This document shows, piece after piece, positions 1 through 64,000 of a stretch of 64,000 nucleotides of DNA. The stretch is from Chloroflexota bacterium (GTDB lineage Bacteria > Chloroflexota > Anaerolineae > J036 > Brachytrichaceae). How positions within the stretch are numbered: the first letter of the stretch is position 1; each line of letters begins with the position of its first letter. The stretch covers positions 1-64,000 of the forward strand of contig JAUQQA010000010.1 of assembly GCA_030550095.1 (NCBI GenBank). The letters run 5' to 3'. The notes under the pieces were generated by a model that saw only the letters and a program-made list of their open reading frames with translations, was not told where the DNA came from and did no database searches. A program made the position numbers and the translations under genes.

Positions 1-1492
1 TGCCAGCGCGCACATCGAAGCCGAACGCGTCGCCATGCGCGCGGTTGGCTTCGCGTGCGGCGTGCACGCCGGCGCGCGCGTCGAGTCCAGCGTTGGCGAG
101 GAGCACGCGCATGGGGGCTTCGAGACCACGCACGACGCAGCGCATCCCCCAACTCAGGTCGTCATGTGCGCGCGCGGGCAGCGCAAGGCTTGCCTTGAGC
201 AAGGCGGCGCCACCGCCCGCGACGACGCCGCTGCGCAGCGCGAGTTGTGCAGCGCGCGCCAGCCGCGCCGCCGCGTCGCGGCGTGCCTCTTGGGCGCGCT
301 GCGTCGGCCCGCCGATGCGCAAGATGCCCATGCTGCCGCTCAGTTGCCCGAGGCGGCGCAGCAGGTCGTCGAAGGTGCTCGAGTCGGTGGTGGTCTCCAG
401 CTGCTTGCGGATGCCAGCGATGGTCTGGCGCAGGCGGTGTGGGTCGCGCTTGCCAGCGATGATGCCGAATTGCTTTGCGTTAGCCCACACGCGCCTTGCC
501 TCGCCGACGCTCTCGCGCGTGAGCTGCTGCGCGAGAGACATGCGCTCGGCGAAGAGCACGCGCCCGCCTGTCAGCAGGGCGATGTCGTGGAGCGCTGCTG
601 CGCGCTTGTCGCCGCCGTAGGGCGTCTTGATCGGCAACGGGTGGAACAAGCCGCGCAGCTTGGCTTGCAGCAAGAGATTGCGCGCTTCGTCTGTGAGGTC
701 GCTGGCGATGATCGCGGCGGAGCGGTATCCCATCGCCTCAAGCGCTTGCAGCAAGGTGAGCGTGTTCTCCGCTGTGTCGAGCAAGTCATCGAACACGACC
801 ACGGCTGCGTTCTGCAGGCGCGCTACGCGGTCGGTGGGATCAGCGGTGAAGCCGCTGCTCAGCCAGGGCGCATCCCACAGCGCGCCCTCGAGGAACTCGT
901 AGTCAATGCGGTTGGCTTCGTTGTTGTAAATGTTGATGTAGGCGTCGTCGCCGAGCACGTAGATCAGCTCGGCGAGCGCTCGGCGCAATTCATCGTCGGG
1001 TGTTGCGGCGGCGAGCAGCCCTTCGAGCCACGTGCGGCGCTGAGGCCCAAGCGGCGGGTGGATCACCTGTGCGCGGAGCGCAGCGAGCGCTTGTTGCACG
1101 CCTTGCTCGATGCCGTGGCGCACAATCGCCGGCGAAGTCCCGGCTGTGATCGCGCGCAGCCCTTCGTGGACCATCGCCTGTGCCATGACTGCCATGGTTG
1201 CGGCGCCGTCGCCACACAGCTCGTGCATGCGCCACAACGCATGACGCAGCATCATCGCGCCCACGTCGGCAGTTGGGTGGGGCAGTTCGATCAGGCGACG
1301 CCCGATGTAGGCAGCATGGTCGAGCACCTCTGGCGTGCGGTCGCGCGTCAAGCCCTCGATGAGCACGGTGCGCGCCAACGGTCCTAACGTTGGCTTGACC
1401 AGCTCGGCGAGCGCGTCGAACCCCTTGAGCAGCGCGTCTCGCTCGAACACGACGGCGGGGCGTCGCACGGACGGCGGTCGGCGGTTGGGCAT
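1..1492 (-). CDS. GroEL-like chaperonin paralogue (C-terminus beyond window)
   Basis: About 497 residues read from the ATG at 1492 to the window edge, so roughly the last 40 residues are missing. The reading frame aligns along its length with GroEL: N-terminal equatorial KPTLGP (GroEL VTLGPKG), the nucleotide-loop GDGAATMAVMAQAM (GroEL GDGTTTATVLAQAI), an apical section containing LLTGGRVLF (GroEL TLTGGTVIS), and GVVAGGGAALLKA. The Asp87 and Asp52 equivalents are present. In a gapless match of the 26 residues before GVVAGGG, the residue at GroEL Asp398 (needed for ATP hydrolysis) is Arg. It is therefore a divergent paralogue, probably slow or dead as an ATPase, rather than the housekeeping groL; no groS is nearby. 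It begins 32 bases after rtcB on the same strand, so the two are probably co-transcribed. Confidence 0.85.
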   Translation of the reverse strand, partial: MPNRRPPSVRRPAVVFERDALLKGFDALAELVKPTLGPLARTVLIEGLTRDRTPEVLDHAAYIGRRLIELPHPTADVGAMMLRHALWRMHELCGDGAATMAVMAQAMVHEGLRAITAGTSPAIVRHGIEQGVQQALAALRAQVIHPPLGPQRRTWLEGLLAAATPDDELRRALAELIYVLGDDAYINIYNNEANRIDYEFLEGALWDAPWLSSGFTADPTDRVARLQNAAVVVFDDLLDTAENTLTLLQALEAMGYRSAAIIASDLTDEARNLLLQAKLRGLFHPLPIKTPYGGDKRAAALHDIALLTGGRVLFAERMSLAQQLTRESVGEARRVWANAKQFGIIAGKRDPHRLRQTIAGIRKQLETTTDSSTFDDLLRRLGQLSGSMGILRIGGPTQRAQEARRDAAARLARAAQLALRSGVVAGGGAALLKASLALPARAHDDLSWGMRCVVRGLEAPMRVLLANAGLDARAGVHAAREANRAHGDAFGFDVRAG

Positions 1493-1524
1493 GGCGAGGA
1501 AGTATAAGCAGCGCTGGGGCAGGG

Positions 1525-2727
1525 TCAAATGTCACGCGGGTCGTCAGTCATCATCACTAGCCGCGGCTGAAAGCGGGCGATCACGTCCACCAAGTCAGCT
1601 TGCGCGGCGATCACCGCGTCAATGTCTTTGTAGGCTTGCGGCGATTCGTCCAAGCCGCCGCCGAGCAGCTTCACGCCGCGCTCTTTGAGGTATTCGTTCC
1701 GCATCTTTGCGGTGAGCGTGCGGAACGCCTCGTTGCGGCTGAGGCGGCGCCCTGCGCCATGCGAGGCGCTGTTGAGCGATAGCGGATTGCCCTTGCCGCG
1801 CACCACGTAGCCCGGATCGCCCATCGTGCCTGGGATCACGCCGAGCACGCCTGCGTGAGCAGGGGTGGCGCCCTTGCGATGCACGAACACCTCGCGCCCA
1901 TCGGGCAAGCGCTCGCGCCAGGCGAAGTTGTGATGGTTCTCCACGCTTGCGATCACGTCTAAACCGGCTGCGCGCGCGATCTGGTTGTGGATCACGCGAT
2001 GGTTGGCTGCTGCGAAGCGCCCAGCGAGGTTCATCGCCAGCCAATACTCTTGCCCTGGCTCGCTTTCAATGTCTAACCAAGCCAAGTGGGCAAGCTCTTT
2101 CGGCAATTCTGGGTGCAGGCTGCGCGCAAGCTTGCTGTAGTAATCGGCGATTTGGTAGCCGACGCCGCGGCTGCCGCTGTGCGAGAGCAGCGCGAGATAG
2201 CGCCCTGGCTGCAAACCCAGCTTCGGGTCATACGTGAATACCTCCAGCTCGCCGAATTCGACAAAATGGTTGCCGCTGCCTGAGGTGCCGAGTTGAGGCA
2301 CAGCTTTGGTCGTGTAAAGCTCGCGCAGCAACTTGGTCGCTTTCCAGTCGGGATCGTCGAGGATGGGGTCTTTGCGCGGTGGGTGCCACTCCGCGCCTGC
2401 GCCAAAGCGCGTGTTCTCACGCAGCACCTTCTCAAAGCGCGCCTCTTGCTTTTTGAGCAACTCGGGCGGCGCATCGAAGACGCTCAGGCGCATGCGACAG
2501 GCGATGTCCACACCGACGGCATAGGGGATCACCGCGCCCTCGGTGGCGAGCACGCCCCCGATCGGCAAGCCGTAGCCCACGTGGGCATCGGGCATGAGCG
2601 CGCCCGCCACGCTGACCGGCAAACGCATGGCGTTGTCCATCTGCTGTCGCGAGGCGTCATCAATGAATTCCTCGCCCCATACCGCGTAGGGCAAGGGACG
2701 CTCGCGGATTTCAGCTCCTTTTGGCAT
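1525..2727 (-). CDS. rtcB: RtcB-type RNA ligase
   Basis: 400 residues, full length for the family. RtcB joins RNA 3'-phosphate (or 2',3'-cyclic phosphate) ends to 5'-OH ends with GTP and Mn2+, in tRNA splicing or RNA repair. Metal and guanylate motifs are visible: VGVDIACRM with Cys77, GTSGSGNHFVE near 147-157, HSGSRG near 183, ENHHNFAW near 263, HRKGATPAHAG near 283, and SASHGAGR with His323, matching the guanylylated histidine. The ATG at 2727 has a TACAGT box nine bases upstream and no Shine-Dalgarno. No archease, rtcA or rtcR is visible; the downstream partner is the GroEL-like gene, which is unusual company for rtcB. Confidence 0.95.
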   Translation of the reverse strand: MPKGAEIRERPLPYAVWGEEFIDDASRQQMDNAMRLPVSVAGALMPDAHVGYGLPIGGVLATEGAVIPYAVGVDIACRMRLSVFDAPPELLKKQEARFEKVLRENTRFGAGAEWHPPRKDPILDDPDWKATKLLRELYTTKAVPQLGTSGSGNHFVEFGELEVFTYDPKLGLQPGRYLALLSHSGSRGVGYQIADYYSKLARSLHPELPKELAHLAWLDIESEPGQEYWLAMNLAGRFAAANHRVIHNQIARAAGLDVIASVENHHNFAWRERLPDGREVFVHRKGATPAHAGVLGVIPGTMGDPGYVVRGKGNPLSLNSASHGAGRRLSRNEAFRTLTAKMRNEYLKERGVKLLGGGLDESPQAYKDIDAVIAAQADLVDVIARFQPRLVMMTDDPRDI

Positions 2728-2736
2728 GGGCTAACT

Positions 2737-2742
2737 ACTGTA
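2737..2742 (-). promoter_or_regulatory. Probable -10 box of rtcB (leaderless)
   Basis: On the minus strand TACAGT is followed nine bases later by the rtcB ATG. No Shine-Dalgarno lies between them, so transcription would start at or next to the start codon. No convincing -35 is seen. Confidence 0.5.
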
Positions 2743-2803
2743 GCAGAGTTTTGGAGCGGCTCGGGTAGGCGGCTCGCAGGCAAACAAGCGCAATCTCGCA
2801 CGC

Positions 2804-2809
2804 TACAAT
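2804..2809 (+). promoter_or_regulatory. Probable -10 box of the membrane protein gene at 2821
   Basis: TACAAT lies 11 bases before the ATG at 2821 with only GAAGTGAG between, so the transcript is leaderless or nearly so. It is divergent from the rtcB promoter about 60 bases away. Confidence 0.5.
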
Positions 2810-2820
2810 CTGAAGTGAGA

Positions 2821-3249
2821 ATGAACCCAGCTCAAGCGCCAAACTTCCCGCTGTTCATGGCGAGCATCGTTGCGGTTGCGTTGCTGGTCTCGGCGGGGGC
2901 GCTCGTGGTGTTCACGCCTGCGATCCGAGTGGTGCTGAGCCGCCTTGTGCCCGAAGAGGCGAGCAAAGCGTGGCTGCGTTATCTGCAATTTGCGGTGCTG
3001 GTGGTGGGCTTGGCGTCGGGCGCAGGCTACTTCTCGCTTAGCACATACCTCAGCCCCATCTACACTGATCCCAACAACCCGCCGCTCCTGCCGCAAATCA
3101 CGCCGGAGCGCTGGGCGCTAGAGGTCTATCGCGCCGCGCTCGATGCGCTGGTGGGCATTGCCTGGGCGCTGCTAGCGTTCTTTCTCATCGCGTTGATCGC
3201 CTACGTGATCGTGCGGCTCGTCGAAAACCGCCGCAGCTCAGTTGCATAG
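2821..3249 (+). CDS. Small integral membrane protein, unknown function
   Basis: 142 residues with three predicted membrane helices at about 11-31, 52-72 and 110-131, and a short basic C-terminus (ENRR). The loop between helices 2 and 3 is proline-rich (about 79-94) and probably extracellular. No family is recognised. The frame is open upstream of 2821, but the ATG sits directly behind a TACAAT box and the residues before it look like antisense of rtcB, so 2821 is preferred. It is monocistronic between rtcB (divergent) and hsp20. Confidence 0.6.
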   Translation: MNPAQAPNFPLFMASIVAVALLVSAGALVVFTPAIRVVLSRLVPEEASKAWLRYLQFAVLVVGLASGAGYFSLSTYLSPIYTDPNNPPLLPQITPERWALEVYRAALDALVGIAWALLAFFLIALIAYVIVRLVENRRSSVA

Positions 3250-3291
3250 GCGCGGTGCATTGGATCAAGTTTTGCTGCAAGATTAACTGCG

Positions 3292-3329
3292 CTCTAACGC
3301 GCGCTCGAAGCCTCCTCTAACACGCGCTC
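3292..3329 (+). promoter_or_regulatory. Direct repeat pair upstream of hsp20
   Basis: Two 15-base copies of CTCTAAC(G/A)CGCGCTC lie at 3292-3306 and 3315-3329, differing at one base with a 23-base period. A possible -10 (TACGAT, 3332-3337) follows at once, so the repeats cover the -20 to -45 zone where a regulator would act. They do not resemble the CIRCE inverted repeat. Confidence 0.45.
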
Positions 3330-3392
3330 CCTACGATGCAAAGCGAACAATCAAAAAGCAAGGAGCAAGACATGGTTAACGGAGGTGAGAGT

Positions 3393-3854
3393 ATGGCGAA
3401 CCTGGTGCGTCGGACCTGGGATCCTGCGGGTGAGATGCTCGCATTGAGCGAGGCGATGGATCAGCTGCTGCGCAATGCCTTCATCCGCCCGAGCCGTTGG
3501 CTCTTCGAGGAGTTCGGTGCGGAGGTCCCACCGATGGACGTGGTGGAGACGCCCGAAGCTTTCATGGTGAAGGCGGCGTTGCCGGGTTGGAAGCCTGAGG
3601 ACGTGGAAGTGACCATCGAAAACGGTCAGCTCACCATCAAGGGTGAGTGGAAGCAGGAGAGCGAGACGAAGGATGAGAAGGCGCAGTGGCATCGCCGCGA
3701 GATCCGCCACAGCTCCTTCGTGCGCAGCTTCTTGCTGCCCACAGAGGTAGAGGCGGAGAAGGCGAAGGCGCAGTTCGAGAACGGCGTGCTCACGTTGACC
3801 ATCCCGAAGTCCGAGGTTGTCAAGCCGAAGCAGATCAAGATCGAGGTCAAGTGA
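3393..3854 (+). CDS. Small heat shock protein, Hsp20/alpha-crystallin family
   Basis: 153 residues from the ATG at 3393, which has a strong Shine-Dalgarno (GGAGGTGAG, 3381-3389); an in-frame ATG at 3336 lacks one. The N-terminal arm (1-45) is followed by an alpha-crystallin domain (about 46-140) with the usual A-x-x-x-G-V-L strand as FENGVLTLTIPK and a short basic tail. Hsp20 proteins hold unfolding proteins as large ATP-independent oligomers. It is monocistronic, with a direct-repeat element upstream and a strong terminator 25 bases downstream. A stress-inducible cytoplasmic chaperone is the likely role. Confidence 0.95.
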   Translation: MANLVRRTWDPAGEMLALSEAMDQLLRNAFIRPSRWLFEEFGAEVPPMDVVETPEAFMVKAALPGWKPEDVEVTIENGQLTIKGEWKQESETKDEKAQWHRREIRHSSFVRSFLLPTEVEAEKAKAQFENGVLTLTIPKSEVVKPKQIKIEVK

Positions 3855-3878
3855 GCGACGCTCGCTATCCTTGCAGGG

Positions 3879-3913
3879 AGAGAGGCGTTACCAAGCGTAA
3901 CGCCTCTCTTTTT
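3879..3913 (+). terminator. Intrinsic terminator after hsp20
   Basis: A 13-bp perfect stem (AGAGAGGCGTTAC with GTAACGCCTCTCT, 3879-3891 and 3897-3909) with a five-base loop runs into TTTTT. It ends hsp20 and may also stop the convergent membrane protein gene. Confidence 0.9.
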
Positions 3914-3919
3914 GCTTTG

Positions 3920-4753
3920 CTACGCGGCAAGCGTGAGCGAAACAACCGTAAGCGCTGCTAAAAGCCAAAGATGCGGGTGACGCAACGGCGAAAGCAGCAT
4001 CTGCGGCAGCCAAATCAGGCCTAGCCCAAACGCGCCGATGGGTTGGCGCGTCAGCAAAAGCGCGCCCAGCATCACTGCGTAGCCGCCATCGCGCCACAGC
4101 GGAGCGCTCAGTGTCGTGCCGGCGCTTGCAAAGCTTAGCCCGAGCGCCATCACCGTAAGCGCGAGATCGGGCGCATTGAAGAGGCTGAAGCCGAGCAAAA
4201 ACGGCAGCCCAAGCCGCACCAGACCTCGCCCAAGCAGGACGAGGGACTGAGCCAGGTTGGTGAGCACAACGAGCTGCGCCACAAGCATCACGCCAAGCGT
4301 GAGCGCTAGCGCGTAGCTGCCGAGGGCGACGCTCAAAACAACCCCGCTGATGAGTCCTAGCGCCAACGCAGAGAGCCTAAAGCGCTCATGAGGGATGAGC
4401 CACGCTTGCCACCAACTGATCCATGCCTCCAACCAAGCGATGCTGCGGGCAGCAGGCGCCTCTGGCAAGGTGTAGGGCAGGCGCGGCAACGCGCGCCGAT
4501 GCGACCATGTGCGCCAACTGCGCAGCGCTGCGCGCCAATCCATTTCGGTCAGGCTCGACCAAGCAGCCTGCCACGCTAGCACCAACAACGCCGCCAGCCC
4601 GAGCTGAACGAGCGCACCTTCAGGCAGCGTGAGCCGTAACCCCGCCGTTGCACCGCCCAGGAGCGCTGCGCACCCCCACAGCATTGCATCGGCGCGAAGC
4701 AAGGCGGCGCTTGTTTCCATCGGAGCAGGCGCGTGCTGTGCCTGAGCGCTCAT
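3920..4753 (-). CDS. Polytopic membrane protein, unknown function
   Basis: 277 residues with about seven or eight hydrophobic helices: two near 25-62, a Trp-rich amphipathic region at about 65-125, then a run of helices from about 128 to the C-terminus. No motif allows a family assignment. Its ATG overlaps the stop of the S41 protease gene upstream by four bases (ATGA), so it is translationally coupled and the last gene of the operon. A role linked to envelope proteolysis is possible from context only. Confidence 0.6.
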   Translation of the reverse strand: MSAQAQHAPAPMETSAALLRADAMLWGCAALLGGATAGLRLTLPEGALVQLGLAALLVLAWQAAWSSLTEMDWRAALRSWRTWSHRRALPRLPYTLPEAPAARSIAWLEAWISWWQAWLIPHERFRLSALALGLISGVVLSVALGSYALALTLGVMLVAQLVVLTNLAQSLVLLGRGLVRLGLPFLLGFSLFNAPDLALTVMALGLSFASAGTTLSAPLWRDGGYAVMLGALLLTRQPIGAFGLGLIWLPQMLLSPLRHPHLWLLAALTVVSLTLAA

Positions 4754-6057
4754 GGAGCTGGGGCGATCTTGCCGGTCTTGAGGTACGCGATCGCTGCTTC
4801 GAGCTGCGCGTCTTTCCCTGCGCGTTCGTCCTCGGGTGTGTTCACCACCACGAAATCGGGCTGGATGCCCTCGTTGTGGATTTGGCGCTCGTTGGGTGTG
4901 TACCAGCGCTCGATGGTGATGCGTAGTTGCGCGCCGTTGGCGAGCGTCTGCGGTGATTGCACCGAACCTTTGCCGAATGTGCGCTCGCCGATCAGCACGC
5001 CGCGCTTGCGGTCTTGAATGGCGCCAGCGATGATCTCCGCAGCGCTCGCTGAGCCGCCGTTGACCAACACCGCCAGCGGAATGTCTTGCGCGATCCCCTG
5101 ATTGGTGGTGCGGGTGACCTTCTTGTTGTTGCGGTAATCGCGCTCGATCACCAACACGCCGCTGTCCAAGAACAAGTCGCCGACCTCGCGCGCTTGGCTG
5201 AGCAAGCCGCCAGGGTTATCGCGCAGGTCGAGGATCAAGCCTTTGGGCTTTTGCGCCAGCAGACGTTGGAGTTCGCGCTCTAGTTGGCGGCTAGCCTGTT
5301 GGCTGAAGTCGAACAAGCGCACGTAAGCGATGGCGCCGTCGCCCACCATGCGGCTTTCAACCAAGGGGATCACGATGCGCGCGCGCACGATGGAGACGTC
5401 GAAAGGACGCGGATTGTCTGCGCGGCGAATGGTGAGGCGCACGGGTGTGCCCTTTGGACCGCGCACCATCGCCGCCACTTCAGTGGTGTTCAGCCCCACC
5501 ACGCTCTGCCCATCTACTGCCTCGATGATGTCGCCAGGGAGCAAGCCGGCTTTCTCGGCGGGCGTGCCAGGCAGCGTGCGCACGATCTGGATGCTGCCGC
5601 CGGGCGTTTGCTTAAGCGTGGCGCCGATGCCTTCGAACTCGCCGCTCATGTCCTCGTTCAGGATTTTGGCGAAGCGCGGCTCGATGTATTGCGTGTAGGG
5701 GTCGCCAAGTGCGTTCACCATGCCGCGGATTGCGCCATCGGTGAGCGCTTCGCGCGAGGGCAGCTCGCCATACCACTGCTCGCGCAAACGGCGCAACACG
5801 TCGTTGATCAGCGCGTAATCAAGCGGCTCTTCCGCACGCGCGTCGGCTGTGCTTGCAGCGGTGCTGAGGGTGGCAAGCTCGAACGGCAGCGCGCCGAAGC
5901 TAAACGCGCCTGGGCGCGCAAGCACGGCGCCGACCGTCATGCCGAGCACGAAGATGATCGCGCCCGTGAACATGCCGATCAGCCCAAGCGCCACTTGGCG
6001 GAGCGTAGAAGCGGAACGCGGCTGCGGTTTATTCTCAAGCATATCTTGCGTGGTCAT
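4750..6057 (-). CDS. S41 family carboxy-terminal processing protease (CtpA-like)
   Basis: 435 residues. An N-terminal signal anchor (about 20-48) is followed by a tail-specific protease N-terminal region, a PDZ domain (about 130-215; GIGATLKQTPGG and the carboxylate loop GLLPGDIIEAVDG) and the S41 catalytic core. The Ser-Lys dyad is visible: Ser338 in SASAAEI and Lys363 in TFGKGSVQ, with the 25-residue spacing of the family. Such proteases trim the C-termini of exported proteins. It lies three bases after a second S41 gene, so the two are a tandem pair in one operon. Confidence 0.93.
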   Translation of the reverse strand: MTTQDMLENKPQPRSASTLRQVALGLIGMFTGAIIFVLGMTVGAVLARPGAFSFGALPFELATLSTAASTADARAEEPLDYALINDVLRRLREQWYGELPSREALTDGAIRGMVNALGDPYTQYIEPRFAKILNEDMSGEFEGIGATLKQTPGGSIQIVRTLPGTPAEKAGLLPGDIIEAVDGQSVVGLNTTEVAAMVRGPKGTPVRLTIRRADNPRPFDVSIVRARIVIPLVESRMVGDGAIAYVRLFDFSQQASRQLERELQRLLAQKPKGLILDLRDNPGGLLSQAREVGDLFLDSGVLVIERDYRNNKKVTRTTNQGIAQDIPLAVLVNGGSASAAEIIAGAIQDRKRGVLIGERTFGKGSVQSPQTLANGAQLRITIERWYTPNERQIHNEGIQPDFVVVNTPEDERAGKDAQLEAAIAYLKTGKIAPAP

Positions 6058-6060
6058 TTT

Positions 6061-7278
6061 CTACCTCAAAGCGTTGTGGTGCGCCTCTGGTGTAGGTTGG
6101 AGGCGCGCTATGAGCGTTTGGAGCGCGGCTTGAAGTTGCTGCTCGGGGTCGCCTGCGGCGAGCACGTCTGGCATCAGCCCTTTGCCGTCGATCTGCATGC
6201 GCTGAGGGGTGAGCCAATGCGCAGCGGTGAGGCGCACCGCAGAACCATCGCGCAGCTCGAAGACGAATTGCACCGAGCCTTTGCCAAGCGTCTTCTGACC
6301 AACAAGCACGCCGCGTTGGTGTTCGCGCAGGGCAGCGGCGAGCACTTCCGCAGCACTGGCCGTGTTTTCGTTGACGAGCACCACCATCGGTTGGGTGAGC
6401 AGCGCAGGCGCGCGTGCTTGGGTTCGGTGTGCGATCTCCTGCCCACGACGAACTTCGTATGCCACGACGCGATCGCGCAAGAAAAAGCTCGCGCTCTCAA
6501 CAGCAGCGGCGAGCAACCCGCCGCTGTTGTCGCGCAGGTCCAGCACGTAGCCGCGCACATTGGCTTGGTCGAGCGCGCGCAAGGCGGCTTCGAGCTGAGT
6601 TGCAGTGCGTTCGTTGAAGCTGCGGATGGCGATGTAGCCCACTGGGAGCGCCGTGCCTGCCAACGTTGTGGTGAGTATGCGCTGCTCGACGGAGGGCAGC
6701 TCGATATGCGCGCGCGTTAAGGTGAACGTGAGGCGTTGCTCGCCGCGCAACACTTCAATGACCACGCGCGTGCCTACCTCGCCGCGCAGGCGCATGGCGT
6801 CCTCGATGCGAGCGGGGAAGGGGAGCGGCTCGCCGTCAATGGCAAGCAAGATGTCGCCTTCGCGCACGCCGGCGCGCGCGGCGGGACCGTCGGGTGTGGG
6901 TGAGAGCACGATCCGCCCCTCGGGTGTGCGCTGCAAGCGCACGCCGATCCCGCCGAACGTGCCGCGCATGTGGTCGCGCTCGATGGCGCGCGGAGCGGGC
7001 TCGATGAAAACCGTGTAAGGATCGTTGAGCGTGCTCAGCGCGCCGCGGATCGCGCCATATTCGCGCGTGGTGGCGTCGGGCACTTCGCCGACGAAGTGCG
7101 CCTCGACCAGCGCCCAGGCTTCATCGAGCAGCGCGTGGTGATTGCCAGCGCCGTAAATGCGCATGATGCGCTGCTCCACGGGCGCAGTCATCATGCGCAG
7201 CGCATAGCCTCCTGCGAGCAAGAGGGCGCTCCACATTACAAGGCCAAGCAGGAACCCCGCCTTTGCTGTGCGATTCAT
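6061..7278 (-). CDS. S41 family carboxy-terminal processing protease, second copy
   Basis: 405 residues from the ATG at 7278, giving a conventional N-terminal anchor (TAKAGFLLGLVMWSALLL). An in-frame ATG at 7329 would add 17 residues and leave only four bases after the upstream gene, so the start is not certain. A PDZ domain (GIGVRLQRTPEG ... AGVREGDILLAIDGE) precedes the protease core. The dyad is TASAAEV and Lys in TLGKGSVQ, 25 residues apart, so it should be active. It resembles its downstream neighbour throughout, indicating an old tandem duplication. Confidence 0.9.
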   Translation of the reverse strand: MNRTAKAGFLLGLVMWSALLLAGGYALRMMTAPVEQRIMRIYGAGNHHALLDEAWALVEAHFVGEVPDATTREYGAIRGALSTLNDPYTVFIEPAPRAIERDHMRGTFGGIGVRLQRTPEGRIVLSPTPDGPAARAGVREGDILLAIDGEPLPFPARIEDAMRLRGEVGTRVVIEVLRGEQRLTFTLTRAHIELPSVEQRILTTTLAGTALPVGYIAIRSFNERTATQLEAALRALDQANVRGYVLDLRDNSGGLLAAAVESASFFLRDRVVAYEVRRGQEIAHRTQARAPALLTQPMVVLVNENTASAAEVLAAALREHQRGVLVGQKTLGKGSVQFVFELRDGSAVRLTAAHWLTPQRMQIDGKGLMPDVLAAGDPEQQLQAALQTLIARLQPTPEAHHNALR

Positions 7279-7333
7279 CCATGCGCAACTATACGAAAGC
7301 GCTGCCCACGCGGAGCTTGCATTTGCCAATGGC

Positions 7334-9397
7334 TCAGCTTGCAGCTACATGGGCTTGGGCGCCGACCATCACACGCTGCACAGCGCGCAAGAGTTGCCCG
7401 CTTTCGTCATCGCCTGAGATAGTCAATTGGCTCGAGGCGAGGTAAAGGCGTTCGCTACAGCGAAACGCAAGTCCGCCCACCACGCGCGCGAGCATCTCAC
7501 GGCTGGCGTGCAGCTCGTCGGCGTCTGTCCAGGGGGTGCCTTGCCAACGGCGCGAGAGCACATACGGGTGCGTGAGCGGCTGGTAGAGGCGTTCGTGCCA
7601 GGCGGTGCTGTTCACGTCCAACCAAAACTGCACGCGCGCGCGGAAGTCGTTGGTGAGGAAGGCGTAAGCTGGCGCAAACAGCACGGCGTTTGGGTCGGGG
7701 CGCGGATCGATCTGCCACGCAATGCGCTCAGGTGCATACTGTGCCGCAAGCACGCCTTGCGTGAGCACGCGAGTGTACTCACGCCCCGCCTCTTCGTCAG
7801 TGAGCAGCCCGGCTTCGACAAGCGCTTCGCGGAAGAGGCGCGCGTTGCGGATAAGCTGATCGCAGACCAATGCGCTGCTGCGATCCGCCGCCAGCCCAAA
7901 GCCGCTTTGCGAGAGCACCTCGGTGAACAGGTGTTGCCAGAAGACGTCCAACGGGCCGCGCGGTGTTTCGCGCCAGTGCAACAACCATTGACGGAGCTGC
8001 TCGTAGCGTTCGCGATGCACCATGCCCACCCGTAGCCAAAGCTTCTGGTCCTCAATGGTGGGCAAGCGGGCGACATCGGCGCGTTGGAGCGCCTCGGCGA
8101 GGAGATGGGCGCGCACAAGGTCGAGATCAGCGAGGCTTATGGCGAGCGCGCGCGCTAGCTCAGCGCTGCCAGGCACCTGCTGCCATGCAGGGTGTGCAAG
8201 GCGAGCCCACGTGAGGAACGCGCGCACCACGGGATGGTCGTGTAAAGGGCGCGAGGGGCGCAACGCGTGCACGTGGATCCCCGCCGGGCGCAGGCGCTCT
8301 TCCAGCTCAAAGCGCAACACGTCCTCGGCGAAAGGCGCAAGCACGGCGATCGCGCTGGGCGGCGTGCCGTTGGCGACCTCGTCGCGGATCGCTTGGGCAA
8401 CGGTGTTCACCATCTGCACCCAATACTTGCCGCCCTCGAGCACAATCACGCTGGGGTGAGCTTGCGGCGAGGGGCGCGCGTAGGGATCGCGCACCTGCTG
8501 CATCAGCGCGACGGCGAACCGCGCTGGGCTATCGGGCGCATTGGGTGCAAGGCGCGCGTCTGGCCACTCGCGCAGGGTGCACTGCGCGCGCAGCCTGCGT
8601 GCAGAGTCCACATCGGCGCCGAGGAAGAGCCGATAGCCGCCTGGGTCGTCCTCGACGAGATACGCAGCGTCGCACGTTTGCAACAGCAGCCTAAGGAAGT
8701 CGTGCAGCACGGGGGGGCCTTCCTCGATGTTGTCCGCGAGCACGTAGCGGAAACGCGCTGCGATGAATTGCTGGTAAGCGGGGGTGCTCAGCAGGTGCTG
8801 AGCAAACACGGAGAGCGTGAGCGAGAAATCCAGCAGCGTGTGCGCCAAGCAGTAGTTGCGAAACGCCTGCGCGAGGGCTTGCACGCGCTGGAACAACGGC
8901 GTGCGCAGCTCTTTGCCGCTCCACGCCATGCTCAGGCGTTGCGCCACTTCGTCAAGCGCAAACCCCGCGACGGCTGCTTTGTTGAGCGCGTCGAGGATCT
9001 GGCTGAGCACGCGCGCGCGCGGCAGGCGCAGTGTGTCGAACTCCGCAAGGTGCGGCTGCGCCAATCGGCTGAGCACATACTGCGCCACCTCGACGTTGAT
9101 GAACGTCGGCTCGCGCCACGGCTGAGGAAAGCCCGCCGACTCAGCAATGAGTGGGAAGAACAGCGCCACGTGTCGGCGCGCGAGCGCGTACACCGTGCCG
9201 ATGAAAGGTTGACCGCGCGTCGGCCCACGCAGCGACGCCAATGCCTGCTCGAAGCGCCAAGCAGCCGAAGCCTGCGGCACCAGCACGGCGATACGATCGG
9301 GGCGCACGCCCGACGCGATCAACTCTGTCAATCGGCGCGCGAGCGCGGTGGACTTCCCTACACCTGGCGCGCCAACCCAGTACTCTCGGACACCCAT
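7334..9397 (-). CDS. UvrD/AddB-like superfamily 1 helicase-related ATPase
   Basis: 687 residues. The N-terminus has a Walker A (GAPGVGKSTALARRL) and a UvrD-like continuation (GVRPDRIAVLVPQ, then TVYALARRH in place of TFHSLA). The Walker B region reads VLADNIEE where UvrD has VDEFQD, so the catalytic Glu is replaced by Asn. A motif VI-like segment near the C-terminus (RCSERLYLASS) resembles the Arg motif of UvrD. No iron-sulphur cysteine set or nuclease domain is visible. It may be an AddB-like or otherwise non-motor helicase protein; strand unwinding cannot be assumed. It heads the operon with the two S41 proteases. Confidence 0.75.
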   Translation of the reverse strand: MGVREYWVGAPGVGKSTALARRLTELIASGVRPDRIAVLVPQASAAWRFEQALASLRGPTRGQPFIGTVYALARRHVALFFPLIAESAGFPQPWREPTFINVEVAQYVLSRLAQPHLAEFDTLRLPRARVLSQILDALNKAAVAGFALDEVAQRLSMAWSGKELRTPLFQRVQALAQAFRNYCLAHTLLDFSLTLSVFAQHLLSTPAYQQFIAARFRYVLADNIEEGPPVLHDFLRLLLQTCDAAYLVEDDPGGYRLFLGADVDSARRLRAQCTLREWPDARLAPNAPDSPARFAVALMQQVRDPYARPSPQAHPSVIVLEGGKYWVQMVNTVAQAIRDEVANGTPPSAIAVLAPFAEDVLRFELEERLRPAGIHVHALRPSRPLHDHPVVRAFLTWARLAHPAWQQVPGSAELARALAISLADLDLVRAHLLAEALQRADVARLPTIEDQKLWLRVGMVHRERYEQLRQWLLHWRETPRGPLDVFWQHLFTEVLSQSGFGLAADRSSALVCDQLIRNARLFREALVEAGLLTDEEAGREYTRVLTQGVLAAQYAPERIAWQIDPRPDPNAVLFAPAYAFLTNDFRARVQFWLDVNSTAWHERLYQPLTHPYVLSRRWQGTPWTDADELHASREMLARVVGGLAFRCSERLYLASSQLTISGDDESGQLLRAVQRVMVGAQAHVAAS

Positions 9398-9406
9398 CGC
9401 TGATAA

Positions 9407-9412
9407 AGCATA
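9407..9412 (-). promoter_or_regulatory. Probable -10 box of the UvrD-like gene (leaderless)
   Basis: Minus-strand TATGCT stands nine bases before the ATG at 9397, with no Shine-Dalgarno in the gap. Confidence 0.45.
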
Positions 9413-9467
9413 AAGCGGCTGGACGTTGCCAGCCGCTGCGCTTGCCCGTTTCCCAGCGAAAGAACGC

Positions 9468-9941
9468 TCACGCGTTCTGGATGCGCATCACTTTGAGCTT
9501 GCGCTCGCCGCTGGGCACTTGCACCGTGACCACTTCGTTCACCTTGTGCCCGAGGAGGGCGCGACCGATGGGCGACTCATAGCTGATGCGCCCTTGTGCT
9601 GGATCCGCTTCTGCGGAGCCAACGATGACGTAATCTTCTTTCTCGCCAGTCTCCAGGTCCTTCAGCGTCACCTTGCTGCCCATGCGCACCTCATCTGATG
9701 GGCCTGTGTTCTCGATCAGCACCGCGTTTGCCAAAATGGTTTCGATCTCGAGGATGCGCCCCTCAACGATGGCTTGCTCGTTCTTTGCATCTTCGTATTC
9801 GGGGTTTTCCTCGATTTCTCCTTCCGCCATGGCGTTGTGCAGGCGCTCAGCGACCTGGGCGCGCCGCACGGTCTTCAGGTATTCCAGCTCCTCCTCGAGC
9901 TTCTTCAAGCCCTCTGGCGTCAGGTATTTCTGCTCGATCAT
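9468..9941 (-). CDS. greA: Transcription elongation factor GreA
   Basis: 157 residues, standard length. GreA inserts its N-terminal coiled coil into the RNA polymerase secondary channel and stimulates cleavage of backtracked RNA. The coiled coil (about 1-75) has at its tip EIEENPEYEDAKNEQ, where the usual acidic pair (Asp41/Glu44) is Glu and Glu. The C-terminal FKBP-like domain has the conserved SPIGRALLGHKVNEVV. The gene has its own leader with a GAGAGGTG Shine-Dalgarno and lies just downstream of the mrp operon terminator, so it is transcribed separately. Confidence 0.97.
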   Translation of the reverse strand: MIEQKYLTPEGLKKLEEELEYLKTVRRAQVAERLHNAMAEGEIEENPEYEDAKNEQAIVEGRILEIETILANAVLIENTGPSDEVRMGSKVTLKDLETGEKEDYVIVGSAEADPAQGRISYESPIGRALLGHKVNEVVTVQVPSGERKLKVMRIQNA

Positions 9942-9995
9942 GACGTGAACACCTCTCTACAGTAGCCGTTGATTGTGCCTGCTCTTCGTTAGAGC

Positions 9996-10032
9996 AAAAA
10001 CAGAGGCGCGCCTTAGGTTTGTCACGCCTCTG
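9996..10032 (-). terminator. Intrinsic terminator of the mrp operon
   Basis: On the minus strand an 8-bp stem (CAGAGGCG with CGCCTCTG, 10001-10008 and 10025-10032) with a 16-base loop is followed by five U residues. It lies 60 bases after the stop of the last mnhG. Confidence 0.85.
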
Positions 10033-10094
10033 TTACACGCGTGAGTATAGCGAAGTCTGGACACACGTCAAGCGAGCCTAATACGCACATAAGC

Positions 10095-10433
10095 TTACTT
10101 TGGGGTGGGCAACCGCTGCTGGGCGAGATCGTCGCGCAAGGCGCGCTTCATGGGAATGCCGAGACGGTAGGCAGCGGAGCCGATCGCGTGTGAGGTGGCA
10201 GGACCCGTGAGCACCAGCAACGCAATGAGCACTAGCCCTTTGCTCCACGCGAACGGCACGGTGAGCACCGCGGCGACGGTGAGCAGCACGACGCCGAAGG
10301 TCGCTACCTTGCCCACGGCGTGCATGCGAGCATAGACATCGGGCAGCCGCACCAATCCTAGAATCCCAATCACTGAGAACGCCGTGCCTACAAGCACAGC
10401 CAGCGTCGCCAGAAGGTAAGCGAGCGTCTCCAT
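10095..10433 (-). CDS. mnhG: Mrp-type Na+/H+ antiporter subunit G, set 1
   Basis: 112 residues with three membrane helices. Family signature: GTAFSVIGILGLVRLPDVYARMHAVGK near 16-42 and TGPATSHAIGSAAYRLG near 79-96. MrpG is one of the small hydrophobic subunits of the multi-gene Mrp complex that exchanges cytoplasmic Na+ (or K+) for external protons. It is the last gene of the long operon, 11 bases after mnhF, with a terminator behind it. The paralogue at 16108-16443 is clearly related. Confidence 0.95.
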   Translation of the reverse strand: METLAYLLATLAVLVGTAFSVIGILGLVRLPDVYARMHAVGKVATFGVVLLTVAAVLTVPFAWSKGLVLIALLVLTGPATSHAIGSAAYRLGIPMKRALRDDLAQQRLPTPK

Positions 10434-10444
10434 GAGCGGGTTCC

Positions 10445-10720
10445 TCAGAACATCTGCCGATTAGCGAGATACCGCGCAAGCGCTACCGTGCTGATGAACG
10501 ACAGCGCGGCGAAGCCAAGCGCGAGGTCCATGTAGAGCGCATCATCATTGAACAAAGCGAGCAGCACGAAGATAGCCAAGCCGAGCGTGGTGATCACGTC
10601 TGCCGCCACGAGCCGATCGAGCACCGTCTCGCCGCGCCAGACGCGCACAACAGCGACAGCGATCAGCAGGATGTGCAGCCCGAGCGAAAGCACAACAGCG
10701 CTGGTGAAAAGCGATTGCAT
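10445..10720 (-). CDS. mnhF: Mrp-type Na+/H+ antiporter subunit F, set 1
   Basis: 91 residues with three predicted helices. The conserved MrpF features are an R-V-W-R-G-E-T-V-L-D-R-L-V-A-A-D segment in the first loop (about 26-41) and a C-terminal LSFISTVALARYL that is nearly identical in the second copy. It is three bases from mnhE and 11 from mnhG, so co-translation is likely. It forms part of the membrane arm of the Mrp complex. Confidence 0.95.
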   Translation of the reverse strand: MQSLFTSAVVLSLGLHILLIAVAVVRVWRGETVLDRLVAADVITTLGLAIFVLLALFNDDALYMDLALGFAALSFISTVALARYLANRQMF

Positions 10721-10723
10721 AGC

Positions 10724-11221
10724 TCACTCAAAGATCGCCTTGAGCATCGCTTGGCGCTTGCGCTGCGCCTCCTCAGCGCCAGCGGCGCTGGCTTCAACGT
10801 CGAGGCAGTGCGTGTAGAGCGTGCCGTCGTCGCCGATCTCCACCACTTGCTCGCCAGGCGTGACGGTGATGGCGTGGGCGTTGAGCGCGCGCCCCAGCTC
10901 CGTGCGCATCTCGCTCTTGATGGCGAGGATGCCCGGCTTGATCGGCAGCTTCGGGTCGAGCACAATGCGCGCGACGCGAATGCCGTTGCGGATGATGTCC
11001 ACCGAGAGCCACACTACATACACCGCGAGGTTGAGCAGCGCGCTGGGTAAGCGCCGCAAGGACATCGGCTCGCTGGTCGGGCGCACAATGAACGTGATTG
11101 CGAGGCTGATCAGCAGCCCGATGACCCAATTGGCAGGCTCGAGATTGGCGGTGACCGCAAGGTAGAGCACAAGGCACAACGCGATCAGGCGGAGATAGGC
11201 AAGCAGATTCGGTTGGTTCAT
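10724..11221 (-). CDS. mnhE: Mrp-type Na+/H+ antiporter subunit E, set 1 (only copy)
   Basis: 165 residues from the ATG at 11221, which overlaps the mnhD stop by four bases; a longer frame reaches 11320 inside mnhD and is not credible. N-terminal helices (about 8-45) precede the MrpE signature: LAVYVVWLSVDIIRNGIRVA, then P-I-K-P-G-I-L and a cytoplasmic ferredoxin-like tail with TLYTHCLDVE. This is the only mnhE in the window; set 2 has none, with only three bases between its mnhD and mnhF. If two complexes form, they may share this subunit. Confidence 0.93.
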   Translation of the reverse strand: MNQPNLLAYLRLIALCLVLYLAVTANLEPANWVIGLLISLAITFIVRPTSEPMSLRRLPSALLNLAVYVVWLSVDIIRNGIRVARIVLDPKLPIKPGILAIKSEMRTELGRALNAHAITVTPGEQVVEIGDDGTLYTHCLDVEASAAGAEEAQRKRQAMLKAIFE

Positions 11222-12756
11222 CGCATCCTCCCTTCGGGGTTCACGCTGGCGACGTAACGCTCTGGTTGGGCGAGCCACGCGCTTGTGTCTTGCGCGACGT
11301 GCAACAGCGGTTGTGCCCAAATGCCGAGCACGAGGCAGAGCGCGACAAGCGACGCCGGCGCAAGCAGGCTATCTCCGTATGGCTTCACTTTTTCCTCGGG
11401 CGTGCGCGGCTCGAATGGCTCCCACCAGATGCGCATCAGCGCGCGCATCGTGTAGGTCACTGTCAGAATCCCAGCGACGCCGATGAGCAGCAGCGGTAGC
11501 CAATAGCCGAGTGCGGCTTCGGGCGTGGTTGCCTGCAAGGCGGCGATGCCGCTCTGGAAGAGGGCGAGCTTGCTCACAAAGCCGTTCATCGGTGGCAAGC
11601 CCGCAAGCGCCATGCTACCCAAGAAGAACACCACGCCAGCAAGCGGGGCATACTTGCCTGTGCCGCGCACCACCTGGAACGCTGCGCTCTTCACTGGGGC
11701 GCGGCTGGCGAGGTAACCGCTGAGCATGAGCATTGCGCTCTTCACCAGCGCGTGGTTGAACGCGAACACCAACGCAGCTGCGAGCGCGGGGGGCGTGCCC
11801 CAACCCAAGCCGACGTAGATGAAGCCGATCTGCGCCAGCGTGGAGTACGCAAACATGCGCTTGACGTTATGCGTGCCTGCTGCGCCCAGCCCACCGAAGA
11901 TGACCCCCACCACGCCGATCACCAACAGCGCCACGCGCAGCCAGTCCGCTTGCGGTGCCAACAACGTCGTGAGGCGCATAAAGCCATACACACCCAGCTT
12001 CACCACAACCGAGGAGAGCATCGCCGAGACCGGCGTTGGCGATGCGGTGTGAAAGTCGGGTTGCCAAAAGTGGAACGGCACAGCCGCGCTCTTCACCGCA
12101 AACGTGACAGCGAGGAATACCAATGCCGCAGGCAGCAGGGGTTGGTTTGGGTCTGCAGCGATGCGCCGCGCGAGATCTGCCATGTTCAGCGTGCCATAGC
12201 TCGCGTAGAGGCTGCCGATGCCGAAAAGCAGCGTGAACGAGGCAACTGTGCTGATCAGGAAATACTTGTAGGCGGCTTCCGCGCCGTAGCGGTCGTCGCT
12301 AATGGCGGTGAGCACCACGCCGGCGATCACCACCAGCTCGATCATCACGAAGAGGTTGAAGATGTCGCCCGTGAGGAACCCGCCGCTCAGCCCTGCCAGC
12401 AGCGCGAGGAAGAGCGGATAAAACGTGTTGTGCTGCACGGCTTTGTCTTTAGCGCCCAGCGCGTAGAGAAAGCCAAACACAAACACTAGCTGCGCCATGA
12501 AAGCGAAGAAGGCGCTGAGCAGGTCAACGACGAAGCTGATGCCGAACGGTGCAGCCCACGCGCCCATTTGAAACACGATCGGCTGCCCTTCGCGCCACAC
12601 TACCCAAAGCAGCCCGCTTGTCGCCGCGAACGAGAGCAACACGCTGCCAAACGCCCACCACGCTTGTGCACGCGGGCGTCGGCGCAGCAGCACAGCAACA
12701 GGAATGGCGCTGAACGGGATCAGGAATGGCAAGAGAGCGAGCAAAGAGGTGCGCAT
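11218..12756 (-). CDS. mnhD: Mrp-type Na+/H+ antiporter subunit D, set 1
   Basis: 512 residues with about 14 helices, homologous to complex I NuoM/NuoN proton-channel subunits. Channel residues are visible: Glu in NLFVMIELVV (helix 5) and Lys in FAVKSAAVPFHFWQPDFHTA (helix 7), followed by a second Lys in SSVVVKLGVYGF. MrpD is one of the two large antiporter-like subunits needed for cation/proton exchange. It lies eight bases after mnhC and overlaps mnhE by four. Confidence 0.96.
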   Translation of the reverse strand: MRTSLLALLPFLIPFSAIPVAVLLRRRPRAQAWWAFGSVLLSFAATSGLLWVVWREGQPIVFQMGAWAAPFGISFVVDLLSAFFAFMAQLVFVFGFLYALGAKDKAVQHNTFYPLFLALLAGLSGGFLTGDIFNLFVMIELVVIAGVVLTAISDDRYGAEAAYKYFLISTVASFTLLFGIGSLYASYGTLNMADLARRIAADPNQPLLPAALVFLAVTFAVKSAAVPFHFWQPDFHTASPTPVSAMLSSVVVKLGVYGFMRLTTLLAPQADWLRVALLVIGVVGVIFGGLGAAGTHNVKRMFAYSTLAQIGFIYVGLGWGTPPALAAALVFAFNHALVKSAMLMLSGYLASRAPVKSAAFQVVRGTGKYAPLAGVVFFLGSMALAGLPPMNGFVSKLALFQSGIAALQATTPEAALGYWLPLLLIGVAGILTVTYTMRALMRIWWEPFEPRTPEEKVKPYGDSLLAPASLVALCLVLGIWAQPLLHVAQDTSAWLAQPERYVASVNPEGRMR

Positions 12757-12764
12757 GGTGTTCC

Positions 12765-13097
12765 TCAGCCGCGCAATCCTTTCACCTCATCGTTATCACT
12801 CGTGCGGTAGCGCGTGGAGACCACGTAGAGCAGTGCGAGCACAAAAGCAAAGCCACCCATGCTAATCACAATCGCTGTGAGGATCAGCGCTTGAGGCAAA
12901 GCATCGCTGCGTTGCCCCACCGCCTTGGCGTAGGCTTCGGTCACGCCCTCATAGGCGCCCACCGAGAGCAAGAACAGGTTGACCGCGTTGGAGATGGTGA
13001 CCAGCCCGATCGCGGTGCGGATCACGTTGCGCCGCAGGAGCTGATACAGCCCGATGCCGAAGAGCGCGCCAATCGCAAGTGCACGCAGAAGATCCAT
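12765..13097 (-). CDS. mnhC: Mrp-type Na+/H+ antiporter subunit C, set 1
   Basis: 110 residues with three helices, a NuoK homologue. Signature segments are RTAIGLVTISNAVNLFLLS with the intramembrane Asn and DALPQALILTAIVISMGGFA. The C-terminus ends DNDEVKGLRG, matching DSDEVKGLRH in the second copy. It sits six bases behind the mnhA/B fusion. Confidence 0.96.
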   Translation of the reverse strand: MDLLRALAIGALFGIGLYQLLRRNVIRTAIGLVTISNAVNLFLLSVGAYEGVTEAYAKAVGQRSDALPQALILTAIVISMGGFAFVLALLYVVSTRYRTSDNDEVKGLRG

Positions 13098-13103
13098 CGT
13101 CGC

Positions 13104-16073
13104 TCACTCCAAATCGCGTTCGGGATGTCCAAGCGTGTCGAGGATGAAAACCGAGGCGCCGAGCACGGCAAGGCAGATCGCCAACTCGAACAACAGGGAA
13201 GTGGTGAGATCGAACCCACGTGGCAGCGGCAAACCGAGCGCCTCGCCAAGGTTGAAGTGCGAAAAAAACGTGCCGCCGAGGAAGATCGGCACCGTTGCGC
13301 CAAAGAGCACCGTGAGCAATCCCGCGCCGATCAACAACCCGGGGCGCACAATGCGCAAACGAAGGCGCGTTTGGTCATACCCGAAGATCACATACCAGAA
13401 GCCCACCGCCAAGCTCAGCGTCACACCTGCGGTGAAGCCGTCGCCAGGCTGGCTGTGACCGTACACCATCTGCACGAACGCCAAGACGGCGCTGAACGGC
13501 AGCAGAAGGTAGGCAAGCGCGCGCAGGAACGGCGAGGTGCGCACGCCGTCAATGCCGCGAATGCTGGCGGGCAAGCGCACTTCAGGCGTTGCCGCCTCCG
13601 CCTCGTATTCTGGCGACTCGTGCGCTGGGCGCAATGCTGCTGCGGTGGTCTCGCGCTTCTTCATCGCTAGGCGGATCAGGCTGTACACGCCGATGCCTGC
13701 CATGCTGAACACTGTGATCTCGATCAGCGTATCGAACCCGCGGAAATCCACCACGATCGCCCCCACGATATCCGCAGCGCCGGTGAGTGGCTTGGCATTG
13801 GCTTCGTAGAAGGGCGTGACGTGCGAGATGCGCGGGCGCGAGCTAAACGCATAGAGGCTGAGCAAGGTGACGGTAAGCCCGCCCAGCACAGCGATAATGC
13901 CGTTGCGCGCCGTGTCGCGCCAAGCGCGTCCGTTGAGCGCCTCGGCGGCGCGGCGTTGGACGCGTGGCAGCCGCGAAAGCGCGAGCACTAAGATCAGCGT
14001 AGAGAGCAGGTCCACGATCACCTGCACCAGCGCCACGTCAGGCGAAGGCTCCAGCGCGATCAGCAACGCCACTGCTAAGCCCGACGCCATCAGCGCGAGG
14101 ATAGCGAGCAGGTCGCGCCGAATGATCACCGCAACCAGCGCAGCGGCGACTGCGAGGAGCAGACTAAACGCGCGCAGGATCATCAGTGGCGGCGGCAACA
14201 CGCCGACGAGGTGCTCCCAAGAGAGGCTCGCTGACGAGGCAGCGAGGATGCGTGGCGGATCGCCGAGCGCCGCGAAGAGCGCGAACAACGTGAGCAGGAT
14301 CACCGCGAGGTAGGTGCGCACGTAGCCGCTCTGCGTCTGCGTCGCCAACGACGCGGCGCGGTCGAGCGTGGCAAGCACGCCCTCGTAAGCCTGGTTCATG
14401 GAGAGACGCGGCAAGGGCAACGCGCGGTAGGGCGCGCGTGCTGCGAACAAGCCGACACCACCCAACATCGCCGCGCCGCTGAGCATGAGGGGGACGCTCA
14501 CCCCATGGAATAGCTCCAACGAGACCTTCACCTTTGCCCCGTAAGCCGCTGAGGCAGCTTTGGCGAGCAGCTCGACGAGGGCATGCGGCTGGATCACCGT
14601 GATCACAAGCGAGAGCAAGGCAAGCAAGCCCGGCATGAGCACCATACCGATCGGCGCTTCATGCGGCGCATGTGCGGGTGCGTGCGTGTGGTGCTCGGCA
14701 GTCTCGTGTCCTTGAGCGCTCGGTACAAATCCTGCCCCCTTCGGCGTGAGAAACGTGTCGAGCACGAGCGTGGACGCTTGCGCGAACATCAACGCGCCGG
14801 TGAGCGTAGTGAGCGCAGGTTGAATAACGCGCATCACGGCGGGCAAGACAGGCTCCAACTCAGCCGCGAGCAGCGTCTCTTTCGCCAAAAAGCCGAATAG
14901 GGGCGGCACACCTGCCATCGAAAGCCCCGCGAGCAACGCCACAGCGAATGTGAGCGGCATGATGCGCGCCAGTTGACCAAGCTGGCGCAGGTCGCGCGTG
15001 CCCGCGCTATGGTCCACGATGCCCGCCACCATGAACATCGCACCTTTGTAAAGCGCGTGGGCGGTGATGCCGACCGTCAGCGCTTTGAACGCTGTAGGCG
15101 CTTCCTCGCCGAGCAGCATGGTGAGCGCGCCGAGCTGGCTCACGGTGGAATAAGCCAACACTGCCTTCCAGTCGTGTTGCCGCAACCCCACCAAGGCCCC
15201 GGTGATCATGGTGATCGCGCCGATGCTTGCCAGTGTCCAAAACCATAGCGGCGTGTTGCCCAAAGCAGGATGCAGGCGCGCCAGCAAGTACACCCCTGCT
15301 TTCACCATGGTCGCCGCGTGGAGATAAGTGCTCGCTGGCGTTGGCGCGCTCATCGCTGAAGGCAGCCAGAAGTGAAACGGGAATTGTGCGCTCTTAGTGA
15401 ACGCGCCAAACGCGATCAACCCAAACATCACCGGATACCAAGGATGTGCGCGCAAGCGTTCACCTTGCTGGGTGATCACGTTGAGATCCGTGCTGCCTGC
15501 GATCGCAGCAGCGAAGAGCAGCCCTGCCAGCAGCGCAATGCCCCCGCTGCCTGTGATGAACAAAGCTTTGAATGCGCCCGCGCGCGCCTCCGCGTCTTTG
15601 GTCTTGTAGGCGATCAGCAAGAACGATGTAAGGCTTGTGCCCTCCCAGAACACAAAGAGCGTGATCACGTCGCCTGCCAACACCACGCCCATCATCGCGG
15701 TCATGAACAGCAGCAGGTAAAGCATGAAGCGGCTGCCGTCCTGCCCTTGGAAGTAGTAGCCGGCATACACCGTCACCAACGCGCCGATGCCGCTCACGAG
15801 CAGCGCGAAGAGCAAGCCTAGCGCGTCGAGCTGGAACGCAAGCCGCACGCCAAGCGTGGGCAACCAATCGAGTTGCCATTGCAGCGTCTCTCCTTCGAGC
15901 ACTGTCGGCGCTTGCGCCAGCAGCGCGGCGAGCGCGATCGCTGGTGCTAAGGCGAGCATCCAACCGAGCAACGGCATGGACAGACGATGGGCAGCGCGCC
16001 CATTCACCGCTAGCCCAAGAAGGGCGCCAACCGCACATGCGAGAATGGGGGTGGGGAGCGCGAGCAAGGGCAT
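13104..16073 (-). CDS. mnhA: Mrp-type Na+/H+ antiporter subunit A with fused B domain, set 1
   Basis: 989 residues from the ATG at 16073; a longer frame to 16193 runs into mnhG of set 2. Residues about 1-520 form the NuoL-like antiporter with FWEGTSLTSFLL (helix 5 Glu) and FTKSAQFPFHFWLPSAMS (helix 7 Lys). Residues about 520-800 carry the MrpA-specific C-terminal region. About 840-989 is an MrpB domain, recognisable by YGHSQPGDGFTAGV and LFELAICLAVLGASVFILDT. The A-B fusion explains the lack of a free mnhB. It starts 34 bases after the previous mnhG, the largest gap inside the double operon. Confidence 0.96.
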   Translation of the reverse strand: MPLLALPTPILACAVGALLGLAVNGRAAHRLSMPLLGWMLALAPAIALAALLAQAPTVLEGETLQWQLDWLPTLGVRLAFQLDALGLLFALLVSGIGALVTVYAGYYFQGQDGSRFMLYLLLFMTAMMGVVLAGDVITLFVFWEGTSLTSFLLIAYKTKDAEARAGAFKALFITGSGGIALLAGLLFAAAIAGSTDLNVITQQGERLRAHPWYPVMFGLIAFGAFTKSAQFPFHFWLPSAMSAPTPASTYLHAATMVKAGVYLLARLHPALGNTPLWFWTLASIGAITMITGALVGLRQHDWKAVLAYSTVSQLGALTMLLGEEAPTAFKALTVGITAHALYKGAMFMVAGIVDHSAGTRDLRQLGQLARIMPLTFAVALLAGLSMAGVPPLFGFLAKETLLAAELEPVLPAVMRVIQPALTTLTGALMFAQASTLVLDTFLTPKGAGFVPSAQGHETAEHHTHAPAHAPHEAPIGMVLMPGLLALLSLVITVIQPHALVELLAKAASAAYGAKVKVSLELFHGVSVPLMLSGAAMLGGVGLFAARAPYRALPLPRLSMNQAYEGVLATLDRAASLATQTQSGYVRTYLAVILLTLFALFAALGDPPRILAASSASLSWEHLVGVLPPPLMILRAFSLLLAVAAALVAVIIRRDLLAILALMASGLAVALLIALEPSPDVALVQVIVDLLSTLILVLALSRLPRVQRRAAEALNGRAWRDTARNGIIAVLGGLTVTLLSLYAFSSRPRISHVTPFYEANAKPLTGAADIVGAIVVDFRGFDTLIEITVFSMAGIGVYSLIRLAMKKRETTAAALRPAHESPEYEAEAATPEVRLPASIRGIDGVRTSPFLRALAYLLLPFSAVLAFVQMVYGHSQPGDGFTAGVTLSLAVGFWYVIFGYDQTRLRLRIVRPGLLIGAGLLTVLFGATVPIFLGGTFFSHFNLGEALGLPLPRGFDLTTSLLFELAICLAVLGASVFILDTLGHPERDLE

Positions 16074-16107
16074 GGTGCGCAACGATAGCACGAATGGAGG
16101 ATGTGAA

Positions 16108-16443
16108 TTACTGGTCGCGTTGCATGATGGGTCGCAAGTCGTCACGCATGGCGCGCTGCAACGGCACGCCAAGGCGATAAGCCGCTGAAGCAATCGCGTG
16201 CGAGACTACAGGCCCAGCAATGATCAAAAGGACGATGAGCAGCAACCCTTTCCCGAAGGCGTTCGGCACGAGCGCGATCACAGCGATCGCCAACAGCGCA
16301 GCGCCGAACACGCTCACTTTTCCGGCGGCGTGCAGCTTGCTATACACGTCTGGCAGGCGCAACATGCCGATCACGCCGATCAGCGAGAAGGCGCTGCCGA
16401 TGAGAATGGCACTAATAGCCACAAGCTCTGTAATCATGCGCAT
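16108..16443 (-). CDS. mnhG: Mrp-type Na+/H+ antiporter subunit G, set 2
   Basis: 111 residues with three helices. GSAFSLIGVIGMLRLPDVYSKLHAAGK and GPVVSHAIASAAYRLG correspond closely to the set 1 protein. The ATG at 16443 has a GGAGAG Shine-Dalgarno; an in-frame ATG two codons later is possible. It is the last gene of the upstream antiporter set, with set 1 mnhA following after 34 bases and no terminator between. Confidence 0.95.
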   Translation of the reverse strand: MRMITELVAISAILIGSAFSLIGVIGMLRLPDVYSKLHAAGKVSVFGAALLAIAVIALVPNAFGKGLLLIVLLIIAGPVVSHAIASAAYRLGVPLQRAMRDDLRPIMQRDQ

Positions 16444-16455
16444 CTCTCCGTAAAC

Positions 16456-16731
16456 TCAGAACATGCGTTGCTCGGCAAGGTAACGCGCCAGCGCAAGCGT
16501 GCTGATGAAGCTCAACGCTGCAAGCGCAAGCGCGACGTCCACATAGAGGCTTTGCCGCAGCAGCAACGCTAACGCTAACACTACGCACAACAGCAGCACG
16601 CTCACCAACTCCAAGCTAAGCAGCCGCTCCGTGGCGTGCTTGGCGCGCATCAACCGCCAAGCAGCAAGAGCAAGCAGCGCTGCGTGCAGCACCAGCGCAC
16701 CGATGATCACCACATCTAGTGCTGAGGTCAT
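16456..16731 (-). CDS. mnhF: Mrp-type Na+/H+ antiporter subunit F, set 2
   Basis: 91 residues, the same length as the set 1 copy. The C-terminal ALSFISTLALARYLAEQRMF matches it closely, while the N-terminal half has diverged (A-W-R-L-M-R-A-K-H-A-T-E-R-L-L replaces the usual G-E-T-V-L-D-R-L segment). It follows mnhD directly with three bases between; the mnhE expected at this place is absent. Confidence 0.93.
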   Translation of the reverse strand: MTSALDVVIIGALVLHAALLALAAWRLMRAKHATERLLSLELVSVLLLCVVLALALLLRQSLYVDVALALAALSFISTLALARYLAEQRMF

Positions 16732-16734
16732 TGC

Positions 16735-18237
16735 TCACCCTCCAAGCACGGCGCGCACGTATTGATCTGGCGTGCGCATCCAGTCCACCACGTCGTTAGA
16801 GAGCTGGAGCAGCGGCTCAGGCCAAATGCCGAGCGCGACGCTCAGCGCGATCAAGATCGCCGGCGCCACCAGGCGATCGCCGTAGGGTTTGGGCTTCACA
16901 CCCTCGGGCATGGGCGACCACCAAATGCGTTGGAACGCGCGCACAACGTACACCAGTGTCACGATGCCCGCTAGCCCAATCGCTGCAAGCGGTGCGTAGT
17001 CGCCAATGGCGGCGCCGCTCTGGAAGATCAGCAGCTTGCTGATGAAGCCGTTGAGCGGTGGCACTCCCGCCAAGCCCATGCCGCCGAGCAGGAAGAGCAC
17101 CCCCGCTGCTGGTGTCACTTTGCCCAAGCCGGTGATCGCCTCGAAGGCAGCGGTCTTCACGGGGGCGCGGCTAGCGACGCTGCCGGCGAGCATGAGCATC
17201 GCTGCTTTGAGCAAGCTGTGGTTGAAGGCATACACGAGCGCTGCGATCAGCGCAAGCGGTGTGCCCCAGCCGATGGCGACGAGGATGAAGCCAAGCTGCC
17301 CGAGCGTGGAGTAGGCCAACATGCGCTTGGCGTCATACGTGCCCGCAGCGCCCAAGCCGCCAAACCAAGCGCCGATCACGCCAGCGAGGATGAGCAGCGG
17401 GCGCAGCAGCTCGGCTTGCGCAGGAAAGAGCAGCGTCGTCATGCGCAAGAAGCCGTAGATGCCGAGCTTGACCACCACCGAGGAGAGCACAGCGTGCACA
17501 GGTGTGGGTGCTGCGGTGTGGAAGTCGGGCTGCCAAAAGTGGAACGGCATCACCGCCCCTTTCACCATGAAGAACACCGCCATCAGCGCCATGGCTGGCA
17601 GCACCAACGGTGGTGAAGGATCGGCGGCGATGCGTTGCGCGAGATCGGCGAGGTTCAGCGTGCCGTAGCTCACATACAGCCCACCTACGGCAAGCAACAG
17701 CGCAAACGAAGCCAATAGGCTGATGTAGAAATACTTGTAAGCTGCCTCTGTGCCGAAGCGGTCGTCGGAGATCGCGGTGAGCGCGGCGCCGGCAAACACG
17801 AGTAGCTCGGCGAAGACGAACAGGTTGAACACATCGCCTGTCATCATCGCGCCGCTCAGTCCCGTCGCCAGCATTAAGAAGAGGGGGAAGAACATGGGGT
17901 ACTGCACGCATTGATCACGCGCACCCAGCGCATACAAGAAACCCATGCTCAGCACGAGTTGGGACATGAGCACCATCATCGCCGAGAGAAGGTCGGCGAC
18001 GAAGGTGATGCCAAACGGCGCTGCCCAGCCGCCAAGTTGCACCACCAGCGGTTTGCCGCTTTGCCATACTTGCTGCAACACAATCGCGCTGGTGATGAAC
18101 GCGCTGAGCATCGCGCCGAACGACCATGCCGCTTGAACGCGAGGGTTGCGCCGCAGCAGCACCGCCACTGGCACCGCGGCAAGCGGGATCAACACAGGGA
18201 GCAAAGCCAAGGTGTTCCGCTCCATGACATCTTTCAA
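16735..18237 (-). CDS. mnhD: Mrp-type Na+/H+ antiporter subunit D, set 2
   Basis: 500 residues with about 14 helices. Antiporter residues are present: Glu in NLFVFAELLVFAGAAL and Lys in FMVKGAVMPFHFWQPDFHTA, then SSVVVKLGIYGF. The start at 18237 overlaps the mnhC stop by four bases; an alternative ATG lies at 18225. Sequence and order match the set 1 mnhD, indicating a whole-operon duplication followed by divergence. Confidence 0.95.
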   Translation of the reverse strand: MKDVMERNTLALLPVLIPLAAVPVAVLLRRNPRVQAAWSFGAMLSAFITSAIVLQQVWQSGKPLVVQLGGWAAPFGITFVADLLSAMMVLMSQLVLSMGFLYALGARDQCVQYPMFFPLFLMLATGLSGAMMTGDVFNLFVFAELLVFAGAALTAISDDRFGTEAAYKYFYISLLASFALLLAVGGLYVSYGTLNLADLAQRIAADPSPPLVLPAMALMAVFFMVKGAVMPFHFWQPDFHTAAPTPVHAVLSSVVVKLGIYGFLRMTTLLFPAQAELLRPLLILAGVIGAWFGGLGAAGTYDAKRMLAYSTLGQLGFILVAIGWGTPLALIAALVYAFNHSLLKAAMLMLAGSVASRAPVKTAAFEAITGLGKVTPAAGVLFLLGGMGLAGVPPLNGFISKLLIFQSGAAIGDYAPLAAIGLAGIVTLVYVVRAFQRIWWSPMPEGVKPKPYGDRLVAPAILIALSVALGIWPEPLLQLSNDVVDWMRTPDQYVRAVLGG

Positions 18238-18569
18238 TGGCGAAGTCCTTTCACCTCGTCGCTGTCGCTCGTCTTGTAACGCACGGAGAGCACGTACAAC
18301 ATGGCGAGTATCAACGCGAAGCCGCCCATGCTGATCACGATCGCCGTCAGCACAAGCGCTTGCGGCAACGCATCGCTGCGCTGCCCAGCGAGGTTGGCGT
18401 AGGCGGCGACCTCGCCGCGGTATGCGCCCGCGGCGAGCAGAAACAAGTTGATCGCGTTGGAGAGGATCGCCAGCCCAATCGCAGAGCGGATCAAGTTGCG
18501 GCGCAGCATTTGGAACACGCCCACGCCGAACAACGCGCTGATTGCTAAAGCAGTGAGGAGGTCCATCAT
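18234..18569 (-). CDS. mnhC: Mrp-type Na+/H+ antiporter subunit C, set 2
   Basis: 111 residues from the ATG at 18569, which overlaps the mnhA/B stop by four bases. A longer open frame reaching 18740 lies antisense-free inside mnhA and has no support. NuoK-like signature: RSAIGLAILSNAINLFLLA and DALPQALVLTAIVISMGGFA. Coupled at both ends by ATGA overlaps. Confidence 0.95.
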   Translation of the reverse strand: MMDLLTALAISALFGVGVFQMLRRNLIRSAIGLAILSNAINLFLLAAGAYRGEVAAYANLAGQRSDALPQALVLTAIVISMGGFALILAMLYVLSVRYKTSDSDEVKGLRH

Positions 18570-21529
18570 CGCTCTTTGTTCCCTTGTTGCTGTGCTTGAG
18601 GCTCTTCGGGCAACGTCACCGCGCCGCTGGCGCGCAGTTGCGCAATCGCGGCAAGTTGCGCTTCTGTTTCTGTGTCGGCGTCGCGTGGGCGCCCGAGGGT
18701 ATCCAGCATGAGCACGGCGCTGCCGAGCACAGTGAGGCAAATCGCCAACTCATAGAGCGTCGCGGTGCTCAAATACACCCCTTTGGGCAGGAAAGCGCTG
18801 ATCCCCAGCCAGCGCCCGAAGTCCACGGGCGAAAGGAACGCGCCGTTCACCCATGCGGCGATCATGCCGTTGATCACCGCTATCCCAAGCCCCACGCCGA
18901 TCAGCACGCTGGCTTTCAGCCAGGTGAGACGGCGCTTGGTCTCAGCGTAGCCATACACCACATACCAGCTCGCCACCCCTAGGGCGATGATCACGCCTGC
19001 GGTGAAGCCATCGCCAGGTTGATCGTGTCCGAGCAGGATGTGTGACACGCCGAGCACCATCGTCAGCGGCAACATGAAGCGCGCCAACACGCGCAGCATT
19101 GGCGAGAGACACATGTCGCCCACGCCGCATAGCCGCTGCAGGGCGTAGCGTGGTGCGGGTTCATCTTCACGGTCGCCTGCCTTGCGCGAGGCATAGCGCA
19201 GCAGCACGTAAATCGCCATGCCCGCAGCGCTGAACACGGCGATCTCAATGAGCGTGTCTAGCCCGCGGAAGTCAATGATGATCGCGCCGACGATGTCGTT
19301 TGCGCTGGTGAGCGGCTTTGCGTTTTGCTCGAAGAACGGTGTAAGTTGTGAAGTGCGCGGGCGTGTGCTGAGCGCGTTGAAGACGAGGACGAACACAACG
19401 GCGCTCGTCCCCAAGGCGAGCAGCGCATCGCGCAATAAGCCAAAGCGGCTTTGGCGGAAGGTGAACTCCGCGGCGCGGGCGCGTTGCGAGGCGGGCAGGC
19501 GCGTGAGCACCAACACAAGCACCACCGCAGTGAGCACCTCCACCACCACTTGCACCAGCGCGATGTCTGGCGCTGGTTCGAGCAACATCAAGCCGGCGAT
19601 GCTCAGCCCTGAGGCGGCTAGCGCCAAAATGGCGAACAGATCGCGTCTCAGCAGGACGCTCGCAAGCGCCGCGCCAGTGGTCAGCGCCAACAGCACTAAA
19701 CGCAGCAAGGCGCCGGCGTTGAGTGCGAGCGAGGGCAAAGCAAGCGCAGGCAATGGCAACCGCCCAACGCCCACCACCATCACAATCAGGCTAACCAACA
19801 TCACCGCGAGGTAAAGGCGCAATTGCCCATTCTGCACGCGCGTGGTCAGCCATGCTAAACCGTCTATGCCGCGTAGCACGGCGCGATAGATCGGCTCAAG
19901 CTGCCAGTTGCCAGTAGCCTGCGCAAGCTGTGGGCGAACGCGCTGACGTGTCCAGAGCAGTGTGCTGCCCGCGAGCACCGCGACGGCGCTGAGCACAAGC
20001 GGGATGTTGATCCCCGTCCACAGCGCAAGCGAGACCTTCACCTTCGCACCACTCGCGGCGCTGGCAGCGCGGGCGAGCAACGTGGCGAGCCACTCAGGTT
20101 CAGGCAGCAAGCCAATCACCAGCGAGCCAAGCGCAGGCAGTGCCGGCGCCATCCACATCGGCGTGGGCGCTTCGTGAGCATGATGTTTGCGCCGTGGAGC
20201 GCCCAAGAAGCCATCGAGCACAATCAAGCCAGCTTGCGCGAGCACCAGCGCTCCTGCGACAACCACAATCGCTGTGAAGATCGCGCTTGCTGCGGGCGGC
20301 ACACTGGGGTGGGTGATGGTTGCCAGCTGGGTTTCCTTGGCGAGGAAGCCGAACAGCGGCGGCAGGCCCGCCATGGAGAGCGCCGCTAGCCCCGCGACGG
20401 CAAATGTGAAAGGCATTGCGCGCCACAGCCCGCCAAGCTGTTGCAGATCGCGCGTGCCCGTCTCGTGGTCCACAATGCCCGTCACCAAGAAGAGCGCGCT
20501 CTTGTAGAGCGCATGCGCCGTCAGGCTCACTGTCAGCGCCTTAAATGCGATCTCCGTGTCTTGCCCGATCATTGCAATGAGCGCCCCGAGTTGGCTCACG
20601 GTGGAGTAGGCAAGCAATGCCTTAAGGTCGTTTTGCTTAAACCCGATGTAGGCGCCGACCAGCATCGTGGTGAGCCCCACCACACTGAGCAGCCAAAACC
20701 AAAGATCGGTGTAGCCCAAGGCGGGGTTGAGGCGAGCGAGCAAGTACACGCCTGCCTTGACCATCGTTGCGGAGTGCAGATATGCCGATGCAGGCGTGGG
20801 CGCGCTCATCGCGCCAGGCAACCAGAAGTGCGCGGGGAACTGGGCGCTTTTGGTAAACGCGCCGAGCGCGATCAGCCCGACGACGACGGGATAAAGCCAA
20901 TGCGCGCGGAGCTGGGTGCCTTGCGCAAGGATCGCGCCGAACTCGGCGCTGCCGCTGAGCACCATCAGCAACACCAATCCTGCAAGCAGCGCGATCCCAC
21001 CTCCGCCTGTGATGAACAAGGCGCGAAATGCAGCTTGGCGCGCGGCTTCGTCTTTGAACTTGTAGCCCACAAGCAAGAACGAGGTGAGGCTGGTGCCCTC
21101 CCAGAAGACAAACAGCGTGATCACGTCGCCCGCCAGCACTAAGCCCAGCATGGCGGTCATGAACAACGTGAGGAACACGAAGAAACGCGCCTCACTAGAC
21201 CCCTCGTGCCCGCTGAAGTAGTAGCCAGCGTAGATCGTCACCAGCGCACCAATGCCGCTCACCAACAGCCCAAAGAGCAGACTCAAGCCATCGAGCGTGA
21301 GCGTGGCGTTCAGCCCCAACGTAGGCATCCAAGCAATGCGCCAGGTGAGCGTCTCGCCCGCGAGCACTTGTGGCGAAAGCGCAAGCAGCGCGGCGAACGC
21401 CAGTGCTGGCGCCGGCGCGATCAACCAGCCCAGCGCGGGCGCAGGCAAACGACGCGCCGGCGTGAGCGCAAGCAAGATGCTGAGCAGCGCTCCAAGCGCA
21501 CATGCAAGGAGGGGGATCACAACTGTCAT
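18566..21529 (-). CDS. mnhA: Mrp-type Na+/H+ antiporter subunit A with fused B domain, set 2
   Basis: 987 residues from the ATG at 21529, one base after the stop of the cation exchanger gene; the frame continues upstream to 21595 but only inside that gene. It contains the NuoL-like core (FWEGTSLTSFLL; FTKSAQFPAHFWLPGAMS), the MrpA C-terminal region and a fused MrpB domain (GHDQPGDGFTAGV; YELAICLTVLGSAVLMLDT). After the B domain it has a polar tail of about 40 residues (RPRDADTETEAQLAAI onward) that set 1 lacks. The one-base junction with the exchanger puts both antiporters under the same leader. Confidence 0.96.
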   Translation of the reverse strand: MTVVIPLLACALGALLSILLALTPARRLPAPALGWLIAPAPALAFAALLALSPQVLAGETLTWRIAWMPTLGLNATLTLDGLSLLFGLLVSGIGALVTIYAGYYFSGHEGSSEARFFVFLTLFMTAMLGLVLAGDVITLFVFWEGTSLTSFLLVGYKFKDEAARQAAFRALFITGGGGIALLAGLVLLMVLSGSAEFGAILAQGTQLRAHWLYPVVVGLIALGAFTKSAQFPAHFWLPGAMSAPTPASAYLHSATMVKAGVYLLARLNPALGYTDLWFWLLSVVGLTTMLVGAYIGFKQNDLKALLAYSTVSQLGALIAMIGQDTEIAFKALTVSLTAHALYKSALFLVTGIVDHETGTRDLQQLGGLWRAMPFTFAVAGLAALSMAGLPPLFGFLAKETQLATITHPSVPPAASAIFTAIVVVAGALVLAQAGLIVLDGFLGAPRRKHHAHEAPTPMWMAPALPALGSLVIGLLPEPEWLATLLARAASAASGAKVKVSLALWTGINIPLVLSAVAVLAGSTLLWTRQRVRPQLAQATGNWQLEPIYRAVLRGIDGLAWLTTRVQNGQLRLYLAVMLVSLIVMVVGVGRLPLPALALPSLALNAGALLRLVLLALTTGAALASVLLRRDLFAILALAASGLSIAGLMLLEPAPDIALVQVVVEVLTAVVLVLVLTRLPASQRARAAEFTFRQSRFGLLRDALLALGTSAVVFVLVFNALSTRPRTSQLTPFFEQNAKPLTSANDIVGAIIIDFRGLDTLIEIAVFSAAGMAIYVLLRYASRKAGDREDEPAPRYALQRLCGVGDMCLSPMLRVLARFMLPLTMVLGVSHILLGHDQPGDGFTAGVIIALGVASWYVVYGYAETKRRLTWLKASVLIGVGLGIAVINGMIAAWVNGAFLSPVDFGRWLGISAFLPKGVYLSTATLYELAICLTVLGSAVLMLDTLGRPRDADTETEAQLAAIAQLRASGAVTLPEEPQAQQQGNKER

Positions 21530-21530
21530 C

Positions 21531-22643
21531 TCAGCCTGTGGAACCTCGTCCTGCGGTCGCGCGCTGCTGCAATTGCCGCAGCTCACGCACCGCAAGCAAA
21601 ACCAACGTGATTGTGGTCAGCGGAAGCGCCACAGAAAGCATAAAGGCGTTGTAGCTGGGCAAGAGCGGGTTTTGGGTTGCTTCAAAGATGAGGTAGAGCG
21701 TGTAAGCGACGTAGTAGGCGAGGAAAAGCCCGCCTTCCCATCGGGAGACGCTGTTGCCTGTGAAGAAGATCGGCAAACATGCGAACGCCACAGCGAGCAT
21801 GATGGGGAAGTCGAAGTTCAACAGGCGCGGGGTCACCTCAACCCCATTTGGCGCGACGGTCGCCGTAGCGCCGAGCACGGAGAGCAGGTTAAAGATGTTG
21901 CTGCCCACGATGTTGCCCACGGCGATGTCGCGCTCGCCGCGCAAACTCGCCACCACTGAGGTCGCTACTTCGGGGAGCGACGTGCCGCCCGCGATCAGCG
22001 TCAGCGCGATCACCACCTCGCTCACGCCCAACGCGCGCGCGATGGCGACGGCGCCGTCAATCAGCCAGCGCGAGCCCACCACGAGCATCGCCAAGCCTGC
22101 TACGACGAGCACGAGGTTCACCACGATTTGCCCCAAGCCGCGAGGACGTTCGCCGAACTCTTTGGCGTATTCCTCTTCCACCTCGCGGCTCTCGCGGCGG
22201 CTTTCGATGACGAGGAAAATGGTGTAAGCGATGATGCCACCGAAGAGCAACAAGCCCTCTAGGCGCCCCACGTTGCCGTCTAACGCGAACAGATAGGCGA
22301 TGAGCGAGATGCCGATCATCAGCGGCACGTCGAGCTGCACTAGTTGTTGCGCCACGGTGAGCGGCGCAACCAGCGCCGAAAGCCCGAGGATGAGCAACAC
22401 GTTGAAGATGTTGCTGCCCACCACGTTGCCCAACGCCACGCTGCTCAGCCCGAGCAGCGAGGATTGCACGCTCACCGCCAGCTCTGGCGCGCTCGTGCCG
22501 AACGCCACCACCGTCAGCCCGATCACCAGCGGCGAGACACCCACCGCTGCTGCTAAACGCGATGCGCCGCGCACCAGCGACTCAGCACCAACGATTGCGA
22601 GAATAAGCCCGCCGACGAAAAGCACAAGGGTCAATGCGTCCAT
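21531..22643 (-). CDS. CaCA-family cation/Na+ (or H+) exchanger, YrbG-like
   Basis: 370 residues from the ATG at 22643, preceded by a GGAAG Shine-Dalgarno ten bases away. About ten helices in two inverted halves, each with an alpha repeat: GTSAPELAVS near 45 and GGTSLPEVATS in the second half, the acidic residues that bind Ca2+ in this family. The loop between halves is charged (ESRRESREVEEEYAKEFGERP). YrbG homologues are annotated as Ca2+/Na+ exchangers. The Mn2+-type riboswitch in the leader suggests this one exports Mn2+, or Ca2+ and Mn2+, which would prevent metal toxicity. It is the first protein gene of the 12-gene unit. Confidence 0.9.
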   Translation of the reverse strand: MDALTLVLFVGGLILAIVGAESLVRGASRLAAAVGVSPLVIGLTVVAFGTSAPELAVSVQSSLLGLSSVALGNVVGSNIFNVLLILGLSALVAPLTVAQQLVQLDVPLMIGISLIAYLFALDGNVGRLEGLLLFGGIIAYTIFLVIESRRESREVEEEYAKEFGERPRGLGQIVVNLVLVVAGLAMLVVGSRWLIDGAVAIARALGVSEVVIALTLIAGGTSLPEVATSVVASLRGERDIAVGNIVGSNIFNLLSVLGATATVAPNGVEVTPRLLNFDFPIMLAVAFACLPIFFTGNSVSRWEGGLFLAYYVAYTLYLIFEATQNPLLPSYNAFMLSVALPLTTITLVLLAVRELRQLQQRATAGRGSTG

Positions 22644-22678
22644 GGTTTTGCCTTCCGCTTTTGAGTTTTGAAACAAGT

Positions 22679-22740
22679 AGGCGAGACCGACCATGCATCC
22701 CGAGCTAAAAGTGCGCTCGTCGTCATGGTTGGTCTCGCCT
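22679..22740 (-). promoter_or_regulatory. Expression-platform hairpin of the riboswitch
   Basis: A 17-bp inverted repeat with one G-U pair (22679-22695 with 22724-22740) encloses a 28-base loop that can itself form CGAGC/GCTCG. Its 5' arm on the RNA contains GGCGAGACCAACC, the 3' end of the aptamer, so hairpin and ligand-bound aptamer should exclude each other. The run after it (ACTTGTTTC) is a poor U-tract. A terminator or Rho-dependent stop relieved by metal is the likeliest mode. The start-codon Shine-Dalgarno lies outside the hairpin. Confidence 0.7.
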
Positions 22741-22845
22741 TTGCACACGGCGCGTGCACATGCCACACCGGGAGCGACGTGGCTCCGTATTGACGATGGG
22801 GCATACCCTGCGCATTGAGCAGGGCAGGCTACTCCCCAATTGGCG
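22727..22845 (-). promoter_or_regulatory. yybP-ykoY (Mn2+-sensing) riboswitch aptamer
   Basis: Reading the minus strand, the conserved blocks of the yybP-ykoY family occur in order: TTGGGGAGTAGC (22828-22837 core), CGTCAATACG followed by a GGAGC/GCTCC arm and CGG, a GTGTGGC/GTGTGC arm, and GCGAGACC, with TTGG and CCAA closing P1. They agree with the well-studied Lactococcus example (GGGGAGUAGC, CGUCAAUUCG, GCAAGACC). The family senses Mn2+ and usually turns on metal-export genes. It lies about 85 bases upstream of the cation exchanger ATG. Confidence 0.92.
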
Positions 22846-22879
22846 CGCGCGCAGCGCAACGCCAACGCATTCACTTTAG

Positions 22880-22953
22880 TGAGCCGTGCAGGATTCGAAC
22901 CTGCGACACGAGGATTAAAAGTCCCCTGCTCTACCAGGCTGAGCTAACGGCCC
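22880..22953 (-). tRNA. tRNA-Lys (anticodon UUU)
   Basis: A full cloverleaf on the minus strand: acceptor GGGCCGT/ACGGCTC, D arm with AGCTCAG...GGTAGAGC, anticodon loop CTTTTAA (anticodon TTT), T arm CAGG TTCGAATC CTG, discriminator A. No CCA is encoded. A TATGAT box lies at 22968-22973. About 35 bases separate its 3' end from the riboswitch on the same strand, with no terminator between, so tRNA and operon may share a transcript. Confidence 0.95.
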
Positions 22954-22967
22954 AACACTGCTGCTTA

Positions 22968-22973
22968 ATCATA
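22968..22973 (-). promoter_or_regulatory. Probable -10 box of tRNA-Lys and possibly of the riboswitch operon
   Basis: Minus-strand TATGAT starts a 14-base gap to the tRNA 5' end. No other clear promoter is seen between the tRNA and the riboswitch, so it may drive both. A plus-strand TAGAAT at 22988-22993 would serve the divergent apbC. Confidence 0.4.
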
Positions 22974-23029
22974 CCGCAGCCGTGCTGTAGAATCGCCCAA
23001 GCTGATCTTTGTGGTGTGAGGATTAAGGC

Positions 23030-24142
23030 ATGGCGATCTCCGAGAAGGACGTGCTCGATGCGCTCTCGCGCGTGATCGAGCCAGAGTTGCACCGCGACCT
23101 TGTGTCGCTCAACATGGTGAAGGATGTGCAAATTCGCGGCAACGACGTCTCGCTCAAAATCGAGTTGACCACTCCGGCGTGCCCGCTGAAGGACGTGATG
23201 GAGAAAGCGGCGCGTGCGGAGCTGAGCAAGATCCCTGGCATCGGCAAAGTGGAGATCGGCTGGACGAGCAATGTAGCGGCGAATGCGCGCGTGCGCAGCA
23301 CGCTGAACGTGCCGATCAAGAATATCATCGCAGTCGCCTCAGGGAAGGGCGGCGTGGGCAAGTCCACCGTGGCGGTGAACTTGGCGATCGCGCTGGCGCA
23401 AACCGGGGCAAAAGTGGGGTTGCTCGATAACGACGTGTACGGACCGAACGTGCCGCTCATGGTCGGTTTGCCGATGGCGGAGCTGCTCCCCAACGGGCAC
23501 AGCCGCCCCAGCGTCGAACAGCGCGACGGCTTGTTGATCCCGCCGGAGAAGTTCGGCATCAAGATCTTCAGCCTCGGCTTCATTTACCCACCCGAAGCGC
23601 CCTTGGTGTGGCGCGGACCCATGCTGCACACAGCGGTGCGCCAGTTCTTGCAGGATGTGGCGTGGGGCGAGTTGGACTACCTTGTGGTGGACATGCCACC
23701 GGGCACAGGCGACGCCCAGCTCTCGCTTGCGCAGCTAGTGCAAGGCGTCATGGGCTTGATCGTCACCACGCCCCAATTGGTGAGCATGGGCGATGCGCTG
23801 AAAGGGTTGGCGGCTTTCGAGCAGCTCAAGGTGCCCGTGCTTGGCGTGGTGGAGAACATGGGCCCATACGTAGATCCGGCGACGGGGCAGCGTGTGGCGC
23901 TGTTTGGCGAAGGCGGCGGCGAGCGTCTGGCAGCGATGAAGAACGTGCCCTTCTTAGGCAGCGTGCCGCTTGACCCAGCGATCCGCATCGGCGGCGACAC
24001 AGGGCGCCCAGTAGTCGTTGCCTATCCTGAGAGCGCCGCTGCGATAGCCTTCCGCGAGATCGCCGGCAAGGTTGCCGCGCGCGTGAGCGTGCTCAACTTC
24101 CAGCAACAGGGCAACTTCATCCCGATCTCGATCATCGGCTAA
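23030..24142 (+). CDS. Mrp/NBP35-family iron-sulphur carrier ATPase (ApbC-like)
   Basis: 370 residues. An N-terminal MIP18/DUF59 domain (about 5-80, with TTPACPLKD) is fused to a P-loop domain with a deviant Walker A (SGKGGVGKST, about 104-113), DNDVYGPN and VVDMPPGTGD. Family members carry and deliver Fe-S clusters. The CxxC that normally follows ENM (as in ENMSYFVCPHCG) is replaced by ENMGPYVDPATG, so the usual bridging cluster site is missing; Cys in the N-terminal domain remains. Despite the name Mrp this is unrelated to the antiporter. It is divergent from tRNA-Lys. Confidence 0.93.
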   Translation: MAISEKDVLDALSRVIEPELHRDLVSLNMVKDVQIRGNDVSLKIELTTPACPLKDVMEKAARAELSKIPGIGKVEIGWTSNVAANARVRSTLNVPIKNIIAVASGKGGVGKSTVAVNLAIALAQTGAKVGLLDNDVYGPNVPLMVGLPMAELLPNGHSRPSVEQRDGLLIPPEKFGIKIFSLGFIYPPEAPLVWRGPMLHTAVRQFLQDVAWGELDYLVVDMPPGTGDAQLSLAQLVQGVMGLIVTTPQLVSMGDALKGLAAFEQLKVPVLGVVENMGPYVDPATGQRVALFGEGGGERLAAMKNVPFLGSVPLDPAIRIGGDTGRPVVVAYPESAAAIAFREIAGKVAARVSVLNFQQQGNFIPISIIG

Positions 24143-24153
24143 AGGCGCGCGCC

Positions 24154-24558
24154 TTGGAGATCGTTTTTGTGTACGGCACGCTCCGGCGCGGAGGCGTGCG
24201 TCCCATTCCGCGCTTGTTCCCTGAGTCGGAATTCGTCGGCTGGGGCGCAATCAAAGGTTGGCTCTACGACTTCGGTGATTTCCCAGGCTTGGTTGTAGAT
24301 CCCCAAGGGGGCTTTGTGCGTGGGGAGGTGTACCGCGTGTCTCCTGAGGCGCTCGCGCAGATGGACGCCATCGAGGAATGGGATCCACAGGCCCCTGAGG
24401 AAAGCCTTTACTTTCGGCGCCGGCGCGTGATTGAACTTGAAGGCGGTGAGAGCATCGAGGCTTGGGTGTATGAGTGCAACCCAAAGCGTCTCCCTTGTGT
24501 GGCGCGCATTGAGGGCGGCGATTGGATCGCGCACGTGAAGGGCAAGGCGGGCGGTTAG
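24154..24558 (+). CDS. Gamma-glutamylcyclotransferase/AIG2-like protein
   Basis: 134 residues, starting at TTG (24154), 11 bases after apbC. The GGCT-fold signature is the N-terminal FVYGTLRRGG (about 5-14), which forms the substrate loop, and the conserved acidic helix MDAIEEWDPQ (about 71-80). The C-terminal strand EAWVYECNP is typical. Family members release 5-oxoproline from gamma-glutamyl amines or peptides; the substrate here cannot be told. It overlaps convergent aroE by four bases. Confidence 0.8.
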   Translation: MEIVFVYGTLRRGGVRPIPRLFPESEFVGWGAIKGWLYDFGDFPGLVVDPQGGFVRGEVYRVSPEALAQMDAIEEWDPQAPEESLYFRRRRVIELEGGESIEAWVYECNPKRLPCVARIEGGDWIAHVKGKAGG

Positions 24559-25409
24559 CGTTTAGGTGCACGGTCTTCCTCTAGGTGCGCGTGCAGGGCT
24601 TGCCGCAGAATGGGCGCAACGCTCGGCGCAGGTACGCCCGTCCACAGCGCAAACGCTGCTGCGCCTTGTTCCGCCAACATCCCTAGCCCGCCGATCGCGC
24701 GTGCACCTGCGGCTTGGGCTTGCTGCATGAGGCGCGTGACGCACGGTCGGTACACAAGGTCGTAGAGCACGGCTTGCTTGGGAAAATCGAGGCTTAGCGG
24801 CCAGGGCGTTTCGTCCACGTGGGGCCACATGCCGACTGAGGTGCAATTCACCACAAGCGTCGCCCAGCCTGCTTGGTCAGTGTCGAGCTGCGCGGCGATC
24901 TCCACGTTCGCATTCAACGTGGCAAACGCTGAGACGAGTGTCTGCGCGCGCGCCAACGTGCGATTCCACACGCGCACCTGCGCGCCACGCTGGATCAGAG
25001 CGTACACCACGGCGCGCGCACTGCCACCTGCGCCGAGCACAAGCGCGCGCGTCGCTGCGTTCACCTCCACGCCGTGATGTTCAAGGTCGGCGAGAAACCC
25101 CAGCCAGTCGGTGTTCTCACCGACGAGCCGTCCCTCGCGCTTAAAGATCGTGTTCACCGCGCCGATGGCTTGGGTGCCCGGCTCTAAGGCGTCGAGGTGC
25201 GTTAGCACGGCTTGCTTGTGCGGGATCGTGACGTTCGCGCCGGCGACATCGGGCGCGCGCAGACGCGCGACGTGTACGGCAAGTTGCTCAGGTGGTGTCT
25301 CCAGCAAGTCATAGCGCCAGCCCGAAAGCCCAAGCGCCGCAAACGCAGCGTTGTGCATCACTGCGCTGAGGCTGTGCGCGACGGGGTAGCCAAGAAGGAA
25401 AACTTGCAC
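24555..25409 (-). CDS. aroE: Shikimate dehydrogenase
   Basis: 284 residues from a GTG at 25409; the frame stays open to 25580 but the residues before VQVFLLGYPVAHSLS do not belong to the family, and a GATAAT box stands ten bases before the GTG. AroE reduces 3-dehydroshikimate with NADPH in aromatic amino acid synthesis. Seen: substrate motif GYPVAHSLS, catalytic Lys in NVTIPHK, NTDWLGF, the nucleotide loop GAGGSARAV and NADP-binding NRT, then GGLGMLAEQGA. No other aro gene is nearby. Confidence 0.95.
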   Translation of the reverse strand: MQVFLLGYPVAHSLSAVMHNAAFAALGLSGWRYDLLETPPEQLAVHVARLRAPDVAGANVTIPHKQAVLTHLDALEPGTQAIGAVNTIFKREGRLVGENTDWLGFLADLEHHGVEVNAATRALVLGAGGSARAVVYALIQRGAQVRVWNRTLARAQTLVSAFATLNANVEIAAQLDTDQAGWATLVVNCTSVGMWPHVDETPWPLSLDFPKQAVLYDLVYRPCVTRLMQQAQAAGARAIGGLGMLAEQGAAAFALWTGVPAPSVAPILRQALHAHLEEDRAPKR

Positions 25410-25419
25410 AGCGTATGCG

Positions 25420-25425
25420 ATTATC
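25420..25425 (-). promoter_or_regulatory. Probable -10 box of aroE (leaderless)
   Basis: Minus-strand GATAAT ends ten bases before the GTG start codon, with no Shine-Dalgarno between them. This supports the GTG start. Confidence 0.5.
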
Positions 25426-25583
25426 GCTGCGCTAGTAAGCAAGTGTGGGCTGAATGCGCAGCAAACCTCGGGCAAGCGCCAGGCAGATTTGTGGCAACCT
25501 GTCTCCTCCGACGTAGCGTCACAAGACAAAACGACACCTACTTGCGCTTGTGGCGATGCGCAAGCAAACTTTCGCCGCACCGA

Positions 25584-25619
25584 TATACTTGACTAGTGGT
25601 GACTATGTTCTGGTCACCA
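25584..25619 (+). promoter_or_regulatory. Promoter and inverted repeat upstream of the cytochrome oxidase operon
   Basis: TATACT (25584-25589) is a likely -10. Starting about eight bases after it, TGGTGAC (25597-25603) and GTCACCA (25613-25619) form a perfect 7-bp inverted repeat with a nine-base spacer, placed just before the Shine-Dalgarno AGGAGA. It could be an operator or a leader hairpin affecting ribosome access. Confidence 0.45.
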
Positions 25620-25632
25620 GGAGAAAGATGCG

Positions 25633-26631
25633 ATGAGGCACTTCATCGTTGTTGCCTTGCTTGTGATCGCATGCACTTTCCTCACACACACTGCGATCAC
25701 CAGTATTGACATTCTGCCACGAAAAGCGAGCGCTCAAGCGATCCCCATTGATCACTTATTCGAGATTCAGCTTTGGCTAATCTCGTTCTTATTTTCCCTG
25801 GTCACGGTCACGCTTGCTTACAGCTTGATCGTCTTCCGGCGCCGACCAGGAGATGTAAGTGAAGGCGTGCATGTAGAGGGGAACACGCGCCTGGAAATCC
25901 TCTGGACAGTGGCGCCGCTGGTTACCGTGATCGCGTTGGCTTACCTCGGTGCCCGATCGCTGAGTGAGGTGCAGCGCGCTGATCCGAATGCCCTTCAGGT
26001 TGAAGTGCTGGGTGGGCAGTGGTTCTGGTCGTTCACCTACCCTGAGTACGGTGTCACTAGTGACGAGCTTTATCTTCCGGTCAGCAAGCAGGCTCTGCTG
26101 CGCATGACCAGCCTCGATGTCATTCACTCCTTTTGGGTGCCAGAGTTCCGCGTCAAGCAGGACTTGCTTCCTGGCAAGATAACTGAGCTGCGCGTCACAC
26201 CAACAGAAACAGGCGAATACACACTGCTGTGTGCGGAGATGTGCGGCACCTCTCACGCTTACATGGTGGCTCCGGTCAAGGTGGTGAGTCAAGAGGAGTT
26301 CATGGCTTGGATTGAGGAGAAGATTTCGCAAGCAAAGCTTGATCCAGTGCAGCGCGGACGAAAACTTGCAAACCAGTACTGCACTGCTTGCCACTCAATT
26401 GACGGCAGCCAAAAAGTGGGACCAACTTGGAAAGGGCTGTTCGGCTCGCTTGTGACCCTGGAAGATGGTACGAGCGTCATCGCAGACGAGGTGTACCTGC
26501 GTAACGCGATCGCAAACCCGAACCTGCAGATTCGCAAGGGCTATCCAGGGAACGTCATGCCCAATTTTGGGAACATCCTCACCGAAAGCCAGATTGAAGA
26601 TTTAGTTGCGTACATCCGAAGCATCGAGTAG
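25633..26631 (+). CDS. ctaC: Cytochrome c oxidase subunit II with C-terminal cytochrome c domain
   Basis: 332 residues. Signal or anchor at 1-25, second helix about 45-68, third about 90-108, then the CuA cupredoxin domain. All six CuA ligands are visible: His165, Cys200, Glu202, Cys204, His208, Met211 (HSFWVPEF; CAEMCGTSHAYM). A class I cytochrome c domain follows from about 238, with heme motif CTACH (250-254) and axial Met309 (VMPNF). Subunit II passes electrons from cytochrome c or its own heme to CuA. The fused heme makes this a caa3-type enzyme. It opens the operon behind a good Shine-Dalgarno. Confidence 0.97.
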   Translation: MRHFIVVALLVIACTFLTHTAITSIDILPRKASAQAIPIDHLFEIQLWLISFLFSLVTVTLAYSLIVFRRRPGDVSEGVHVEGNTRLEILWTVAPLVTVIALAYLGARSLSEVQRADPNALQVEVLGGQWFWSFTYPEYGVTSDELYLPVSKQALLRMTSLDVIHSFWVPEFRVKQDLLPGKITELRVTPTETGEYTLLCAEMCGTSHAYMVAPVKVVSQEEFMAWIEEKISQAKLDPVQRGRKLANQYCTACHSIDGSQKVGPTWKGLFGSLVTLEDGTSVIADEVYLRNAIANPNLQIRKGYPGNVMPNFGNILTESQIEDLVAYIRSIE

Positions 26632-26698
26632 CACACACCTGACTCAAACACTGAGCACAGTGCTAGGCAACATTGTTCACAAGAGCAAGGTGGGAGCC

Positions 26699-28534
26699 AT
26701 GAAAGTCATCCTTTCCCTTGGTTTGATTCGTGGATTGTTGTGGCAACTCTTGGGCACCGCGCTGGGCATTGGCTTTTTCACGCTCGTGCGTGCTCTGCTG
26801 GGCTTGCCTTCATGGGAAGCGGAGCCTGCGATTGTGGTCGGGGCTTTGTTCGGAGCACTCTTCTTCCTGCTCGGCGTTGGCGTCCTCAACGATTGGCTCA
26901 AGTGGGCAGCGGGCGAACCCACTGAGGACCACGTTGATGATTCGCACCTTGGCTGGCGGCGCTACTTTGGTCCCTCGCTTGACCACAAGGTAATAGGCGT
27001 TCAGTATCTCGTGCTCTCTCTTGTGCTGATGAGCGTTGGGGGGCTGTTTGCTCTTTTGTTCCGCACCGAGCTTGCGCAAGTGCAAATGCAGTTCCTCTCT
27101 TTGGATCAATACAACACGCTCATGTCCCTTCATGGGATGGTGATGATCATCTCCATCCTCATGGGGATAGCCGCCTTCATGAATTATCTTGTGCCGCTGC
27201 TTATCGGCGCGCACGACATGGCTTTCCCAAGGCTGAACGCTTTCTCTTTCTGGATCGCGGTTCCTTCCGCAATCATTCTGCTCTCTAGCCTTGCTTTGGG
27301 CGGATTTGATACAGGCTGGACAGGCTACCCACCGCTTTCGGTGCGCGCGCCCATTGGCATACAAATGTTCCTGCTGGGCGTGTCGCTCTCTGGTTTTTCC
27401 TCTATCCTAGGCGGCTTAAACATCATTGCGACCATCGTGCGCATGCGTGCGCGAAGCATGACGCCGTTTCGCATGCCCATTTTTGTCTGGTCTTCGTTGG
27501 CGACCTCGATTATTAGCCTAACGGCGACTCAGTTGATTGGGCTTTCATTCCAGATGGTCATGCTTCAGCGACTGTTTGGCATGTCTTTCTTTGACGCGAC
27601 CAAGGGTGGTAACCCCATTCTGTTCCAGCACTTGTTCTGGTTCTACTCGCACCCAGCGGTATACATCTTTGTGTTGCCTGGCTTGGGCATCATCAGTGAG
27701 CTTCTACCAGTCTTCGTGCGTAAGCCTCTGTTCGGCTACCGCTGGATTGCAATGTCCTCACTTGGGATCGCCTTGGTTGGCTTCTTGGTTTGGGGGCACC
27801 ACATGTTTACCTCAGGGATGGCTGAATATTTGCGAGTTCCTTTCATGTATAGTACGCTTCTTGTTGCTGTCCCGACAGGAATTAAGTTTTTCTCATGGCT
27901 TGCCACTGCTTGGCAAGGCAAGATCTCCTTCGAGACACCCATGCTGTTTATCCTGGCAGGTATTGTTGTGTTCCTGCTAGGAGGGCTTTCTGGGCCGCCC
28001 CACGCCGTAGTCTCCACAAATTTGCATCTACATGACTCCTATTTTGTCGTCGGGCATTTCCACAACGCAATGTATGGCGGCTTCGTCTTTCCTTTCTTCG
28101 CAGCGATCTTTTATTGGTACCCAAAGATAACGGGGAAACGCTTGAGCGAAACCCTGGGCAAGATTCAGTTTTGGTTGATGGCACCTTCGTTTGTGATAAT
28201 GTCCTTGCTAATGATGCGCATTGGGCTTCTGGGGATGCGCCGCCGCATTGCCGACTATGAGCCAGCGTTTGGCTTTGAGCCTTACCATTTGATCATGACC
28301 ATCATGGCTTTTCTCACGGCGCTTGGGGTAGTGGTCTTCTTCATCAATGTGATTTATACCCAGCTTAAGGGTCAGCCTGTGACTGGGAATGTCTGGAATT
28401 CTCGTTCGCCTGAATGGCAAGTGCCTTCCCCAATGCCTGTCCACAATTACGAGCGAGAGCTGATCGTCGTGGGTGAGCCCTACGATTATGGCTCGCCTGG
28501 TTCGCGCTATGTTAAGTTTGTAGGAGAAGCTTAA
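26699..28534 (+). CDS. ctaD: Cytochrome c oxidase subunit I, A2-type
   Basis: 611 residues from the ATG at 26699 (Shine-Dalgarno GGTGGGA); an upstream ATG at 26606 inside ctaC is less likely. Two extra N-terminal helices (about 8-70) precede the usual 12-helix core. Heme a, heme a3 and CuB ligands are seen in LHGMVM, FYSHPAVY, GHHMFTSGM and GHFHNAMYGG. The D-channel Glu of HPEVY is replaced by the YSHPAVY motif that marks A2-type oxidases such as those of Rhodothermus and Thermus caa3. The K-channel Lys in VPTGIKFFSW is kept. It is the catalytic core reducing O2 and pumping protons. Confidence 0.97.
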   Translation: MKVILSLGLIRGLLWQLLGTALGIGFFTLVRALLGLPSWEAEPAIVVGALFGALFFLLGVGVLNDWLKWAAGEPTEDHVDDSHLGWRRYFGPSLDHKVIGVQYLVLSLVLMSVGGLFALLFRTELAQVQMQFLSLDQYNTLMSLHGMVMIISILMGIAAFMNYLVPLLIGAHDMAFPRLNAFSFWIAVPSAIILLSSLALGGFDTGWTGYPPLSVRAPIGIQMFLLGVSLSGFSSILGGLNIIATIVRMRARSMTPFRMPIFVWSSLATSIISLTATQLIGLSFQMVMLQRLFGMSFFDATKGGNPILFQHLFWFYSHPAVYIFVLPGLGIISELLPVFVRKPLFGYRWIAMSSLGIALVGFLVWGHHMFTSGMAEYLRVPFMYSTLLVAVPTGIKFFSWLATAWQGKISFETPMLFILAGIVVFLLGGLSGPPHAVVSTNLHLHDSYFVVGHFHNAMYGGFVFPFFAAIFYWYPKITGKRLSETLGKIQFWLMAPSFVIMSLLMMRIGLLGMRRRIADYEPAFGFEPYHLIMTIMAFLTALGVVVFFINVIYTQLKGQPVTGNVWNSRSPEWQVPSPMPVHNYERELIVVGEPYDYGSPGSRYVKFVGEA

Positions 28535-28537
28535 ACC

Positions 28538-29299
28538 ATGGCACACACAAGCAAATCCAAGGCTTTCCGTCTTGGTCTACTCGTCTTCATCGCGTTGGTT
28601 GTGCTGACCGTGGTTGAGTTCTTTCTTGCAGTCTACTTAAATGTCTGGCTGCTGCTGGTGATTGTGGCGCTATGCAAGGCTGGTCTGGTGATCTACTACT
28701 ACATGCATGTGTATCGCCTCTTTCAAGCTGACACAACGCTGGATCGCAACTCTTACGCGTACAAACTGGCGACCAATCGCCTAGGGCTGTGGTTGTTTCT
28801 CGTCTCTGATTCATTTGTCTTCGGTGGGTTGATGGTTGCTCGCATCAACTTGTTGGGTTTGACGCACCCGCACTTGGAACAGACTGTTGGCTTGATAGTC
28901 ACGTCCGTTCTATTGGTCTCTTCTTTCTTTATGAACCGTGCAGAAACAGCTATCGCGCACGGCAAACGCAACCAGTTTGTAGCGAGCACAGCAATTACCC
29001 TGATCTTAGGGATAGCCTTTCTCGTTGGTGTGATTGGAGTTGAGTGGAGGATAGCCCCATTTGGTCCCGCTGATGGTGCCCATGGTGCTGTTTTCTACTC
29101 TATGACAGGTTTTCATGCGTTTCATGTCTTCACGGGCATCATCTTTTTGGCAATCGTGCTTCGGAACGGACTGCGTGGGTGTTACTCTTCTGAAAGGCAC
29201 TGGGGCGTAGAAGCTTGCGCTGTCTACTGGCATTTTGTAGATGTGGTCTGGATCTTCTACTACCCGGCTCTCTACCTGATAGGAACCGTGATCGAATAA
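28538..29299 (+). CDS. ctaE: Cytochrome c oxidase fused subunit IV-subunit III
   Basis: 253 residues, start three bases after ctaD. Residues about 10-63 resemble a bacterial subunit IV (two helices ending in CKAGLVIYYYMHVYRLF, cf. the family A-L-V-K-A...F-M-H). From about 78 the protein is subunit III: RLGLWLFLVSDSFVFGG, helices to the C-terminus, FHAFHVFTGI and VYWHFVDVVWIFYYPALYL. Subunit III stabilises the core and its proton uptake. The fusion accounts for the absence of a separate ctaF. Confidence 0.93.
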   Translation: MAHTSKSKAFRLGLLVFIALVVLTVVEFFLAVYLNVWLLLVIVALCKAGLVIYYYMHVYRLFQADTTLDRNSYAYKLATNRLGLWLFLVSDSFVFGGLMVARINLLGLTHPHLEQTVGLIVTSVLLVSSFFMNRAETAIAHGKRNQFVASTAITLILGIAFLVGVIGVEWRIAPFGPADGAHGAVFYSMTGFHAFHVFTGIIFLAIVLRNGLRGCYSSERHWGVEACAVYWHFVDVVWIFYYPALYLIGTVIE

Positions 29300-29308
29300 G
29301 TTTTGCTT

Positions 29309-29935
29309 ATGGGTATGCAGGCGCTATCTATGTTGAGAAGAAGAATTCTTTGGATAGGCAGCGTTGTTCTCCTTGTTTCGGTGATGGTTGTCGCGGTGGT
29401 GGAGGAGATCGCCAGTCGGTCAAGATATCGCGGGCTTCTGTATGACCCGCCGAGGCCAGCGCCTGAGTTCGCGCTGCGCGCTGCTGCCAACCGTCTTGTG
29501 CGCCTCAGTGATTTGAGAGGCAAAGTCGTTTTGCTCTATTTTGGCTATACCGCATGTCCTGACGTTTGCCCCACCACCTTATCCGCCTTACGACGTGTGC
29601 AGAAGAGCTTGGGAGCGCGTGCATCGCAGGTTCAAGTTGTGCACGTGACGGTCGATCCAGAACGCGATACGCCTGAGCGGCTTCACCAATACCTCTCCGG
29701 GTTTCATCCTGATTTTCTTGGTCTTAGCGGTAGCTTAGATGAGTTGAAACCGGTCTGGCAAGCGTATGGGGTTGTGCGAGAGGTTGAACCAGCGCCTCAA
29801 TCTGCGTTGGGTTACTTTGTTAATCACTCTGCACGTGTTTACTTGATTGACCCTGAAGGTCGGTTGTTTCTCTCGTATGCATATGGGACACCGCCAGAGG
29901 ACATCCTCTACGATGTGCAACTGATGCTGAAGTAG
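29309..29935 (+). CDS. SCO1/SenC-family copper chaperone for CuA assembly
   Basis: 208 residues from 29309; ATG codons at 29315 and 29330 are also possible and none has a clear Shine-Dalgarno. One N-terminal anchor helix is followed by an extracellular thioredoxin-like domain with the copper motif CPDVC and the distal His in VNHSARVYLID. SCO proteins deliver copper to the CuA site and reduce its cysteines. The position directly behind the oxidase subunits fits. Confidence 0.95.
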   Translation: MGMQALSMLRRRILWIGSVVLLVSVMVVAVVEEIASRSRYRGLLYDPPRPAPEFALRAAANRLVRLSDLRGKVVLLYFGYTACPDVCPTTLSALRRVQKSLGARASQVQVVHVTVDPERDTPERLHQYLSGFHPDFLGLSGSLDELKPVWQAYGVVREVEPAPQSALGYFVNHSARVYLIDPEGRLFLSYAYGTPPEDILYDVQLMLK

Positions 29936-29996
29936 CTGAGTTGTGAGTCAGATTTTAGGGATGTGATGAAAGGCGAAAAAGTCACGGGTAGGAGCC

Positions 29997-30482
29997 ATGT
30001 TGCCAAGCAAAGCCTTGCGCCACATTGCGAGAGCGATGTTCCTAGGCCTATTACTCGGCCTAGTTATCAATGAGATCACCTTCTTTTTCTTGGGCGAATC
30101 GTCACGCGGCCCCCAAGTTGTTGAGTTGGTTATCCCTCCAGGGACCTCAGAGATGATCAAGCGTGGCGAGCAACCGCCTTCTCTACCTGCTGCGATGAGT
30201 TTCGTTTTGGGCGACGTTTTACTCATCCGGAACGAGGACCATGTTGACCATCAGTTAGGACCGCTCTGGATCCCGGCGCAGCGTGAGGCAAGATTATCGC
30301 TTACAACGACAGGAGCGTTCAGCAGCAACTGTTCCTTTCAGCCTAACAGTACGCTTAACATGGAAGTGCGCGAGCCGCTAACGCTCTGGATGCGCCTCCA
30401 GGGTGTTTTGATGTCTGGAATTCCGCTTGGGATCCTGTTCGCGTTGTATGCGCCCGTCCTTCAGCTCTTGAGAAAGGCATAG
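29997..30482 (+). CDS. Membrane-anchored cupredoxin-like protein
   Basis: 161 residues with helices at about 12-32 and 135-157 bracketing an extracellular beta-rich domain. The core FVLGDVLLIRNEDHVDHQLGP with a later NCSFQPNSTLNM gives a His...Cys...Met series in the order of blue-copper ligands, although the second His of plastocyanins is not obvious. A Shine-Dalgarno (GTAGGAG) precedes the ATG. Between SCO and SURF1 it may be a copper-handling assembly factor or an electron carrier; this rests on motif spacing and context only. Confidence 0.6.
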   Translation: MLPSKALRHIARAMFLGLLLGLVINEITFFFLGESSRGPQVVELVIPPGTSEMIKRGEQPPSLPAAMSFVLGDVLLIRNEDHVDHQLGPLWIPAQREARLSLTTTGAFSSNCSFQPNSTLNMEVREPLTLWMRLQGVLMSGIPLGILFALYAPVLQLLRKA

Positions 30483-30484
30483 TC

Positions 30485-31240
30485 ATGTCCTTGCTTCGTC
30501 TTGCTTTGTCACGACGCTGGCGAGGGACGACGCTGCTCGTGCTGCTAGCTGTGGGCGTCATGATTCGCTTAGGATTTTGGCAACTTGAGCGCCTAGAGCA
30601 ACGTCGTGCTTTCAATGACCACGTGCGCCAAATGCAAGCAGCTGCCCCGATTGACCTGAACGCCGTTGCCGATGCGAATGCATTGCTTACCATGGAGTAT
30701 CGAGCTGCTTATGCGCGCGGCTCGTTTGATTTCGAGCGACAAATTGCTTTGCGCAATCAATTCTGGGGTGACCCACAGGGCTTTGCCCAATACGGCTACC
30801 ATCTTCTTACACCCTTGAGGCTGGACGGCGGGCGTGCTGTATTGGTTGATCGTGGATGGATTCCTCCCGAGTTTGCAAACCCAGAGACGTGGGGAACGTT
30901 CGACGAACCCGCAGCGGAAGTCTTCGGGGTCTTGCGCCTACCGCTGCAGCGTGGCGAACTCGGAGGCGGCGTTCCAGATCAGAAGCAAGAGCCGGGCGAG
31001 TTTCGACGCTTTTGGAACAACCTTGACACGGAGCAGCTCCGTTCGCAGTTCCCCTACGAGTTGCTGCCTATCTACCTCCAGCAGGCTCCTCCACCAGGAG
31101 AGGAAATCGAGTTGCCTTACAAATCCTTGCCCAAGCTTGAGCTTACTGAAGGGCCGCATCTAAGCTACGCAGTGCAGTGGTTTGTCTTCGCCGCTTTGGT
31201 CTTCTTTGGCTACCCAGTGTTTCTCAAAAGGAACAGCTAG
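30485..31240 (+). CDS. SURF1-family cytochrome oxidase assembly protein
   Basis: 251 residues, the usual size. SURF1 proteins have two terminal helices around a periplasmic domain and help insert heme a into subunit I. Seen: GFWQLERLEQR near 30-40, RGSFDFERQIALRNQ, VLVDRGWIPPE near 120, and the C-terminal HLSYAVQWFVFAALVFFGYP. It starts two bases after the cupredoxin-like gene and ends the oxidase cluster. Confidence 0.93.
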   Translation: MSLLRLALSRRWRGTTLLVLLAVGVMIRLGFWQLERLEQRRAFNDHVRQMQAAAPIDLNAVADANALLTMEYRAAYARGSFDFERQIALRNQFWGDPQGFAQYGYHLLTPLRLDGGRAVLVDRGWIPPEFANPETWGTFDEPAAEVFGVLRLPLQRGELGGGVPDQKQEPGEFRRFWNNLDTEQLRSQFPYELLPIYLQQAPPPGEEIELPYKSLPKLELTEGPHLSYAVQWFVFAALVFFGYPVFLKRNS

Positions 31241-31296
31241 CCTGCCTGTGTGTTGGCTTTGCGCGCTGCTGTGGGGCAAGGCTGCCTCATGCCGCT

Positions 31297-33633
31297 ATGA
31301 TCAGCGCCACCGTGTCCAACGTGCCGCGCGCGCTCCTCGTTGTGCTCTGCCTCTACGTCATCGCTGGTTTTGCGTTTGCCTTCAATGCGCCTTTCCTCGA
31401 GGTCTCTGACGAGGTGCGGCACTATGCCCTCGTGGAACACTTGGCAAGCGGCAACGGCTTGCCCGTGCAAGACCCTGAACGCCACGCCGCCATCACGCGC
31501 GAGGAACGCGCCGCGCTGCGCCCGCTTACTTACTACGCACAAGAAGGTAGCCAGCCGCCGCTCTACTATGCGCTGATGGCGTTGCTGGTGCAGCCCTTCG
31601 ATCGCGGCGATTTTGCGGCGCGCGCGCTGCCCAACCCACACGCGCAGCTTGGGCGCGCCGACACCACCAGCAATTGGAATCAACTCGTGCACTTGCCCAG
31701 TGAGGCGTTCCCTTGGCGCGGTGTTGTGCTTGCCGTGCAGGTGCTGCGCGCGATTGGGATCGCATTTGGCGCGGTTGCGGTGTTGGGCGCGTATGCGCTC
31801 GCGCGCGCGGCGGGCTTGGGGCAATCTACGGCGCTGCTTGCAGCGTCGCTCGTGGCGTTCAACCCCATGTTCGTGCACATCATGGCGTCGGTGAACAACG
31901 ACACGCTGACCGCAGCGCTGAGCACGCTCACGCTGCTCGTCGCGGCACAAGCGTTGCGCGCGGAGACGTTCGATGTGCGCACAGCGCTCCTCTTGGGAGT
32001 ACTCGGCGGTGCAGCGGCGCTGAGCAAAGCTTCTGGGTTAGCGGTGGCGTTGGTGGCGCCGCTATTTGTGGCGCTGCGTGGATTCGCCCTCTCGAAGCGA
32101 GGCGCAGCGTTGCGATTTGCTCTGAGCGCGTGGGCGTCTGCGGCGCTTGTTGCAGGTTGGTGGTATGGGCGCAACGCTGTGCTTTACGGCGACTTCACTG
32201 GCACAGCCATGATGGCGCGCATCGCGGGCGCGCGCGAGCAACCGCCTTCGCTGCTGGCGCTCGCAGGTGAATGGGAGGGGTTTTACATGGCGTTTTGGGG
32301 ATTGTTCGGCGCGGTGAACATCCCCATGCACGCGCTGATCTACGACGTGCTCGAGGGAGTGCTTGTTGCTGCAGGCCTCGGGTTATTGCTTGCCGTGGGG
32401 CAACAGGTGCGCAGCAAACGCGGCGCGCGCGCGTGGTTGCAACCGGATGTGCTCGTGCTTGCGATGCTCAGCGCGGCGGTGTTCATCACGTTTGCGGCAT
32501 TGGTGCGCTGGACCTCGCTCACGCTTGCAAGCCAAGGTCGGCTGATGTTCCCCGTGATCGCCGCCATTGCAGTGCTGGTGGCACACGGTTTGAGCACGTT
32601 AGCAGGCACGCTGTGCGCGCGTTTGTGGCGTGGCATGGTGCCGGGCTGGGCACAACACGGCTGGTTGGCGATCGCTGCGCCGCTCGCGGTGCTCACGTTG
32701 CTGGCGCCGTTCGTGTACGTGCGCCCAGCATACGCTTTGCCTGCGATCCTGCCCGACGAATCAGCGATCCCCCAAGCGAACTTCACGCGCACGGAGCTTT
32801 TCTTTGAGGGCGGCGTGCGTTGGATCGGCTTTCAGGTGCACACACCACGCGCGCGCGTGCAGCCGGGCGACGTGCTCGATGTGACGCTCTACTGGCAAGC
32901 CACGCAGCCGATCACGCGAAACTTGAGCGCGTTCGTGCGGCTCTACGCACGCGATGAGGTCGAAGTGTTTGTGCTCGATACTTACCCCGGCGGTGGGATG
33001 TACCCCACGACCTTTTGGCAACCAGGCACAGTGATCGCGGACCGTTACCGCTTGCGCCTCGCGGCAACACCCACATTGACGCAGCGCCTGCCGACCACGC
33101 TGTGGCTCGACGTCGGCTTTTGGGATTTCACGCGCCAAGTCTTCATGGCGACATTCGACGGTCAAGGGCGCCCAACAGGACGGCAGCGCTACGAGGCGGC
33201 GAGTGCAGCGCTGCAGCCTGCGCCCGTATCACGCGCAGCGGTGGCGCGTTTCGCGCAAGCCGATGTGCTCGATGCACGCCTTTCCCACGCGCCAGGCGAA
33301 GTTTTGCTTGAGCTGGATTGGCGAGCGACGGCGGACTTCACTGAGGATTACACCACCTTCGTGCAGCTCTTCACTGCGAGCGGCGAAAAGCTGCCGCCGC
33401 AGGGCGATGCGCGTGCGTTGGCGGGTGGGTTTGCGCCGCGCTGGTGGCGCGCGGGCGATCTCATCCTCGGCGATCGCTACGTCTTGGCGCTGGACGCCCC
33501 TTTGCCACCGGGCGCGTATGAGGTGCGCTTCGGGCTGTATCGCGCCGACGGCGCGCGCATGCCCGTGACCGACGCGGGCGCGCTCGGCGGAGGCGCGGAT
33601 TACCTCGCGTTGCCCTTTGTCGTTTCCCCGTAA
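31297..33633 (+). CDS. Membrane glycosyltransferase-like protein (PMT/ArnT or DUF2142 type)
   Basis: 778 residues from the ATG at 31297. A TATGAT box overlaps that ATG (31296-31301), so the GTG at 31312 may be the true, leaderless start. Residues about 5-510 hold about 11 helices. The first loop has the acidic pair of the GT-C fold (FLEVSDEVRHYALVEHLASG) and then EGSQPPLYYALMA, typical of polyprenyl-phosphate-sugar glycosyltransferases. About 515-778 is an extracytoplasmic beta-rich region with two similar modules (RVQPGDVLDVTLYWQA; EVLLELDWRATADF), each followed by a FVQLFT-like strand. Donor and acceptor are unknown. Confidence 0.75.
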   Translation: MISATVSNVPRALLVVLCLYVIAGFAFAFNAPFLEVSDEVRHYALVEHLASGNGLPVQDPERHAAITREERAALRPLTYYAQEGSQPPLYYALMALLVQPFDRGDFAARALPNPHAQLGRADTTSNWNQLVHLPSEAFPWRGVVLAVQVLRAIGIAFGAVAVLGAYALARAAGLGQSTALLAASLVAFNPMFVHIMASVNNDTLTAALSTLTLLVAAQALRAETFDVRTALLLGVLGGAAALSKASGLAVALVAPLFVALRGFALSKRGAALRFALSAWASAALVAGWWYGRNAVLYGDFTGTAMMARIAGAREQPPSLLALAGEWEGFYMAFWGLFGAVNIPMHALIYDVLEGVLVAAGLGLLLAVGQQVRSKRGARAWLQPDVLVLAMLSAAVFITFAALVRWTSLTLASQGRLMFPVIAAIAVLVAHGLSTLAGTLCARLWRGMVPGWAQHGWLAIAAPLAVLTLLAPFVYVRPAYALPAILPDESAIPQANFTRTELFFEGGVRWIGFQVHTPRARVQPGDVLDVTLYWQATQPITRNLSAFVRLYARDEVEVFVLDTYPGGGMYPTTFWQPGTVIADRYRLRLAATPTLTQRLPTTLWLDVGFWDFTRQVFMATFDGQGRPTGRQRYEAASAALQPAPVSRAAVARFAQADVLDARLSHAPGEVLLELDWRATADFTEDYTTFVQLFTASGEKLPPQGDARALAGGFAPRWWRAGDLILGDRYVLALDAPLPPGAYEVRFGLYRADGARMPVTDAGALGGGADYLALPFVVSP

Positions 33634-33643
33634 AGGTGCGCCG

Positions 33644-34372
33644 ATGGAGAAGCTCTACAGCCGGCACGCCGTGCACGAGTGTCTGCGCGCAGGGCGCCGG
33701 CGCGTGCATCGCGTGCTGATCGCCGAGGGCGTCGAAGACGCGCCGATCTTGCGCGCGATCCGTCAACTTGCAGAGGTGCGCCGCGTGCCTGTGCTCCACG
33801 TGCCGCGCCAGCAGATCAACGCCGTATCACCCCAAGCGCAAGGTGTGGTTGCGGAGGTGAGCGAATACCCTTACGCGGACTTCGATGACGTGCTGCGCGC
33901 GCTCGACGCTGTTGAGCAACCGCTATTGTTGATTCTCGACGGGTTGCAAGACCCGCACAACGTGGGCAATCTGCTGCGCACTGCAGAGGCGGCAGGCGTG
34001 GCAGGCGTGGTTCTTGGGCAGCGGCGCAGCGTGGGCATTACACCAGCGGTGGTGAACGCCTCCTCAGGCGCAAGCGAGCATTTGCGCATCGCGCGCGTTG
34101 TGAACTTGGCGCGCGCCGTTGAGGCGCTCAAAGCGCGCGACGTGTGGGTGGCAGCCTTGCATGGTGCAGCTCCCCAAACGATTTACCAAGCCGACCTGCG
34201 CGGACGCCTCGCGCTCATCGTCGGCAGCGAGGGCGAGGGCGTACATCGTTTGTTGCGCGACCGCGCCGACTTCGTGTTGCGCATCCCTATGCGCGGGCAA
34301 ATCGGCTCGTTGAATGCAGCGACGGCGGGCGCAATTGCGCTCTACGAAGCCTTTAGGCAGCGTTCTCTATAA
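33644..34372 (+). CDS. rlmB: 23S rRNA 2'-O-ribose methyltransferase, SpoU/TrmH family (RlmB-like)
   Basis: 242 residues from the ATG at 33644. An N-terminal substrate-binding domain (about 1-75; YSRHAVHECLRAGRR) precedes the SPOUT knot. The three family motifs are seen: LDGLQDPHNVGNLLRTAEAAGV (motif 1), ALIVGSEGEGV (motif 2) and IPMRGQIGSLNAATAGAIALYE (motif 3). RlmB methylates G2251 of 23S rRNA in E. coli; a related SpoU member acting elsewhere is possible. Confidence 0.9.
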   Translation: MEKLYSRHAVHECLRAGRRRVHRVLIAEGVEDAPILRAIRQLAEVRRVPVLHVPRQQINAVSPQAQGVVAEVSEYPYADFDDVLRALDAVEQPLLLILDGLQDPHNVGNLLRTAEAAGVAGVVLGQRRSVGITPAVVNASSGASEHLRIARVVNLARAVEALKARDVWVAALHGAAPQTIYQADLRGRLALIVGSEGEGVHRLLRDRADFVLRIPMRGQIGSLNAATAGAIALYEAFRQRSL

Positions 34373-34408
34373 TTGCAAAAGCGTTAAACTTCTGAGTGGG
34401 AGAGGGGA

Positions 34409-37210
34409 ATGGCACCTCAAAGTGAATCGCTTACGAAGATTCGCTGCTCATCAGCGGCGTTGGTGTTTCTGCTTTCCCTTGCTAATGCTCACAACGCTGT
34501 TGCGCAGACGCCTTCGCATGCCCTGCCCGCTGAGTTTGAAATCACCAGCGACGTGATCGCCACAGACGTTGAGCCTTTGGGCTTCAACATCGGCACGCTC
34601 ACCGGCGGGACCAACTTGATGATCAACAACCTGATCTGGAACAGCGGCATGGAGCCAGCCTATGAACGTTACCTTGTGCGCGTGGAGACCACAGGCGAAG
34701 ACCCAGACCCCAACGCGCCAGCAACGCGTTGGTTCTCGTGGACCCGGCTGGGCGGCGTGCACATGTACGAGCAGAACTACACCGGCTTCGGCGACGGCGC
34801 GACGGTGCGTTTCTATCGTCTCGTGGATGCCGATGGTCAGCCTGTCACCTACACCAACTACCTGAGCGGTTGGATGCGCTCGCCGATCGGCGCCCAGCGC
34901 GTGATCTCGCTCGGTGTGGCGACTGTGCCGCGAGGCGGCTGGATCGCAGAGGGCAATCTGCCCACCCAAACGAATCGCGTGTACATCACGCCCGCCTTGC
35001 CGTTGCGCTTTGGCGATCATGCGGTGATCGCGCTGCGCAAGACGCAGCTTGTCACCAGCGAGATTCACCCGCGCATCCGTCATCTGTTCCAACCAAACGT
35101 TGGCATTTTGAACGCACAGACAAACGTCCTCAGCGCCACGCTCGAGGAGCACGACTACTCCACTTTGCCGCCCGAATTCATCGCCGCCGATCCTGGCGAG
35201 ACGGCGCTGCGCGTGGTGTTCTCGGACACGGGGCGCATTGGGCAATTTCTGCTGCGCGCGCACACAGATGAAGAGTGGTACAGCCAGCTTGTGCCGGGCG
35301 CGACCTATCGCGTGGACGTGTGGCTCAAGCAAGAAGGGCTTCCCGATGGGCGCGTGCGTTTTCGTGCTACGGGCGCCTACGCTGGCATCTCGCAGACCGA
35401 GTGGTGGACGGTGACCAACGCGTGGCAGCGTTACCTTTACACCTTCACCGCACCCGCCTTCCCAACTAACACGGCGTTGAGCGCGCTGACGTTAGAGGTA
35501 AGCGGTGCGGGCACGTTGTGGGTGGATAACTTTCTGGTGTATCGCTACGACGACGATCACCCTGCGCCGTTTGTGCCTCACCGTTACGCGCTGGATGAGC
35601 TCATGGCGGCGCTGCCGCCAAAGGGACGCAAACCAGCGTTGCGCTTCTACACGCACACCTACGCTGGGCATCAGCCCATCGAACGCCTCGTCTCCGATTA
35701 CCCCAGCGCAGACATAGACAACAACCGCTTCCACCTCAACGTGCGCTTCAACCCCAACATGAACCTCACGGTGTTGCAAGCGCTGCGGCTCGCGCTCGCA
35801 ACGGGCGATAGCCCAGAGACGCGTGTGGTGCCTTACTTCACGCTCAGCGAGGAATACACCGAGGAAGATTGGCTCAAACTGATGGAGTATCTCGGCGTGC
35901 CCTACGATCCCAGCACAGACACGCCCGCGAGCAAGCCGCTTGCCCACCTGCGTTACACCCAGCGCGGGCATGGGCGACCGTGGACTGAAGATTTCCGCGA
36001 GATCATCCTCGAGTTCGGCAACGAGACGTGGCACGCGGGGGTGGGAGGATACGGCTGGCACGGCTTTGGCGAGATGGGCGTGGTGAATCGGGGTGGGCAA
36101 GAGTACGGTTTGTTTGCGCAATACTACCTTGGCGAGCACGTGATGGGGCACCCGTGGTGGCAGCAACACAACCTTGGTGCCAAGATTAAGTTTGCGCTCA
36201 ACGCTAACTACAGCGCCCGCTTCGCCGGCAAAACCGACCTCGAGCGCACGTCCTACGGCGAGCTTGCCGCAGTGTGGGCGCCAACAGTGACCACTTACCT
36301 TGGACACGCAAACTACGTGGGGCCGAAGTGGGAGACCGGCGAGACGCCTTTCCAAACGTTCGACGTCACAGGTTTGCAGAAGACGGCGGCAGGCGCGGTG
36401 CTTGGCAATTTTGCGTTGCTGGACGACATCAGCCGTGTGCGCAACCAACTCATTGTGAGCGGATTGGCGAATTACCGCGCCATCGCCTATGAGGGCGGAC
36501 CGAGCGGCTACTACGTCCCAGGCACGGGCACGGTGACGCAAACGCAAATCTCGCAGCTCTACGGCAAATCGCTCGCCATGGCGGTTGCCGCGATGGACGC
36601 ATGGCTGTACTCCAGCCAAACGGGCTACGCGACACAGCAGTATTTCTCCTTCGCGGGCGGCAAGAACTGGACTTCGCACACAATGCCGTTGCAGGGCGGT
36701 TTCCGTCGTCATGCGGCGTGGCTGGCGCTGATGATGCGCAATCGTTATGCCCTCGGCGACACCATGCTGCGCGTGAACGCGCTCAGCGTGCCGACGCACA
36801 CAATCGGCGATGCAGTCGTGCCACTCGTGGCAGCGTATGCCATTCGCGGCGAAGGCACGCTGGCGGTGTTTGTGCTCTCGCGCAAGGTGCCGGATCAGCA
36901 TCACGACGCTGATTTCGGCGACGGCTACACGCGCGTCACGCTGCGCTTGCCGTTCCGCGCTTGCGCGCGCATCACGCGCTATGCGTTGACCGCTCCTGAT
37001 GGGAGCTTTGCTCACCCCGGGGCGAATAACCTCAGCGAGGAGCGCGTGCGCATCACTGCTGTTTCCGTGCCGCCCGACGAGTGCAATGACGGCGTGTTGA
37101 CGATCGCGCCCGAGACGGGCGGCGCGCCAGAGGGGATGCCGCCGGGCACTGTATTCCTCTACGTGTTTGAGGAGCCGCACCGCGTCTTCCTGCCCGCAGT
37201 GCGCCGATAA
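34409..37210 (+). CDS. Secreted glycoside hydrolase-like protein with CBM-like module (clan GH-A type)
   Basis: 933 residues with an N-terminal signal peptide ending near AHNAVA-Q (about 33). A carbohydrate-binding-like jelly roll lies at about 240-400 (VPGATYRVDVWLKQEG ... AGTLWVDNFLVYRYD). The central region looks like a TIM barrel of clan GH-A: LEFGNETW with Glu539 after Asn fits the acid/base, and AYEGGPSGY with Glu695 fits the nucleophile. A C-terminal beta domain follows. Arabinofuranosidase- or xylosidase-like specificity (GH39/GH51 style) is a guess. It seems monocistronic, with a TATAAT at about 34368. Confidence 0.7.
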   Translation: MAPQSESLTKIRCSSAALVFLLSLANAHNAVAQTPSHALPAEFEITSDVIATDVEPLGFNIGTLTGGTNLMINNLIWNSGMEPAYERYLVRVETTGEDPDPNAPATRWFSWTRLGGVHMYEQNYTGFGDGATVRFYRLVDADGQPVTYTNYLSGWMRSPIGAQRVISLGVATVPRGGWIAEGNLPTQTNRVYITPALPLRFGDHAVIALRKTQLVTSEIHPRIRHLFQPNVGILNAQTNVLSATLEEHDYSTLPPEFIAADPGETALRVVFSDTGRIGQFLLRAHTDEEWYSQLVPGATYRVDVWLKQEGLPDGRVRFRATGAYAGISQTEWWTVTNAWQRYLYTFTAPAFPTNTALSALTLEVSGAGTLWVDNFLVYRYDDDHPAPFVPHRYALDELMAALPPKGRKPALRFYTHTYAGHQPIERLVSDYPSADIDNNRFHLNVRFNPNMNLTVLQALRLALATGDSPETRVVPYFTLSEEYTEEDWLKLMEYLGVPYDPSTDTPASKPLAHLRYTQRGHGRPWTEDFREIILEFGNETWHAGVGGYGWHGFGEMGVVNRGGQEYGLFAQYYLGEHVMGHPWWQQHNLGAKIKFALNANYSARFAGKTDLERTSYGELAAVWAPTVTTYLGHANYVGPKWETGETPFQTFDVTGLQKTAAGAVLGNFALLDDISRVRNQLIVSGLANYRAIAYEGGPSGYYVPGTGTVTQTQISQLYGKSLAMAVAAMDAWLYSSQTGYATQQYFSFAGGKNWTSHTMPLQGGFRRHAAWLALMMRNRYALGDTMLRVNALSVPTHTIGDAVVPLVAAYAIRGEGTLAVFVLSRKVPDQHHDADFGDGYTRVTLRLPFRACARITRYALTAPDGSFAHPGANNLSEERVRITAVSVPPDECNDGVLTIAPETGGAPEGMPPGTVFLYVFEEPHRVFLPAVRR

Positions 37211-37236
37211 ACCCACCTGCGCTCATGTGAGGCGAG

Positions 37237-37242
37237 TAGAAT
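37237..37242 (+). promoter_or_regulatory. Probable -10 box of hppA
   Basis: TAGAAT stands 54 bases upstream of the hppA ATG; an AGGAG Shine-Dalgarno follows at about 37278. No good -35 is seen. Confidence 0.4.
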
Positions 37243-37295
37243 CCGCAGCCGCGCTTTGAGAAGAATCCAACCTCAGTAGGAGACGTGAAGGCACG

Positions 37296-39362
<2,067 letters not shown>

Positions 39363-39474
39363 CGCGAGCCATCTCACCTGATGAAGGCAGTGCGTATCTC
39401 GGCGCGGGCGAGCTCATCGCCTGCGCCGAAATTGCGTTTCAAAAGAGTTGCCTCGGGAGATACTGACGTGGTGC

Positions 39475-39480
39475 TAGCAT
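39475..39480 (+). promoter_or_regulatory. Probable -10 box of the alpha/beta hydrolase (leaderless)
   Basis: TAGCAT lies eight bases before the ATG at 39489; the gap (AGCGCGCA) holds no Shine-Dalgarno. Confidence 0.4.
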
Positions 39481-39488
39481 AGCGCGCA

Positions 39489-40457
39489 ATGCGTCGCATA
39501 CCGCCGCCCTGGGTTTTGATCCTGCTTGTGATTCTCTCCCTCTGCTTCTGGGTGGGTTTCTTCGCGCCGCTTCCCGATGATGGCGGGCAACAGCCCGAGC
39601 GCCTTGCTCTACCAAACAGCGCATGGCTCGATGTGAGCGGAGTGCGCTTGCATTACCGCGTTGATGGCCCAAGCGATGGCACGCCTGTGTTGCTTGTGCA
39701 TGGTTTGTTCGGCTCAACGGAGACGTGGCGCTACAACGTGGATGCGCTCGTAGCAGCAGGTTACCGCGTGATCCGCTACGACCGCCTTGGCTTCGGCTTG
39801 AGCGATAAGCCAGCAGATGCTGACTACAGCTTGGCAGCGCAGATACAAATGGCGCTTGCGTTGCTTGATGCGCTGGGCGTGCAACGCGCGTTGGTGGTGG
39901 GGCACAGCGCTGGCGGCAACTTGGCAGCTCATCTCGCGTTGCAGCACCCCGAGCGCGTGCAAGGGCTGGTGCTTGTGGACGCGCTGCTTGCCCAAGGAGG
40001 ACCGCCTGCATTTGTGGGCTGGGTCGTGTCGCTTCCGCTTGTGTGGCGCGCTGCAACGCTCGGGCTGCGCCTTTACTTCACGCCTGATCGCCTTGCCGAG
40101 ACGCTGCGAGGGTTTTACGCCAGCCCAGCCACACTCACTGACGCAGACCTTGCCCAGTACTGGCGCGCGTTCCAAACTGAAGGCTGGAGCGACGGCTTGC
40201 TTGCTACCACCCGCGATGGATCAGTGCGCCCACTGCGTGCAGAGTCGCTTGCTGCTCTCACAACGCCCACGATTGTGATTTGGGGCGAGCTTGATCGCAC
40301 CACGCCGCTCGATGCAGCGCAGCCCGCGCTCGACCAACTGCCGAATCTACGAGCACGCTACGTGATCCCAGAAGTTGGCCATCAGCCGTTTGAGGAAGCG
40401 CCCGATGCGTTCAACGCTGCCCTGCTTGAGGCGCTTGCACAGCTCCGCTCGCCTTGA
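39489..40457 (+). CDS. Alpha/beta-fold hydrolase with N-terminal membrane anchor
   Basis: 322 residues. A signal anchor (about 7-27) places the enzyme outside the membrane. The fold markers are HGLFGSTETW (oxyanion region), the nucleophile elbow VGHSAGGNLA with Ser, the acid in WGELDRTTPL and the catalytic His in PEVGHQPFEEAP. A cap region lies at about 170-235. Similar proteins act as esterases, lipases or dehalogenase-like hydrolases; the substrate is not evident. It ends only about 80 bases before the P450, on the same strand. Confidence 0.88.
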   Translation: MRRIPPPWVLILLVILSLCFWVGFFAPLPDDGGQQPERLALPNSAWLDVSGVRLHYRVDGPSDGTPVLLVHGLFGSTETWRYNVDALVAAGYRVIRYDRLGFGLSDKPADADYSLAAQIQMALALLDALGVQRALVVGHSAGGNLAAHLALQHPERVQGLVLVDALLAQGGPPAFVGWVVSLPLVWRAATLGLRLYFTPDRLAETLRGFYASPATLTDADLAQYWRAFQTEGWSDGLLATTRDGSVRPLRAESLAALTTPTIVIWGELDRTTPLDAAQPALDQLPNLRARYVIPEVGHQPFEEAPDAFNAALLEALAQLRSP

Positions 40458-40540
40458 GGTTATTGATGCAGCGCGCTTTACCAAAGCGTTGCTCCCAGGG
40501 TGCGCAGCCAAAACGAGGAAGGTGTGCCAGAATTGGACAC

Positions 40541-41794
40541 ATGACCCTGCTCGCACAAGACCTACACCTGCATGTCGAAGGAAACACCATTCGCCTCAAC
40601 CCGCGCGATCCGCACTTCTACAACAACCCCTATCCCTACTACGCCGTGATGCGCGCGTTGCCGCAGCCGTTCTACTGGGCGGACTTTGACTTGTGGTGTT
40701 TCGCGCGCTGGGAAGATGTGAACGCGTTGCTGCGCGACCGCCGCTTCGGTCGGCAAATCTTGCACCTGCGCACACGCGAGGAGCTTGGCCTGCCGCCCAT
40801 CCCCGAAGAGCTGGCGTTCTTCTACGAAGTGGACAACGCCACGATGATCCAGATGGAGCCGCCCGATCACACGCGGCTGCGCAGCTTGGTGCAAAAAGCT
40901 TTCATGGCGCGCCAGATCGAAGGCTTGCGCCCGCGCATTCAGGCGCTGTGCGATCAGCTCATTGACCAAATGCTCGAACAGGGCGAGGTGGATCTCCTCA
41001 CTGCCTACGCCACACCGATCCCCGTGATCACCATCGCGCACATGCTCGGCGTGCCGACGGAGATGAGCGAGCACTTGCTGAACTGGTCGCACGCGATGGT
41101 GGCAATGTATGAGCTAGGTCGCACCCGCGAGCAGGAGCTGCGCGCTGTGCAAGCGACGCGCGAGTTCTACGCCTACGTGCAGCAACTCGTTGCGGAGCGG
41201 CGTCGCCATCCCACCGATGATCTCATCACGCGCTTGATCGAGGCGGAAGAGCAAGGACAAAAGCTCACTGAACATGAGCTGATCTCAAGCACCATGCAAT
41301 TGCTCAACGCAGGGCATGAGGCGACGGTCAACGTGATCGGCAACGGCGTGTATGCGCTGCTCACGCACCCTGACCAATGGGCAAAACTCGTTGCCGATCC
41401 CACGTTGAGCCGCACCGCTGTAGAAGAGTTGCTCCGCTTCGACACGCCGCTGCATCTGTTCACGCGCTGGGTGCTTGAGGCTTTGGAGTATCGGGGGCAT
41501 CACTTCGCATTTGGCGAGGTGGTTGCGCTCTTGCTCGGCTCCGCCAATCGTGATCCTGAGCGCTTTCCTCATGCCGATACGTTAGACATCACGCGCGCTG
41601 ATAACCCTCATGTTGCATTTGGCGGCGGCATCCACTTCTGCATCGGCGCGCCGCTTGCGCGCTTGGAGTTGGACATCGCGCTGAGCACCCTCGCGCGCCG
41701 CGCGCCCAAACTGGAGCTATTGGAGCAGCCCGAATATCGCAACGCTTACCACTTCCATGGTTTGAAGTCGCTGCGCGTGCGCGTGGCTGCTTGA
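40541..41794 (+). CDS. Cytochrome P450
   Basis: 417 residues from the ATG at 40541, typical of soluble bacterial class I P450s; an upstream in-frame ATG (40454) lies in unrelated sequence. Seen: I-helix LLNAGHEATVNVIG with the acid-alcohol-type Glu-Ala-Thr, the K-helix ELLR pair with Arg, and heme loop FGGGIHFCIGAPLARLE with the axial Cys. It would need ferredoxin partners; none is adjacent. CYP107/CYP105-like in general build; substrate unknown. Confidence 0.95.
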   Translation: MTLLAQDLHLHVEGNTIRLNPRDPHFYNNPYPYYAVMRALPQPFYWADFDLWCFARWEDVNALLRDRRFGRQILHLRTREELGLPPIPEELAFFYEVDNATMIQMEPPDHTRLRSLVQKAFMARQIEGLRPRIQALCDQLIDQMLEQGEVDLLTAYATPIPVITIAHMLGVPTEMSEHLLNWSHAMVAMYELGRTREQELRAVQATREFYAYVQQLVAERRRHPTDDLITRLIEAEEQGQKLTEHELISSTMQLLNAGHEATVNVIGNGVYALLTHPDQWAKLVADPTLSRTAVEELLRFDTPLHLFTRWVLEALEYRGHHFAFGEVVALLLGSANRDPERFPHADTLDITRADNPHVAFGGGIHFCIGAPLARLELDIALSTLARRAPKLELLEQPEYRNAYHFHGLKSLRVRVAA

Positions 41795-41885
41795 GCTAAT
41801 GAGGCTTTGCTGAAAGTGCGCAGAAGGCGCGTTTAGCCGCTTAAAATTAAGCAAAGCTACGCAATCCTAAAAAGGAGGATGCACC

Positions 41886-42479
41886 ATGGAGCAAGCACAG
41901 CCGATCAAGCGCCCGCTTTGGAGCACGCGCGAGCTGCTGATCGCAATGGTCATTGCGGTGGTGTTCGGCATCGTGGTGGTTTCCTCGACGTACCTGTATG
42001 CCGCGGTGCTTGGTCTGGGAATTTTCGCGCGTTCGGCTGCAACAGGGCTGTTCTTCTTGCCGGCAGCGTTTGCTGCGTATGTATTGCGCAAGCCGGGCGC
42101 CGTGTTGCTTGTGTGCATGGTGAGCGGGCTAGTGGCGATCCCATTCACGCCGTATGGATTGCTGGTGGTGGGCATTGGCGTGCTCACCGGCATCATCGGC
42201 GAGATCGCCACGCTGATCGTGACGCGCTATCGCTCCTTCGGCTTGCTGCGCCTGCTCGCTACAGGCGCGCTGGCAGGGCTGATCGAGTTTGGCTCGGTGC
42301 TTGCTAGCAGCCTGCGCACAACGCCGCTCACCGTGCCAACTGTGCTTCTGGCAACCTCGCTTTCGGTGGGAGCGTTTGTGCTCGCCTCGCTAGTGGCTTA
42401 TGCGCTGGCGAACGCCGTGCAACGCACGGGCGTGCTCGCAAACACCGCCTTGGGGCGTGAGATGATGGAGGCACAATGA
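41886..42479 (+). CDS. ECF transporter S component, YkoE-like (thiamin/HMP type)
   Basis: 197 residues with about five or six helices and an ideal Shine-Dalgarno (AAGGAGGATG). The N-terminal LWSTRELLIAMVIAVVFGIV and AAYVLRKPGAVLLVCMVSG correspond to YkoE, the substrate-binding subunit of the YkoEDC importer of thiamin or its pyrimidine precursor HMP. The fused ATPases and T component follow. No TPP riboswitch is seen in the 90-base leader; only a weak inverted repeat (GCTTTGCT/AGCAAAGC, 41804-41857) is present. It overlaps the next gene by four bases. Confidence 0.85.
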   Translation: MEQAQPIKRPLWSTRELLIAMVIAVVFGIVVVSSTYLYAAVLGLGIFARSAATGLFFLPAAFAAYVLRKPGAVLLVCMVSGLVAIPFTPYGLLVVGIGVLTGIIGEIATLIVTRYRSFGLLRLLATGALAGLIEFGSVLASSLRTTPLTVPTVLLATSLSVGAFVLASLVAYALANAVQRTGVLANTALGREMMEAQ

Positions 42480-42850
42480 CACAAGCGACCCAAGAGACCA
42501 CAACGCCTATCACCACAACTGCCTCGGTGGAATGCCCCGTGTTGCCACCAGAAGCGCAAGTGCGCGCTGGCGACCGCTTGTTTGGCGGCTCGCTCGCCTT
42601 TGTCGCATTGCGATGCACGTTGCGCTACGTGGCGTTGCCGTTCCTGCTGCCGCTGATCGGCTTGGCGAGCGTACTCTCTTCGGCTATCGCGCTCGTCGTT
42701 GATGCAGTGGCATTGACCACCATTGTGCTCAACGTGCGGCGCTTGTGGAACACGAGCTGGCGCTGGCGCTACTTTGGGCTTGCTGTCGTGATGACGATCA
42801 TCATCGGCATTCTCGCCTGGAAAGACCTGCAGATCATCCTCGGGCGCTGA
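42476..42850 (+). CDS. Small membrane protein inserted in the ECF operon, unknown function
   Basis: 124 residues. A Thr-rich cytoplasmic-looking N-terminus (1-30) precedes two or three helices (about 50-82 and 98-120) with RCTLRYVALPFLLPLIGL. It is translationally coupled to the S component (ATGA) and followed by the ATPase gene after six bases, so it is very likely part of the importer or its regulation. No family is recognised; classical YkoEDC operons have only three proteins. Confidence 0.7.
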   Translation: MTQATQETTTPITTTASVECPVLPPEAQVRAGDRLFGGSLAFVALRCTLRYVALPFLLPLIGLASVLSSAIALVVDAVALTTIVLNVRRLWNTSWRWRYFGLAVVMTIIIGILAWKDLQIILGR

Positions 42851-42856
42851 GCAAAC

Positions 42857-44593
42857 GTGATCGCGATCGAGCACCTCACCGTTCGCTACGTGGGCCGCAA
42901 GCAACCAGCGCTTGCTGATCTCTCGCTCACTTTTCACGCAGGCGAGGCAGTGCTGCTGCTTGGCCCAAGTGGTTGCGGCAAGAGCACCCTCGCGCTCACG
43001 CTCAATGGGCTGATCCCGCACAGCCAAGATGTGGCGGTGTTTGCGGGGCGCGTGTGGGTGAACGGCAACGACACGCGCACCACGCCGCCCGCCGTGCTCG
43101 CGCAACAGGTGGGGATCGTCTTTCAGGACCCCGAGGCGCAATTCGTCATGCCCGACGTCGCCAGCGAGGTGGCGTTTGGGCTAGAGAATGTGTGTCTTCC
43201 GGTGGATGAAATTCGGCAGCGCATCGGCGAGGCGTTGGCGCAGGTGGGCCTGGCGGGATGGGAACGTGCCACCGCCTGGACGTTGAGCGGCGGACAAAAG
43301 CAGCGCGTCGCCCTTGCGTCGCTGCTTGCGATGCGCCCGCGGGTGCTTGTCTTCGACGAGCCAACCGCGCATCTCGATCCGCAAGGTGTGCGCGAAGTCT
43401 TCGCGGTGATCGCTGCGCTTAAGCAACGCGGGAAGCACACGCTGATCCTCATCGAGCATCGCCTCGACGAGCTGATCCCGCTGATCGACCGCGTCGTGGT
43501 GCTCGGCGCACAAGGCGAACTGGTCGCCGATGGCACGCCCGAAGCTGTGTTCAACGCGCACTTCGAGACGCTGCGCGCGTTGGGGGTATGGATGCCGCAG
43601 GTGACGCTGCTCGGCGCGGCGCTCGGCTTGCGCCCGCTGCCGGTGACGCTCGAGCAGGCGGCGCACGCCTTGCGATCCGTTGCGGCGCTGCGCGGCACCA
43701 CCCTCACACTGCCAAACGCGAGCCAGCGCTTTGCGACCAACGGCGCCGTGCCTGCAATCGAGGCACAAGGGCTGGTTCATCACTACGGCTCACACGAAGC
43801 TTTGCACGACGTGAGCTTCACAGTGCCACGCGGCAGTTTCTTCGCTGTGCTTGGCTCAAACGGCGCAGGCAAGAGCACGCTTGCGCGCTTATTGGCAGGC
43901 CTGCTGCCATTGCAGTCAGGGCGCCTCATGATCGAGGGGCACGATGTGCGCCGCTTGCATCCGCGTGAATGGTCGCGGCGCGTGGGCTTGGTGTTCCAAA
44001 ACCCAGAGCACCAGTTTGTGGCGAGCACAGTGCGCGACGAATTGCGCCTGAGCGCACGCGCTGCAGGGCTCGATGCCAAACGCGCCGCCCAGCGCGTTGA
44101 GGAGATGCTGGCGCGCTTTCGCCTCACGCGCTATGCCGACGCCAATCCTTTCACGCTCAGCCATGGCGAAAAGCGCCGCCTCAGCGTGGCAACGATGCTG
44201 ATCACCGATCAACCAATCCTCATCCTCGATGAGCCAACTTTCGGGCAGGATCAACAAAACGCCTTGGCGATCCAAGCGTTGCTGCAATCGCTGCACGCCG
44301 AAGGGCGCACGCTTGTGGTGATCACACACGACATGACGCTGGCGGCTGCCTGCGCGCAACACGTGTTGGTGATGCACGAAGGACACGTGCTCGCGCAAGG
44401 CGCGCCTGAGTCGGTCTTCGCACAAACGGCACTCCTCGCGATGGCGCGGCTTTCGTTGCCGCCAATTGCGCAGCTTGCGATGCAGCTTGGCTTGAACCCA
44501 CCGCCGCTCACCGTGGAGGCATTCGCTGCAGCCGTGCAAGCGCAGCGCTCGCCTGCTTCACTTGCTGAGGCACCGGTGATCAGCCATGCTTGA
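42857..44593 (+). CDS. ECF transporter fused ATPases (YkoD-like, EcfA1-EcfA2)
   Basis: 578 residues from a GTG at 42857. Two complete ABC ATPase domains in tandem: Walker A GPSGCGKST and GSNGAGKST, Q-loops VFQDPEAQFV and VFQNPEHQFV (the ECF-typical Q-F-V), signatures LSGGQKQR and LSHGEKRR, Walker B VLVFDEPTAHLD and ILILDEPTFGQD. This arrangement is that of YkoD. It powers uptake with the S and T components on either side, and overlaps the T gene by eight bases. Confidence 0.95.
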   Translation: MIAIEHLTVRYVGRKQPALADLSLTFHAGEAVLLLGPSGCGKSTLALTLNGLIPHSQDVAVFAGRVWVNGNDTRTTPPAVLAQQVGIVFQDPEAQFVMPDVASEVAFGLENVCLPVDEIRQRIGEALAQVGLAGWERATAWTLSGGQKQRVALASLLAMRPRVLVFDEPTAHLDPQGVREVFAVIAALKQRGKHTLILIEHRLDELIPLIDRVVVLGAQGELVADGTPEAVFNAHFETLRALGVWMPQVTLLGAALGLRPLPVTLEQAAHALRSVAALRGTTLTLPNASQRFATNGAVPAIEAQGLVHHYGSHEALHDVSFTVPRGSFFAVLGSNGAGKSTLARLLAGLLPLQSGRLMIEGHDVRRLHPREWSRRVGLVFQNPEHQFVASTVRDELRLSARAAGLDAKRAAQRVEEMLARFRLTRYADANPFTLSHGEKRRLSVATMLITDQPILILDEPTFGQDQQNALAIQALLQSLHAEGRTLVVITHDMTLAAACAQHVLVMHEGHVLAQGAPESVFAQTALLAMARLSLPPIAQLAMQLGLNPPPLTVEAFAAAVQAQRSPASLAEAPVISHA

Positions 44594-45368
44594 GCGACGC
44601 AACCCGCTGAGCAAAATTGCGGCGGTGGTGCCCGCCATGGTGTTGGTCGCGCTCGCCACGGAGGTTTATCTCCCGCTTGCGCTTGCCGGATTAGCCCTCG
44701 CTATCCTGCTGATCGGCGGTGTCTCACTCAGGCGCATTGCGTGGGCGCTGTTGCCGTTGGCGTTGGTGGCGCTTGGGTTTTTGCTGGTTTATCCCCTGCT
44801 GGTGCGGCGCGAGCTCGTGGCGCACACGCCGGTGGTCATGCAGTGGGGCGGGTGGGTGGTGCATGAAGGGGCGCTGCGCCTCGGCGCGATCGCCACGGCG
44901 CGCATCACAGCGCTGGTGAGCCTTTCGCTGATCTTCAGCGTCACCACAAGCGTGAACGATTTCCTGCTGGCGCTTGTTCAGCAAGCGCGCGTGCCGTATC
45001 GCGTTGGCTACGCCGCAATGGCGGCATTACGCTTCGCGCCGCTCCTGCGCTATGAGCTGGAGCAAATTCGCGCCGCGCATCGGGTGCGCGGGTTGGCGCA
45101 GAGGGGGATCGTGGGGGAGTTGGCGCACGTGCGCCGTGCCCTTGTGCCGCTTCTCGCCTCTGCCATTCGTCGTGCGGAACGCGCGGCGCTGGCGATGGAC
45201 GGGCGCGCCTTTGGCGCCTACCCCCAGCGCACCTATTGGCGGCGTGTGCCTCTTGGCGCTGTTGATGTGCTCTTTGTGCTGCTGCTTTGGGGCACCACGG
45301 CGTTGATCGTGCTGATCCTTCACGCGCTCGGCTTGTTAGGACCGCTCAGCTTTGTGCAGCGCGTCTAG
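44586..45368 (+). CDS. ECF transporter T component (YkoC/EcfT-like)
   Basis: 260 residues with about five helices. The two short Ala-Arg-Gly-type coupling motifs that contact the ATPases appear as AAHRVRGLAQRG (about 160) and LAMDGRAFGAYP (about 205). N-terminal NPLSKIAAVVPAMVL is typical. It completes the importer operon started at 41886. Confidence 0.92.
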   Translation: MLERRNPLSKIAAVVPAMVLVALATEVYLPLALAGLALAILLIGGVSLRRIAWALLPLALVALGFLLVYPLLVRRELVAHTPVVMQWGGWVVHEGALRLGAIATARITALVSLSLIFSVTTSVNDFLLALVQQARVPYRVGYAAMAALRFAPLLRYELEQIRAAHRVRGLAQRGIVGELAHVRRALVPLLASAIRRAERAALAMDGRAFGAYPQRTYWRRVPLGAVDVLFVLLLWGTTALIVLILHALGLLGPLSFVQRV

Positions 45369-45379
45369 TGTGTATTGTC

Positions 45380-45391
45380 AGCTTGCAAGCT
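45380..45391. promoter_or_regulatory. Perfect 12-bp palindrome upstream of the sugar importer
   Basis: AGCTTGCAAGCT lies about 75 bases before the binding-protein ATG, overlapping a possible -35 (TTGCAA). Its CTTGCAAG core resembles centres of some LacI/GalR-type operators. No regulator gene is adjacent. A simple chance palindrome is possible. Confidence 0.3.
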
Positions 45392-45464
45392 AAGGCACCG
45401 TTGCTAAAACTAGCTACAGCAGGGTTACCTCTGCCACACTTTGCGATGCTCGTGGAGGTGAATC

Positions 45465-46811
45465 ATGAACTGGAGACGTGCTTCGCTGACGTTGAGCCTT
45501 GCTGTGAGTATGCTTCTTGCTGCATGTGCGACGCCCACGCCTGCGCCTGCCCCTGCAGGGGGTGGTCAACAAGCTGAGCAGCCTGCGGTGCCGCCTCCTG
45601 AACAGCCCGCACCCGCACAGCCGCAGCAGCAGCCAACACAAATCACGGTCTGGTCGCGCTACGACATTGATGACCCGAACAGCAAAGAAGGCATGACGCT
45701 GAAGCAATTCTTCGCCGACTTGGAGCGCGAGGCCGGCGTGAAGGTGATCCACGAGCAGGTTGCTTGGGATCAGCTAGCCACCAAGCTTGCGCTTGCCGTG
45801 CAATCGGGAGGTGATGTGCCAGACATTGTTGAAGTGAGCAGCCAACACATCCCTGCCCTGCTCAACGCTGGCGCGCTGACCCCGCTGGATGATTTGTTGA
45901 AAGGCGAAGCATGGGTCGAGGATCTCACGGACGGCGATCGCAAGGCGTGCGTGCGCGATGGGCAGCGCGTGTGTGTGGCGACCAACGTGCGCGGTGGCAT
46001 GACCTACTACAAGCCAAAGCTCATGCCCGATGGATTCCCCAAGGGACCAGCAGACTGGGAAAAGCTCTGCGAGACGCTCAAGCCACAAGGCAATTTCGTC
46101 AATACCTTCTTTGCGGGGCGCAGCTACGCCGCTATTGAGATCAACTGGTGGCCGCTGATTAAGTCAAACGGCGGCAGCATCTTTGATGCAGAAGGGAAGC
46201 CCGCTTGGGCAACAGAGAAGGTTGCAGAGGTTGCGCGATGGGCACAGCGGATGTTTGCAAACGAATGCTGGCCCAAGGTGAGCGTCACGGGCGACTTCGC
46301 AGATTCAGAAGTTGCCTGGCAAGAGGGCAAGTCCGCTGCTTTCGGTGGGGGGAGTTGGTCGCCGATTTTCGTGCCCGGATTGCTGGATCAAGTGAACAGT
46401 GGCGAGGTTGAGGTGACGGGCGGCACCCCATTCAACGGGCAACCCCATGTGTTCATGGTGAGCGAGAGCTGGGTGGTTCCGAAGGGCGCTAAGAACACCC
46501 AAGGCGCTCTTGCCTTCTTGCGCGCGTTCATGAAGCCCGCGTTCCTCGCAAGCTGGGCAGAGGCGCAGTTTGGTATCCCCACTACCAAGCAAGCCTACGC
46601 TGAAGGGCGCTTCAAGGGCAGCCCCTTCTACAGCAAGGTGGACAAGATCCTCGGTGAGCAGGGCGCCTACATGGAGTCTAGCCCCTACTACGTTGAAAGC
46701 CTGGACATCCTAGCGACCACATGGCAAGAGCTGATGCTCAACCCAGACCGCGATCCCTTGCCAGAGCTGGAGAAGGCGGCTAACGAAGTGCTCCAGCGCT
46801 ATTGGAAGTGA
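45465..46811 (+). CDS. Sugar ABC transporter substrate-binding lipoprotein
   Basis: 448 residues with a lipoprotein signal (LLAAC, Cys21) and a Pro/Ala/Gln-rich linker (about 22-60). The mature part is a family 1 extracellular solute-binding protein of MalE/UgpB type: ITVWSRYD at the start, ASQ-like hinge regions and a C-terminal W-Q-E-L-M-L-N segment. Preceded by GGAGGTGA. It captures an oligosaccharide or sugar derivative for the two permeases that follow; the GH31 gene downstream suggests an alpha-linked gluco- or xylo-oligosaccharide. Confidence 0.93.
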   Translation: MNWRRASLTLSLAVSMLLAACATPTPAPAPAGGGQQAEQPAVPPPEQPAPAQPQQQPTQITVWSRYDIDDPNSKEGMTLKQFFADLEREAGVKVIHEQVAWDQLATKLALAVQSGGDVPDIVEVSSQHIPALLNAGALTPLDDLLKGEAWVEDLTDGDRKACVRDGQRVCVATNVRGGMTYYKPKLMPDGFPKGPADWEKLCETLKPQGNFVNTFFAGRSYAAIEINWWPLIKSNGGSIFDAEGKPAWATEKVAEVARWAQRMFANECWPKVSVTGDFADSEVAWQEGKSAAFGGGSWSPIFVPGLLDQVNSGEVEVTGGTPFNGQPHVFMVSESWVVPKGAKNTQGALAFLRAFMKPAFLASWAEAQFGIPTTKQAYAEGRFKGSPFYSKVDKILGEQGAYMESSPYYVESLDILATTWQELMLNPDRDPLPELEKAANEVLQRYWK

Positions 46812-46818
46812 GAAGGGC

Positions 46819-46853
46819 GAAGGGGCAGCACGCCAACAAAGTGCTGCCCCTTC
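46819..46853 (+). other. Intercistronic hairpin after the sugar-binding protein gene
   Basis: A perfect 13-bp stem (GAAGGGGCAGCAC with GTGCTGCCCCTTC) with a nine-base loop, followed by CGCTTTG rather than a U-run. Such structures between binding-protein and permease genes commonly lower downstream expression and protect the upstream mRNA. Confidence 0.7.
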
Positions 46854-46873
46854 CGCTTTGGGGTAGGGGCATC

Positions 46874-47731
46874 ATGCGTGCGCGAGGTCTTTTCCCGTAT
46901 GTGCTGATTTTGCCAGCATTTGCGGTCGTTGGTTTCATCAGTTTCTATCCGACGCTATACAGCTTTTTCCTGAGCTTGCACTCCTTCCGTCGCGGTCAGC
47001 AAACCTTTGTCGGTCTGCGCAATTTTGAGCAGATCTTGAACAGCGCAGGGTTTTATGAGAGCTTGCGGCTCACGTTGGTGTATGGCTTGTTCTTTGTGAG
47101 CCTCACGTTGCTTTTTGCTTTTCTGCTTGCACTTGCCTTCAATCGGAAGTTAGGCTATACAGGCGTCTTCATGACCACAATTTTCATCCCCTGGATGCTC
47201 TCCGAGATCGTTACTGGCATCATTTTCCGCTGGCTTTTTCTGCCAGGCTATGGGTTGCTACAAGAGCTGTTTTCCCCTCTGTTTGGGAACATCACCTTCT
47301 TAGGGCATCCACAAGGTGCGATGGGCGTTGTGGTAGGCGCGACGATTTGGCGCACGCTTGCTTTTGCGATGCTCCTGATCCTCGCTGGTTTGCAGACCAT
47401 CTCATCCGAGGTGTACGAAGCGGCTGCGATTGACGGTGCAACGGGTTGGCAGATCTTCTGGTACATCACTTGGCCTCTGGTTCGCCCCACAACACTTGTG
47501 GTCGTGTTGCTGCTCTCGCTTCAAGCGGTGAACTCCACTGGGCTGTTTCTCTCCATCACGAATGGTGGCCCAGGGCGAGCGACCGAAGTGTTGAGCGTGA
47601 TGATGTATCGAGAAGCGTTGGTGTTTTTCAATTTCGGCTATGGTGCAGCGCTCGCCGTAGTGATGTTTTTCGTGAATGCGATTCTAGCGGCTGTTTACCT
47701 CAGGACAATGCGCAGCGAGATCGTTGTTTAA
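46874..47731 (+). CDS. Sugar ABC transporter permease (MalF type)
   Basis: 285 residues from the ATG at 46874, behind GGGTAGGGGC; the frame is open back to 46802 but that part contains the intercistronic hairpin. Six helices, with the cytoplasmic EAA loop EVYEAAAIDGATGWQIFWYITWP (about 197-219) that docks on the ATPase. It pairs with the next gene. No ATPase gene is in this operon. Confidence 0.94.
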   Translation: MRARGLFPYVLILPAFAVVGFISFYPTLYSFFLSLHSFRRGQQTFVGLRNFEQILNSAGFYESLRLTLVYGLFFVSLTLLFAFLLALAFNRKLGYTGVFMTTIFIPWMLSEIVTGIIFRWLFLPGYGLLQELFSPLFGNITFLGHPQGAMGVVVGATIWRTLAFAMLLILAGLQTISSEVYEAAAIDGATGWQIFWYITWPLVRPTTLVVVLLLSLQAVNSTGLFLSITNGGPGRATEVLSVMMYREALVFFNFGYGAALAVVMFFVNAILAAVYLRTMRSEIVV

Positions 47732-47751
47732 CATACTCAAGGAGTAGGTAA

Positions 47752-48621
47752 ATGGCGGTTATCTCGACACAAGCCCCAAGCAGTGTGGCAAGGCTCACGC
47801 TGCGACAACGTTCGAACGTGGTGTTGTTCCTTACCTTGGCGTTGGTTTCTCTGATCGTAATTTTCCCCGTGATCTATGCCATCTTCACCTCGTTCAAGCC
47901 ACGCGGCTTTGGTCTGGCGCGCGATTTGTTAGCTGGCGGGTTCTACCTGGGCAACTACGAGCTGCTCCTCTCAACGCCCCGCTTTGTGCGTCAGATTTTT
48001 AACAGCTTCGTGATGAGCTTTGGCGGCGGCGTGATCACCACCACGGCAGCAGCCATGGCAGGCTATGCCTTTGGCAGATTTAGCTTTCGCGGCCGCACCG
48101 TGCTTCTATCCATTTTGCTTGCTGTGATGATGCTGCCGGGCTTGACCAATCTGATCCCTCTCTACAAAATCGCCAGCGACCTAGGTCTGCGCGACACATA
48201 CCTTATCATGATCCTCGTGTACGCCGCATACGGCATTCCATTTGGCACGTGGGTGATGGTTGGTTTCTTTCGGAGCATCCCGACAGATCTAGAAGAAGCC
48301 GCAAAGGTGGATGGTGCAACGCCATTTCAAGCGTTCTGGCTGGTGGTGTTACCGCTAGCTGCGCCGGGATTAACAGCCGTGTTCATTACCAACTTTGTTT
48401 ATAACTGGAATGACTTTTTAGCGGCGCTGGTGTTGCTCTCCAGCACAGCGATGAAAACTGCAATGGTCGGCTTGTTTGATTTTCAAAATCAGCTCACAGG
48501 CAACAACAACGAGCTGCTGATCGCAGCCTGTGTGCTTATCATGCTCCCTGGCGTTGTGCTCTTCGTGCTCTTCCGCAACGCCTTCCTGCGCGGGATGCTC
48601 GAAGGTGCGCTGAAAGGCTGA
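47752..48621 (+). CDS. Sugar ABC transporter permease (MalG type)
   Basis: 289 residues with six helices; N-terminal FTSFKPRG and the EAA loop DLEEAAKVDGATPFQAFWLVVLP (about 182-204) are typical of MalG/UgpE permeases, as is the final FRNAFLRGMLEGALKG. It lies 20 bases after the first permease, with AAGGAGTAGG as Shine-Dalgarno. Confidence 0.95.
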   Translation: MAVISTQAPSSVARLTLRQRSNVVLFLTLALVSLIVIFPVIYAIFTSFKPRGFGLARDLLAGGFYLGNYELLLSTPRFVRQIFNSFVMSFGGGVITTTAAAMAGYAFGRFSFRGRTVLLSILLAVMMLPGLTNLIPLYKIASDLGLRDTYLIMILVYAAYGIPFGTWVMVGFFRSIPTDLEEAAKVDGATPFQAFWLVVLPLAAPGLTAVFITNFVYNWNDFLAALVLLSSTAMKTAMVGLFDFQNQLTGNNNELLIAACVLIMLPGVVLFVLFRNAFLRGMLEGALKG

Positions 48622-48633
48622 CCCTGCTGAGCC

Positions 48634-51090
48634 ATGCCACACGTCCCTCCTAATCACCCGGTTCCTTTGTTCTTGGGCAAGTCTTTGCCCGTGCATTTGG
48701 TCTCTGAACTAAGGCAAATTGTGGCGTCGGAGTTTGTAGCCCGTCTTTCCTGCGCCACCCAATATCACACTCCCGAAGTCGCTGACTACTACGGCACACC
48801 TTGTGAGACCATTCTCTCGCCCATCGTAGAGGGCAAACCTGTTGTGGTGGAGATCGAGGCTTGGAGCGATGCGGTGCTGCGGCTGCGCATTGCGCCTCAA
48901 GATGCACTTCCTCCCGAGCCGACGCCCATGGTCGTTGGCAAGCCGAGCGCCCCAGTGCATTGGCGCGTCACGGAACAAGCTGGGCGCGCTGCAATCGAAA
49001 CGGCGCTTGTGCGCGTCGAAGTGGTGCACGAACCTTTTCAGCTTCGCTTCGTCGAGCGCAGCACGGCGCGTTTGCTTTGGAGCACGCGCCCGCTTGATCT
49101 AGAGTGCCTGCGCCGTCCTGAAAATCAATGGAACCCTGCGGAAAATCGTTGGCTCTTCGTCCATCGCTATGCATACCCCCTCGGCTTTGCCGATCATGGT
49201 GATGAGCGCTACGCCTTCCTCTCGGGCAGCCTCCATCACAGCGAGCACATCTATGGCTTCGGTGAGGACTACGGGCGTGTGGATAAACGACAGGTGCGAA
49301 AGCGCCTGTGGAACGTCGAAGCATTTAGCAATGCCAGCCCCGGCGCCTACAAGAACATCCCGTTCTTCATGAGCACAGCAGGATATGGCTTGTTTATCAA
49401 TTCTTCAAACGCAATCACGGTGCATGTAGGCGATCTGGAACATACTGCGCTTTCGATTATCGTAGATGACACAACCGCGCTGGATCTCTTCTGGATCTAC
49501 GGGCCACAGCTCCGCGATATTCTGCCGCGCTACACGGCTATCACAGGCACGCCCGCGCTTCCACCCAAATGGAGCTTTGGCTTGTGGATGGGGCGGATCA
49601 GCTACAACCGCCAGGAACAGGTCGAGGGCGTAGCTGCTGAGCTTCGGCGTCGGCGCATCCCCTGCGACGTGATTCATATTGATACAGATTGGTACGAGCA
49701 TGATTGGCAATGTGATCTTGAATTTGGCAAGAGCAAGTTCCCCGATCCTGCCGGGATGATCCAGCGTCTGCGTGAGCAAGGCTTTCGCGTTTGCCTGTGG
49801 CAGTGGCCCAACCTCACCATTTACACCTCTTTGTTCCGCGAGGCACAGGAGCGAGGCTTTTTGGCGCTGCGCAGCAATGGGCACCCCTATTTGTTTCCCG
49901 GCTTTGCAGGCGAGGCAGGCTTCATTGACTACTCCAACTCCGAAGCTGTAGCGTGGATTCAGGAAAAGTTTCGCAAGCTGTTTGCGCTCGGCGTTGCGGC
50001 GATCAAGGTTGATTTTGGGGAAGGCGCATCACCTGAAGCACGCTACCGCAATGGGTCGAGCGAGGCAATGCATAACCGCTACGCGCTGCTCTACAACAAA
50101 GCAGTGTTTGAGGTCACAGAGTCGTTCTACGGAAAGGGTAATGCTGTGATTTGGGCGCGCTCAGCGTGGGCAGGTTCGCAGCGATACCCTGTGCATTGGT
50201 CTGGCGATGGGCTGGCGCGCTACGAGGATCTTGCGTGCGTGGTGCGTGCCATGTTGAGCTTTGGGCTGAGTGGATTCCCGTTCTACAGCCACGACATCGG
50301 GGGGTTCAGCGGATTACCAGACCCGGCGTTGTACGTGCGCTGGGCGCAGCTGGGCTTGTTCTCTTCGCACGCGCGTTGTCACGGCGTTCCTCCACGGGAG
50401 CCGTGGGCTTATGGCGAAGAGGCGGAGCGCATCTTCCGCCAATATGACGAGTTGCGCTATCGCCTCATGCCCTACATCTACTCGGAAGCAGTTGCTTGCA
50501 CTCAAACCAGCCTTCCGTTCGCGCGACACCTTGTTTTGGAGTGGCAAGATGACCCTGTTGCAGCATTTATCGAGGATGCTTACTTGTTTGGGCGCTATTT
50601 CCTAGTCGCGCCGATCCTCGACGAAACCAATCGTCGCCGTGTCTATCTGCCGCGCGGGACGTGGTTTGACTATTGGACAAAACAACAAATCGAAGGTGGT
50701 TGCTGGCTAGAGGTGGAAGCACCGCTCGACGTTTTGCCGCTCTACGTGCGCGCAGGGGCAATCGTGCCCTATGCACCACTCATGCAACACACTGAGGAAA
50801 AGCCATGGGATCTGCTCACCGTGGAGCTATACGGACTGCTTGGGCGGGGGGAGTACGCGATCTACACCGATGCTCACAATCCACCTCAATGGGTGCGTTG
50901 TCAACGCGAGGGGAATCGCGCCCAGTTGCAGCTCGAGACACAAGCACACGAGATCACATTGATCGTTTTTGGCGAGCAGGTGCTGGAAGCAAAAACGGAG
51001 CAAGGCGTTGTTCCTTGCTCCGGCACCGCACAAGAAGGGTATCGGCTTCAGCTCCCAGGGCGCGCGCAGGTCGAGCTGCGTCTTGCGTAA
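48634..51090 (+). CDS. GH31 alpha-xylosidase/alpha-glucosidase (YicI-like)
   Basis: 818 residues, no signal peptide, so cytoplasmic. An N-terminal beta-sandwich (about 1-300) precedes the GH31 barrel with GLWMGRISY and DVIHIDTDWYEHDW. The nucleophile is Asp460 in IKVDFGEGA and the acid/base Asp525 in WSGDGLA. Two C-terminal beta domains follow (LPRGTWFDYWT, then VRAGAIVPYA). The order fits YicI-type enzymes that remove alpha-linked xylose or glucose from the non-reducing end. It follows the importer genes by 12 bases and probably processes the imported sugar. Confidence 0.93.
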   Translation: MPHVPPNHPVPLFLGKSLPVHLVSELRQIVASEFVARLSCATQYHTPEVADYYGTPCETILSPIVEGKPVVVEIEAWSDAVLRLRIAPQDALPPEPTPMVVGKPSAPVHWRVTEQAGRAAIETALVRVEVVHEPFQLRFVERSTARLLWSTRPLDLECLRRPENQWNPAENRWLFVHRYAYPLGFADHGDERYAFLSGSLHHSEHIYGFGEDYGRVDKRQVRKRLWNVEAFSNASPGAYKNIPFFMSTAGYGLFINSSNAITVHVGDLEHTALSIIVDDTTALDLFWIYGPQLRDILPRYTAITGTPALPPKWSFGLWMGRISYNRQEQVEGVAAELRRRRIPCDVIHIDTDWYEHDWQCDLEFGKSKFPDPAGMIQRLREQGFRVCLWQWPNLTIYTSLFREAQERGFLALRSNGHPYLFPGFAGEAGFIDYSNSEAVAWIQEKFRKLFALGVAAIKVDFGEGASPEARYRNGSSEAMHNRYALLYNKAVFEVTESFYGKGNAVIWARSAWAGSQRYPVHWSGDGLARYEDLACVVRAMLSFGLSGFPFYSHDIGGFSGLPDPALYVRWAQLGLFSSHARCHGVPPREPWAYGEEAERIFRQYDELRYRLMPYIYSEAVACTQTSLPFARHLVLEWQDDPVAAFIEDAYLFGRYFLVAPILDETNRRRVYLPRGTWFDYWTKQQIEGGCWLEVEAPLDVLPLYVRAGAIVPYAPLMQHTEEKPWDLLTVELYGLLGRGEYAIYTDAHNPPQWVRCQREGNRAQLQLETQAHEITLIVFGEQVLEAKTEQGVVPCSGTAQEGYRLQLPGRAQVELRLA

Positions 51091-51093
51091 GCG

Positions 51094-51708
51094 CTACGAG
51101 AGCCAGCGCACCTTGCTCTCGATGGGCGATCGGGTTGCCTTGGGTTGTGCCCCTGGTGCAGGTCGCCCCACAAACACGAACCCCAACAACTTCGAGGGCG
51201 GCTCTAAGCCAACGAGATCGCGCACGCGCTCGTGCTCGACAATTTCACCGCTGACCCACTTGGAGCCATAGCCCAGCGTGTGCGCGACGAGCATGATGTG
51301 CTGCGCGGCAATCGCCACCGAGGCGAGGTCTTCCCACTCAGGGTAACGATCTTGCCCAGAGCGATACATCCCAATGCTGATCCACACAGGCGCTGCCAAC
51401 GGGCGCCGGCGCTGAAACTCTTCGGCTTCGGGTTCGTACTTCTCAGGCGGCGTGAGCAAGCGGTAGGCTTCAGCGAAGCGCTCGCCAAGCAGTTTGCGCG
51501 ACTCGCCCATGAACACCGTAAAGCGCCACGGCTCAGTCAAGCCATGGTTCGGTGCCCAACGCGCTGCCTCAAGCATAAGGCGGATGTCCTCAGGGTTAAC
51601 GGGGGCGTTGGGGTCAATATCCTTGGGCGGGAAAGTGCGGCGCTCACGGATCACTTGCAACAGCGACTCAGTGAGCGTTGGGATGGCGAGTGTGTCTTGT
51701 TGCATCAT
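51094..51708 (-). CDS. Nitroreductase-family flavoprotein
   Basis: 204 residues from the ATG at 51708, behind GGGCGAGAG. FMN-binding features are seen: RERRTFPPKD near the N-terminus, LEAARWAPNHGLTEPWRFTV, and a C-terminal VGRPAPGAQPKATRSP. Members reduce nitro groups, quinones or flavins with NAD(P)H. It is convergent with GH31 (three bases between stops) and divergent from rfbB. The physiological substrate is unknown. Confidence 0.9.
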   Translation of the reverse strand: MMQQDTLAIPTLTESLLQVIRERRTFPPKDIDPNAPVNPEDIRLMLEAARWAPNHGLTEPWRFTVFMGESRKLLGERFAEAYRLLTPPEKYEPEAEEFQRRRPLAAPVWISIGMYRSGQDRYPEWEDLASVAIAAQHIMLVAHTLGYGSKWVSGEIVEHERVRDLVGLEPPSKLLGFVFVGRPAPGAQPKATRSPIESKVRWLS

Positions 51709-51767
51709 GGCTCTCTCGCCCTTGTTGGATGAGATCAGCGTGCTGCTGGTTACGTCATGCGCTGCGC

Positions 51768-51773
51768 TACAAT
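51768..51773 (+). promoter_or_regulatory. Probable -10 box of rfbB (leaderless)
   Basis: TACAAT is followed nine bases later by the ATG; the gap CGCGCCGCA has no Shine-Dalgarno, so the mRNA should begin at the start codon. Confidence 0.5.
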
Positions 51774-51782
51774 CGCGCCGCA

Positions 51783-52823
51783 ATGAAGAACGTCATGGTC
51801 ACCGGCGGGGCGGGCTTCATCGGCTCGAACTACGTGCGCTTTGCGCTGGAGCGCCACCCCGATTGGCGTGTCATCGTCTTCGACAAACTCACCTACGCGG
51901 GTAACCCTGATAACCTGCGTGACATCGCAGAGCGCTTCAAAGATCGCTTTGTGTTCATCCGCGGCGACATCGCCGACCGCGAGGCTGTGTTCGACGCGGT
52001 GCGCACGCACAACATCTCGATCATCATCAACTTTGCCGCCGATACCCACGTGGATCGCTCGCTAATGGAGCCGGGGCAGTTCATCATGACCGACGTGTAT
52101 GGCACATACGTGCTGCTTGAGGCGGCGCGACATTTCGGGCTGGAACGCTTCCACCAGATTAGCACAGATGAGGTGTACGGCGATGTGCCCGAGCCACACC
52201 GCTGCACGGAAAGCGATCCACTACGCGGTAGCAGCCCATACTCCGCCAGCAAAGCCGGCGGCGACCTCATGTGCTTGGCGTACTTCCGCTCGTTCGGCGT
52301 GCCCGTCACCATCTCGCGCGGCACCAACAACATTGGTCCATACCAGTACCCCGAAAAAGTGGTGCCGCTGTTCATCACCAACGCGATCGACAACCAACCG
52401 CTGCCGCTTTACGGTGACGGCAAGCAGATGCGCGATTACCAATACGTCCTCGATCATTGTGAGGGCATTGATGTGGTGATCGAGCGCGGTACGCCCGGCG
52501 AGATCTACAACATCGGCAGCGGCGTGGAGACGCGCAACATTGACATGGCGCGCATGATCCTCGACCTGCTCGGCAAGCCCTACTCGCTGATCCAGCCCAT
52601 CACTGACCGCCCTGGGCATGACCGGCGCTATGCTGTGGACATCAGCAAAGTGCGCGCGCTTGGGTGGGAGCCGCGACACACGTTCGCGCAAGCGCTGGAG
52701 AAAACCGTGAAGTGGTACGTGGAAAACGAGTGGTGGTGGCGCAAGATCAAAAGCGGCGAGTTCATGGAATACTACAAGCGCCACTACAGCGGGCGCGAAC
52801 TGAACATCACCCTCGAGCTTTGA
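51783..52823 (+). CDS. rfbB: dTDP-glucose 4,6-dehydratase
   Basis: 346 residues from the ATG at 51783. An extended short-chain dehydrogenase/reductase with NAD loop TGGAGFIGSNYVR (about 7-19), the family STDEVYGD and catalytic YSASKAGGD (Tyr-x-x-x-Lys). It makes dTDP-4-keto-6-deoxyglucose, the precursor of dTDP-rhamnose and other deoxysugars for cell-surface glycans. The other rml genes are not in the window. Confidence 0.95.
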   Translation: MKNVMVTGGAGFIGSNYVRFALERHPDWRVIVFDKLTYAGNPDNLRDIAERFKDRFVFIRGDIADREAVFDAVRTHNISIIINFAADTHVDRSLMEPGQFIMTDVYGTYVLLEAARHFGLERFHQISTDEVYGDVPEPHRCTESDPLRGSSPYSASKAGGDLMCLAYFRSFGVPVTISRGTNNIGPYQYPEKVVPLFITNAIDNQPLPLYGDGKQMRDYQYVLDHCEGIDVVIERGTPGEIYNIGSGVETRNIDMARMILDLLGKPYSLIQPITDRPGHDRRYAVDISKVRALGWEPRHTFAQALEKTVKWYVENEWWWRKIKSGEFMEYYKRHYSGRELNITLEL

Positions 52824-52833
52824 GCGCGTGCGC

Positions 52834-53751
52834 ATGTTTGAGCTGACCTTCTTGGGCACGGCGGCTTCTTCGCCCTTGCCAAAGCGTGGTCTGCCTTCCG
52901 CTATCGTCACCCATGACGAATACCGCTTCATGGTGGATTGTGGCGAGGGCACGCAGCGCCAGTTGCTCAACAGCGGCCTTGGGTTTCGGCGCCTCGAGCA
53001 CATCTTGCTCACGCACCCGCATCTGGACCACATCCTCGGGCTAGGCGGGCTGCTCTCTACCCTCGGTCAATGGGAGACGCTCGAAAAAGTTGCCATCTAC
53101 GGCGGGCGAAGCACGCTGGAGCGCGTCGAGGATCTGCTTTGGCGGATCGTGTTTCGTGGCACGCGCCCGCCCTTGCGCATTGAGCTGGTGGAAGTGCAGC
53201 CGGGCGTGATCTTCCGCGGCGAGGACTTTGAGGTGCGCGCGTTTCCTGTCCGTCATCGCGGCCCCGATTGCTTCGGCTTCGTGTTTGAGGAGGACGCGCG
53301 CCGACCGTTCCTCAACGATAAGGCAACAGCGCTTGGGGTGCCGCAAGGACCCGAACGGCGCGAACTGGTGCGCGGCAACCCTATCACTCTTGCCGATGGG
53401 CGGGTGATCTACCCCGACGATGTGCTCGGTGATTGGCGCCCAGGCACCAAGCTGGTGATCACCGGCGATATTGGAGAGACAGAGGGCTTGGCGGAGATCG
53501 CGCGCGGCGCCCACGCGTTAGTGACCGAGGCAACATACATGGAATGCGACGCGCCACTGGCGCGCGAGAACGGACATATCACCGCCGCACAGGCGGCGCG
53601 CCTCGCGCGCGAGGCGGAAGCGAAGCTGCTCATCCTCAATCACGTCTCAGGGCGCTACCGCGACAAGGATTTGGAACAAGAAGCGCGGGCTATCTTCCCA
53701 AACACGGTTGTAGCGCGCGACTTTGATTCGTTCAAGATCAAGGCTGAGTAA
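52834..53751 (+). CDS. rnz: Ribonuclease Z-like metallo-beta-lactamase fold enzyme
   Basis: 305 residues from the ATG at 52834 (a GTG two codons earlier is also possible). N-terminal FLGTAASSP is typical of RNase Z, followed by the Zn motif THPHLDHILGLGG, PVRHRG, GDIGET with the bridging Asp and the distal His in LILNHVSGRY. RNase Z removes the 3' trailer of tRNA precursors, which fits a tRNA gene without encoded CCA. The insert PDDVLGDWRPGTKLVITGD is characteristic. It overlaps no neighbour but follows rfbB by ten bases. Confidence 0.9.
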   Translation: MFELTFLGTAASSPLPKRGLPSAIVTHDEYRFMVDCGEGTQRQLLNSGLGFRRLEHILLTHPHLDHILGLGGLLSTLGQWETLEKVAIYGGRSTLERVEDLLWRIVFRGTRPPLRIELVEVQPGVIFRGEDFEVRAFPVRHRGPDCFGFVFEEDARRPFLNDKATALGVPQGPERRELVRGNPITLADGRVIYPDDVLGDWRPGTKLVITGDIGETEGLAEIARGAHALVTEATYMECDAPLARENGHITAAQAARLAREAEAKLLILNHVSGRYRDKDLEQEARAIFPNTVVARDFDSFKIKAE

Positions 53752-53757
53752 CCGCGC

Positions 53758-54447
53758 ATGCCGATCCTTTTGCTCATCCGTCATGCCACAAACGACTTTG
53801 TGAAGAGTGGGCGCCTGCCGGGACGAACGCCGAACATCCATCTCAACGAGGAAGGGCGGCGGCAGGCTGAAGCGTTGCGCCGTCTGCTCGCTCCGCAGCA
53901 AATTGATGCGATTTACAGCAGCCCGTTGGAGCGCGCACTGGAGACCGCGTTGCCGCTTGCGCAAGCGCGCAAGCTTCCTGTTCGCCTCGTGCCTGATCTA
54001 GCCGATGTGGACACGGGCGCGCTAACGGGGCGCGAGATCAAGGCGATCGCCGAAGGCGCGGAAACGCGCGCGTTTTGGCGGCTGGTGCAAGAGCGCCCCT
54101 CCGAGGCGGTTTTCCCGCAGGGCGAGGGGCTGCTCACGATGCAGCGGCGCGTGGTAGCTGCACTCGAGCGCATCGCGCATGCGCACCCAGACGTGCGCCT
54201 GGAGGCTGCGGAGGGCGAGGGCAAGCCGAAAACGCGCCCGCAGTATGTCGCCGTCGTGGCGCATGCCGATGTGATCAAAGCTGCGCTTGCGCACTACCTC
54301 TCGATGCCATTCGACGTGTTTCAGCGGCTGAGCATAGCACCTGCCTCAGTTAGCACGCTGAACCTGAGCACGGACGAGCAAGGACGCAGGCAAATCGCCG
54401 TGCTCAACGTGAATGTCGTGTCGTGTGAGCAATTCGCCTTAGCCTGA
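53758..54447 (+). CDS. Histidine phosphatase-family protein (MSMEG_4193-like)
   Basis: 229 residues. The phosphate pocket is LLIRHATNDF (His nucleophile; Ala replaces the common Gly), with SSPLERALETA, Glu/Asp in EAVFPQGEGLLTMQRRV and the second His in VVAHADVIKAAL. RLPGRTPNIHLNEEGRRQAEAL resembles the actinobacterial MSMEG_4193 phosphomutase-like group. It probably acts on a small phosphorylated metabolite. It follows rnz by six bases, so they are co-transcribed. Confidence 0.85.
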   Translation: MPILLLIRHATNDFVKSGRLPGRTPNIHLNEEGRRQAEALRRLLAPQQIDAIYSSPLERALETALPLAQARKLPVRLVPDLADVDTGALTGREIKAIAEGAETRAFWRLVQERPSEAVFPQGEGLLTMQRRVVAALERIAHAHPDVRLEAAEGEGKPKTRPQYVAVVAHADVIKAALAHYLSMPFDVFQRLSIAPASVSTLNLSTDEQGRRQIAVLNVNVVSCEQFALA

Positions 54448-54834
54448 GCACGGCGGCAAGCTGTGCTCAAGAACTAGCCACTTGGCTATTGCGCACAGCA
54501 GGGGAAGGTGTTATAAGGGAAGCAGAAAATTGAATAAGGAAAGCGCCGAGGGAAGTCGTAAGAAAGCGCCTCACCGAGGCAAGCCAGAAAGTGTGGTTTA
54601 TCGGGGAGATAAAACACTGGACACTCCCACCAGCAAAAGAGAGTGGCTTGACACGTCGGGAGGCGCCTTCGAAAGACGAAGGCGCAGAGAGCAAATCTCC
54701 CACGCGAAAGGAGACGTTCTCCTGAATCTCCTGAAGAAGGAGTTTGAGAACAGCGGGCATATCAGCGAGGAGAAACATCAAGGAAAAGCTCTCTGCGCCT
54801 TCGTCCTTTTTCACCTCTGTGCCTCATCCTCCGT
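54448..54834. other. Non-coding, hairpin-rich intergenic region
   Basis: This 390-base stretch before the msmX promoter has lower G+C than its surroundings and no credible gene; short open frames on both strands have no family features. Hairpins seen: TAGCCA/TGGCTA near 54475, GCCTC/GAGGC near 54571, AGTG..TTTATC/GATAAA..CACT near 54590-54619, GCGCCTTCG/CGAAGGCGC (54663-54671 with 54677-54685), AGGAG/CTCCT near 54710. An 18-base inverted repeat closes the region (54675-54692 with 54788-54805) and is followed by TTTTT. It may be a structured RNA or an intergenic repeat element. Confidence 0.55.
54675..54811 (+). repeat. 18-bp perfect inverted repeat ending in a T-tract
   Basis: GACGAAGGCGCAGAGAGC (54675-54692) recurs inverted at 54788-54805 and is followed by CTTTTT. 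The left arm can instead pair with GCGCCTTCG just upstream, so two exclusive folds exist, as in an attenuator. The text of the arms (and the nearby CACCTCTGTGCC) also resembles the G-C-G/A-G-A-G type phrases found in scattered intergenic repeats. Confidence 0.6.
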
Positions 54835-54863
54835 TTGACGCTGCACCTAGATAACGTTACAAT
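54835..54863 (+). promoter_or_regulatory. Sigma-70-type promoter of the MsmX-like ATPase
   Basis: TTGACG (54835-54840), 17 bases, TACAAT (54858-54863): close to consensus in both boxes and spacing. A 34-base leader with GGAGG follows. Confidence 0.8.
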
Positions 54864-54897
54864 CCAACCCACCAAGCCAAACCGGAGGAAAAGCTGC

Positions 54898-56046
54898 ATG
54901 GCAAGCGTTACGTTCGAGCATGTCACGAAGCGCTTCGGCGATGTCGTCGCTGTGAACGACTTGAACATCCACATCGCCGATCGCGAATTTCTCGTCTTTG
55001 TCGGTCCCTCGGGCTGCGGTAAGACCACTTCCTTGCGCATGTTGGCGGGGTTGGAGGAAGTCACAGAGGGCAACATCTACATCGGCGACCGCATCGTGAA
55101 CGACGTCCCGCCGAAGGACCGCAACATCGCCATGGTGTTCCAGTCGTACGCGCTCTATCCACACATGTCGGTGTACGACAACATGGCATTCGCGTTGCGC
55201 ATGCAGAAGATGCCCAAGGACGAGATCGACCGCCGCGTGCGTGACGCTGCGCGCCGCTTGGGGATCGAAAACCTGCTCGACCGCAAGCCGAAGCAACTCT
55301 CCGGTGGTCAGCGCCAGCGCGTTGCTGTGGGGCGTGCGATTGTGCGCAACCCGGCGGTGTTCTTGATGGATGAGCCGCTCTCCAACCTCGACGCAAAGCT
55401 GCGTGTGCAGGCGCGCGCTGAGATCAGCAAGCTGCACATGCAGCTCGGCACCACCTTCATCTACGTCACGCACGACCAGACCGAGGCGATGACGATGGGC
55501 ACGCGCATTGCCGTCATGAAGGACGGCGTGCTTCAGCAGGTGGACACCCCGCAAAATCTCTACGAGCGCCCCGATAACGTGTTCGTCGCCGGCTTCATCG
55601 GCAGCCCGTCCATGAACTTCTTCGACGCCACCATCACGACAAACGGCACTGATTTGTTCGTGGACACCGGCGCGTTCCGCGTTAAGATTCCGGAGAACCG
55701 CGTCGCCCCCTATCGCGCCCACGTCGGGCGCCAGGTGATCTTCGGCATCCGCCCCGAGGACTGCCACGATCCCGAATACGCGCCGCCAGGCGTGCACCAA
55801 GCGCTTGTTGAGGCGCGCGTGGAGGTCGTGGAGATGCTCGGGCACGAGGTGATCTTGTACTTGGTGGCAGGCGGTTCACAGTCATTTTTGGCGCGCGTGG
55901 ATCCGCGCACGAAGGCGCGCGTGGGCAACACCATCGCCATCGCCATGAACATGGACAACATGCACATCTTCGATAAGCAAACCGAGCGCGCGATCCGCGA
56001 AGAGGGCTTGGCGCCCGCGCCGATACCTGTCCAGCAGAAGGTGTAG
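54898..56046 (+). CDS. Sugar ABC transporter ATPase, MsmX/UgpC/MalK type
   Basis: 382 residues from the ATG at 54898, with CCGGAGGAAAAG as Shine-Dalgarno; the frame open from 54835 runs through the promoter. ABC domain (about 1-235): GPSGCGKTT, QSYALYPHMSV, LSGGQRQR, FLMDEPLSNLDAKLR, THDQTEAM. The C-terminal OB-fold regulatory domain (about 236-375; VIFGIRPEDC) marks the MalK/MsmX group. It stands alone, and such ATPases can serve several sugar importers; the ATPase-less importer at 45.5-48.6 kb is a natural client. Confidence 0.95.
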   Translation: MASVTFEHVTKRFGDVVAVNDLNIHIADREFLVFVGPSGCGKTTSLRMLAGLEEVTEGNIYIGDRIVNDVPPKDRNIAMVFQSYALYPHMSVYDNMAFALRMQKMPKDEIDRRVRDAARRLGIENLLDRKPKQLSGGQRQRVAVGRAIVRNPAVFLMDEPLSNLDAKLRVQARAEISKLHMQLGTTFIYVTHDQTEAMTMGTRIAVMKDGVLQQVDTPQNLYERPDNVFVAGFIGSPSMNFFDATITTNGTDLFVDTGAFRVKIPENRVAPYRAHVGRQVIFGIRPEDCHDPEYAPPGVHQALVEARVEVVEMLGHEVILYLVAGGSQSFLARVDPRTKARVGNTIAIAMNMDNMHIFDKQTERAIREEGLAPAPIPVQQKV

Positions 56047-56067
56047 CGCGCTCAACGCGCTTAGCCT

Positions 56068-57759
56068 TTAAAGCAGTGCTTTAGCCCGCGCGGCTTCTTC
56101 GAGGAGCTGCGCCGCGCTGCGTAGCCCTGCTTCGCCCCCAGTGCCAAGCATCTGCGCCAGCTCGCGGAGGCGCTCTGCCTCATCAAGGCGCTGGACGTGA
56201 GTGGTGGTGCGGCCGTCGTGCACGCGCTTCTCAACGCGATAGTGCGCGTCGCCAAATGCGGCAAGCTGCGGCAAGTGCGTGATGCACAACACTTGGTGCG
56301 TGCGCGCCAGTTGCCAGAGCTTGGCGCCAACCACAGCCCCCACACGTCCGCCGATCCCTTGGTCGATCTCGTCGAAGATGAGCGTCGGGGTTGGATCGGC
56401 GTGCGCGAGCGTGGTCTTCAGCGCCAGCATGAGGCGCGCCGTCTCGCCACCCGAGGCGATCTTCGCTAGCGGCTTAAGCCCCTCGCCGGGGTTAGGCGCG
56501 ATCATGAACTCGACTTGATCGCAGCCGGTGGCATCGGGTTCTTGTTCGGCGAAGCTCACGTCGAAGCGCGCGCCCGCCATGCGCAGGTCTTGCAATTCGC
56601 GCTCGATGCCCGCGATGAGCTGCTGCGCTGCCTTACGGCGCTGTGCCGAAAGTTGCACCGCATGTGCGCGGAGCTGCTCAGCAAGCGCGGCAACGTGCGC
56701 GCTTAGCGCCTCGATGCGCTCGCCAAGCGTTTCGATGCGCTCCAGCTCGTGCGCTACCTGCTCTCCGTAGGCGATCACCGCTTCGACGCTCTCGCCGTAT
56801 TTGCGCTTGAGCCGCTTGATCAGCTCCAGGCGTTCCTCGACTTGTTGCAGGCGCCTCGGGTTGAACTCGATGGCGTCGCGGTAGTCGCGCACGGCGCGCG
56901 CCACTTCTTCGACGATCACGCTTGCTTCTTGCAGCGCGCGATGATGCTCGGCAAAGCGCTTGTCGAGGCGCTCGAGGTTTGCCAGCGCGCGTGCTGCGTG
57001 TGCGATTTGGTCGAGCGCTGAGGGCGCGTCGCGGTGCGATTCGTACAGCGCAGCGTAGGCTTCCTCTGCCCACGCCGCGAGCGCCTCGGCGTTGGCGAGG
57101 CGCGTGTGTTCCTCCTGGAGCACTGCTTCTTCGCCGGGCTTCAGGCGCGCGGCGCGGATTTCCTCAAGCTGATAACGCAGCATGTCTAGCCGGCGCTCGC
57201 GTTCGCGCTCGGCTTGCTGGAGCGCGCTCAGCTCGCGTTGCGCGGCGCGCCACTGTTGAAACAACTCAGCGACGCGCTGGCGCAGCGGCATCAGCCCAGC
57301 GAAGCGGTCGAGCAAGTTTACGTGCTCGCGCACGCGGAGCAGCGAGAGATGTTCGCTTTGACCGTGCAGATCCACCAGCAGCTCACCGACGCGCTTGAGC
57401 GCGGCTTGGTTCACCGCGCGCCCGTTGATGCGCGCGATGGAGCGACCGTTGGCGCGCACCTCGCGGCTCAGCGTGATTTGCCCCGGCTCGTCCAGCTCGA
57501 TCTCAAATTCGGCGAGTGCGTGGGCGAGGCGCTCAGCAAGGGCGTCGTTCACAATGAACGTGCCCTCGACGAGCGCCGCGTTGGCTCCTGCGCGCACCAT
57601 GGTCGGCTCGGCGCGGTCGCCGAGCAGCAGCGCGATGGAGTCCATCAAGATGGACTTGCCGGCGCCCGTCTCGCCCGTGAGGATGTTCAAGCCGGGTGCG
57701 AACTCGAGATCGAGCGCTTCGATGATGGCAAACGCGCGCACGTGCAGCTCGGCGAGCAT
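56068..57759 (-). CDS. recN: DNA repair protein RecN
   Basis: 563 residues, the usual length. An SMC-like ATPase: Walker A GETGAGKSILMDSI (about 29-42) at the N-terminus, a long coiled coil (about 150-370) rich in Glu, Arg and Leu, and the C-terminal half with the ABC signature ASGGETARLMLALK, Walker B TLIFDEIDQGIGG and H-loop CITHLPQLAA. RecN gathers DNA ends during double-strand break repair. It lies ten bases after the aminotransferase gene on the same strand. Confidence 0.96.
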   Translation of the reverse strand: MLAELHVRAFAIIEALDLEFAPGLNILTGETGAGKSILMDSIALLLGDRAEPTMVRAGANAALVEGTFIVNDALAERLAHALAEFEIELDEPGQITLSREVRANGRSIARINGRAVNQAALKRVGELLVDLHGQSEHLSLLRVREHVNLLDRFAGLMPLRQRVAELFQQWRAAQRELSALQQAERERERRLDMLRYQLEEIRAARLKPGEEAVLQEEHTRLANAEALAAWAEEAYAALYESHRDAPSALDQIAHAARALANLERLDKRFAEHHRALQEASVIVEEVARAVRDYRDAIEFNPRRLQQVEERLELIKRLKRKYGESVEAVIAYGEQVAHELERIETLGERIEALSAHVAALAEQLRAHAVQLSAQRRKAAQQLIAGIERELQDLRMAGARFDVSFAEQEPDATGCDQVEFMIAPNPGEGLKPLAKIASGGETARLMLALKTTLAHADPTPTLIFDEIDQGIGGRVGAVVGAKLWQLARTHQVLCITHLPQLAAFGDAHYRVEKRVHDGRTTTHVQRLDEAERLRELAQMLGTGGEAGLRSAAQLLEEAARAKALL

Positions 57760-57768
57760 GGGTTTGCG

Positions 57769-59082
57769 TTAGAGCACTTGGTCGAGCGCGGCAGCGAAGA
57801 TCTCGAGCGCCTCGTCAATTTGCTCGTCGGTGACGATCAACGGCGGGATCCAACGGATCACGTTCTCGTAAGAGCCGCAGGTGAGCAGTAACAAGTTGCG
57901 CTCTGCGCATGCGCGCACCACGCGCTGCACGGTGGCTTTGTCGGGGCGACCCTCAGCGTCCACAAACTCGGTCGCCACCATCAGCCCAATGCCGCGCACG
58001 TCGCCGATGTTGGGGAATTCGCGCTGGAGCCGGCGCAAGCCGTACATCAACTGAGCGCCGCGCGCGGCGGCGTTCTCGGGCAGGCGCTCGTCCTTCATGA
58101 CGCGGATGGTCTCCGCAGCCGCTGCGGCGGAGATCACGTTTGGTCCATACGTGCCGCCGTGGGAGCCGGGCTGCCATTTTTGCATGATCTCGCGGCGCGC
58201 AGCGATCGCGCTCAGCGGCATGCCTGAAGCAAGCCCTTTCGCCATGACGAGGATATCTGGCACCACGCCGAAGTGTTCGAGCGCGAAGAACGCGCCCGTG
58301 CGCCCGAAGCCAGTTTGCACCTCGTCGAAGATCAACAAGATGCCGTATTCGTCGCAGATGGCGCGCAGCTCACGGAGAAAGCTCGCAGGTGGCACCACGT
58401 AGCCGCCCTCGCCGAGCACGGGCTCGACGACGATCGCGGCGGTTTCCTCAGGCGCCGTTTGCGTCTTCAGCAGCCAACGCACGCGCTCGATGGCGTAGCC
58501 GCAGCAACGCCCTTCGTCGTGGGGGCAGCTTCCGCTCAACGCAGCGCGTTCGGCGGCGCTCATTGTGCGTTGTGCGACGGGGCAGTGGTAGCAATGCGCG
58601 TAAGGCGCCACGAAGATGCCCGCGGGCAGCGGCTGATAGCGCGCGCGGTAGCCCGTTTTGCTCTGCGTCATCGCCATGGTGAGGTGCGTGCGCCCGTGGA
58701 ACGAGCCTTCGAACGTGATGAGGTTGGTGCGCCCTGTGGCTTGCTTAGCGAGCTTCACCGCCGCCTCGACTGCTTCCGCGCCGCTGTTGCTGAAGAAGAA
58801 CGTGTCCAAGCCCGGCGGGCAGATGGTAAGCAGCTCGTCCGTGAGGTCGAGCACGCTGCGCGCCGTCACGGTGCCGATCTGCCCATGGATCAAACGGGCG
58901 GCTTGTTCTTGGATCGCGCGCACGACGCGCGGGTGCGCGTGCCCGGTGTTCGTGACGCCAATGCCGCAGGTGAAATCGAGGTAGCGGCGCCCTGAGGTGT
59001 CCACCAGGTAAGCGCCTTCGCCATGATCCACTTCGATGTCAAACGCACGCGCCCACACCGGCGCGAGGTGCTCTTTCGCCAT
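57769..59082 (-). CDS. Class III PLP-dependent aminotransferase (GabT-like)
   Basis: 437 residues. Fold type I: substrate and phosphate loops FTCGIGVTNTGHAHP and NSGAEAVEAAVKLA, SFHGRTH, IFDEVQTGFGRTG with the PLP Asp, and the Schiff-base Lys in VMAKGLASGMPL. A Cys/His-rich stretch at about 163-195 (CYHCP ... CPHDEGRCCGY) resembles the C-x-x-C-P inserts of some GabT-like enzymes and might bind metal. It probably transfers amino groups from 4-aminobutyrate, ornithine or a related omega-amine. A TACACT box lies seven bases before the ATG. Confidence 0.9.
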   Translation of the reverse strand: MAKEHLAPVWARAFDIEVDHGEGAYLVDTSGRRYLDFTCGIGVTNTGHAHPRVVRAIQEQAARLIHGQIGTVTARSVLDLTDELLTICPPGLDTFFFSNSGAEAVEAAVKLAKQATGRTNLITFEGSFHGRTHLTMAMTQSKTGYRARYQPLPAGIFVAPYAHCYHCPVAQRTMSAAERAALSGSCPHDEGRCCGYAIERVRWLLKTQTAPEETAAIVVEPVLGEGGYVVPPASFLRELRAICDEYGILLIFDEVQTGFGRTGAFFALEHFGVVPDILVMAKGLASGMPLSAIAARREIMQKWQPGSHGGTYGPNVISAAAAAETIRVMKDERLPENAAARGAQLMYGLRRLQREFPNIGDVRGIGLMVATEFVDAEGRPDKATVQRVVRACAERNLLLLTCGSYENVIRWIPPLIVTDEQIDEALEIFAAALDQVL

Positions 59083-59089
59083 GGCGCGT

Positions 59090-59095
59090 AGTGTA
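59090..59095 (-). promoter_or_regulatory. Probable -10 box of the aminotransferase (leaderless)
   Basis: Minus-strand TACACT ends seven bases before the ATG at 59082, with no Shine-Dalgarno between. Confidence 0.45.
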
Positions 59096-59142
59096 CTGCC
59101 GCCAAGCCGCGCGCAGCAGCGTAAGCGCGCGATGCACCCCGC

Positions 59143-59751
59143 TCACCATTGTTCTTCGTAGAGCGCGAGGTCTTCGGGCAGGTCGAGGTCGAGCGCAAGC
59201 GATTCCGAGCGATGCCAGAGGAGCGCGGCGCCGTGTGCGCGTGCAAGCGCAGCGTGGCGCTGCGCGCTATTGCGCCCGAAGGCGAACGGGATGATGCTTG
59301 GCGGCTTGAGGAGCAGCGCGTTAGTGCCGCGCTCGTGGCGGTCGGGCGCGATCACCACGCAAGGAGATGTGCAGCTTGCAGCGCGCTGCACAAGGTGTTG
59401 CACGTCGTAGGGGCTGAGCGCGGCGAGGTCGGCGGGCACGACGAGGAGCGCGTCGCTGTGGCGATAGCGCTGCTGCGCTTGGCGGAGCGCGGCGTTCAAA
59501 CCGCGCCCGTGCTCCTGCAGGAACTCGATGCCCATCGTCTCTGCCCATGCGCGCACTTGTGCATCGCGGCTCACCACGCTCACGGCGTGCACCACGCCGG
59601 CGGCGCGCAACGCATGCACGACATGGCGCAGCGCGTCATACACGAGGCGCGCGCGCGCGTGCGCATCGAGGCTTTGGCTTAGGCGCGATTTGCAACGATG
59701 CAGCGCCTTCACGGGCACCACAGCGGCGACGTGAAACATGGGGCGCTTCAT
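59143..59751 (-). CDS. cofC: 2-phospho-L-lactate/PEP guanylyltransferase (F420 synthesis)
   Basis: 202 residues. A nucleotidyltransferase fold with the family PVKALHRCKSRLS (about 14-26), GRGLNAALRQA and VVPADLAALSP containing the metal-binding Asp, then DRHERGTNALLL with GTNAL for the acceptor. CofC/FbiD joins GMP to 2-phospholactate or phosphoenolpyruvate, giving the donor for CofD. It overlaps the cofD stop by four bases, which supports the pathway assignment. Confidence 0.93.
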   Translation of the reverse strand: MKRPMFHVAAVVPVKALHRCKSRLSQSLDAHARARLVYDALRHVVHALRAAGVVHAVSVVSRDAQVRAWAETMGIEFLQEHGRGLNAALRQAQQRYRHSDALLVVPADLAALSPYDVQHLVQRAASCTSPCVVIAPDRHERGTNALLLKPPSIIPFAFGRNSAQRHAALARAHGAALLWHRSESLALDLDLPEDLALYEEQW

Positions 59752-60731
59752 CGTTGTGGCGGGAGCAAGTCTGCGCGACAGCCGCCGAGCTTCTCAGGGC
59801 GGAGCTGGTCGGCAAAGTTGATCACTTCGCAGGCAAGCCGTGCGCGCGCGTCGCGATCGGTCATCAGCGTATCCGTGACGAGCACGCCCATCCCCATGCA
59901 CGCAATGCGCGGCTCCAGCTCGGCGTCGCGCTCGTCGAGCACGAAGCCGTTGAGGAAATCGGCGTAATGGCGCGCCACCGCAACAGCAGACGATTCTTCG
60001 CCCAACTCGCGCATCAGCTTGGCGGCAGGGCCTTTCACCGCTTCGCCGCCGATGATGGGCGTGACGGCGATGATGGGCGCTGCGGCGTTGAGCAGCGCGT
60101 CCTTCATGCCCGGCAGGGCGAGGATGGGGTCAATGCTGAAGTATAAGTTCGAGGGCGCGATGATGATGGTGTCGGCGATTTCGATGGCGCGCAGCGCCTC
60201 GTCGTTTGGGTGTGCTTCCTCCACGCCTTCGTAGATCAAGCTGCGCACCTCAGGCTGCCAGCGCAAGCGCACAAAGTACTCTTGGAAGTGAAACAAGCCC
60301 TCGTCGGTGTCCACCACCGTGCGCACGCGATCATCGGTCATCGGCAAAAGGCGCGCCTTGACGCCGAGCCGCTGCGCCAGCACGCGGGTCACCATGCTCA
60401 ACGGCATCCCTTCGCGGAGCAATTGCGTGCGCAGCAAATGCGTGGCGAGGTCGCGATCGCCCAGGTGAAACCACGGCGAGACGCCATAGCGTTCGAGCAT
60501 GGCAAAGTTGTTAAATGTATCGCCCTCGATCCCCCAGCCCGTGACGGGGTTAGCGATGCCCGCCAGCGTGTACATCACGGTGTCGAGGTCGGGCGAGATG
60601 TGCAGGCCGTAAAGCTCAAAATCGTCGGCGGTGTTGACGATGATGGTGAGGTGCTCCTCGCCCACGCTGCGCGCAAGCCCATCGCACAGCTTCGCACCGC
60701 CCACGCCGCCGGTAAAGACCACGACGTTCAT
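59748..60731 (-). CDS. cofD: 2-phospho-L-lactate transferase (F420 synthesis)
   Basis: 327 residues, standard length. N-terminal TGGVGGAKLCDGLAR is the conserved nucleotide-binding loop; IVNTADDFELYGLHISPDLDTVMYTLAG and GWGIEGDT follow, with IIAPSNLYFSIDPILALPG later. CofD/FbiA moves the phospholactyl or enolpyruvyl group to the deazaflavin Fo. Translationally coupled to cofC. Neither Fo synthase nor the glutamate ligase CofE is in the window. A CACAAT box lies seven bases before the ATG. Confidence 0.96.
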   Translation of the reverse strand: MNVVVFTGGVGGAKLCDGLARSVGEEHLTIIVNTADDFELYGLHISPDLDTVMYTLAGIANPVTGWGIEGDTFNNFAMLERYGVSPWFHLGDRDLATHLLRTQLLREGMPLSMVTRVLAQRLGVKARLLPMTDDRVRTVVDTDEGLFHFQEYFVRLRWQPEVRSLIYEGVEEAHPNDEALRAIEIADTIIIAPSNLYFSIDPILALPGMKDALLNAAAPIIAVTPIIGGEAVKGPAAKLMRELGEESSAVAVARHYADFLNGFVLDERDAELEPRIACMGMGVLVTDTLMTDRDARARLACEVINFADQLRPEKLGGCRADLLPPQR

Positions 60732-60796
60732 GCTTGAGATTGTGCGCTAAGGTGCAAAATCATGCAAGAGCAAGCCGACTCACGCGCAAACGCCGC

Positions 60797-60802
60797 TATA
60801 CT
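60797..60802 (+). promoter_or_regulatory. Probable -10 box of the zinc-ribbon gene (leaderless)
   Basis: TATACT ends seven bases before the ATG at 60810 (gap CAAACAA), no Shine-Dalgarno. It is the main reason for preferring that start to the ATG at 60762. Confidence 0.45.
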
Positions 60803-60809
60803 CAAACAA

Positions 60810-61016
60810 ATGCACGCCTTTGGGCGCTGCCCCTACTGCGGTCATCCGTACGTGCCTGTTGAGGTGCATGGGCACGTGCAATGCAGCGTGTGTGGGGTGA
60901 ACGTCGAGCCCTGCTGCGAAGGCGCGCCGCTGTGCAGCGAACACACGGCGGGCGTTGATCATCGCCGCGAACCTCAGCATGCTTCGGGGCGAAAGCGCAG
61001 CGCAACGCGCGCCTAG
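60810..61016 (+). CDS. Small zinc-ribbon protein
   Basis: 68 residues from the ATG at 60810 (84 from an in-frame ATG at 60762). Residues 1-40 form a zinc ribbon: CPYC about 14 residues before CSVC, followed by CC and a further Cys-x-x-x-His, so six Cys in all could bind one or two Zn. The C-terminus is basic and disordered. No known family is evident; a nucleic-acid-binding or assembly role is a guess. Divergent from cofD. Confidence 0.6.
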   Translation: MHAFGRCPYCGHPYVPVEVHGHVQCSVCGVNVEPCCEGAPLCSEHTAGVDHRREPQHASGRKRSATRA

Positions 61017-61061
61017 CGTGCACATTTGTGTGCAGTTTTCCCCGTGCCCACAAAGCCCCGC

Positions 61062-61089
61062 TTGCGCGGTTGGCGCTCATGCCTATACT
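61062..61089 (+). promoter_or_regulatory. Promoter of the amino-acid-type binding protein gene
   Basis: TTGCGC (61062-61067), 16 bases, TATACT (61084-61089), then a leader of about 55 bases with GGGAGTG before the ATG at 61147. Confidence 0.6.
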
Positions 61090-61146
61090 TGCAGCAAACG
61101 CCTCGCCAAGCACGCGGGCGCAATCCTCATTTCGGGAGTGTGCACC

Positions 61147-62334
61147 ATGTTTCGAACGCTGCCACCTTCTTTGCTTTCTGGCGTTGCAGCTTTGGCGCTG
61201 CTTGTAGCCTGCGCCGCGCCCCCACCAGCAACCCAGCCGCCCAGCGGCGCGCAGCCCCAAGCGGAGCCGATCAAGATCGGCGCGCTCTACGGGGTGACGG
61301 GCGGTATGTCCTCAATTGACGCGCCTGGCTTGAACGGCATGAAGCTCGCCGCAAAACAGATCAACGCCGCCGGCGGCGTGCTTGGACGCCCCATCGAGTT
61401 GATCGCCATTGACGGCAAGACCGACCAAACCGCCACCACCAACGCCGCCTCCGAGATGATCAACGTGCACAAGGTGGTGGCCATCGGCGGGCTGAACGAC
61501 TCCACCTTCGCGCTCGCCGCCGGACCCATCGCGCAGAAGGCAGGCATCCCCTTCGTCACTGCTGGCGCCACGTTGCCGACGTTGCCTGAGCAGGTGGGCG
61601 ATTACTTCTTCATGGCGCCGTTCGGCGACGACGCGCAAGCTTACGCCATCGCCGACTACGCCATTGACGACCTCAAGGCGAAGACGGCTTACATGCTCGT
61701 TGACCAAGCCTATGACTTCACCACAGCGCTCGCGCGTTTCTTCAAGGAGCGCTTCGTCGGGCGCGGCGGCACCATCGTGCTTGAGGACATCTATCGCTCG
61801 GGCGACACCGACTTCTCCGCGCAGATCGCCAAGGTGAAGGCGCTCAACCCGCCGCCGGATGTGCTGTTCATCTCGGCAGTGCCGAGCGAGGCAGGCATCA
61901 CCACCAAGCAATTCCGCGAGGCAGGCTTGACGCAGCCGATCCTCTCAGGCGACGGCTTCGACACGCCGCTCATCGCTGAAGTCGCAGGCGACCTCGCCGA
62001 CGAGGTTTACTTCTCCACCCATGCCGGGCTGGACAACCCCGACCCGAAGGTGCAGGCTTTCGTGAAGGCATACACCGAGGAGTACGGTCGCCCGCCAGAG
62101 AACGCCTTCGCCGCGCTCGGCTACGACACGCTCAACTTGATCGCAGACGCGATCAAGCGCGCTGGCTCCACCGATCCGAAGGCGATCCGCGATGCGCTCG
62201 CAGCGACGCAGAACTTCAACGCGGTCACGGGCATGATCACCTACCAGCCAGGGCAGCGCAAGCCCGATAAGCCAGTCTCGATCATCAAAGTGCAAGACGG
62301 CAAGTATTCCTTCGTGAAGGAGGTCAAGCCGTAA
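61147..62334 (+). CDS. Branched-chain amino acid-type ABC substrate-binding lipoprotein
   Basis: 395 residues from the ATG at 61147, with a lipoprotein signal (LLVAC, about Cys21) and a short Pro/Gln linker. The mature part is a periplasmic binding protein of the LivJ/LivK class: IKIGALYGVTGGMSS, GLNGMKLAAKQINAAGG, then AFVKAYTEEYGRPPENAFAALGYD. The ligand may be an amino acid, amide or similar small molecule. No permease or ATPase of the class lies downstream in the window; a glutamine synthetase-like gene follows. Confidence 0.93.
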   Translation: MFRTLPPSLLSGVAALALLVACAAPPPATQPPSGAQPQAEPIKIGALYGVTGGMSSIDAPGLNGMKLAAKQINAAGGVLGRPIELIAIDGKTDQTATTNAASEMINVHKVVAIGGLNDSTFALAAGPIAQKAGIPFVTAGATLPTLPEQVGDYFFMAPFGDDAQAYAIADYAIDDLKAKTAYMLVDQAYDFTTALARFFKERFVGRGGTIVLEDIYRSGDTDFSAQIAKVKALNPPPDVLFISAVPSEAGITTKQFREAGLTQPILSGDGFDTPLIAEVAGDLADEVYFSTHAGLDNPDPKVQAFVKAYTEEYGRPPENAFAALGYDTLNLIADAIKRAGSTDPKAIRDALAATQNFNAVTGMITYQPGQRKPDKPVSIIKVQDGKYSFVKEVKP

Positions 62335-62366
62335 ACGCGGCTCTCCGGCGCCTCTTTGCTTGTTGT

Positions 62367-62412
62367 GTTCGCGGGAGACGGCACAAGCCCGGTCTCCCGC
62401 GAACGTTGTGCC
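62367..62412 (+). other. Intercistronic hairpin with an alternative pairing
   Basis: A perfect 13-bp stem, GTTCGCGGGAGAC (62367-62379) with GTCTCCCGCGAAC (62392-62404), has a 12-base loop. The loop's GGCACAA (62380-62386) also matches TTGTGCC (62406-62412) just after the stem. The two pairings are probably exclusive, because one base cannot cross a 13-bp helix in a pseudoknot. No U-tract follows. It sits between the binding-protein and glutamine synthetase-like genes. Confidence 0.65.
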
Positions 62413-62424
62413 GCTTCAGCCATC

Positions 62425-63768
62425 ATGGACGCACAAACTGAACTCCTGCAACAATTGCGCGCGCAAAACGTGCGCTTTGTGCGCTTCATCTGGTGCGATA
62501 ACGCCAACGTGATCCGCGCCAAGGCGGTGCATGTGGCGTTCATCGAGGCCTATCTCGCTGGGGAAGGTGTGGGCATCGCTGCTGCGCAGCAAGCGCTGCC
62601 CGTGATGTACGACGCGCTCGCGCCAGGCAGCGGCTTAACCCCTGCTGGTGAGGTGCACATGCGCGCCGATTGGAGCACGCTCGCAGCGTTGCCCTACGCG
62701 CCCGGGCACGCACGCGTGCTCACCGACATCTACGACGGCGATCAGCCTTGGGCACACTGCCCGCGCGGCTTCTTGCGCCGCATGATCGCGCGCGCCGCGC
62801 AGCACGGGCTAGCGATGTTCGCCGCGTTCGAGAACGAGTTCTCGCTGCTGTGCCCTTCGGAGAAAGGTCCGCAGCCCTTCGACGACACCGTGTTTTGTCA
62901 GACCTCGGCGCTTGATCAGGCTACTGCCGTGCTGAACGACATCACCGACGCCCTTGCCGCGCAAGGCGTGCAGGTGGAGATGGTGTATGCCGAGTCGGGG
63001 CCGGGGCAGTTCGAGCTGCCCGTGCGCTACGCCGACGCGCTGCGCGCCGCCGACCAGCAAATCATCTTCCGCGAGACGGTGAAAGCAGTGGCGCGGCAGC
63101 ATGGGCTGGTCGCCTCGTTCGTGCCGAAGATTTACCCGAACAAAGCCGGCAACGGCGCGCATTTGCACTTCAGCCTGTGGCGCGAGGGACGCAGCCTGGT
63201 CACCGAGCCAGACAAGCCGCACGTGCTCACGGCGGAGATGCGCGCATTCATGGCGGGCGTGTTGCATCACCTGCCAGCGCTCATGGCGCTGACCACGCCG
63301 AGCACCAACAGCTTCAAGCGCATTCGCCCGCGCTTCTGGAGTGGCGCTTACACCTGTTGGGGCATCGGCAACCGCGAAGCCGCGCTGCGCGCGCCGCAGC
63401 CGCCCGCAGGCAAGCCGATCACCAACATCGAGCTGAAGACCAGCGACGCCACGGCAAACCCATATCTCGCGCTGGGCGCGCTGATCGCCGCAGGGCTCGA
63501 CGGCATCGAGCGCGGCATGACCCTGGGCGAGCCAGTGAACGGCGACCCCGCCGACCTCAGCGATGCGGAGCGCGAGGCGCGCGGCATCCGCCGCCTGCCC
63601 GCCACGCTCGGCGAGGCGATCCACGCGCTGGAGAACGACGCGGTGCTGCTCGACGCGCTGGGCGAAGGATTGGCGCGCTCTTATCTCGCAGTGCGCCGCG
63701 CTGAGTGGGAAGCGATGAAAGACATGCCCCACGAGCAAGAGGTCGCGCTCCTGTTGGAGCGATACTGA
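62425..63768 (+). CDS. Glutamine synthetase-family enzyme (gamma-glutamyl ligase type)
   Basis: 447 residues from the ATG at 62425; the open frame upstream contains the hairpin. GS catalytic features: FENEFSLL (metal Glu pair), SGPGQFELPVRY (metal Glu), GNGAHLHFSLW (metal His), NSFKRIRPRFWSG, NREAALRAP (Arg) and ELKTSDATANPYLALGALIAAG. It is shorter than type I GlnA and lacks its adenylylation tyrosine motif as far as can be seen, so gamma-glutamylation of an amine or amino acid, as in PuuA-like enzymes, is as likely as ammonia assimilation. Seen with an amino-acid-type binding protein upstream. Confidence 0.9.
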   Translation: MDAQTELLQQLRAQNVRFVRFIWCDNANVIRAKAVHVAFIEAYLAGEGVGIAAAQQALPVMYDALAPGSGLTPAGEVHMRADWSTLAALPYAPGHARVLTDIYDGDQPWAHCPRGFLRRMIARAAQHGLAMFAAFENEFSLLCPSEKGPQPFDDTVFCQTSALDQATAVLNDITDALAAQGVQVEMVYAESGPGQFELPVRYADALRAADQQIIFRETVKAVARQHGLVASFVPKIYPNKAGNGAHLHFSLWREGRSLVTEPDKPHVLTAEMRAFMAGVLHHLPALMALTTPSTNSFKRIRPRFWSGAYTCWGIGNREAALRAPQPPAGKPITNIELKTSDATANPYLALGALIAAGLDGIERGMTLGEPVNGDPADLSDAEREARGIRRLPATLGEAIHALENDAVLLDALGEGLARSYLAVRRAEWEAMKDMPHEQEVALLLERY

Positions 63769-63773
63769 GGGGC

Positions 63774-64000
63774 ATGGACCTGCTCGAAGCCATCCGCAAG
63801 CGCAAGACCACCAACACGCCCTTCGCGCCAACGCCCGTGCGCGATGAGCACAAGCGATTGCTCATCGAAGCGGCAGCGCGCGCGCCTTCGCACTTCAACA
63901 GCCAGCCCTGGCGCTTCATCCTCATCGAGGACCGCACGCGCATTGAGCGCATCGCCGACCTCGCCGGCGCCGCCATGAAGGCGCTCATGGAGGACGGTCG
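63774..64000 (+). CDS. Nitroreductase-family protein (C-terminus beyond window)
   Basis: The first 75 residues are visible, from the ATG at 63774, five bases after the glutamine synthetase-like gene. MDLLEAIRKRKTTNTP, then LIEAAARAPSHFNSQPWRFILIED match the FMN-binding N-terminus of the family (R-x-S-x-R and A-P-S-x-x-N-x-Q-P-W). It is distinct from the nitroreductase at 51.1-51.7 kb. Function cannot be refined from this piece. Confidence 0.85.
   Translation, partial: MDLLEAIRKRKTTNTPFAPTPVRDEHKRLLIEAAARAPSHFNSQPWRFILIEDRTRIERIADLAGAAMKALMEDG

Follow-up and report, generated by a model that had tools for sequence, protein, structure and literature searches.

Results

Gene Organization of the Locus

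The window, meaning the whole 64,000-nucleotide stretch of DNA analysed here, carries a 12.7-kb exchanger-Mrp gene set behind a riboswitch on the minus strand. The features, computed directly from the sequence, are listed in Table 1. The first gene encodes a CaCA cation exchanger with two Na_Ca_ex stretches containing alpha-repeat motifs, followed by two sets of Mrp genes. The exchanger TGA and the ATG of the first mnhA are one base apart (TGA-G-ATG), as the original prediction had stated, and all junctions after mnhA are short gaps or overlaps down to the hairpin at 10034-9996. Reading 3' from the operon, no terminator with a U run comes before this hairpin, which agrees well with the earlier statement that none occurs until 9996-10032. 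The genes lie on a single strand with short gaps and no visible internal terminator or promoter, a sigma-70 scan for consensus sites only having returned no promoter-like site among them, and this anatomy would fit a single transcriptional unit. Since a promoter-like TTGACG-16-TATACT at 10071-10044 precedes the terminator at 10034-9996, this hairpin may also be the leader terminator of greA.

Regarding the Mrp genes, set 2 (10095-16073) comprises A and B (fused), C, D, E, F, and G. MnhE was not found in set 1 (16108-21529), where the mnhD stop lies a few bases from the mnhF start, nor was it found in set 1 of relatives, and a same-genus relative (G041) carries one Mrp set only. The description of the operon as a complete double Mrp, made originally, consequently does not hold for set 1.

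Table 1. Positions of the features of the riboswitch-exchanger-Mrp locus in the window.
Feature	Position	Strand	Evidence or remark
tRNA-Lys (UUU)	22880..22953	-	Rfam RF00005 66.4 bits; ARAGORN ttt anticodon
yybP-ykoY (Mn2+) riboswitch aptamer with flanks	22717..22853	-	RF00080 22.7 bits; own CM R1 92.2 bits; covariation; invariant columns
Aptamer P1.1	22839-22836/22732-22729	-
Aptamer P1	22829-22827/22739-22737	-
Aptamer P2	22824-22820/22810-22806	-
Aptamer P3	22804-22795/22769-22760	-
Aptamer L3	22794-22787	-	invariant Mn2+-discriminating A at 22791
Aptamer P4	22786-22782/22775-22771	-
Expression platform, terminator-like hairpin (-36.1 kcal/mol, 20 pairs)	22680..22739	-	5' arm is aptamer 3' strand GGCGAGACCAACC
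T-rich tail TACTTGTTT of platform hairpin	22679-22671	-
Shine-Dalgarno-like GGAAGG of exchanger, outside hairpin	22651..22656	-	sequence
CaCA (Na+/Ca2+ exchanger family, NCX-like) cation exchanger, 370 aa	21531..22643	-	PF01699 213.5 bits; NCX_Mj E=1e-36
mnhA/B fusion, Mrp set 1 (Proton_antipo_M, MbhD, MbhE, MnhB domains)	18566..21529	-
mnhC, set 1	18234..18569	-	PF00420
mnhD, set 1	16735..18237	-	PF00361; start TTG 18237 or ATG 18225
mnhF, set 1	16456..16731	-	PF04066
mnhG, set 1	16108..16443	-	PF03334
mnhA/B fusion, Mrp set 2	13104..16073	-	probable start ATG 16073
mnhC, set 2	12765..13097	-
mnhD, set 2	11218..12756	-
mnhE, set 2, sole mnhE of operon	10724..11221	-	PF01899
mnhF, set 2	10445..10720	-
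mnhG, set 2, final operon gene	10095..10433	-
Intrinsic terminator after operon (AACAGAGGCG...CGCCTCTGTTTTT)	9996..10034	-

Identity and Structure of the Riboswitch Aptamer

The full set of conserved yybP-ykoY blocks, GGGGAGUAGCC, GUCAAUACGG, and GGCGAGACC, is present in the leader at 22839-22729 (minus), as had been claimed. In a relaxed search, RF00080 scored 22.7 bits over 22843-22711 (local E=2e-4); the leader was the sole match in the whole 2.35-Mb genome (E=2.8e-4). At the gathering threshold Rfam misses it (22.7 vs 45 bits), so that the high-scoring full-length hit anticipated by the original prediction was not obtained as worded. It should be noted that this gathering score is a curated annotation threshold rather than a biological feature. 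Over the cut-off, RF00080 matched none of the 249 genomes of the class, TerC and P-type ATPase loci included among them. CM R1, a covariance model made from 18 relatives, scored the window leader at 92.2 bits (E=1.6e-24) and found matches in 56 of the same 249 genomes. The leader thus falls below the gathering score because the RF00080 model fits this class poorly, and it is likely that the Rfam cut-off or model is at fault rather than the RNA.

The proposed helices were supported by an alignment of 67 sequences, in which 22 of the 26 pairs displayed two-sided changes and helix cells were paired in 91.7%, compared with 24-44% when the partners were slid. Two-sided changes numbered 433 observed vs 127 shuffled. 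Both GGGAGUAG (L1) and UCGUCA (L3) are invariant in 18 sequences, and the discriminator A of GUCA is kept; this adenosine in L3 has been named Mn2+-specific (PMC6754395). P1.1 is short in the window, with 4 pairs. No other Rfam metal-riboswitch family matched the leader at E<=1, by which a Na+ riboswitch, prompted by the Na+ genes, was ruled out. Judged from its sequence and covarying structure, the leader is a real yybP-ykoY (Mn2+) riboswitch, the RNA of which would bind Mn2+.

Expression Platform and Transcription Start

To the leader as originally pictured must be added an expression platform, a large terminator-like hairpin spanning 22739-22680. It starts within the 3' strand of the aptamer and would compete with P1.1. 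Such a hairpin on the aptamer 3' strand was observed in all riboswitch-exchanger loci examined (23/23), with energies of -18 to -39 kcal/mol and, in most, a T-rich tail. The same mechanism, with a 3' strand shared with the terminator hairpin, has been demonstrated in L. lactis (PMC11087558). The leader is predicted to be a Mn2+-ON transcription-terminating switch. At low Mn2+, the aptamer 3' strand would pair downstream to form the strong terminator hairpin, and the polymerase would halt before the exchanger. At high Mn2+, the aptamer would dock and P1.1 would be stabilised, blocking the terminator so that the operon is read; the effect of Mn2+ is probably greater at alkaline pH. The four-pair P1.1 and the weak U tract after the hairpin (6 T of 9) may render the switch leaky. 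Translational control of the exchanger was also considered, and termination is preferred because the Shine-Dalgarno-like sequence lies outside the hairpin.

The tRNA-Lys(UUU) gene precedes the riboswitch by 40 nt in the same orientation, and no terminator lies in between. It is the sole copy found in the assembly, the other Lys gene being ctt (ARAGORN). In the alignment, a conserved TATGAT -10-like box precedes it, and the same tRNA occupies the equivalent place in the same-genus relative. The operon's own promoter is lost in the window genome. The tRNA and the riboswitch operon are probably co-transcribed, with transcription probably starting at the tRNA-Lys promoter, in which case the riboswitch hairpin would serve as terminator of the tRNA transcript too.

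Conservation and Distribution

Among the 19 genomes of the family with the exchanger, Mrp genes lie behind it in 18, on the same strand and with gaps <180 nt, and the riboswitch lies ahead of it in 15. The riboswitch is decayed in G119 and G257, with the exchanger-Mrp linkage kept, and absent in G073 and G138; riboswitch control is therefore dispensable. In a second, distant family, where Mrp lies nearby, the riboswitch-exchanger pair occurs in 8 genomes, and it is also present in a Chloroflexaceae contig (L035) that resembles this family; in one of these, TerC and the exchanger lie on divergent riboswitches. At most second-family loci a small opposite-strand cupredoxin-like gene is placed between exchanger and Mrp, so the Mrp there need not share the exchanger transcript. 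The arrangement put forward originally, a Mn2+-type riboswitch controlling an exchanger-Mrp operon, is thus shared across the family and, in part, by the second one.

The genes behind the same RNA at 55 loci, mostly from the class, include 25 P-type ATPases, 13 TerC, 5 Zn_peptidase_2, and 4 M50. TerC and P-type ATPases are the classic targets of Mn2+ riboswitches. In betaproteobacteria the exchanger and Mrp are linked without the riboswitch, so Mrp may be a long-standing neighbour of the exchanger and not an element of a Mn2+ response. When the 80 best named exchanger loci were sampled, which are mostly proteobacterial, CM R1 matched L035 and L033 only; the riboswitch-exchanger link is therefore not general for this exchanger type.

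Discussion

The exchanger is, from the gene content of the window genome, the best candidate Mn2+ exporter, because TerC, MntP, and GDT1 were not detected there; the genome also encodes a single P-type cation ATPase, a possible Mn2+ exporter. We consider it probable that a Mn2+-ON terminating yybP-ykoY riboswitch governs one long transcript, composed of the CaCA exchanger, a complete Mrp, and a MnhE-less Mrp. The exchanger would most likely act as the Mn2+ (or Mn2+/Ca2+) efflux pump of the lineage, driven by inward Na+, and Na+-coupled Mn2+ efflux by a CaCA exchanger is given slightly less than an even chance. Mrp would export the incoming Na+ against H+ entry, by which the Na+ gradient is maintained and an alkalinised cytoplasm acidified. 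Only tentatively do we propose the full picture of a Mn2+-gated, possibly also pH-gated, module, in which Na+-driven CaCA exchange replaces TerC/MntP/GDT1, is co-transcribed with a Na+-recharging Mrp, and has been rewired to the tRNA-Lys promoter with the hairpin as tRNA terminator. Recurrence across the family suggests that these bacteria tie Mn2+ export to their Na+ and pH machinery.

The presence of Mrp may be explained in other ways. The switch could sense both Mn2+ and an alkaline cytoplasm, with Mrp, a pH-homeostasis antiporter (PMC5703873), present for pH rather than for refuelling the exchanger. This gains weight because the E. coli yybP-ykoY switches of mntP and alx respond jointly and additively to Mn2+ and alkaline pH, with Mn2+ binding 17-22 fold tighter at alkaline pH (PMC9603457). 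However, it explains neither the exchanger as first gene nor the TerC and P-type ATPase genes behind the same RNA elsewhere, and appears rather unlikely.

It is also improbable, in our estimation, that Mrp is itself a Ca2+ (or Mn2+)/H+ antiporter working as a parallel efflux route with the exchanger under one Mn2+ sensor. Thermomicrobium roseum belongs to the same phylum as Chloroflexaceae. What lends weight to such a role is that the Mrp of this organism behaved as a Ca2+/H+ and not a Na+/H+ antiporter in E. coli vesicles (PMC5703873). The occurrence of two Mrp sets, of which only one has MnhE, also points to divergent roles. Most characterised Mrp complexes, however, are Na+(K+)/H+ antiporters, and cation selectivity is not readable from the Mrp sequences of the window.

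A further possibility is that the riboswitch serves the exchanger alone, that Mrp expression depends largely on other promoters or on read-through, and that the linkage of the two is historical. The riboswitch-free betaproteobacterial linkage, the opposite-strand gene at most second-family loci, and the linkage retained after riboswitch decay in G119 and G257 are consistent with this, but the one-base junction in the window, the single strand and gaps <180 nt in the family, and the promoter-free result of the sigma-70 consensus scan argue for a shared transcript, making separate expression a doubtful explanation. That the leader matches by chance only, or is a different RNA and no Mn2+ riboswitch, is extremely improbable, since an RF00080 score of half the gathering score is set against a covarying structure with invariant Mn2+-site residues, the canonical Mn2+ genes that follow this RNA throughout the class, and no match to other Rfam metal families at E<=1.

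If the riboswitch-governed single transcript is correct, the Mn2+ riboswitch regulon would reach beyond dedicated Mn2+ exporters into Na+ and proton homeostasis, and a CaCA exchanger is nominated as Mn2+ exporter in bacteria without detected TerC, MntP, or GDT1. Through this system the part played by Mrp, be it in metal export, in pH, or in both, could be tested directly. Furthermore, the Mn2+ riboswitches of the sampled class do not reach the cut-off of the current Rfam model, so that their Mn2+ regulons are largely invisible to routine annotation.

Comparison with Known Systems

According to the original prediction, no case was known of a yybP-ykoY riboswitch controlling a complete double Mrp operon, and among the papers searched none joined yybP-ykoY with Mrp apart from one incidental co-mention. 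Na+ riboswitches (DUF1646 motif) likewise control Na+ biology genes, whereas the window leader matches no such family. The closest parallel in mechanism is Lactococcus lactis yoaB (RF00080, terminator type), with which the window RNA shares L1 GGGGAGUAGC, the invariant adenosine of L3, the helical core, and a 3' strand common to aptamer and terminator hairpin, the Mn2+-ON logic being predicted for the window. Unlike yoaB, it is shorter and compact, falls below the RF00080 cut-off throughout the sampled class, and stands ahead of exchanger and Mrp genes. The mntP, alx/TerC, and P-type ATPase regulons use the same RNA family, and TerC and P-type ATPases are its usual targets in relatives of the window, but here the first gene is a CaCA exchanger and TerC, MntP, and GDT1 were undetected. 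With other Mrp (CPA3) operons, including the Ca2+/H+ Mrp of Thermomicrobium roseum, the locus shares the order A/B (fused), C, D, E, F, G, and differs in that two sets stand in tandem downstream of an exchanger and a riboswitch and that the first of them lacks MnhE. Finally, the exchanger resembles NCX_Mj (sequence match E=1e-36) and other CaCA exchangers in its two alpha repeats with GTSAPE/GTSLPE and GN..GSN motifs, and differs in having Asn, as judged from the motif, where NCX_Mj has Asp240.

Identity of the riboswitch

The blocks GGGGAGUAGCC, GUCAAUACGG and GGCGAGACC were all found by inspection of the exchanger leader (22.7-22.85 kb, minus strand), as the original prediction had claimed for a yybP-ykoY riboswitch. 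At the gathering threshold the leader was not called by Rfam, whose sole report there was the tRNA. At a relaxed threshold, RF00080, the Rfam yybP-ykoY model, matched over its full length (22.7 bits, E=2e-4), the only match in the 2.35-Mb genome (E=2.8e-4). A high-scoring, full-length match had been sought; the length was as expected but the score was low, and by that criterion the evidence would be weak. It is the score criterion that is at fault, because none of the 249 genomes of the class exceeds the RF00080 cut-off, yet the sub-threshold matches are built alike, and in most of them the aptamer 3' strand also forms part of a terminator.

A covariance model, R1, was built from an alignment of 18 relatives, in which L1 and the L3 'GUCA' are invariant; the adenosine of the latter is the Mn2+-discriminating base (PMC6754395). 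R1 scored 92.2 bits on the window leader, itself part of the training set, and matched in 85/400 genomes of the phylum, many untrained ones at 60-90 bits. Within the class it matched in 56/249 genomes against none for RF00080, indicating that Mn2+ riboswitches are under-annotated there. In an alignment of 67 sequences, fitted to R1 and so biased towards the model, standard pairs filled 91.7% of pair cells in comparison with 24-44% when partners were slid 1-3 columns, two-sided changes occurred in 22 of 26 pairs, and the covariation score was 0.634 versus 0.187 in shuffles, a large margin nonetheless.

At 55 loci, most of them in the class, the gene next after the RNA was a P-type cation ATPase in 25 cases, TerC in 13, Zn_peptidase_2 in 5, M50 in 4 and CaCA in 2 (Pfam scan); TerC and P-type ATPases are its usual company. 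Zn_peptidase_2-like (PF04298) metallopeptidase genes lie directly behind the riboswitch at loci L189, L193, L194, L208 and L213, and M50 proteases at L139, L201, L226 and L229, assigned to single loci by sequence likeness, the Pfam scan giving totals only.

Operon content and conservation

Features of the operon and its surroundings
Feature	Position	Strand	Remark
tRNA-Lys(UUU)	22880-22953	-	sole copy in assembly
Interval, tRNA to riboswitch	22840-22879	-	no terminator
Riboswitch	22853-22717	-	
RF00080 match	22843-22711	-	
Leader hairpin	22739-22680	-	-36.1 kcal/mol
CaCA exchanger	22643-21531	-	
Mrp set 1	21529-16108	-	A/B fusion, C, D, F, G (Pfam)
Mrp set 2	16073-10095	-	A/B fusion, C, D, E, F, G (Pfam)
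Promoter-like element and hairpin	10071-9996	-	TTGACG-16-TATACT; ahead of greA
Operon terminator	10034-9996	-	

The Mn2+-riboswitch regulon with unusual content is real and conserved. Riboswitch and gene content bear out the original prediction, except that of the two Mrp antiporters, both said to be complete, set 1 is without MnhE: Pfam did not find it there, D directly adjoining F, nor in the first set of those relatives that carry two. Perhaps MnhE is common to both sets, or a mixed complex is formed. Junctions are short or overlapping; the exchanger stop and mnhA start are one base apart (TGA-G-ATG), as predicted, and the terminator expected at 9996-10032 was located. This anatomy suggests that the exchanger and Mrp genes are co-transcribed. 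Ahead of greA, the promoter-like element is directly followed by the terminator hairpin and could be a greA leader attenuator.

A close exchanger occurs in 19/28 genomes of the window's family, with Mrp directly behind it (same strand, gaps <180 nt) in all but one, G138. A full-strength riboswitch precedes the exchanger in 14 genomes, three of which (genus g5) carry an M50 protease gene between the two. In genome G256 it is weak (37.5 bits) and lacks the GGGGAGUAG block, in G119 and G257 it has decayed to relics upstream of the exchanger (L131, L133; L1 block lost), and in G073 and G138 none was found ahead of the exchanger. Genome G041, of the window's genus, has Mrp set 2 only; several family genomes have a tandem pair of exchangers.

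Eight genomes from a second family of this phylum have the riboswitch-exchanger pair, as does L035, a named Chloroflexaceae contig; Mrp lies further on in seven of the eight and in L035. A small opposite-strand cupredoxin-like gene usually intervenes, and therefore only the riboswitch-exchanger link is firm there. By eye, a cupredoxin-like lipoprotein gene was identified in the exchanger to mnhA interval of L247, L248, L250-L253 and L035. At L252:1653-2363, divergent Mn2+ riboswitches stand back to back, one before TerC and the other before the exchanger. In a betaproteobacterial Sulfuritalea MAG, a Mn2+-riboswitch-like RNA (L033:9116-9249, minus strand), at which Rfam matched nothing, lies before TerC and points away from a neighbouring exchanger-Mrp cluster; other betaproteobacteria show exchanger-Mrp linkage without the riboswitch.

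Functional interpretation

Searches of the window genome and its genus revealed no TerC, MntP or GDT1, and the genome's one P-type cation ATPase is distant from the riboswitch. The exchanger is NCX-like, which is compatible with Na+ coupling but no proof of it. For these reasons, namely the missing exporters and the NCX-like exchanger, we infer as the best reading that Na+ exchange would drive Mn2+ efflux while Mrp restores Na+. A joint Mn2+/alkaline-pH signal, with Mrp present for pH, has backing in the literature (PMC9603457) and is a tentative alternative, on the doubtful side. It is less probable that Mrp itself acts as a divalent-cation/H+ antiporter, an activity known for the Mrp of T. 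roseum (PMC5703873), and equally unlikely that Mrp is a bystander of the riboswitch-exchanger pair.

Transcription and comparison with known systems

In most relatives of both families, TTGACA-16/18-TATA lies ~10 nt before the aptamer core, with 11/12 matches in many; in the window the best match before the aptamer is 6/12. Between the end of the upstream tRNA gene and the riboswitch lie 40 nt. In G041 this tRNA is also present, together with a weak TATAAC box that the window lacks. Most simply, the operon in the window would be transcribed from the tRNA promoter; tRNA and riboswitch are possibly co-transcribed.

The riboswitch class is known, while its target set of exchanger and Mrp is apparently undescribed: the literature search found no paper joining yybP-ykoY with Mrp, key target-list papers lying outside its reach. 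The leader hairpin begins with the aptamer's own GGCGAGACCAACC and stops ahead of TACTTGTTT, leaving the exchanger's Shine-Dalgarno box outside. A comparable hairpin (-18 to -39 kcal/mol) was present at 23/23 riboswitch-exchanger loci examined, most with a T-rich tail. With a short P1.1 of 4 pairs and an interrupted U tract, the switch in the window may be leaky. Sharing of the aptamer 3' strand by the hairpin represents the same competition as that demonstrated in L. lactis, where Mn2+ prevents termination through a stabilised P1.1 (PMC11087558).

Follow-up and report, generated by a model that had tools for sequence, protein, structure and literature searches.

The Mrp antiporters closest to those studied here are the group 2 systems (mrpA'CDEFG) of P. 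aeruginosa, V. cholerae, S. meliloti (Pha1) and Dietzia (7D3U), which have a fused A/B gene, the gene order A' C D (E) F G, all of the membrane domains and the essential Lys and Glu residues. The MrpE of Dietzia lacks only its dimerization domain. When mrpE is deleted by engineering in B. pseudofirmus OF4 or B. subtilis, the remaining subunits still assemble into a complex, and MrpE is reported in a review to be dispensable in B. subtilis. How the coupling cation enters Mrp is disputed, with an MrpE/MrpG gateway on one side and direct routes to MrpA-Glu687 on the other.

Two Mrp sets per genome are known from S. aureus (Mnh1 and Mnh2) and S. meliloti (Pha1 and Pha2), where each set is described as a complete cluster of group 1 or group 2, and the two are not presented as a single tandem unit. 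Within the same class as our genome, Anaerolineae, the Anaerolineaceae (Levilinea, Ornatilinea) have reduced operons and two operons in one genus (mrpAD and mrpA'CDEFG; PMC10937449); of the reduced operons nothing but A and D remains, and an operon lacking only E is not reported in the available part of that paper. The Mrp of Thermomicrobium roseum, also in the Chloroflexota, is reported to be a Ca2+/H+ antiporter and so to carry a cation other than Na+, but it is a group 1 system of seven genes. Our literature search, mainly of open-access papers, returned nothing on an Mrp set lacking only MrpE, nor on Roseilinea antiporters.

Two Mrp gene sets in one directon

The window, which is the whole stretch of 64,000 nucleotides that was analysed, carries two Mrp (CPA3) sets with fused A/B genes, arranged head to tail on the minus strand, with the positions and gene order that a sequence-only reading had given them. 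Set 1 is upstream in transcription and set 2 lies about 34 bases away on the same strand. The directon begins with a calcium/sodium antiporter gene, which ends 1 base before A/B1 and is found beside Mrp sets in many relatives.

21531..22655, minus strand: calcium/sodium antiporter gene (CaCA family), first gene of the directon; TIGR00367 above cut-off
18566..21529, minus strand: set 1 mnhA/B fusion with polar C-terminal tail; Pfam Proton_antipo_M, MbhD, MbhE, MnhB
18234..18569, minus strand: set 1 mnhC; PF00420
16735..18225, minus strand: set 1 mnhD; PF00361
16732..16734, minus strand: gap of three bases between mnhD1 and mnhF1, the position of mnhE in other sets; sequence read and gap table
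16456..16731, minus strand: set 1 mnhF, with Glu at the position of B. pseudofirmus D38; PF04066 and residue comparison
16108..16443, minus strand: set 1 mnhG; PF03334, and TIGR01300 over cut-off
13104..16073, minus strand: set 2 mnhA/B fusion without polar tail; Pfam domains, PDB matches 6z16_A, 7qru_A, 7d3u_A
12765..13097, minus strand: set 2 mnhC; domain profile
11218..12756, minus strand: set 2 mnhD; domain profile
10724..11221, minus strand: set 2 mnhE, the sole mnhE found in the genome; PF01899 and PDB alignments
10445..10720, minus strand: set 2 mnhF; domain profile
10095..10433, minus strand: set 2 mnhG; PF03334, PDB match 7qru_G

Set 2, with its A/B fusion and the order A' C D E F G, belongs to Mrp group 2. 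Set 1 has the fusion and the order but lacks mnhE and falls outside the group; the whole gene is gone, where Dietzia MrpE is missing a single domain. The MrpA and MrpD antiporter domains with their essential Glu and Lys, the small subunits MrpC, MrpF and MrpG and the MrpB domain are all present in set 1, which is predicted to encode an Mrp-type cation/proton antiporter made of the A/B fusion, C, D, F and G. Both sets are probably made together from the one directon, on what would be a common transcript. Scans of the region for promoters (1 promoter-like site, with 1.9 expected in shuffles) and terminators (23 terminator-like sites scattered over it, with 14.2 expected) were uninformative.

Loss of mnhE from set 1

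The three bases between the upstream mnhD and mnhF, pointed out in the sequence-only reading, were seen both in the sequence itself and in the gap table. An mnhE elsewhere in the genome, which would have counted against that reading, was searched for with the Pfam MnhE profile across all 67 contigs (97.4% completeness), and the one match was the set-2 gene; MnhG is present in two copies. The proposed search of relatives for the same double operon found it in 11 of 28 family genomes, spanning three genera, while a further 7 had a single set and 10 had none. Before counting, ten loci duplicating other loci (200-base probe match) were dropped, as were eleven in which no Mrp set was recognised (L106-L116, mostly Elusimicrobia).

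All seven single-set genomes have mnhE, and it is missing from set 1 in every one of the 11 double operons, which is beyond chance. As these genomes span three genera, the absence is stable and no recent accident. The nearest relatives of set 1 (L062, L064, L066, L068, L073) have D-E-F-G, so mnhE was lost by set 1; of the two histories that had been offered, loss from the upstream set is the one supported. Set 1 would then descend from an MrpE-bearing operon, with the gene lost before the genera of the family split. Such a natural loss, old and beside a complete set, differs from the engineered mrpE deletions.

Essential residues, cation path and selection

Residues that B. pseudofirmus needs for antiport, in that losing them abolishes it (PMC5703873), are kept in set 1 nearly wherever they are readable: E140, K223 and K299 of MrpA in 9/9 operons, R773 in 8/9 and E780 in 8/8; E137 of MrpD in 10/10 and K219 in 11/11; and P81 of MrpG in 11/11. 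A molecular dynamics (MD) study describes MrpA-687 and MrpF-38 as successive sodium stations (PMC9568556). Both positions are Glu in 9/9 set-1 operons, and this pairing occurred in 0/16 set-2 or single operons of the family and 0/48 other operons in which both residues could be read. The Glu at MnhF-38 had been considered a loss peculiar to set 1, but 10/59 other sets have it too; only its combination with Glu at MrpA-687 is peculiar to set 1.

Between the same genome pairs (21 pairs) MnhD1 was more conserved than MnhD2 (88.1 vs 82.7%), and for the A, C and D core the set-1 rate was 0.78 times that of set 2. For these two reasons set 1 appears to be in use, and by sequence comparison it is under strong selection. 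The lack of mnhE from set 1 both here and in the relatives points to a conserved version of the pump that is either MrpE-free or MrpE-sharing. Relative to the core, the subunits on the MrpE side (B, F and G) evolved 1.46 times faster in set 1 than in set 2 (95% 1.14-1.89), which taken against set 2 alone looked like convincing relaxed selection. The B/F/G-to-core ratio of set 1 (1.71), however, lies at the upper end of the range of MrpE-bearing groups (0.57-1.72) without leaving it, and MrpE-bearing controls match it (1.72 for the g2 sets and 1.61 for a subset of Anaerolineales). Relaxed constraint is thus not demonstrated; the difference is a hint only, and the match counts against a set working free of MrpE.

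A possible antiporter without MrpE, or one that shares it

Our main reading, to which we give a probability of about one half, is that set 1 encodes an antiporter that works without MrpE and whose cation path has been retuned, for which the mrpE deletion mutants offer a published precedent. Its complex would form and work without MnhE2, the Glu/Glu for Asp/Asp exchange at MrpA-687 and MrpF-38 would retune the path, and its cation affinity or selectivity would be unlike that of set 2. Against this, point mutations in the MrpE of B. pseudofirmus are reported to be able to abolish activity, and the loss of MrpE and the Glu/Glu pair count as a single event because the set-1 operons form one clade. 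A broader proposal, which we hold tentatively and at rather less than even odds, is that an Mrp antiporter naturally free of MrpE has persisted beside a complete set since before the genera split, that its Glu/Glu path lets cations bypass the MrpE/MrpG gateway, and that the two sets may act either as separate pumps differing in cation affinity or selectivity, or as an obligate heterodimer served by a single MrpE. A natural MrpE-free set, with the full set next to it as an internal control, would put the gateway model to a direct test.

It is possible, if rather doubtful, that the sets share the single MnhE, with MnhE2 joining both complexes or with a set-1 and a set-2 protomer forming a heterodimer around one interface MrpE. 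Sharing would fit the closeness of the sets on one strand and their distribution, as set 1 occurred without set 2 in 0/28 family genomes, a count that weighs against the MrpE-free reading, and set 2 occurred alone in 4 (7 including related g2 sets). Positions conserved in MrpE-bearing sets are all kept in set 1 (27/27 in MnhG, 26/26 in MnhB), as if MrpE were still bound, and so are a His and a Pro located close to MrpE in the structure from A. flavithermus. The N-terminal part of MnhE2 aligns with the full-length MrpE chains 6u8y_A, 6z16_E and 7qru_E from residue 7-17 on, across the region described as the dimer interface in that structure. However, set 1 was lost only two or three times, which is not enough for a test of dependence, there is no direct sign of interaction, and both the set's own Glu/Glu pair and the relatively faster B, F and G, though not beyond controls, speak against sharing.

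Origin of the two sets

The sequence-only reading had called the sets tandem duplicates, a term that the data do not support. Protein identity between them is 43-73% by subunit, and a recent tandem duplication is not supported by the sequence comparisons because MnhD1 is nearer to the MnhDs of other lineages (64-67%) than to MnhD2 (61%). One clade of set 1, set 2 and the single sets was rejected by the concatenation (p-AU 0.013) and by MnhD alone (p-AU 0.015), and set 1 grouped with tail-bearing, mnhE-bearing sets at 97. The suggested gene trees thus gave a divided answer on separate origins: concatenation and MnhD place the sets apart, and the N-terminal antiporter domain of MnhA joins them (99 SH-aLRT) and speaks against grouping set 1 with the tail-bearing sets, which it rejects (p-AU 0.0096). 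In sliding identity the affinity to set 2 is concentrated in roughly the first 270 residues of MnhA, which fits recombination between neighbouring A genes.

By these comparisons the ancestry of set 1 is a mosaic, in which the first part of MnhA1 sides with set 2 and the remainder probably does not, and the two histories are at least partly separate, a result that leans towards one of the outcomes the sequence-only reading had named as refuting it. A tandem duplication in the ancestor of the family, followed by loss of mnhE from set 1, would account for the MnhA N-terminal result and for the common clade not being rejected in a wider sample once that domain was removed (p-AU 0.26), but given the two rejections, the grouping at 97, the nearer MnhDs and the confinement of the set-2 affinity, we regard it as unlikely. 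The trees used part of the material: the 35 regions added were a subset of the class genomes with matches, 15 of them repeated known MnhD sequences and were excluded, the first trees were without L068, L102, L136 and the second set of L079 (L068 was restored in a later tree), and rows were further thinned twice for run time.

The polar C-terminal tail of A/B1, which had been put forward as a difference between the sets, is real, but it is not new in set 1: other lineages carry tails related to it, and it is set 2 that has none. By eye, the longer form was seen only in set 1 and the five relatives named above, and short forms in many other sets, and the tail was dropped as proof of separate origin.

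That set 1 is a redundant copy in slow decay, without a role of its own, as might be read from its absence in one genome of the same genus (G002; G001 lacks both sets), from the greater divergence of B1, F1 and G1 than of their set-2 counterparts in the window and from the Glu of MnhF1 in place of the usual Asp32, is very improbable, given that its genes in the window are free of internal stops, its A and D core is conserved above that of set 2 and it is kept in 11 genomes of three genera; as a caution, neighbouring Mrp sets should not be annotated as redundant copies.

Layout of the tandem Mrp sets

Twelve genes were found to lie in the same direction on the minus strand (22655-10095), in the order calcium/sodium antiporter, A/B1, C1, D1, F1, G1, A/B2, C2, D2, E2, F2, G2. 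The sequence-only reading, which had described two Mrp operons in tandem, the upstream one (set 1) with a polar tail and without mnhE, was correct in its coordinates, gene order, missing gene and tail. The first gene scored over the cut-off for TIGR00367:

21531-22655, minus strand, CaCA calcium/sodium antiporter gene, directly upstream of the Mrp set

A/B1 starts one base after this exchanger, C1 and A/B1 overlap, three bases separate D1 from F1, about 34 bases lie between G1 and the start of A/B2, and D2 and E2 overlap by four bases; we infer that all twelve genes would be carried on a single transcript. Many Anaerolineae loci have a CaCA gene immediately upstream of the Mrp set (L056-L061, L065, L069, L085, L086, L089-L091, L094, L117, L118, L124, L125, L127, L129, L133); at L071, L075, L079 and L101 it lies downstream instead, and several genomes of genus g6 carry two consecutive copies. 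This adjacency suggests coupled sodium and calcium cycling.

A single mnhE in genomes with two Mrp sets

Searching the assembly (2.35 Mb in 67 contigs, 97.4% complete) gave two matches to the MnhG profile and one to the MnhE profile, the latter being the gene of the downstream set (set 2). The double operon, which the sequence-only reading had proposed looking for in related genomes, was present in 11 of the 28 family genomes searched, ten called by two MnhG matches and the eleventh, G014, by gene order. Each of the ten had exactly one MnhE match, and G014 had none, as expected because its short contig breaks off within D2; in G025 the double operon is divided between two contigs. In seven further family genomes there is one set, and it includes mnhE; four of these sets belong to the set-2 clade and three come from genus g2. 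The remaining ten genomes have neither set, and set 1 by itself occurred in none of the 28. Because of this family pattern, a second mnhE within the missing few percent of the assembly is unlikely.

In the annotated loci, counted without duplicates, mnhF comes next after mnhD in 11 sets, each of them a set 1, and mnhE does so in 60; the main set of L068 also has E and falls outside the 60 owing to its orientation. In 35 further loci mnhE was present in every set with readable order. At one locus, L157 (G190), mnhD has moved behind mnhG, giving A C E F G D. Across 397 genomes of the class, MnhG was matched in 193 and MnhE in 191. Synechococcus elongatus, a control genome, matched the MnhG profile and gave no MnhE profile match; its Mrp may lack MrpE or have a diverged one.

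Origin of set 1

Sets 1 and 2 are 53% (A/B), 73% (C), 61% (D), 43% (F) and 56% (G) identical, and MnhD1 is 64-67% identical to MnhDs from several other lineages, at loci L062, L063, L064, L068, L079 and L084. In the MnhD tree (all trees being quick searches with SH-aLRT support and no bootstrap) the 11 set-1 rows formed one clade (99) and set 2 with the single sets of genera g1, g5 and g6 another (99). Set 1 was also monophyletic for both the N-terminal and C-terminal parts of MnhA, MnhB, MnhC and MnhF, and split in two in the weak MnhG tree. Concatenated trees joined it to E-bearing sets of Anaerolineales and Phycisphaeraceae, with support of 99 (with L062, L073) and 97 (with L062, L064, L066, L068, L073) in two trees, and uniting both sets with the single sets in one clade was rejected by the concatenation (p-AU 0.013) and by MnhD (p-AU 0.015).

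The MnhA N-terminal domain grouped set 1 with set 2 (93 and 99 in two trees) and rejected its placement with the sets of other lineages that bear a longer MnhA/B tail (0.0096). In a comparison along MnhA, the identity of set 1 was higher to set 2 than to these tail-bearing sets by 0.06-0.15 between residue 26 and about residue 270, beyond which the difference faded. In the wider sample the remaining parts together preferred the tail-bearing kin, with a clade with set 2 unrejected (0.26). The simplest reading is that a set of other ancestry came to adjoin the native set and swapped the 5' part of mnhA with it; an old duplication with later exchange may also account for the pattern. Under either history the split between the sets is old, and the loss of mnhE from set 1, raised in the sequence-only reading, is placed before the divergence of three genera.

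Constraint on set 1

Identities over the same 21 genome pairs showed that the set-1 core is constrained at least as strongly as that of set 2.

Table. Identity over 21 genome pairs
Part: set 1, set 2
MnhA N-terminus: 80.8, 76.6
MnhA C-terminus: 84.3, 81.5
MnhB: 78.4, 80.5
MnhC: 85.8, 89.5
MnhD: 88.1, 82.7
MnhF: 74.3, 74.1
MnhG: 73.9, 79.2

In the seven pairs with the window as one partner, set 1 was clearly less conserved in B (64.5 v 71.5), F (56.0 v 65.3) and G (60.8 v 72.5). Residues that a review names as essential are retained in set 1, with one of nine rows having Ser in place of R773 and a gap where E780 would stand (B. pseudofirmus-type numbering); this row may be L060, where the C-terminal part of A/B1 matched in two pieces, perhaps through a frameshift, insertion or assembly error. 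At the Asp32 position of MnhF1 the window has Glu, and 10 of 11 set-1 rows have Asp. The single sets of genus g2 (L118, L124, L127) have diverged MnhE, MnhF and MnhB, their MnhF being without an Asp otherwise invariant in the sample.

Possible function of set 1 without its own MrpE

In PMC7419157 and PMC9568556, cations are modelled as entering at MrpE/MrpG and passing via MrpF-Asp38 to MrpA-Glu687, a more direct path to Glu687 being the other published route. All nine set-1 rows compared have Glu/Glu at MrpA-687/MrpF-38; set 2 and the single sets (n=16) have Asp/Asp in 15 and Glu/Asp in one, and 52 other sets have Asp/Asp (31), Glu/Asp (9), Asp/Glu (8) or an unreadable MrpA residue (4). Among the groups compared, only set 1 is without MrpE and only set 1 has two Glu. 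We read this pair as a putative adjustment of the cation path; as MrpE loss and Glu/Glu amount to one event in one clade, any causal link between them is putative. That set 1 would work without MrpE is given a probability of roughly 0.5.

Sharing of the set-2 MrpE by set 1 is a tentative, less probable alternative. In the A. flavithermus structure the dimer interface consists mostly of MrpE (PMC7419157), and the MnhE2 alignment covers the region described there. Every position conserved elsewhere is retained in MnhG1 (27/27) and MnhB1 (26/26), so a putative binding site for MnhE2 may still be present in set 1; evolutionary rates lean against sharing, though within the control range.

A review assigns Mrp sets with an A/B fusion to group 2 and records from deletions that MrpE can be dispensable. 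Set 2 is an ordinary member, and set 1, falling short of this gene content by mnhE, is therefore classed as an Mrp-type antiporter and not as a full group 2 member. Reduced mrpAD operons were already known in Anaerolineaceae (PMC10937449); no report of a natural Mrp set lacking only mnhE was found in the openly licensed literature searched. Other arrangements in the sample included two different complete Mrp sets in tandem, each with its own mnhE and the second of a distant type (L079/L135, G057), and an inverted mnhG upstream of mnhA in Anaerolineae loci L083, L087, L093, L102 and L105.
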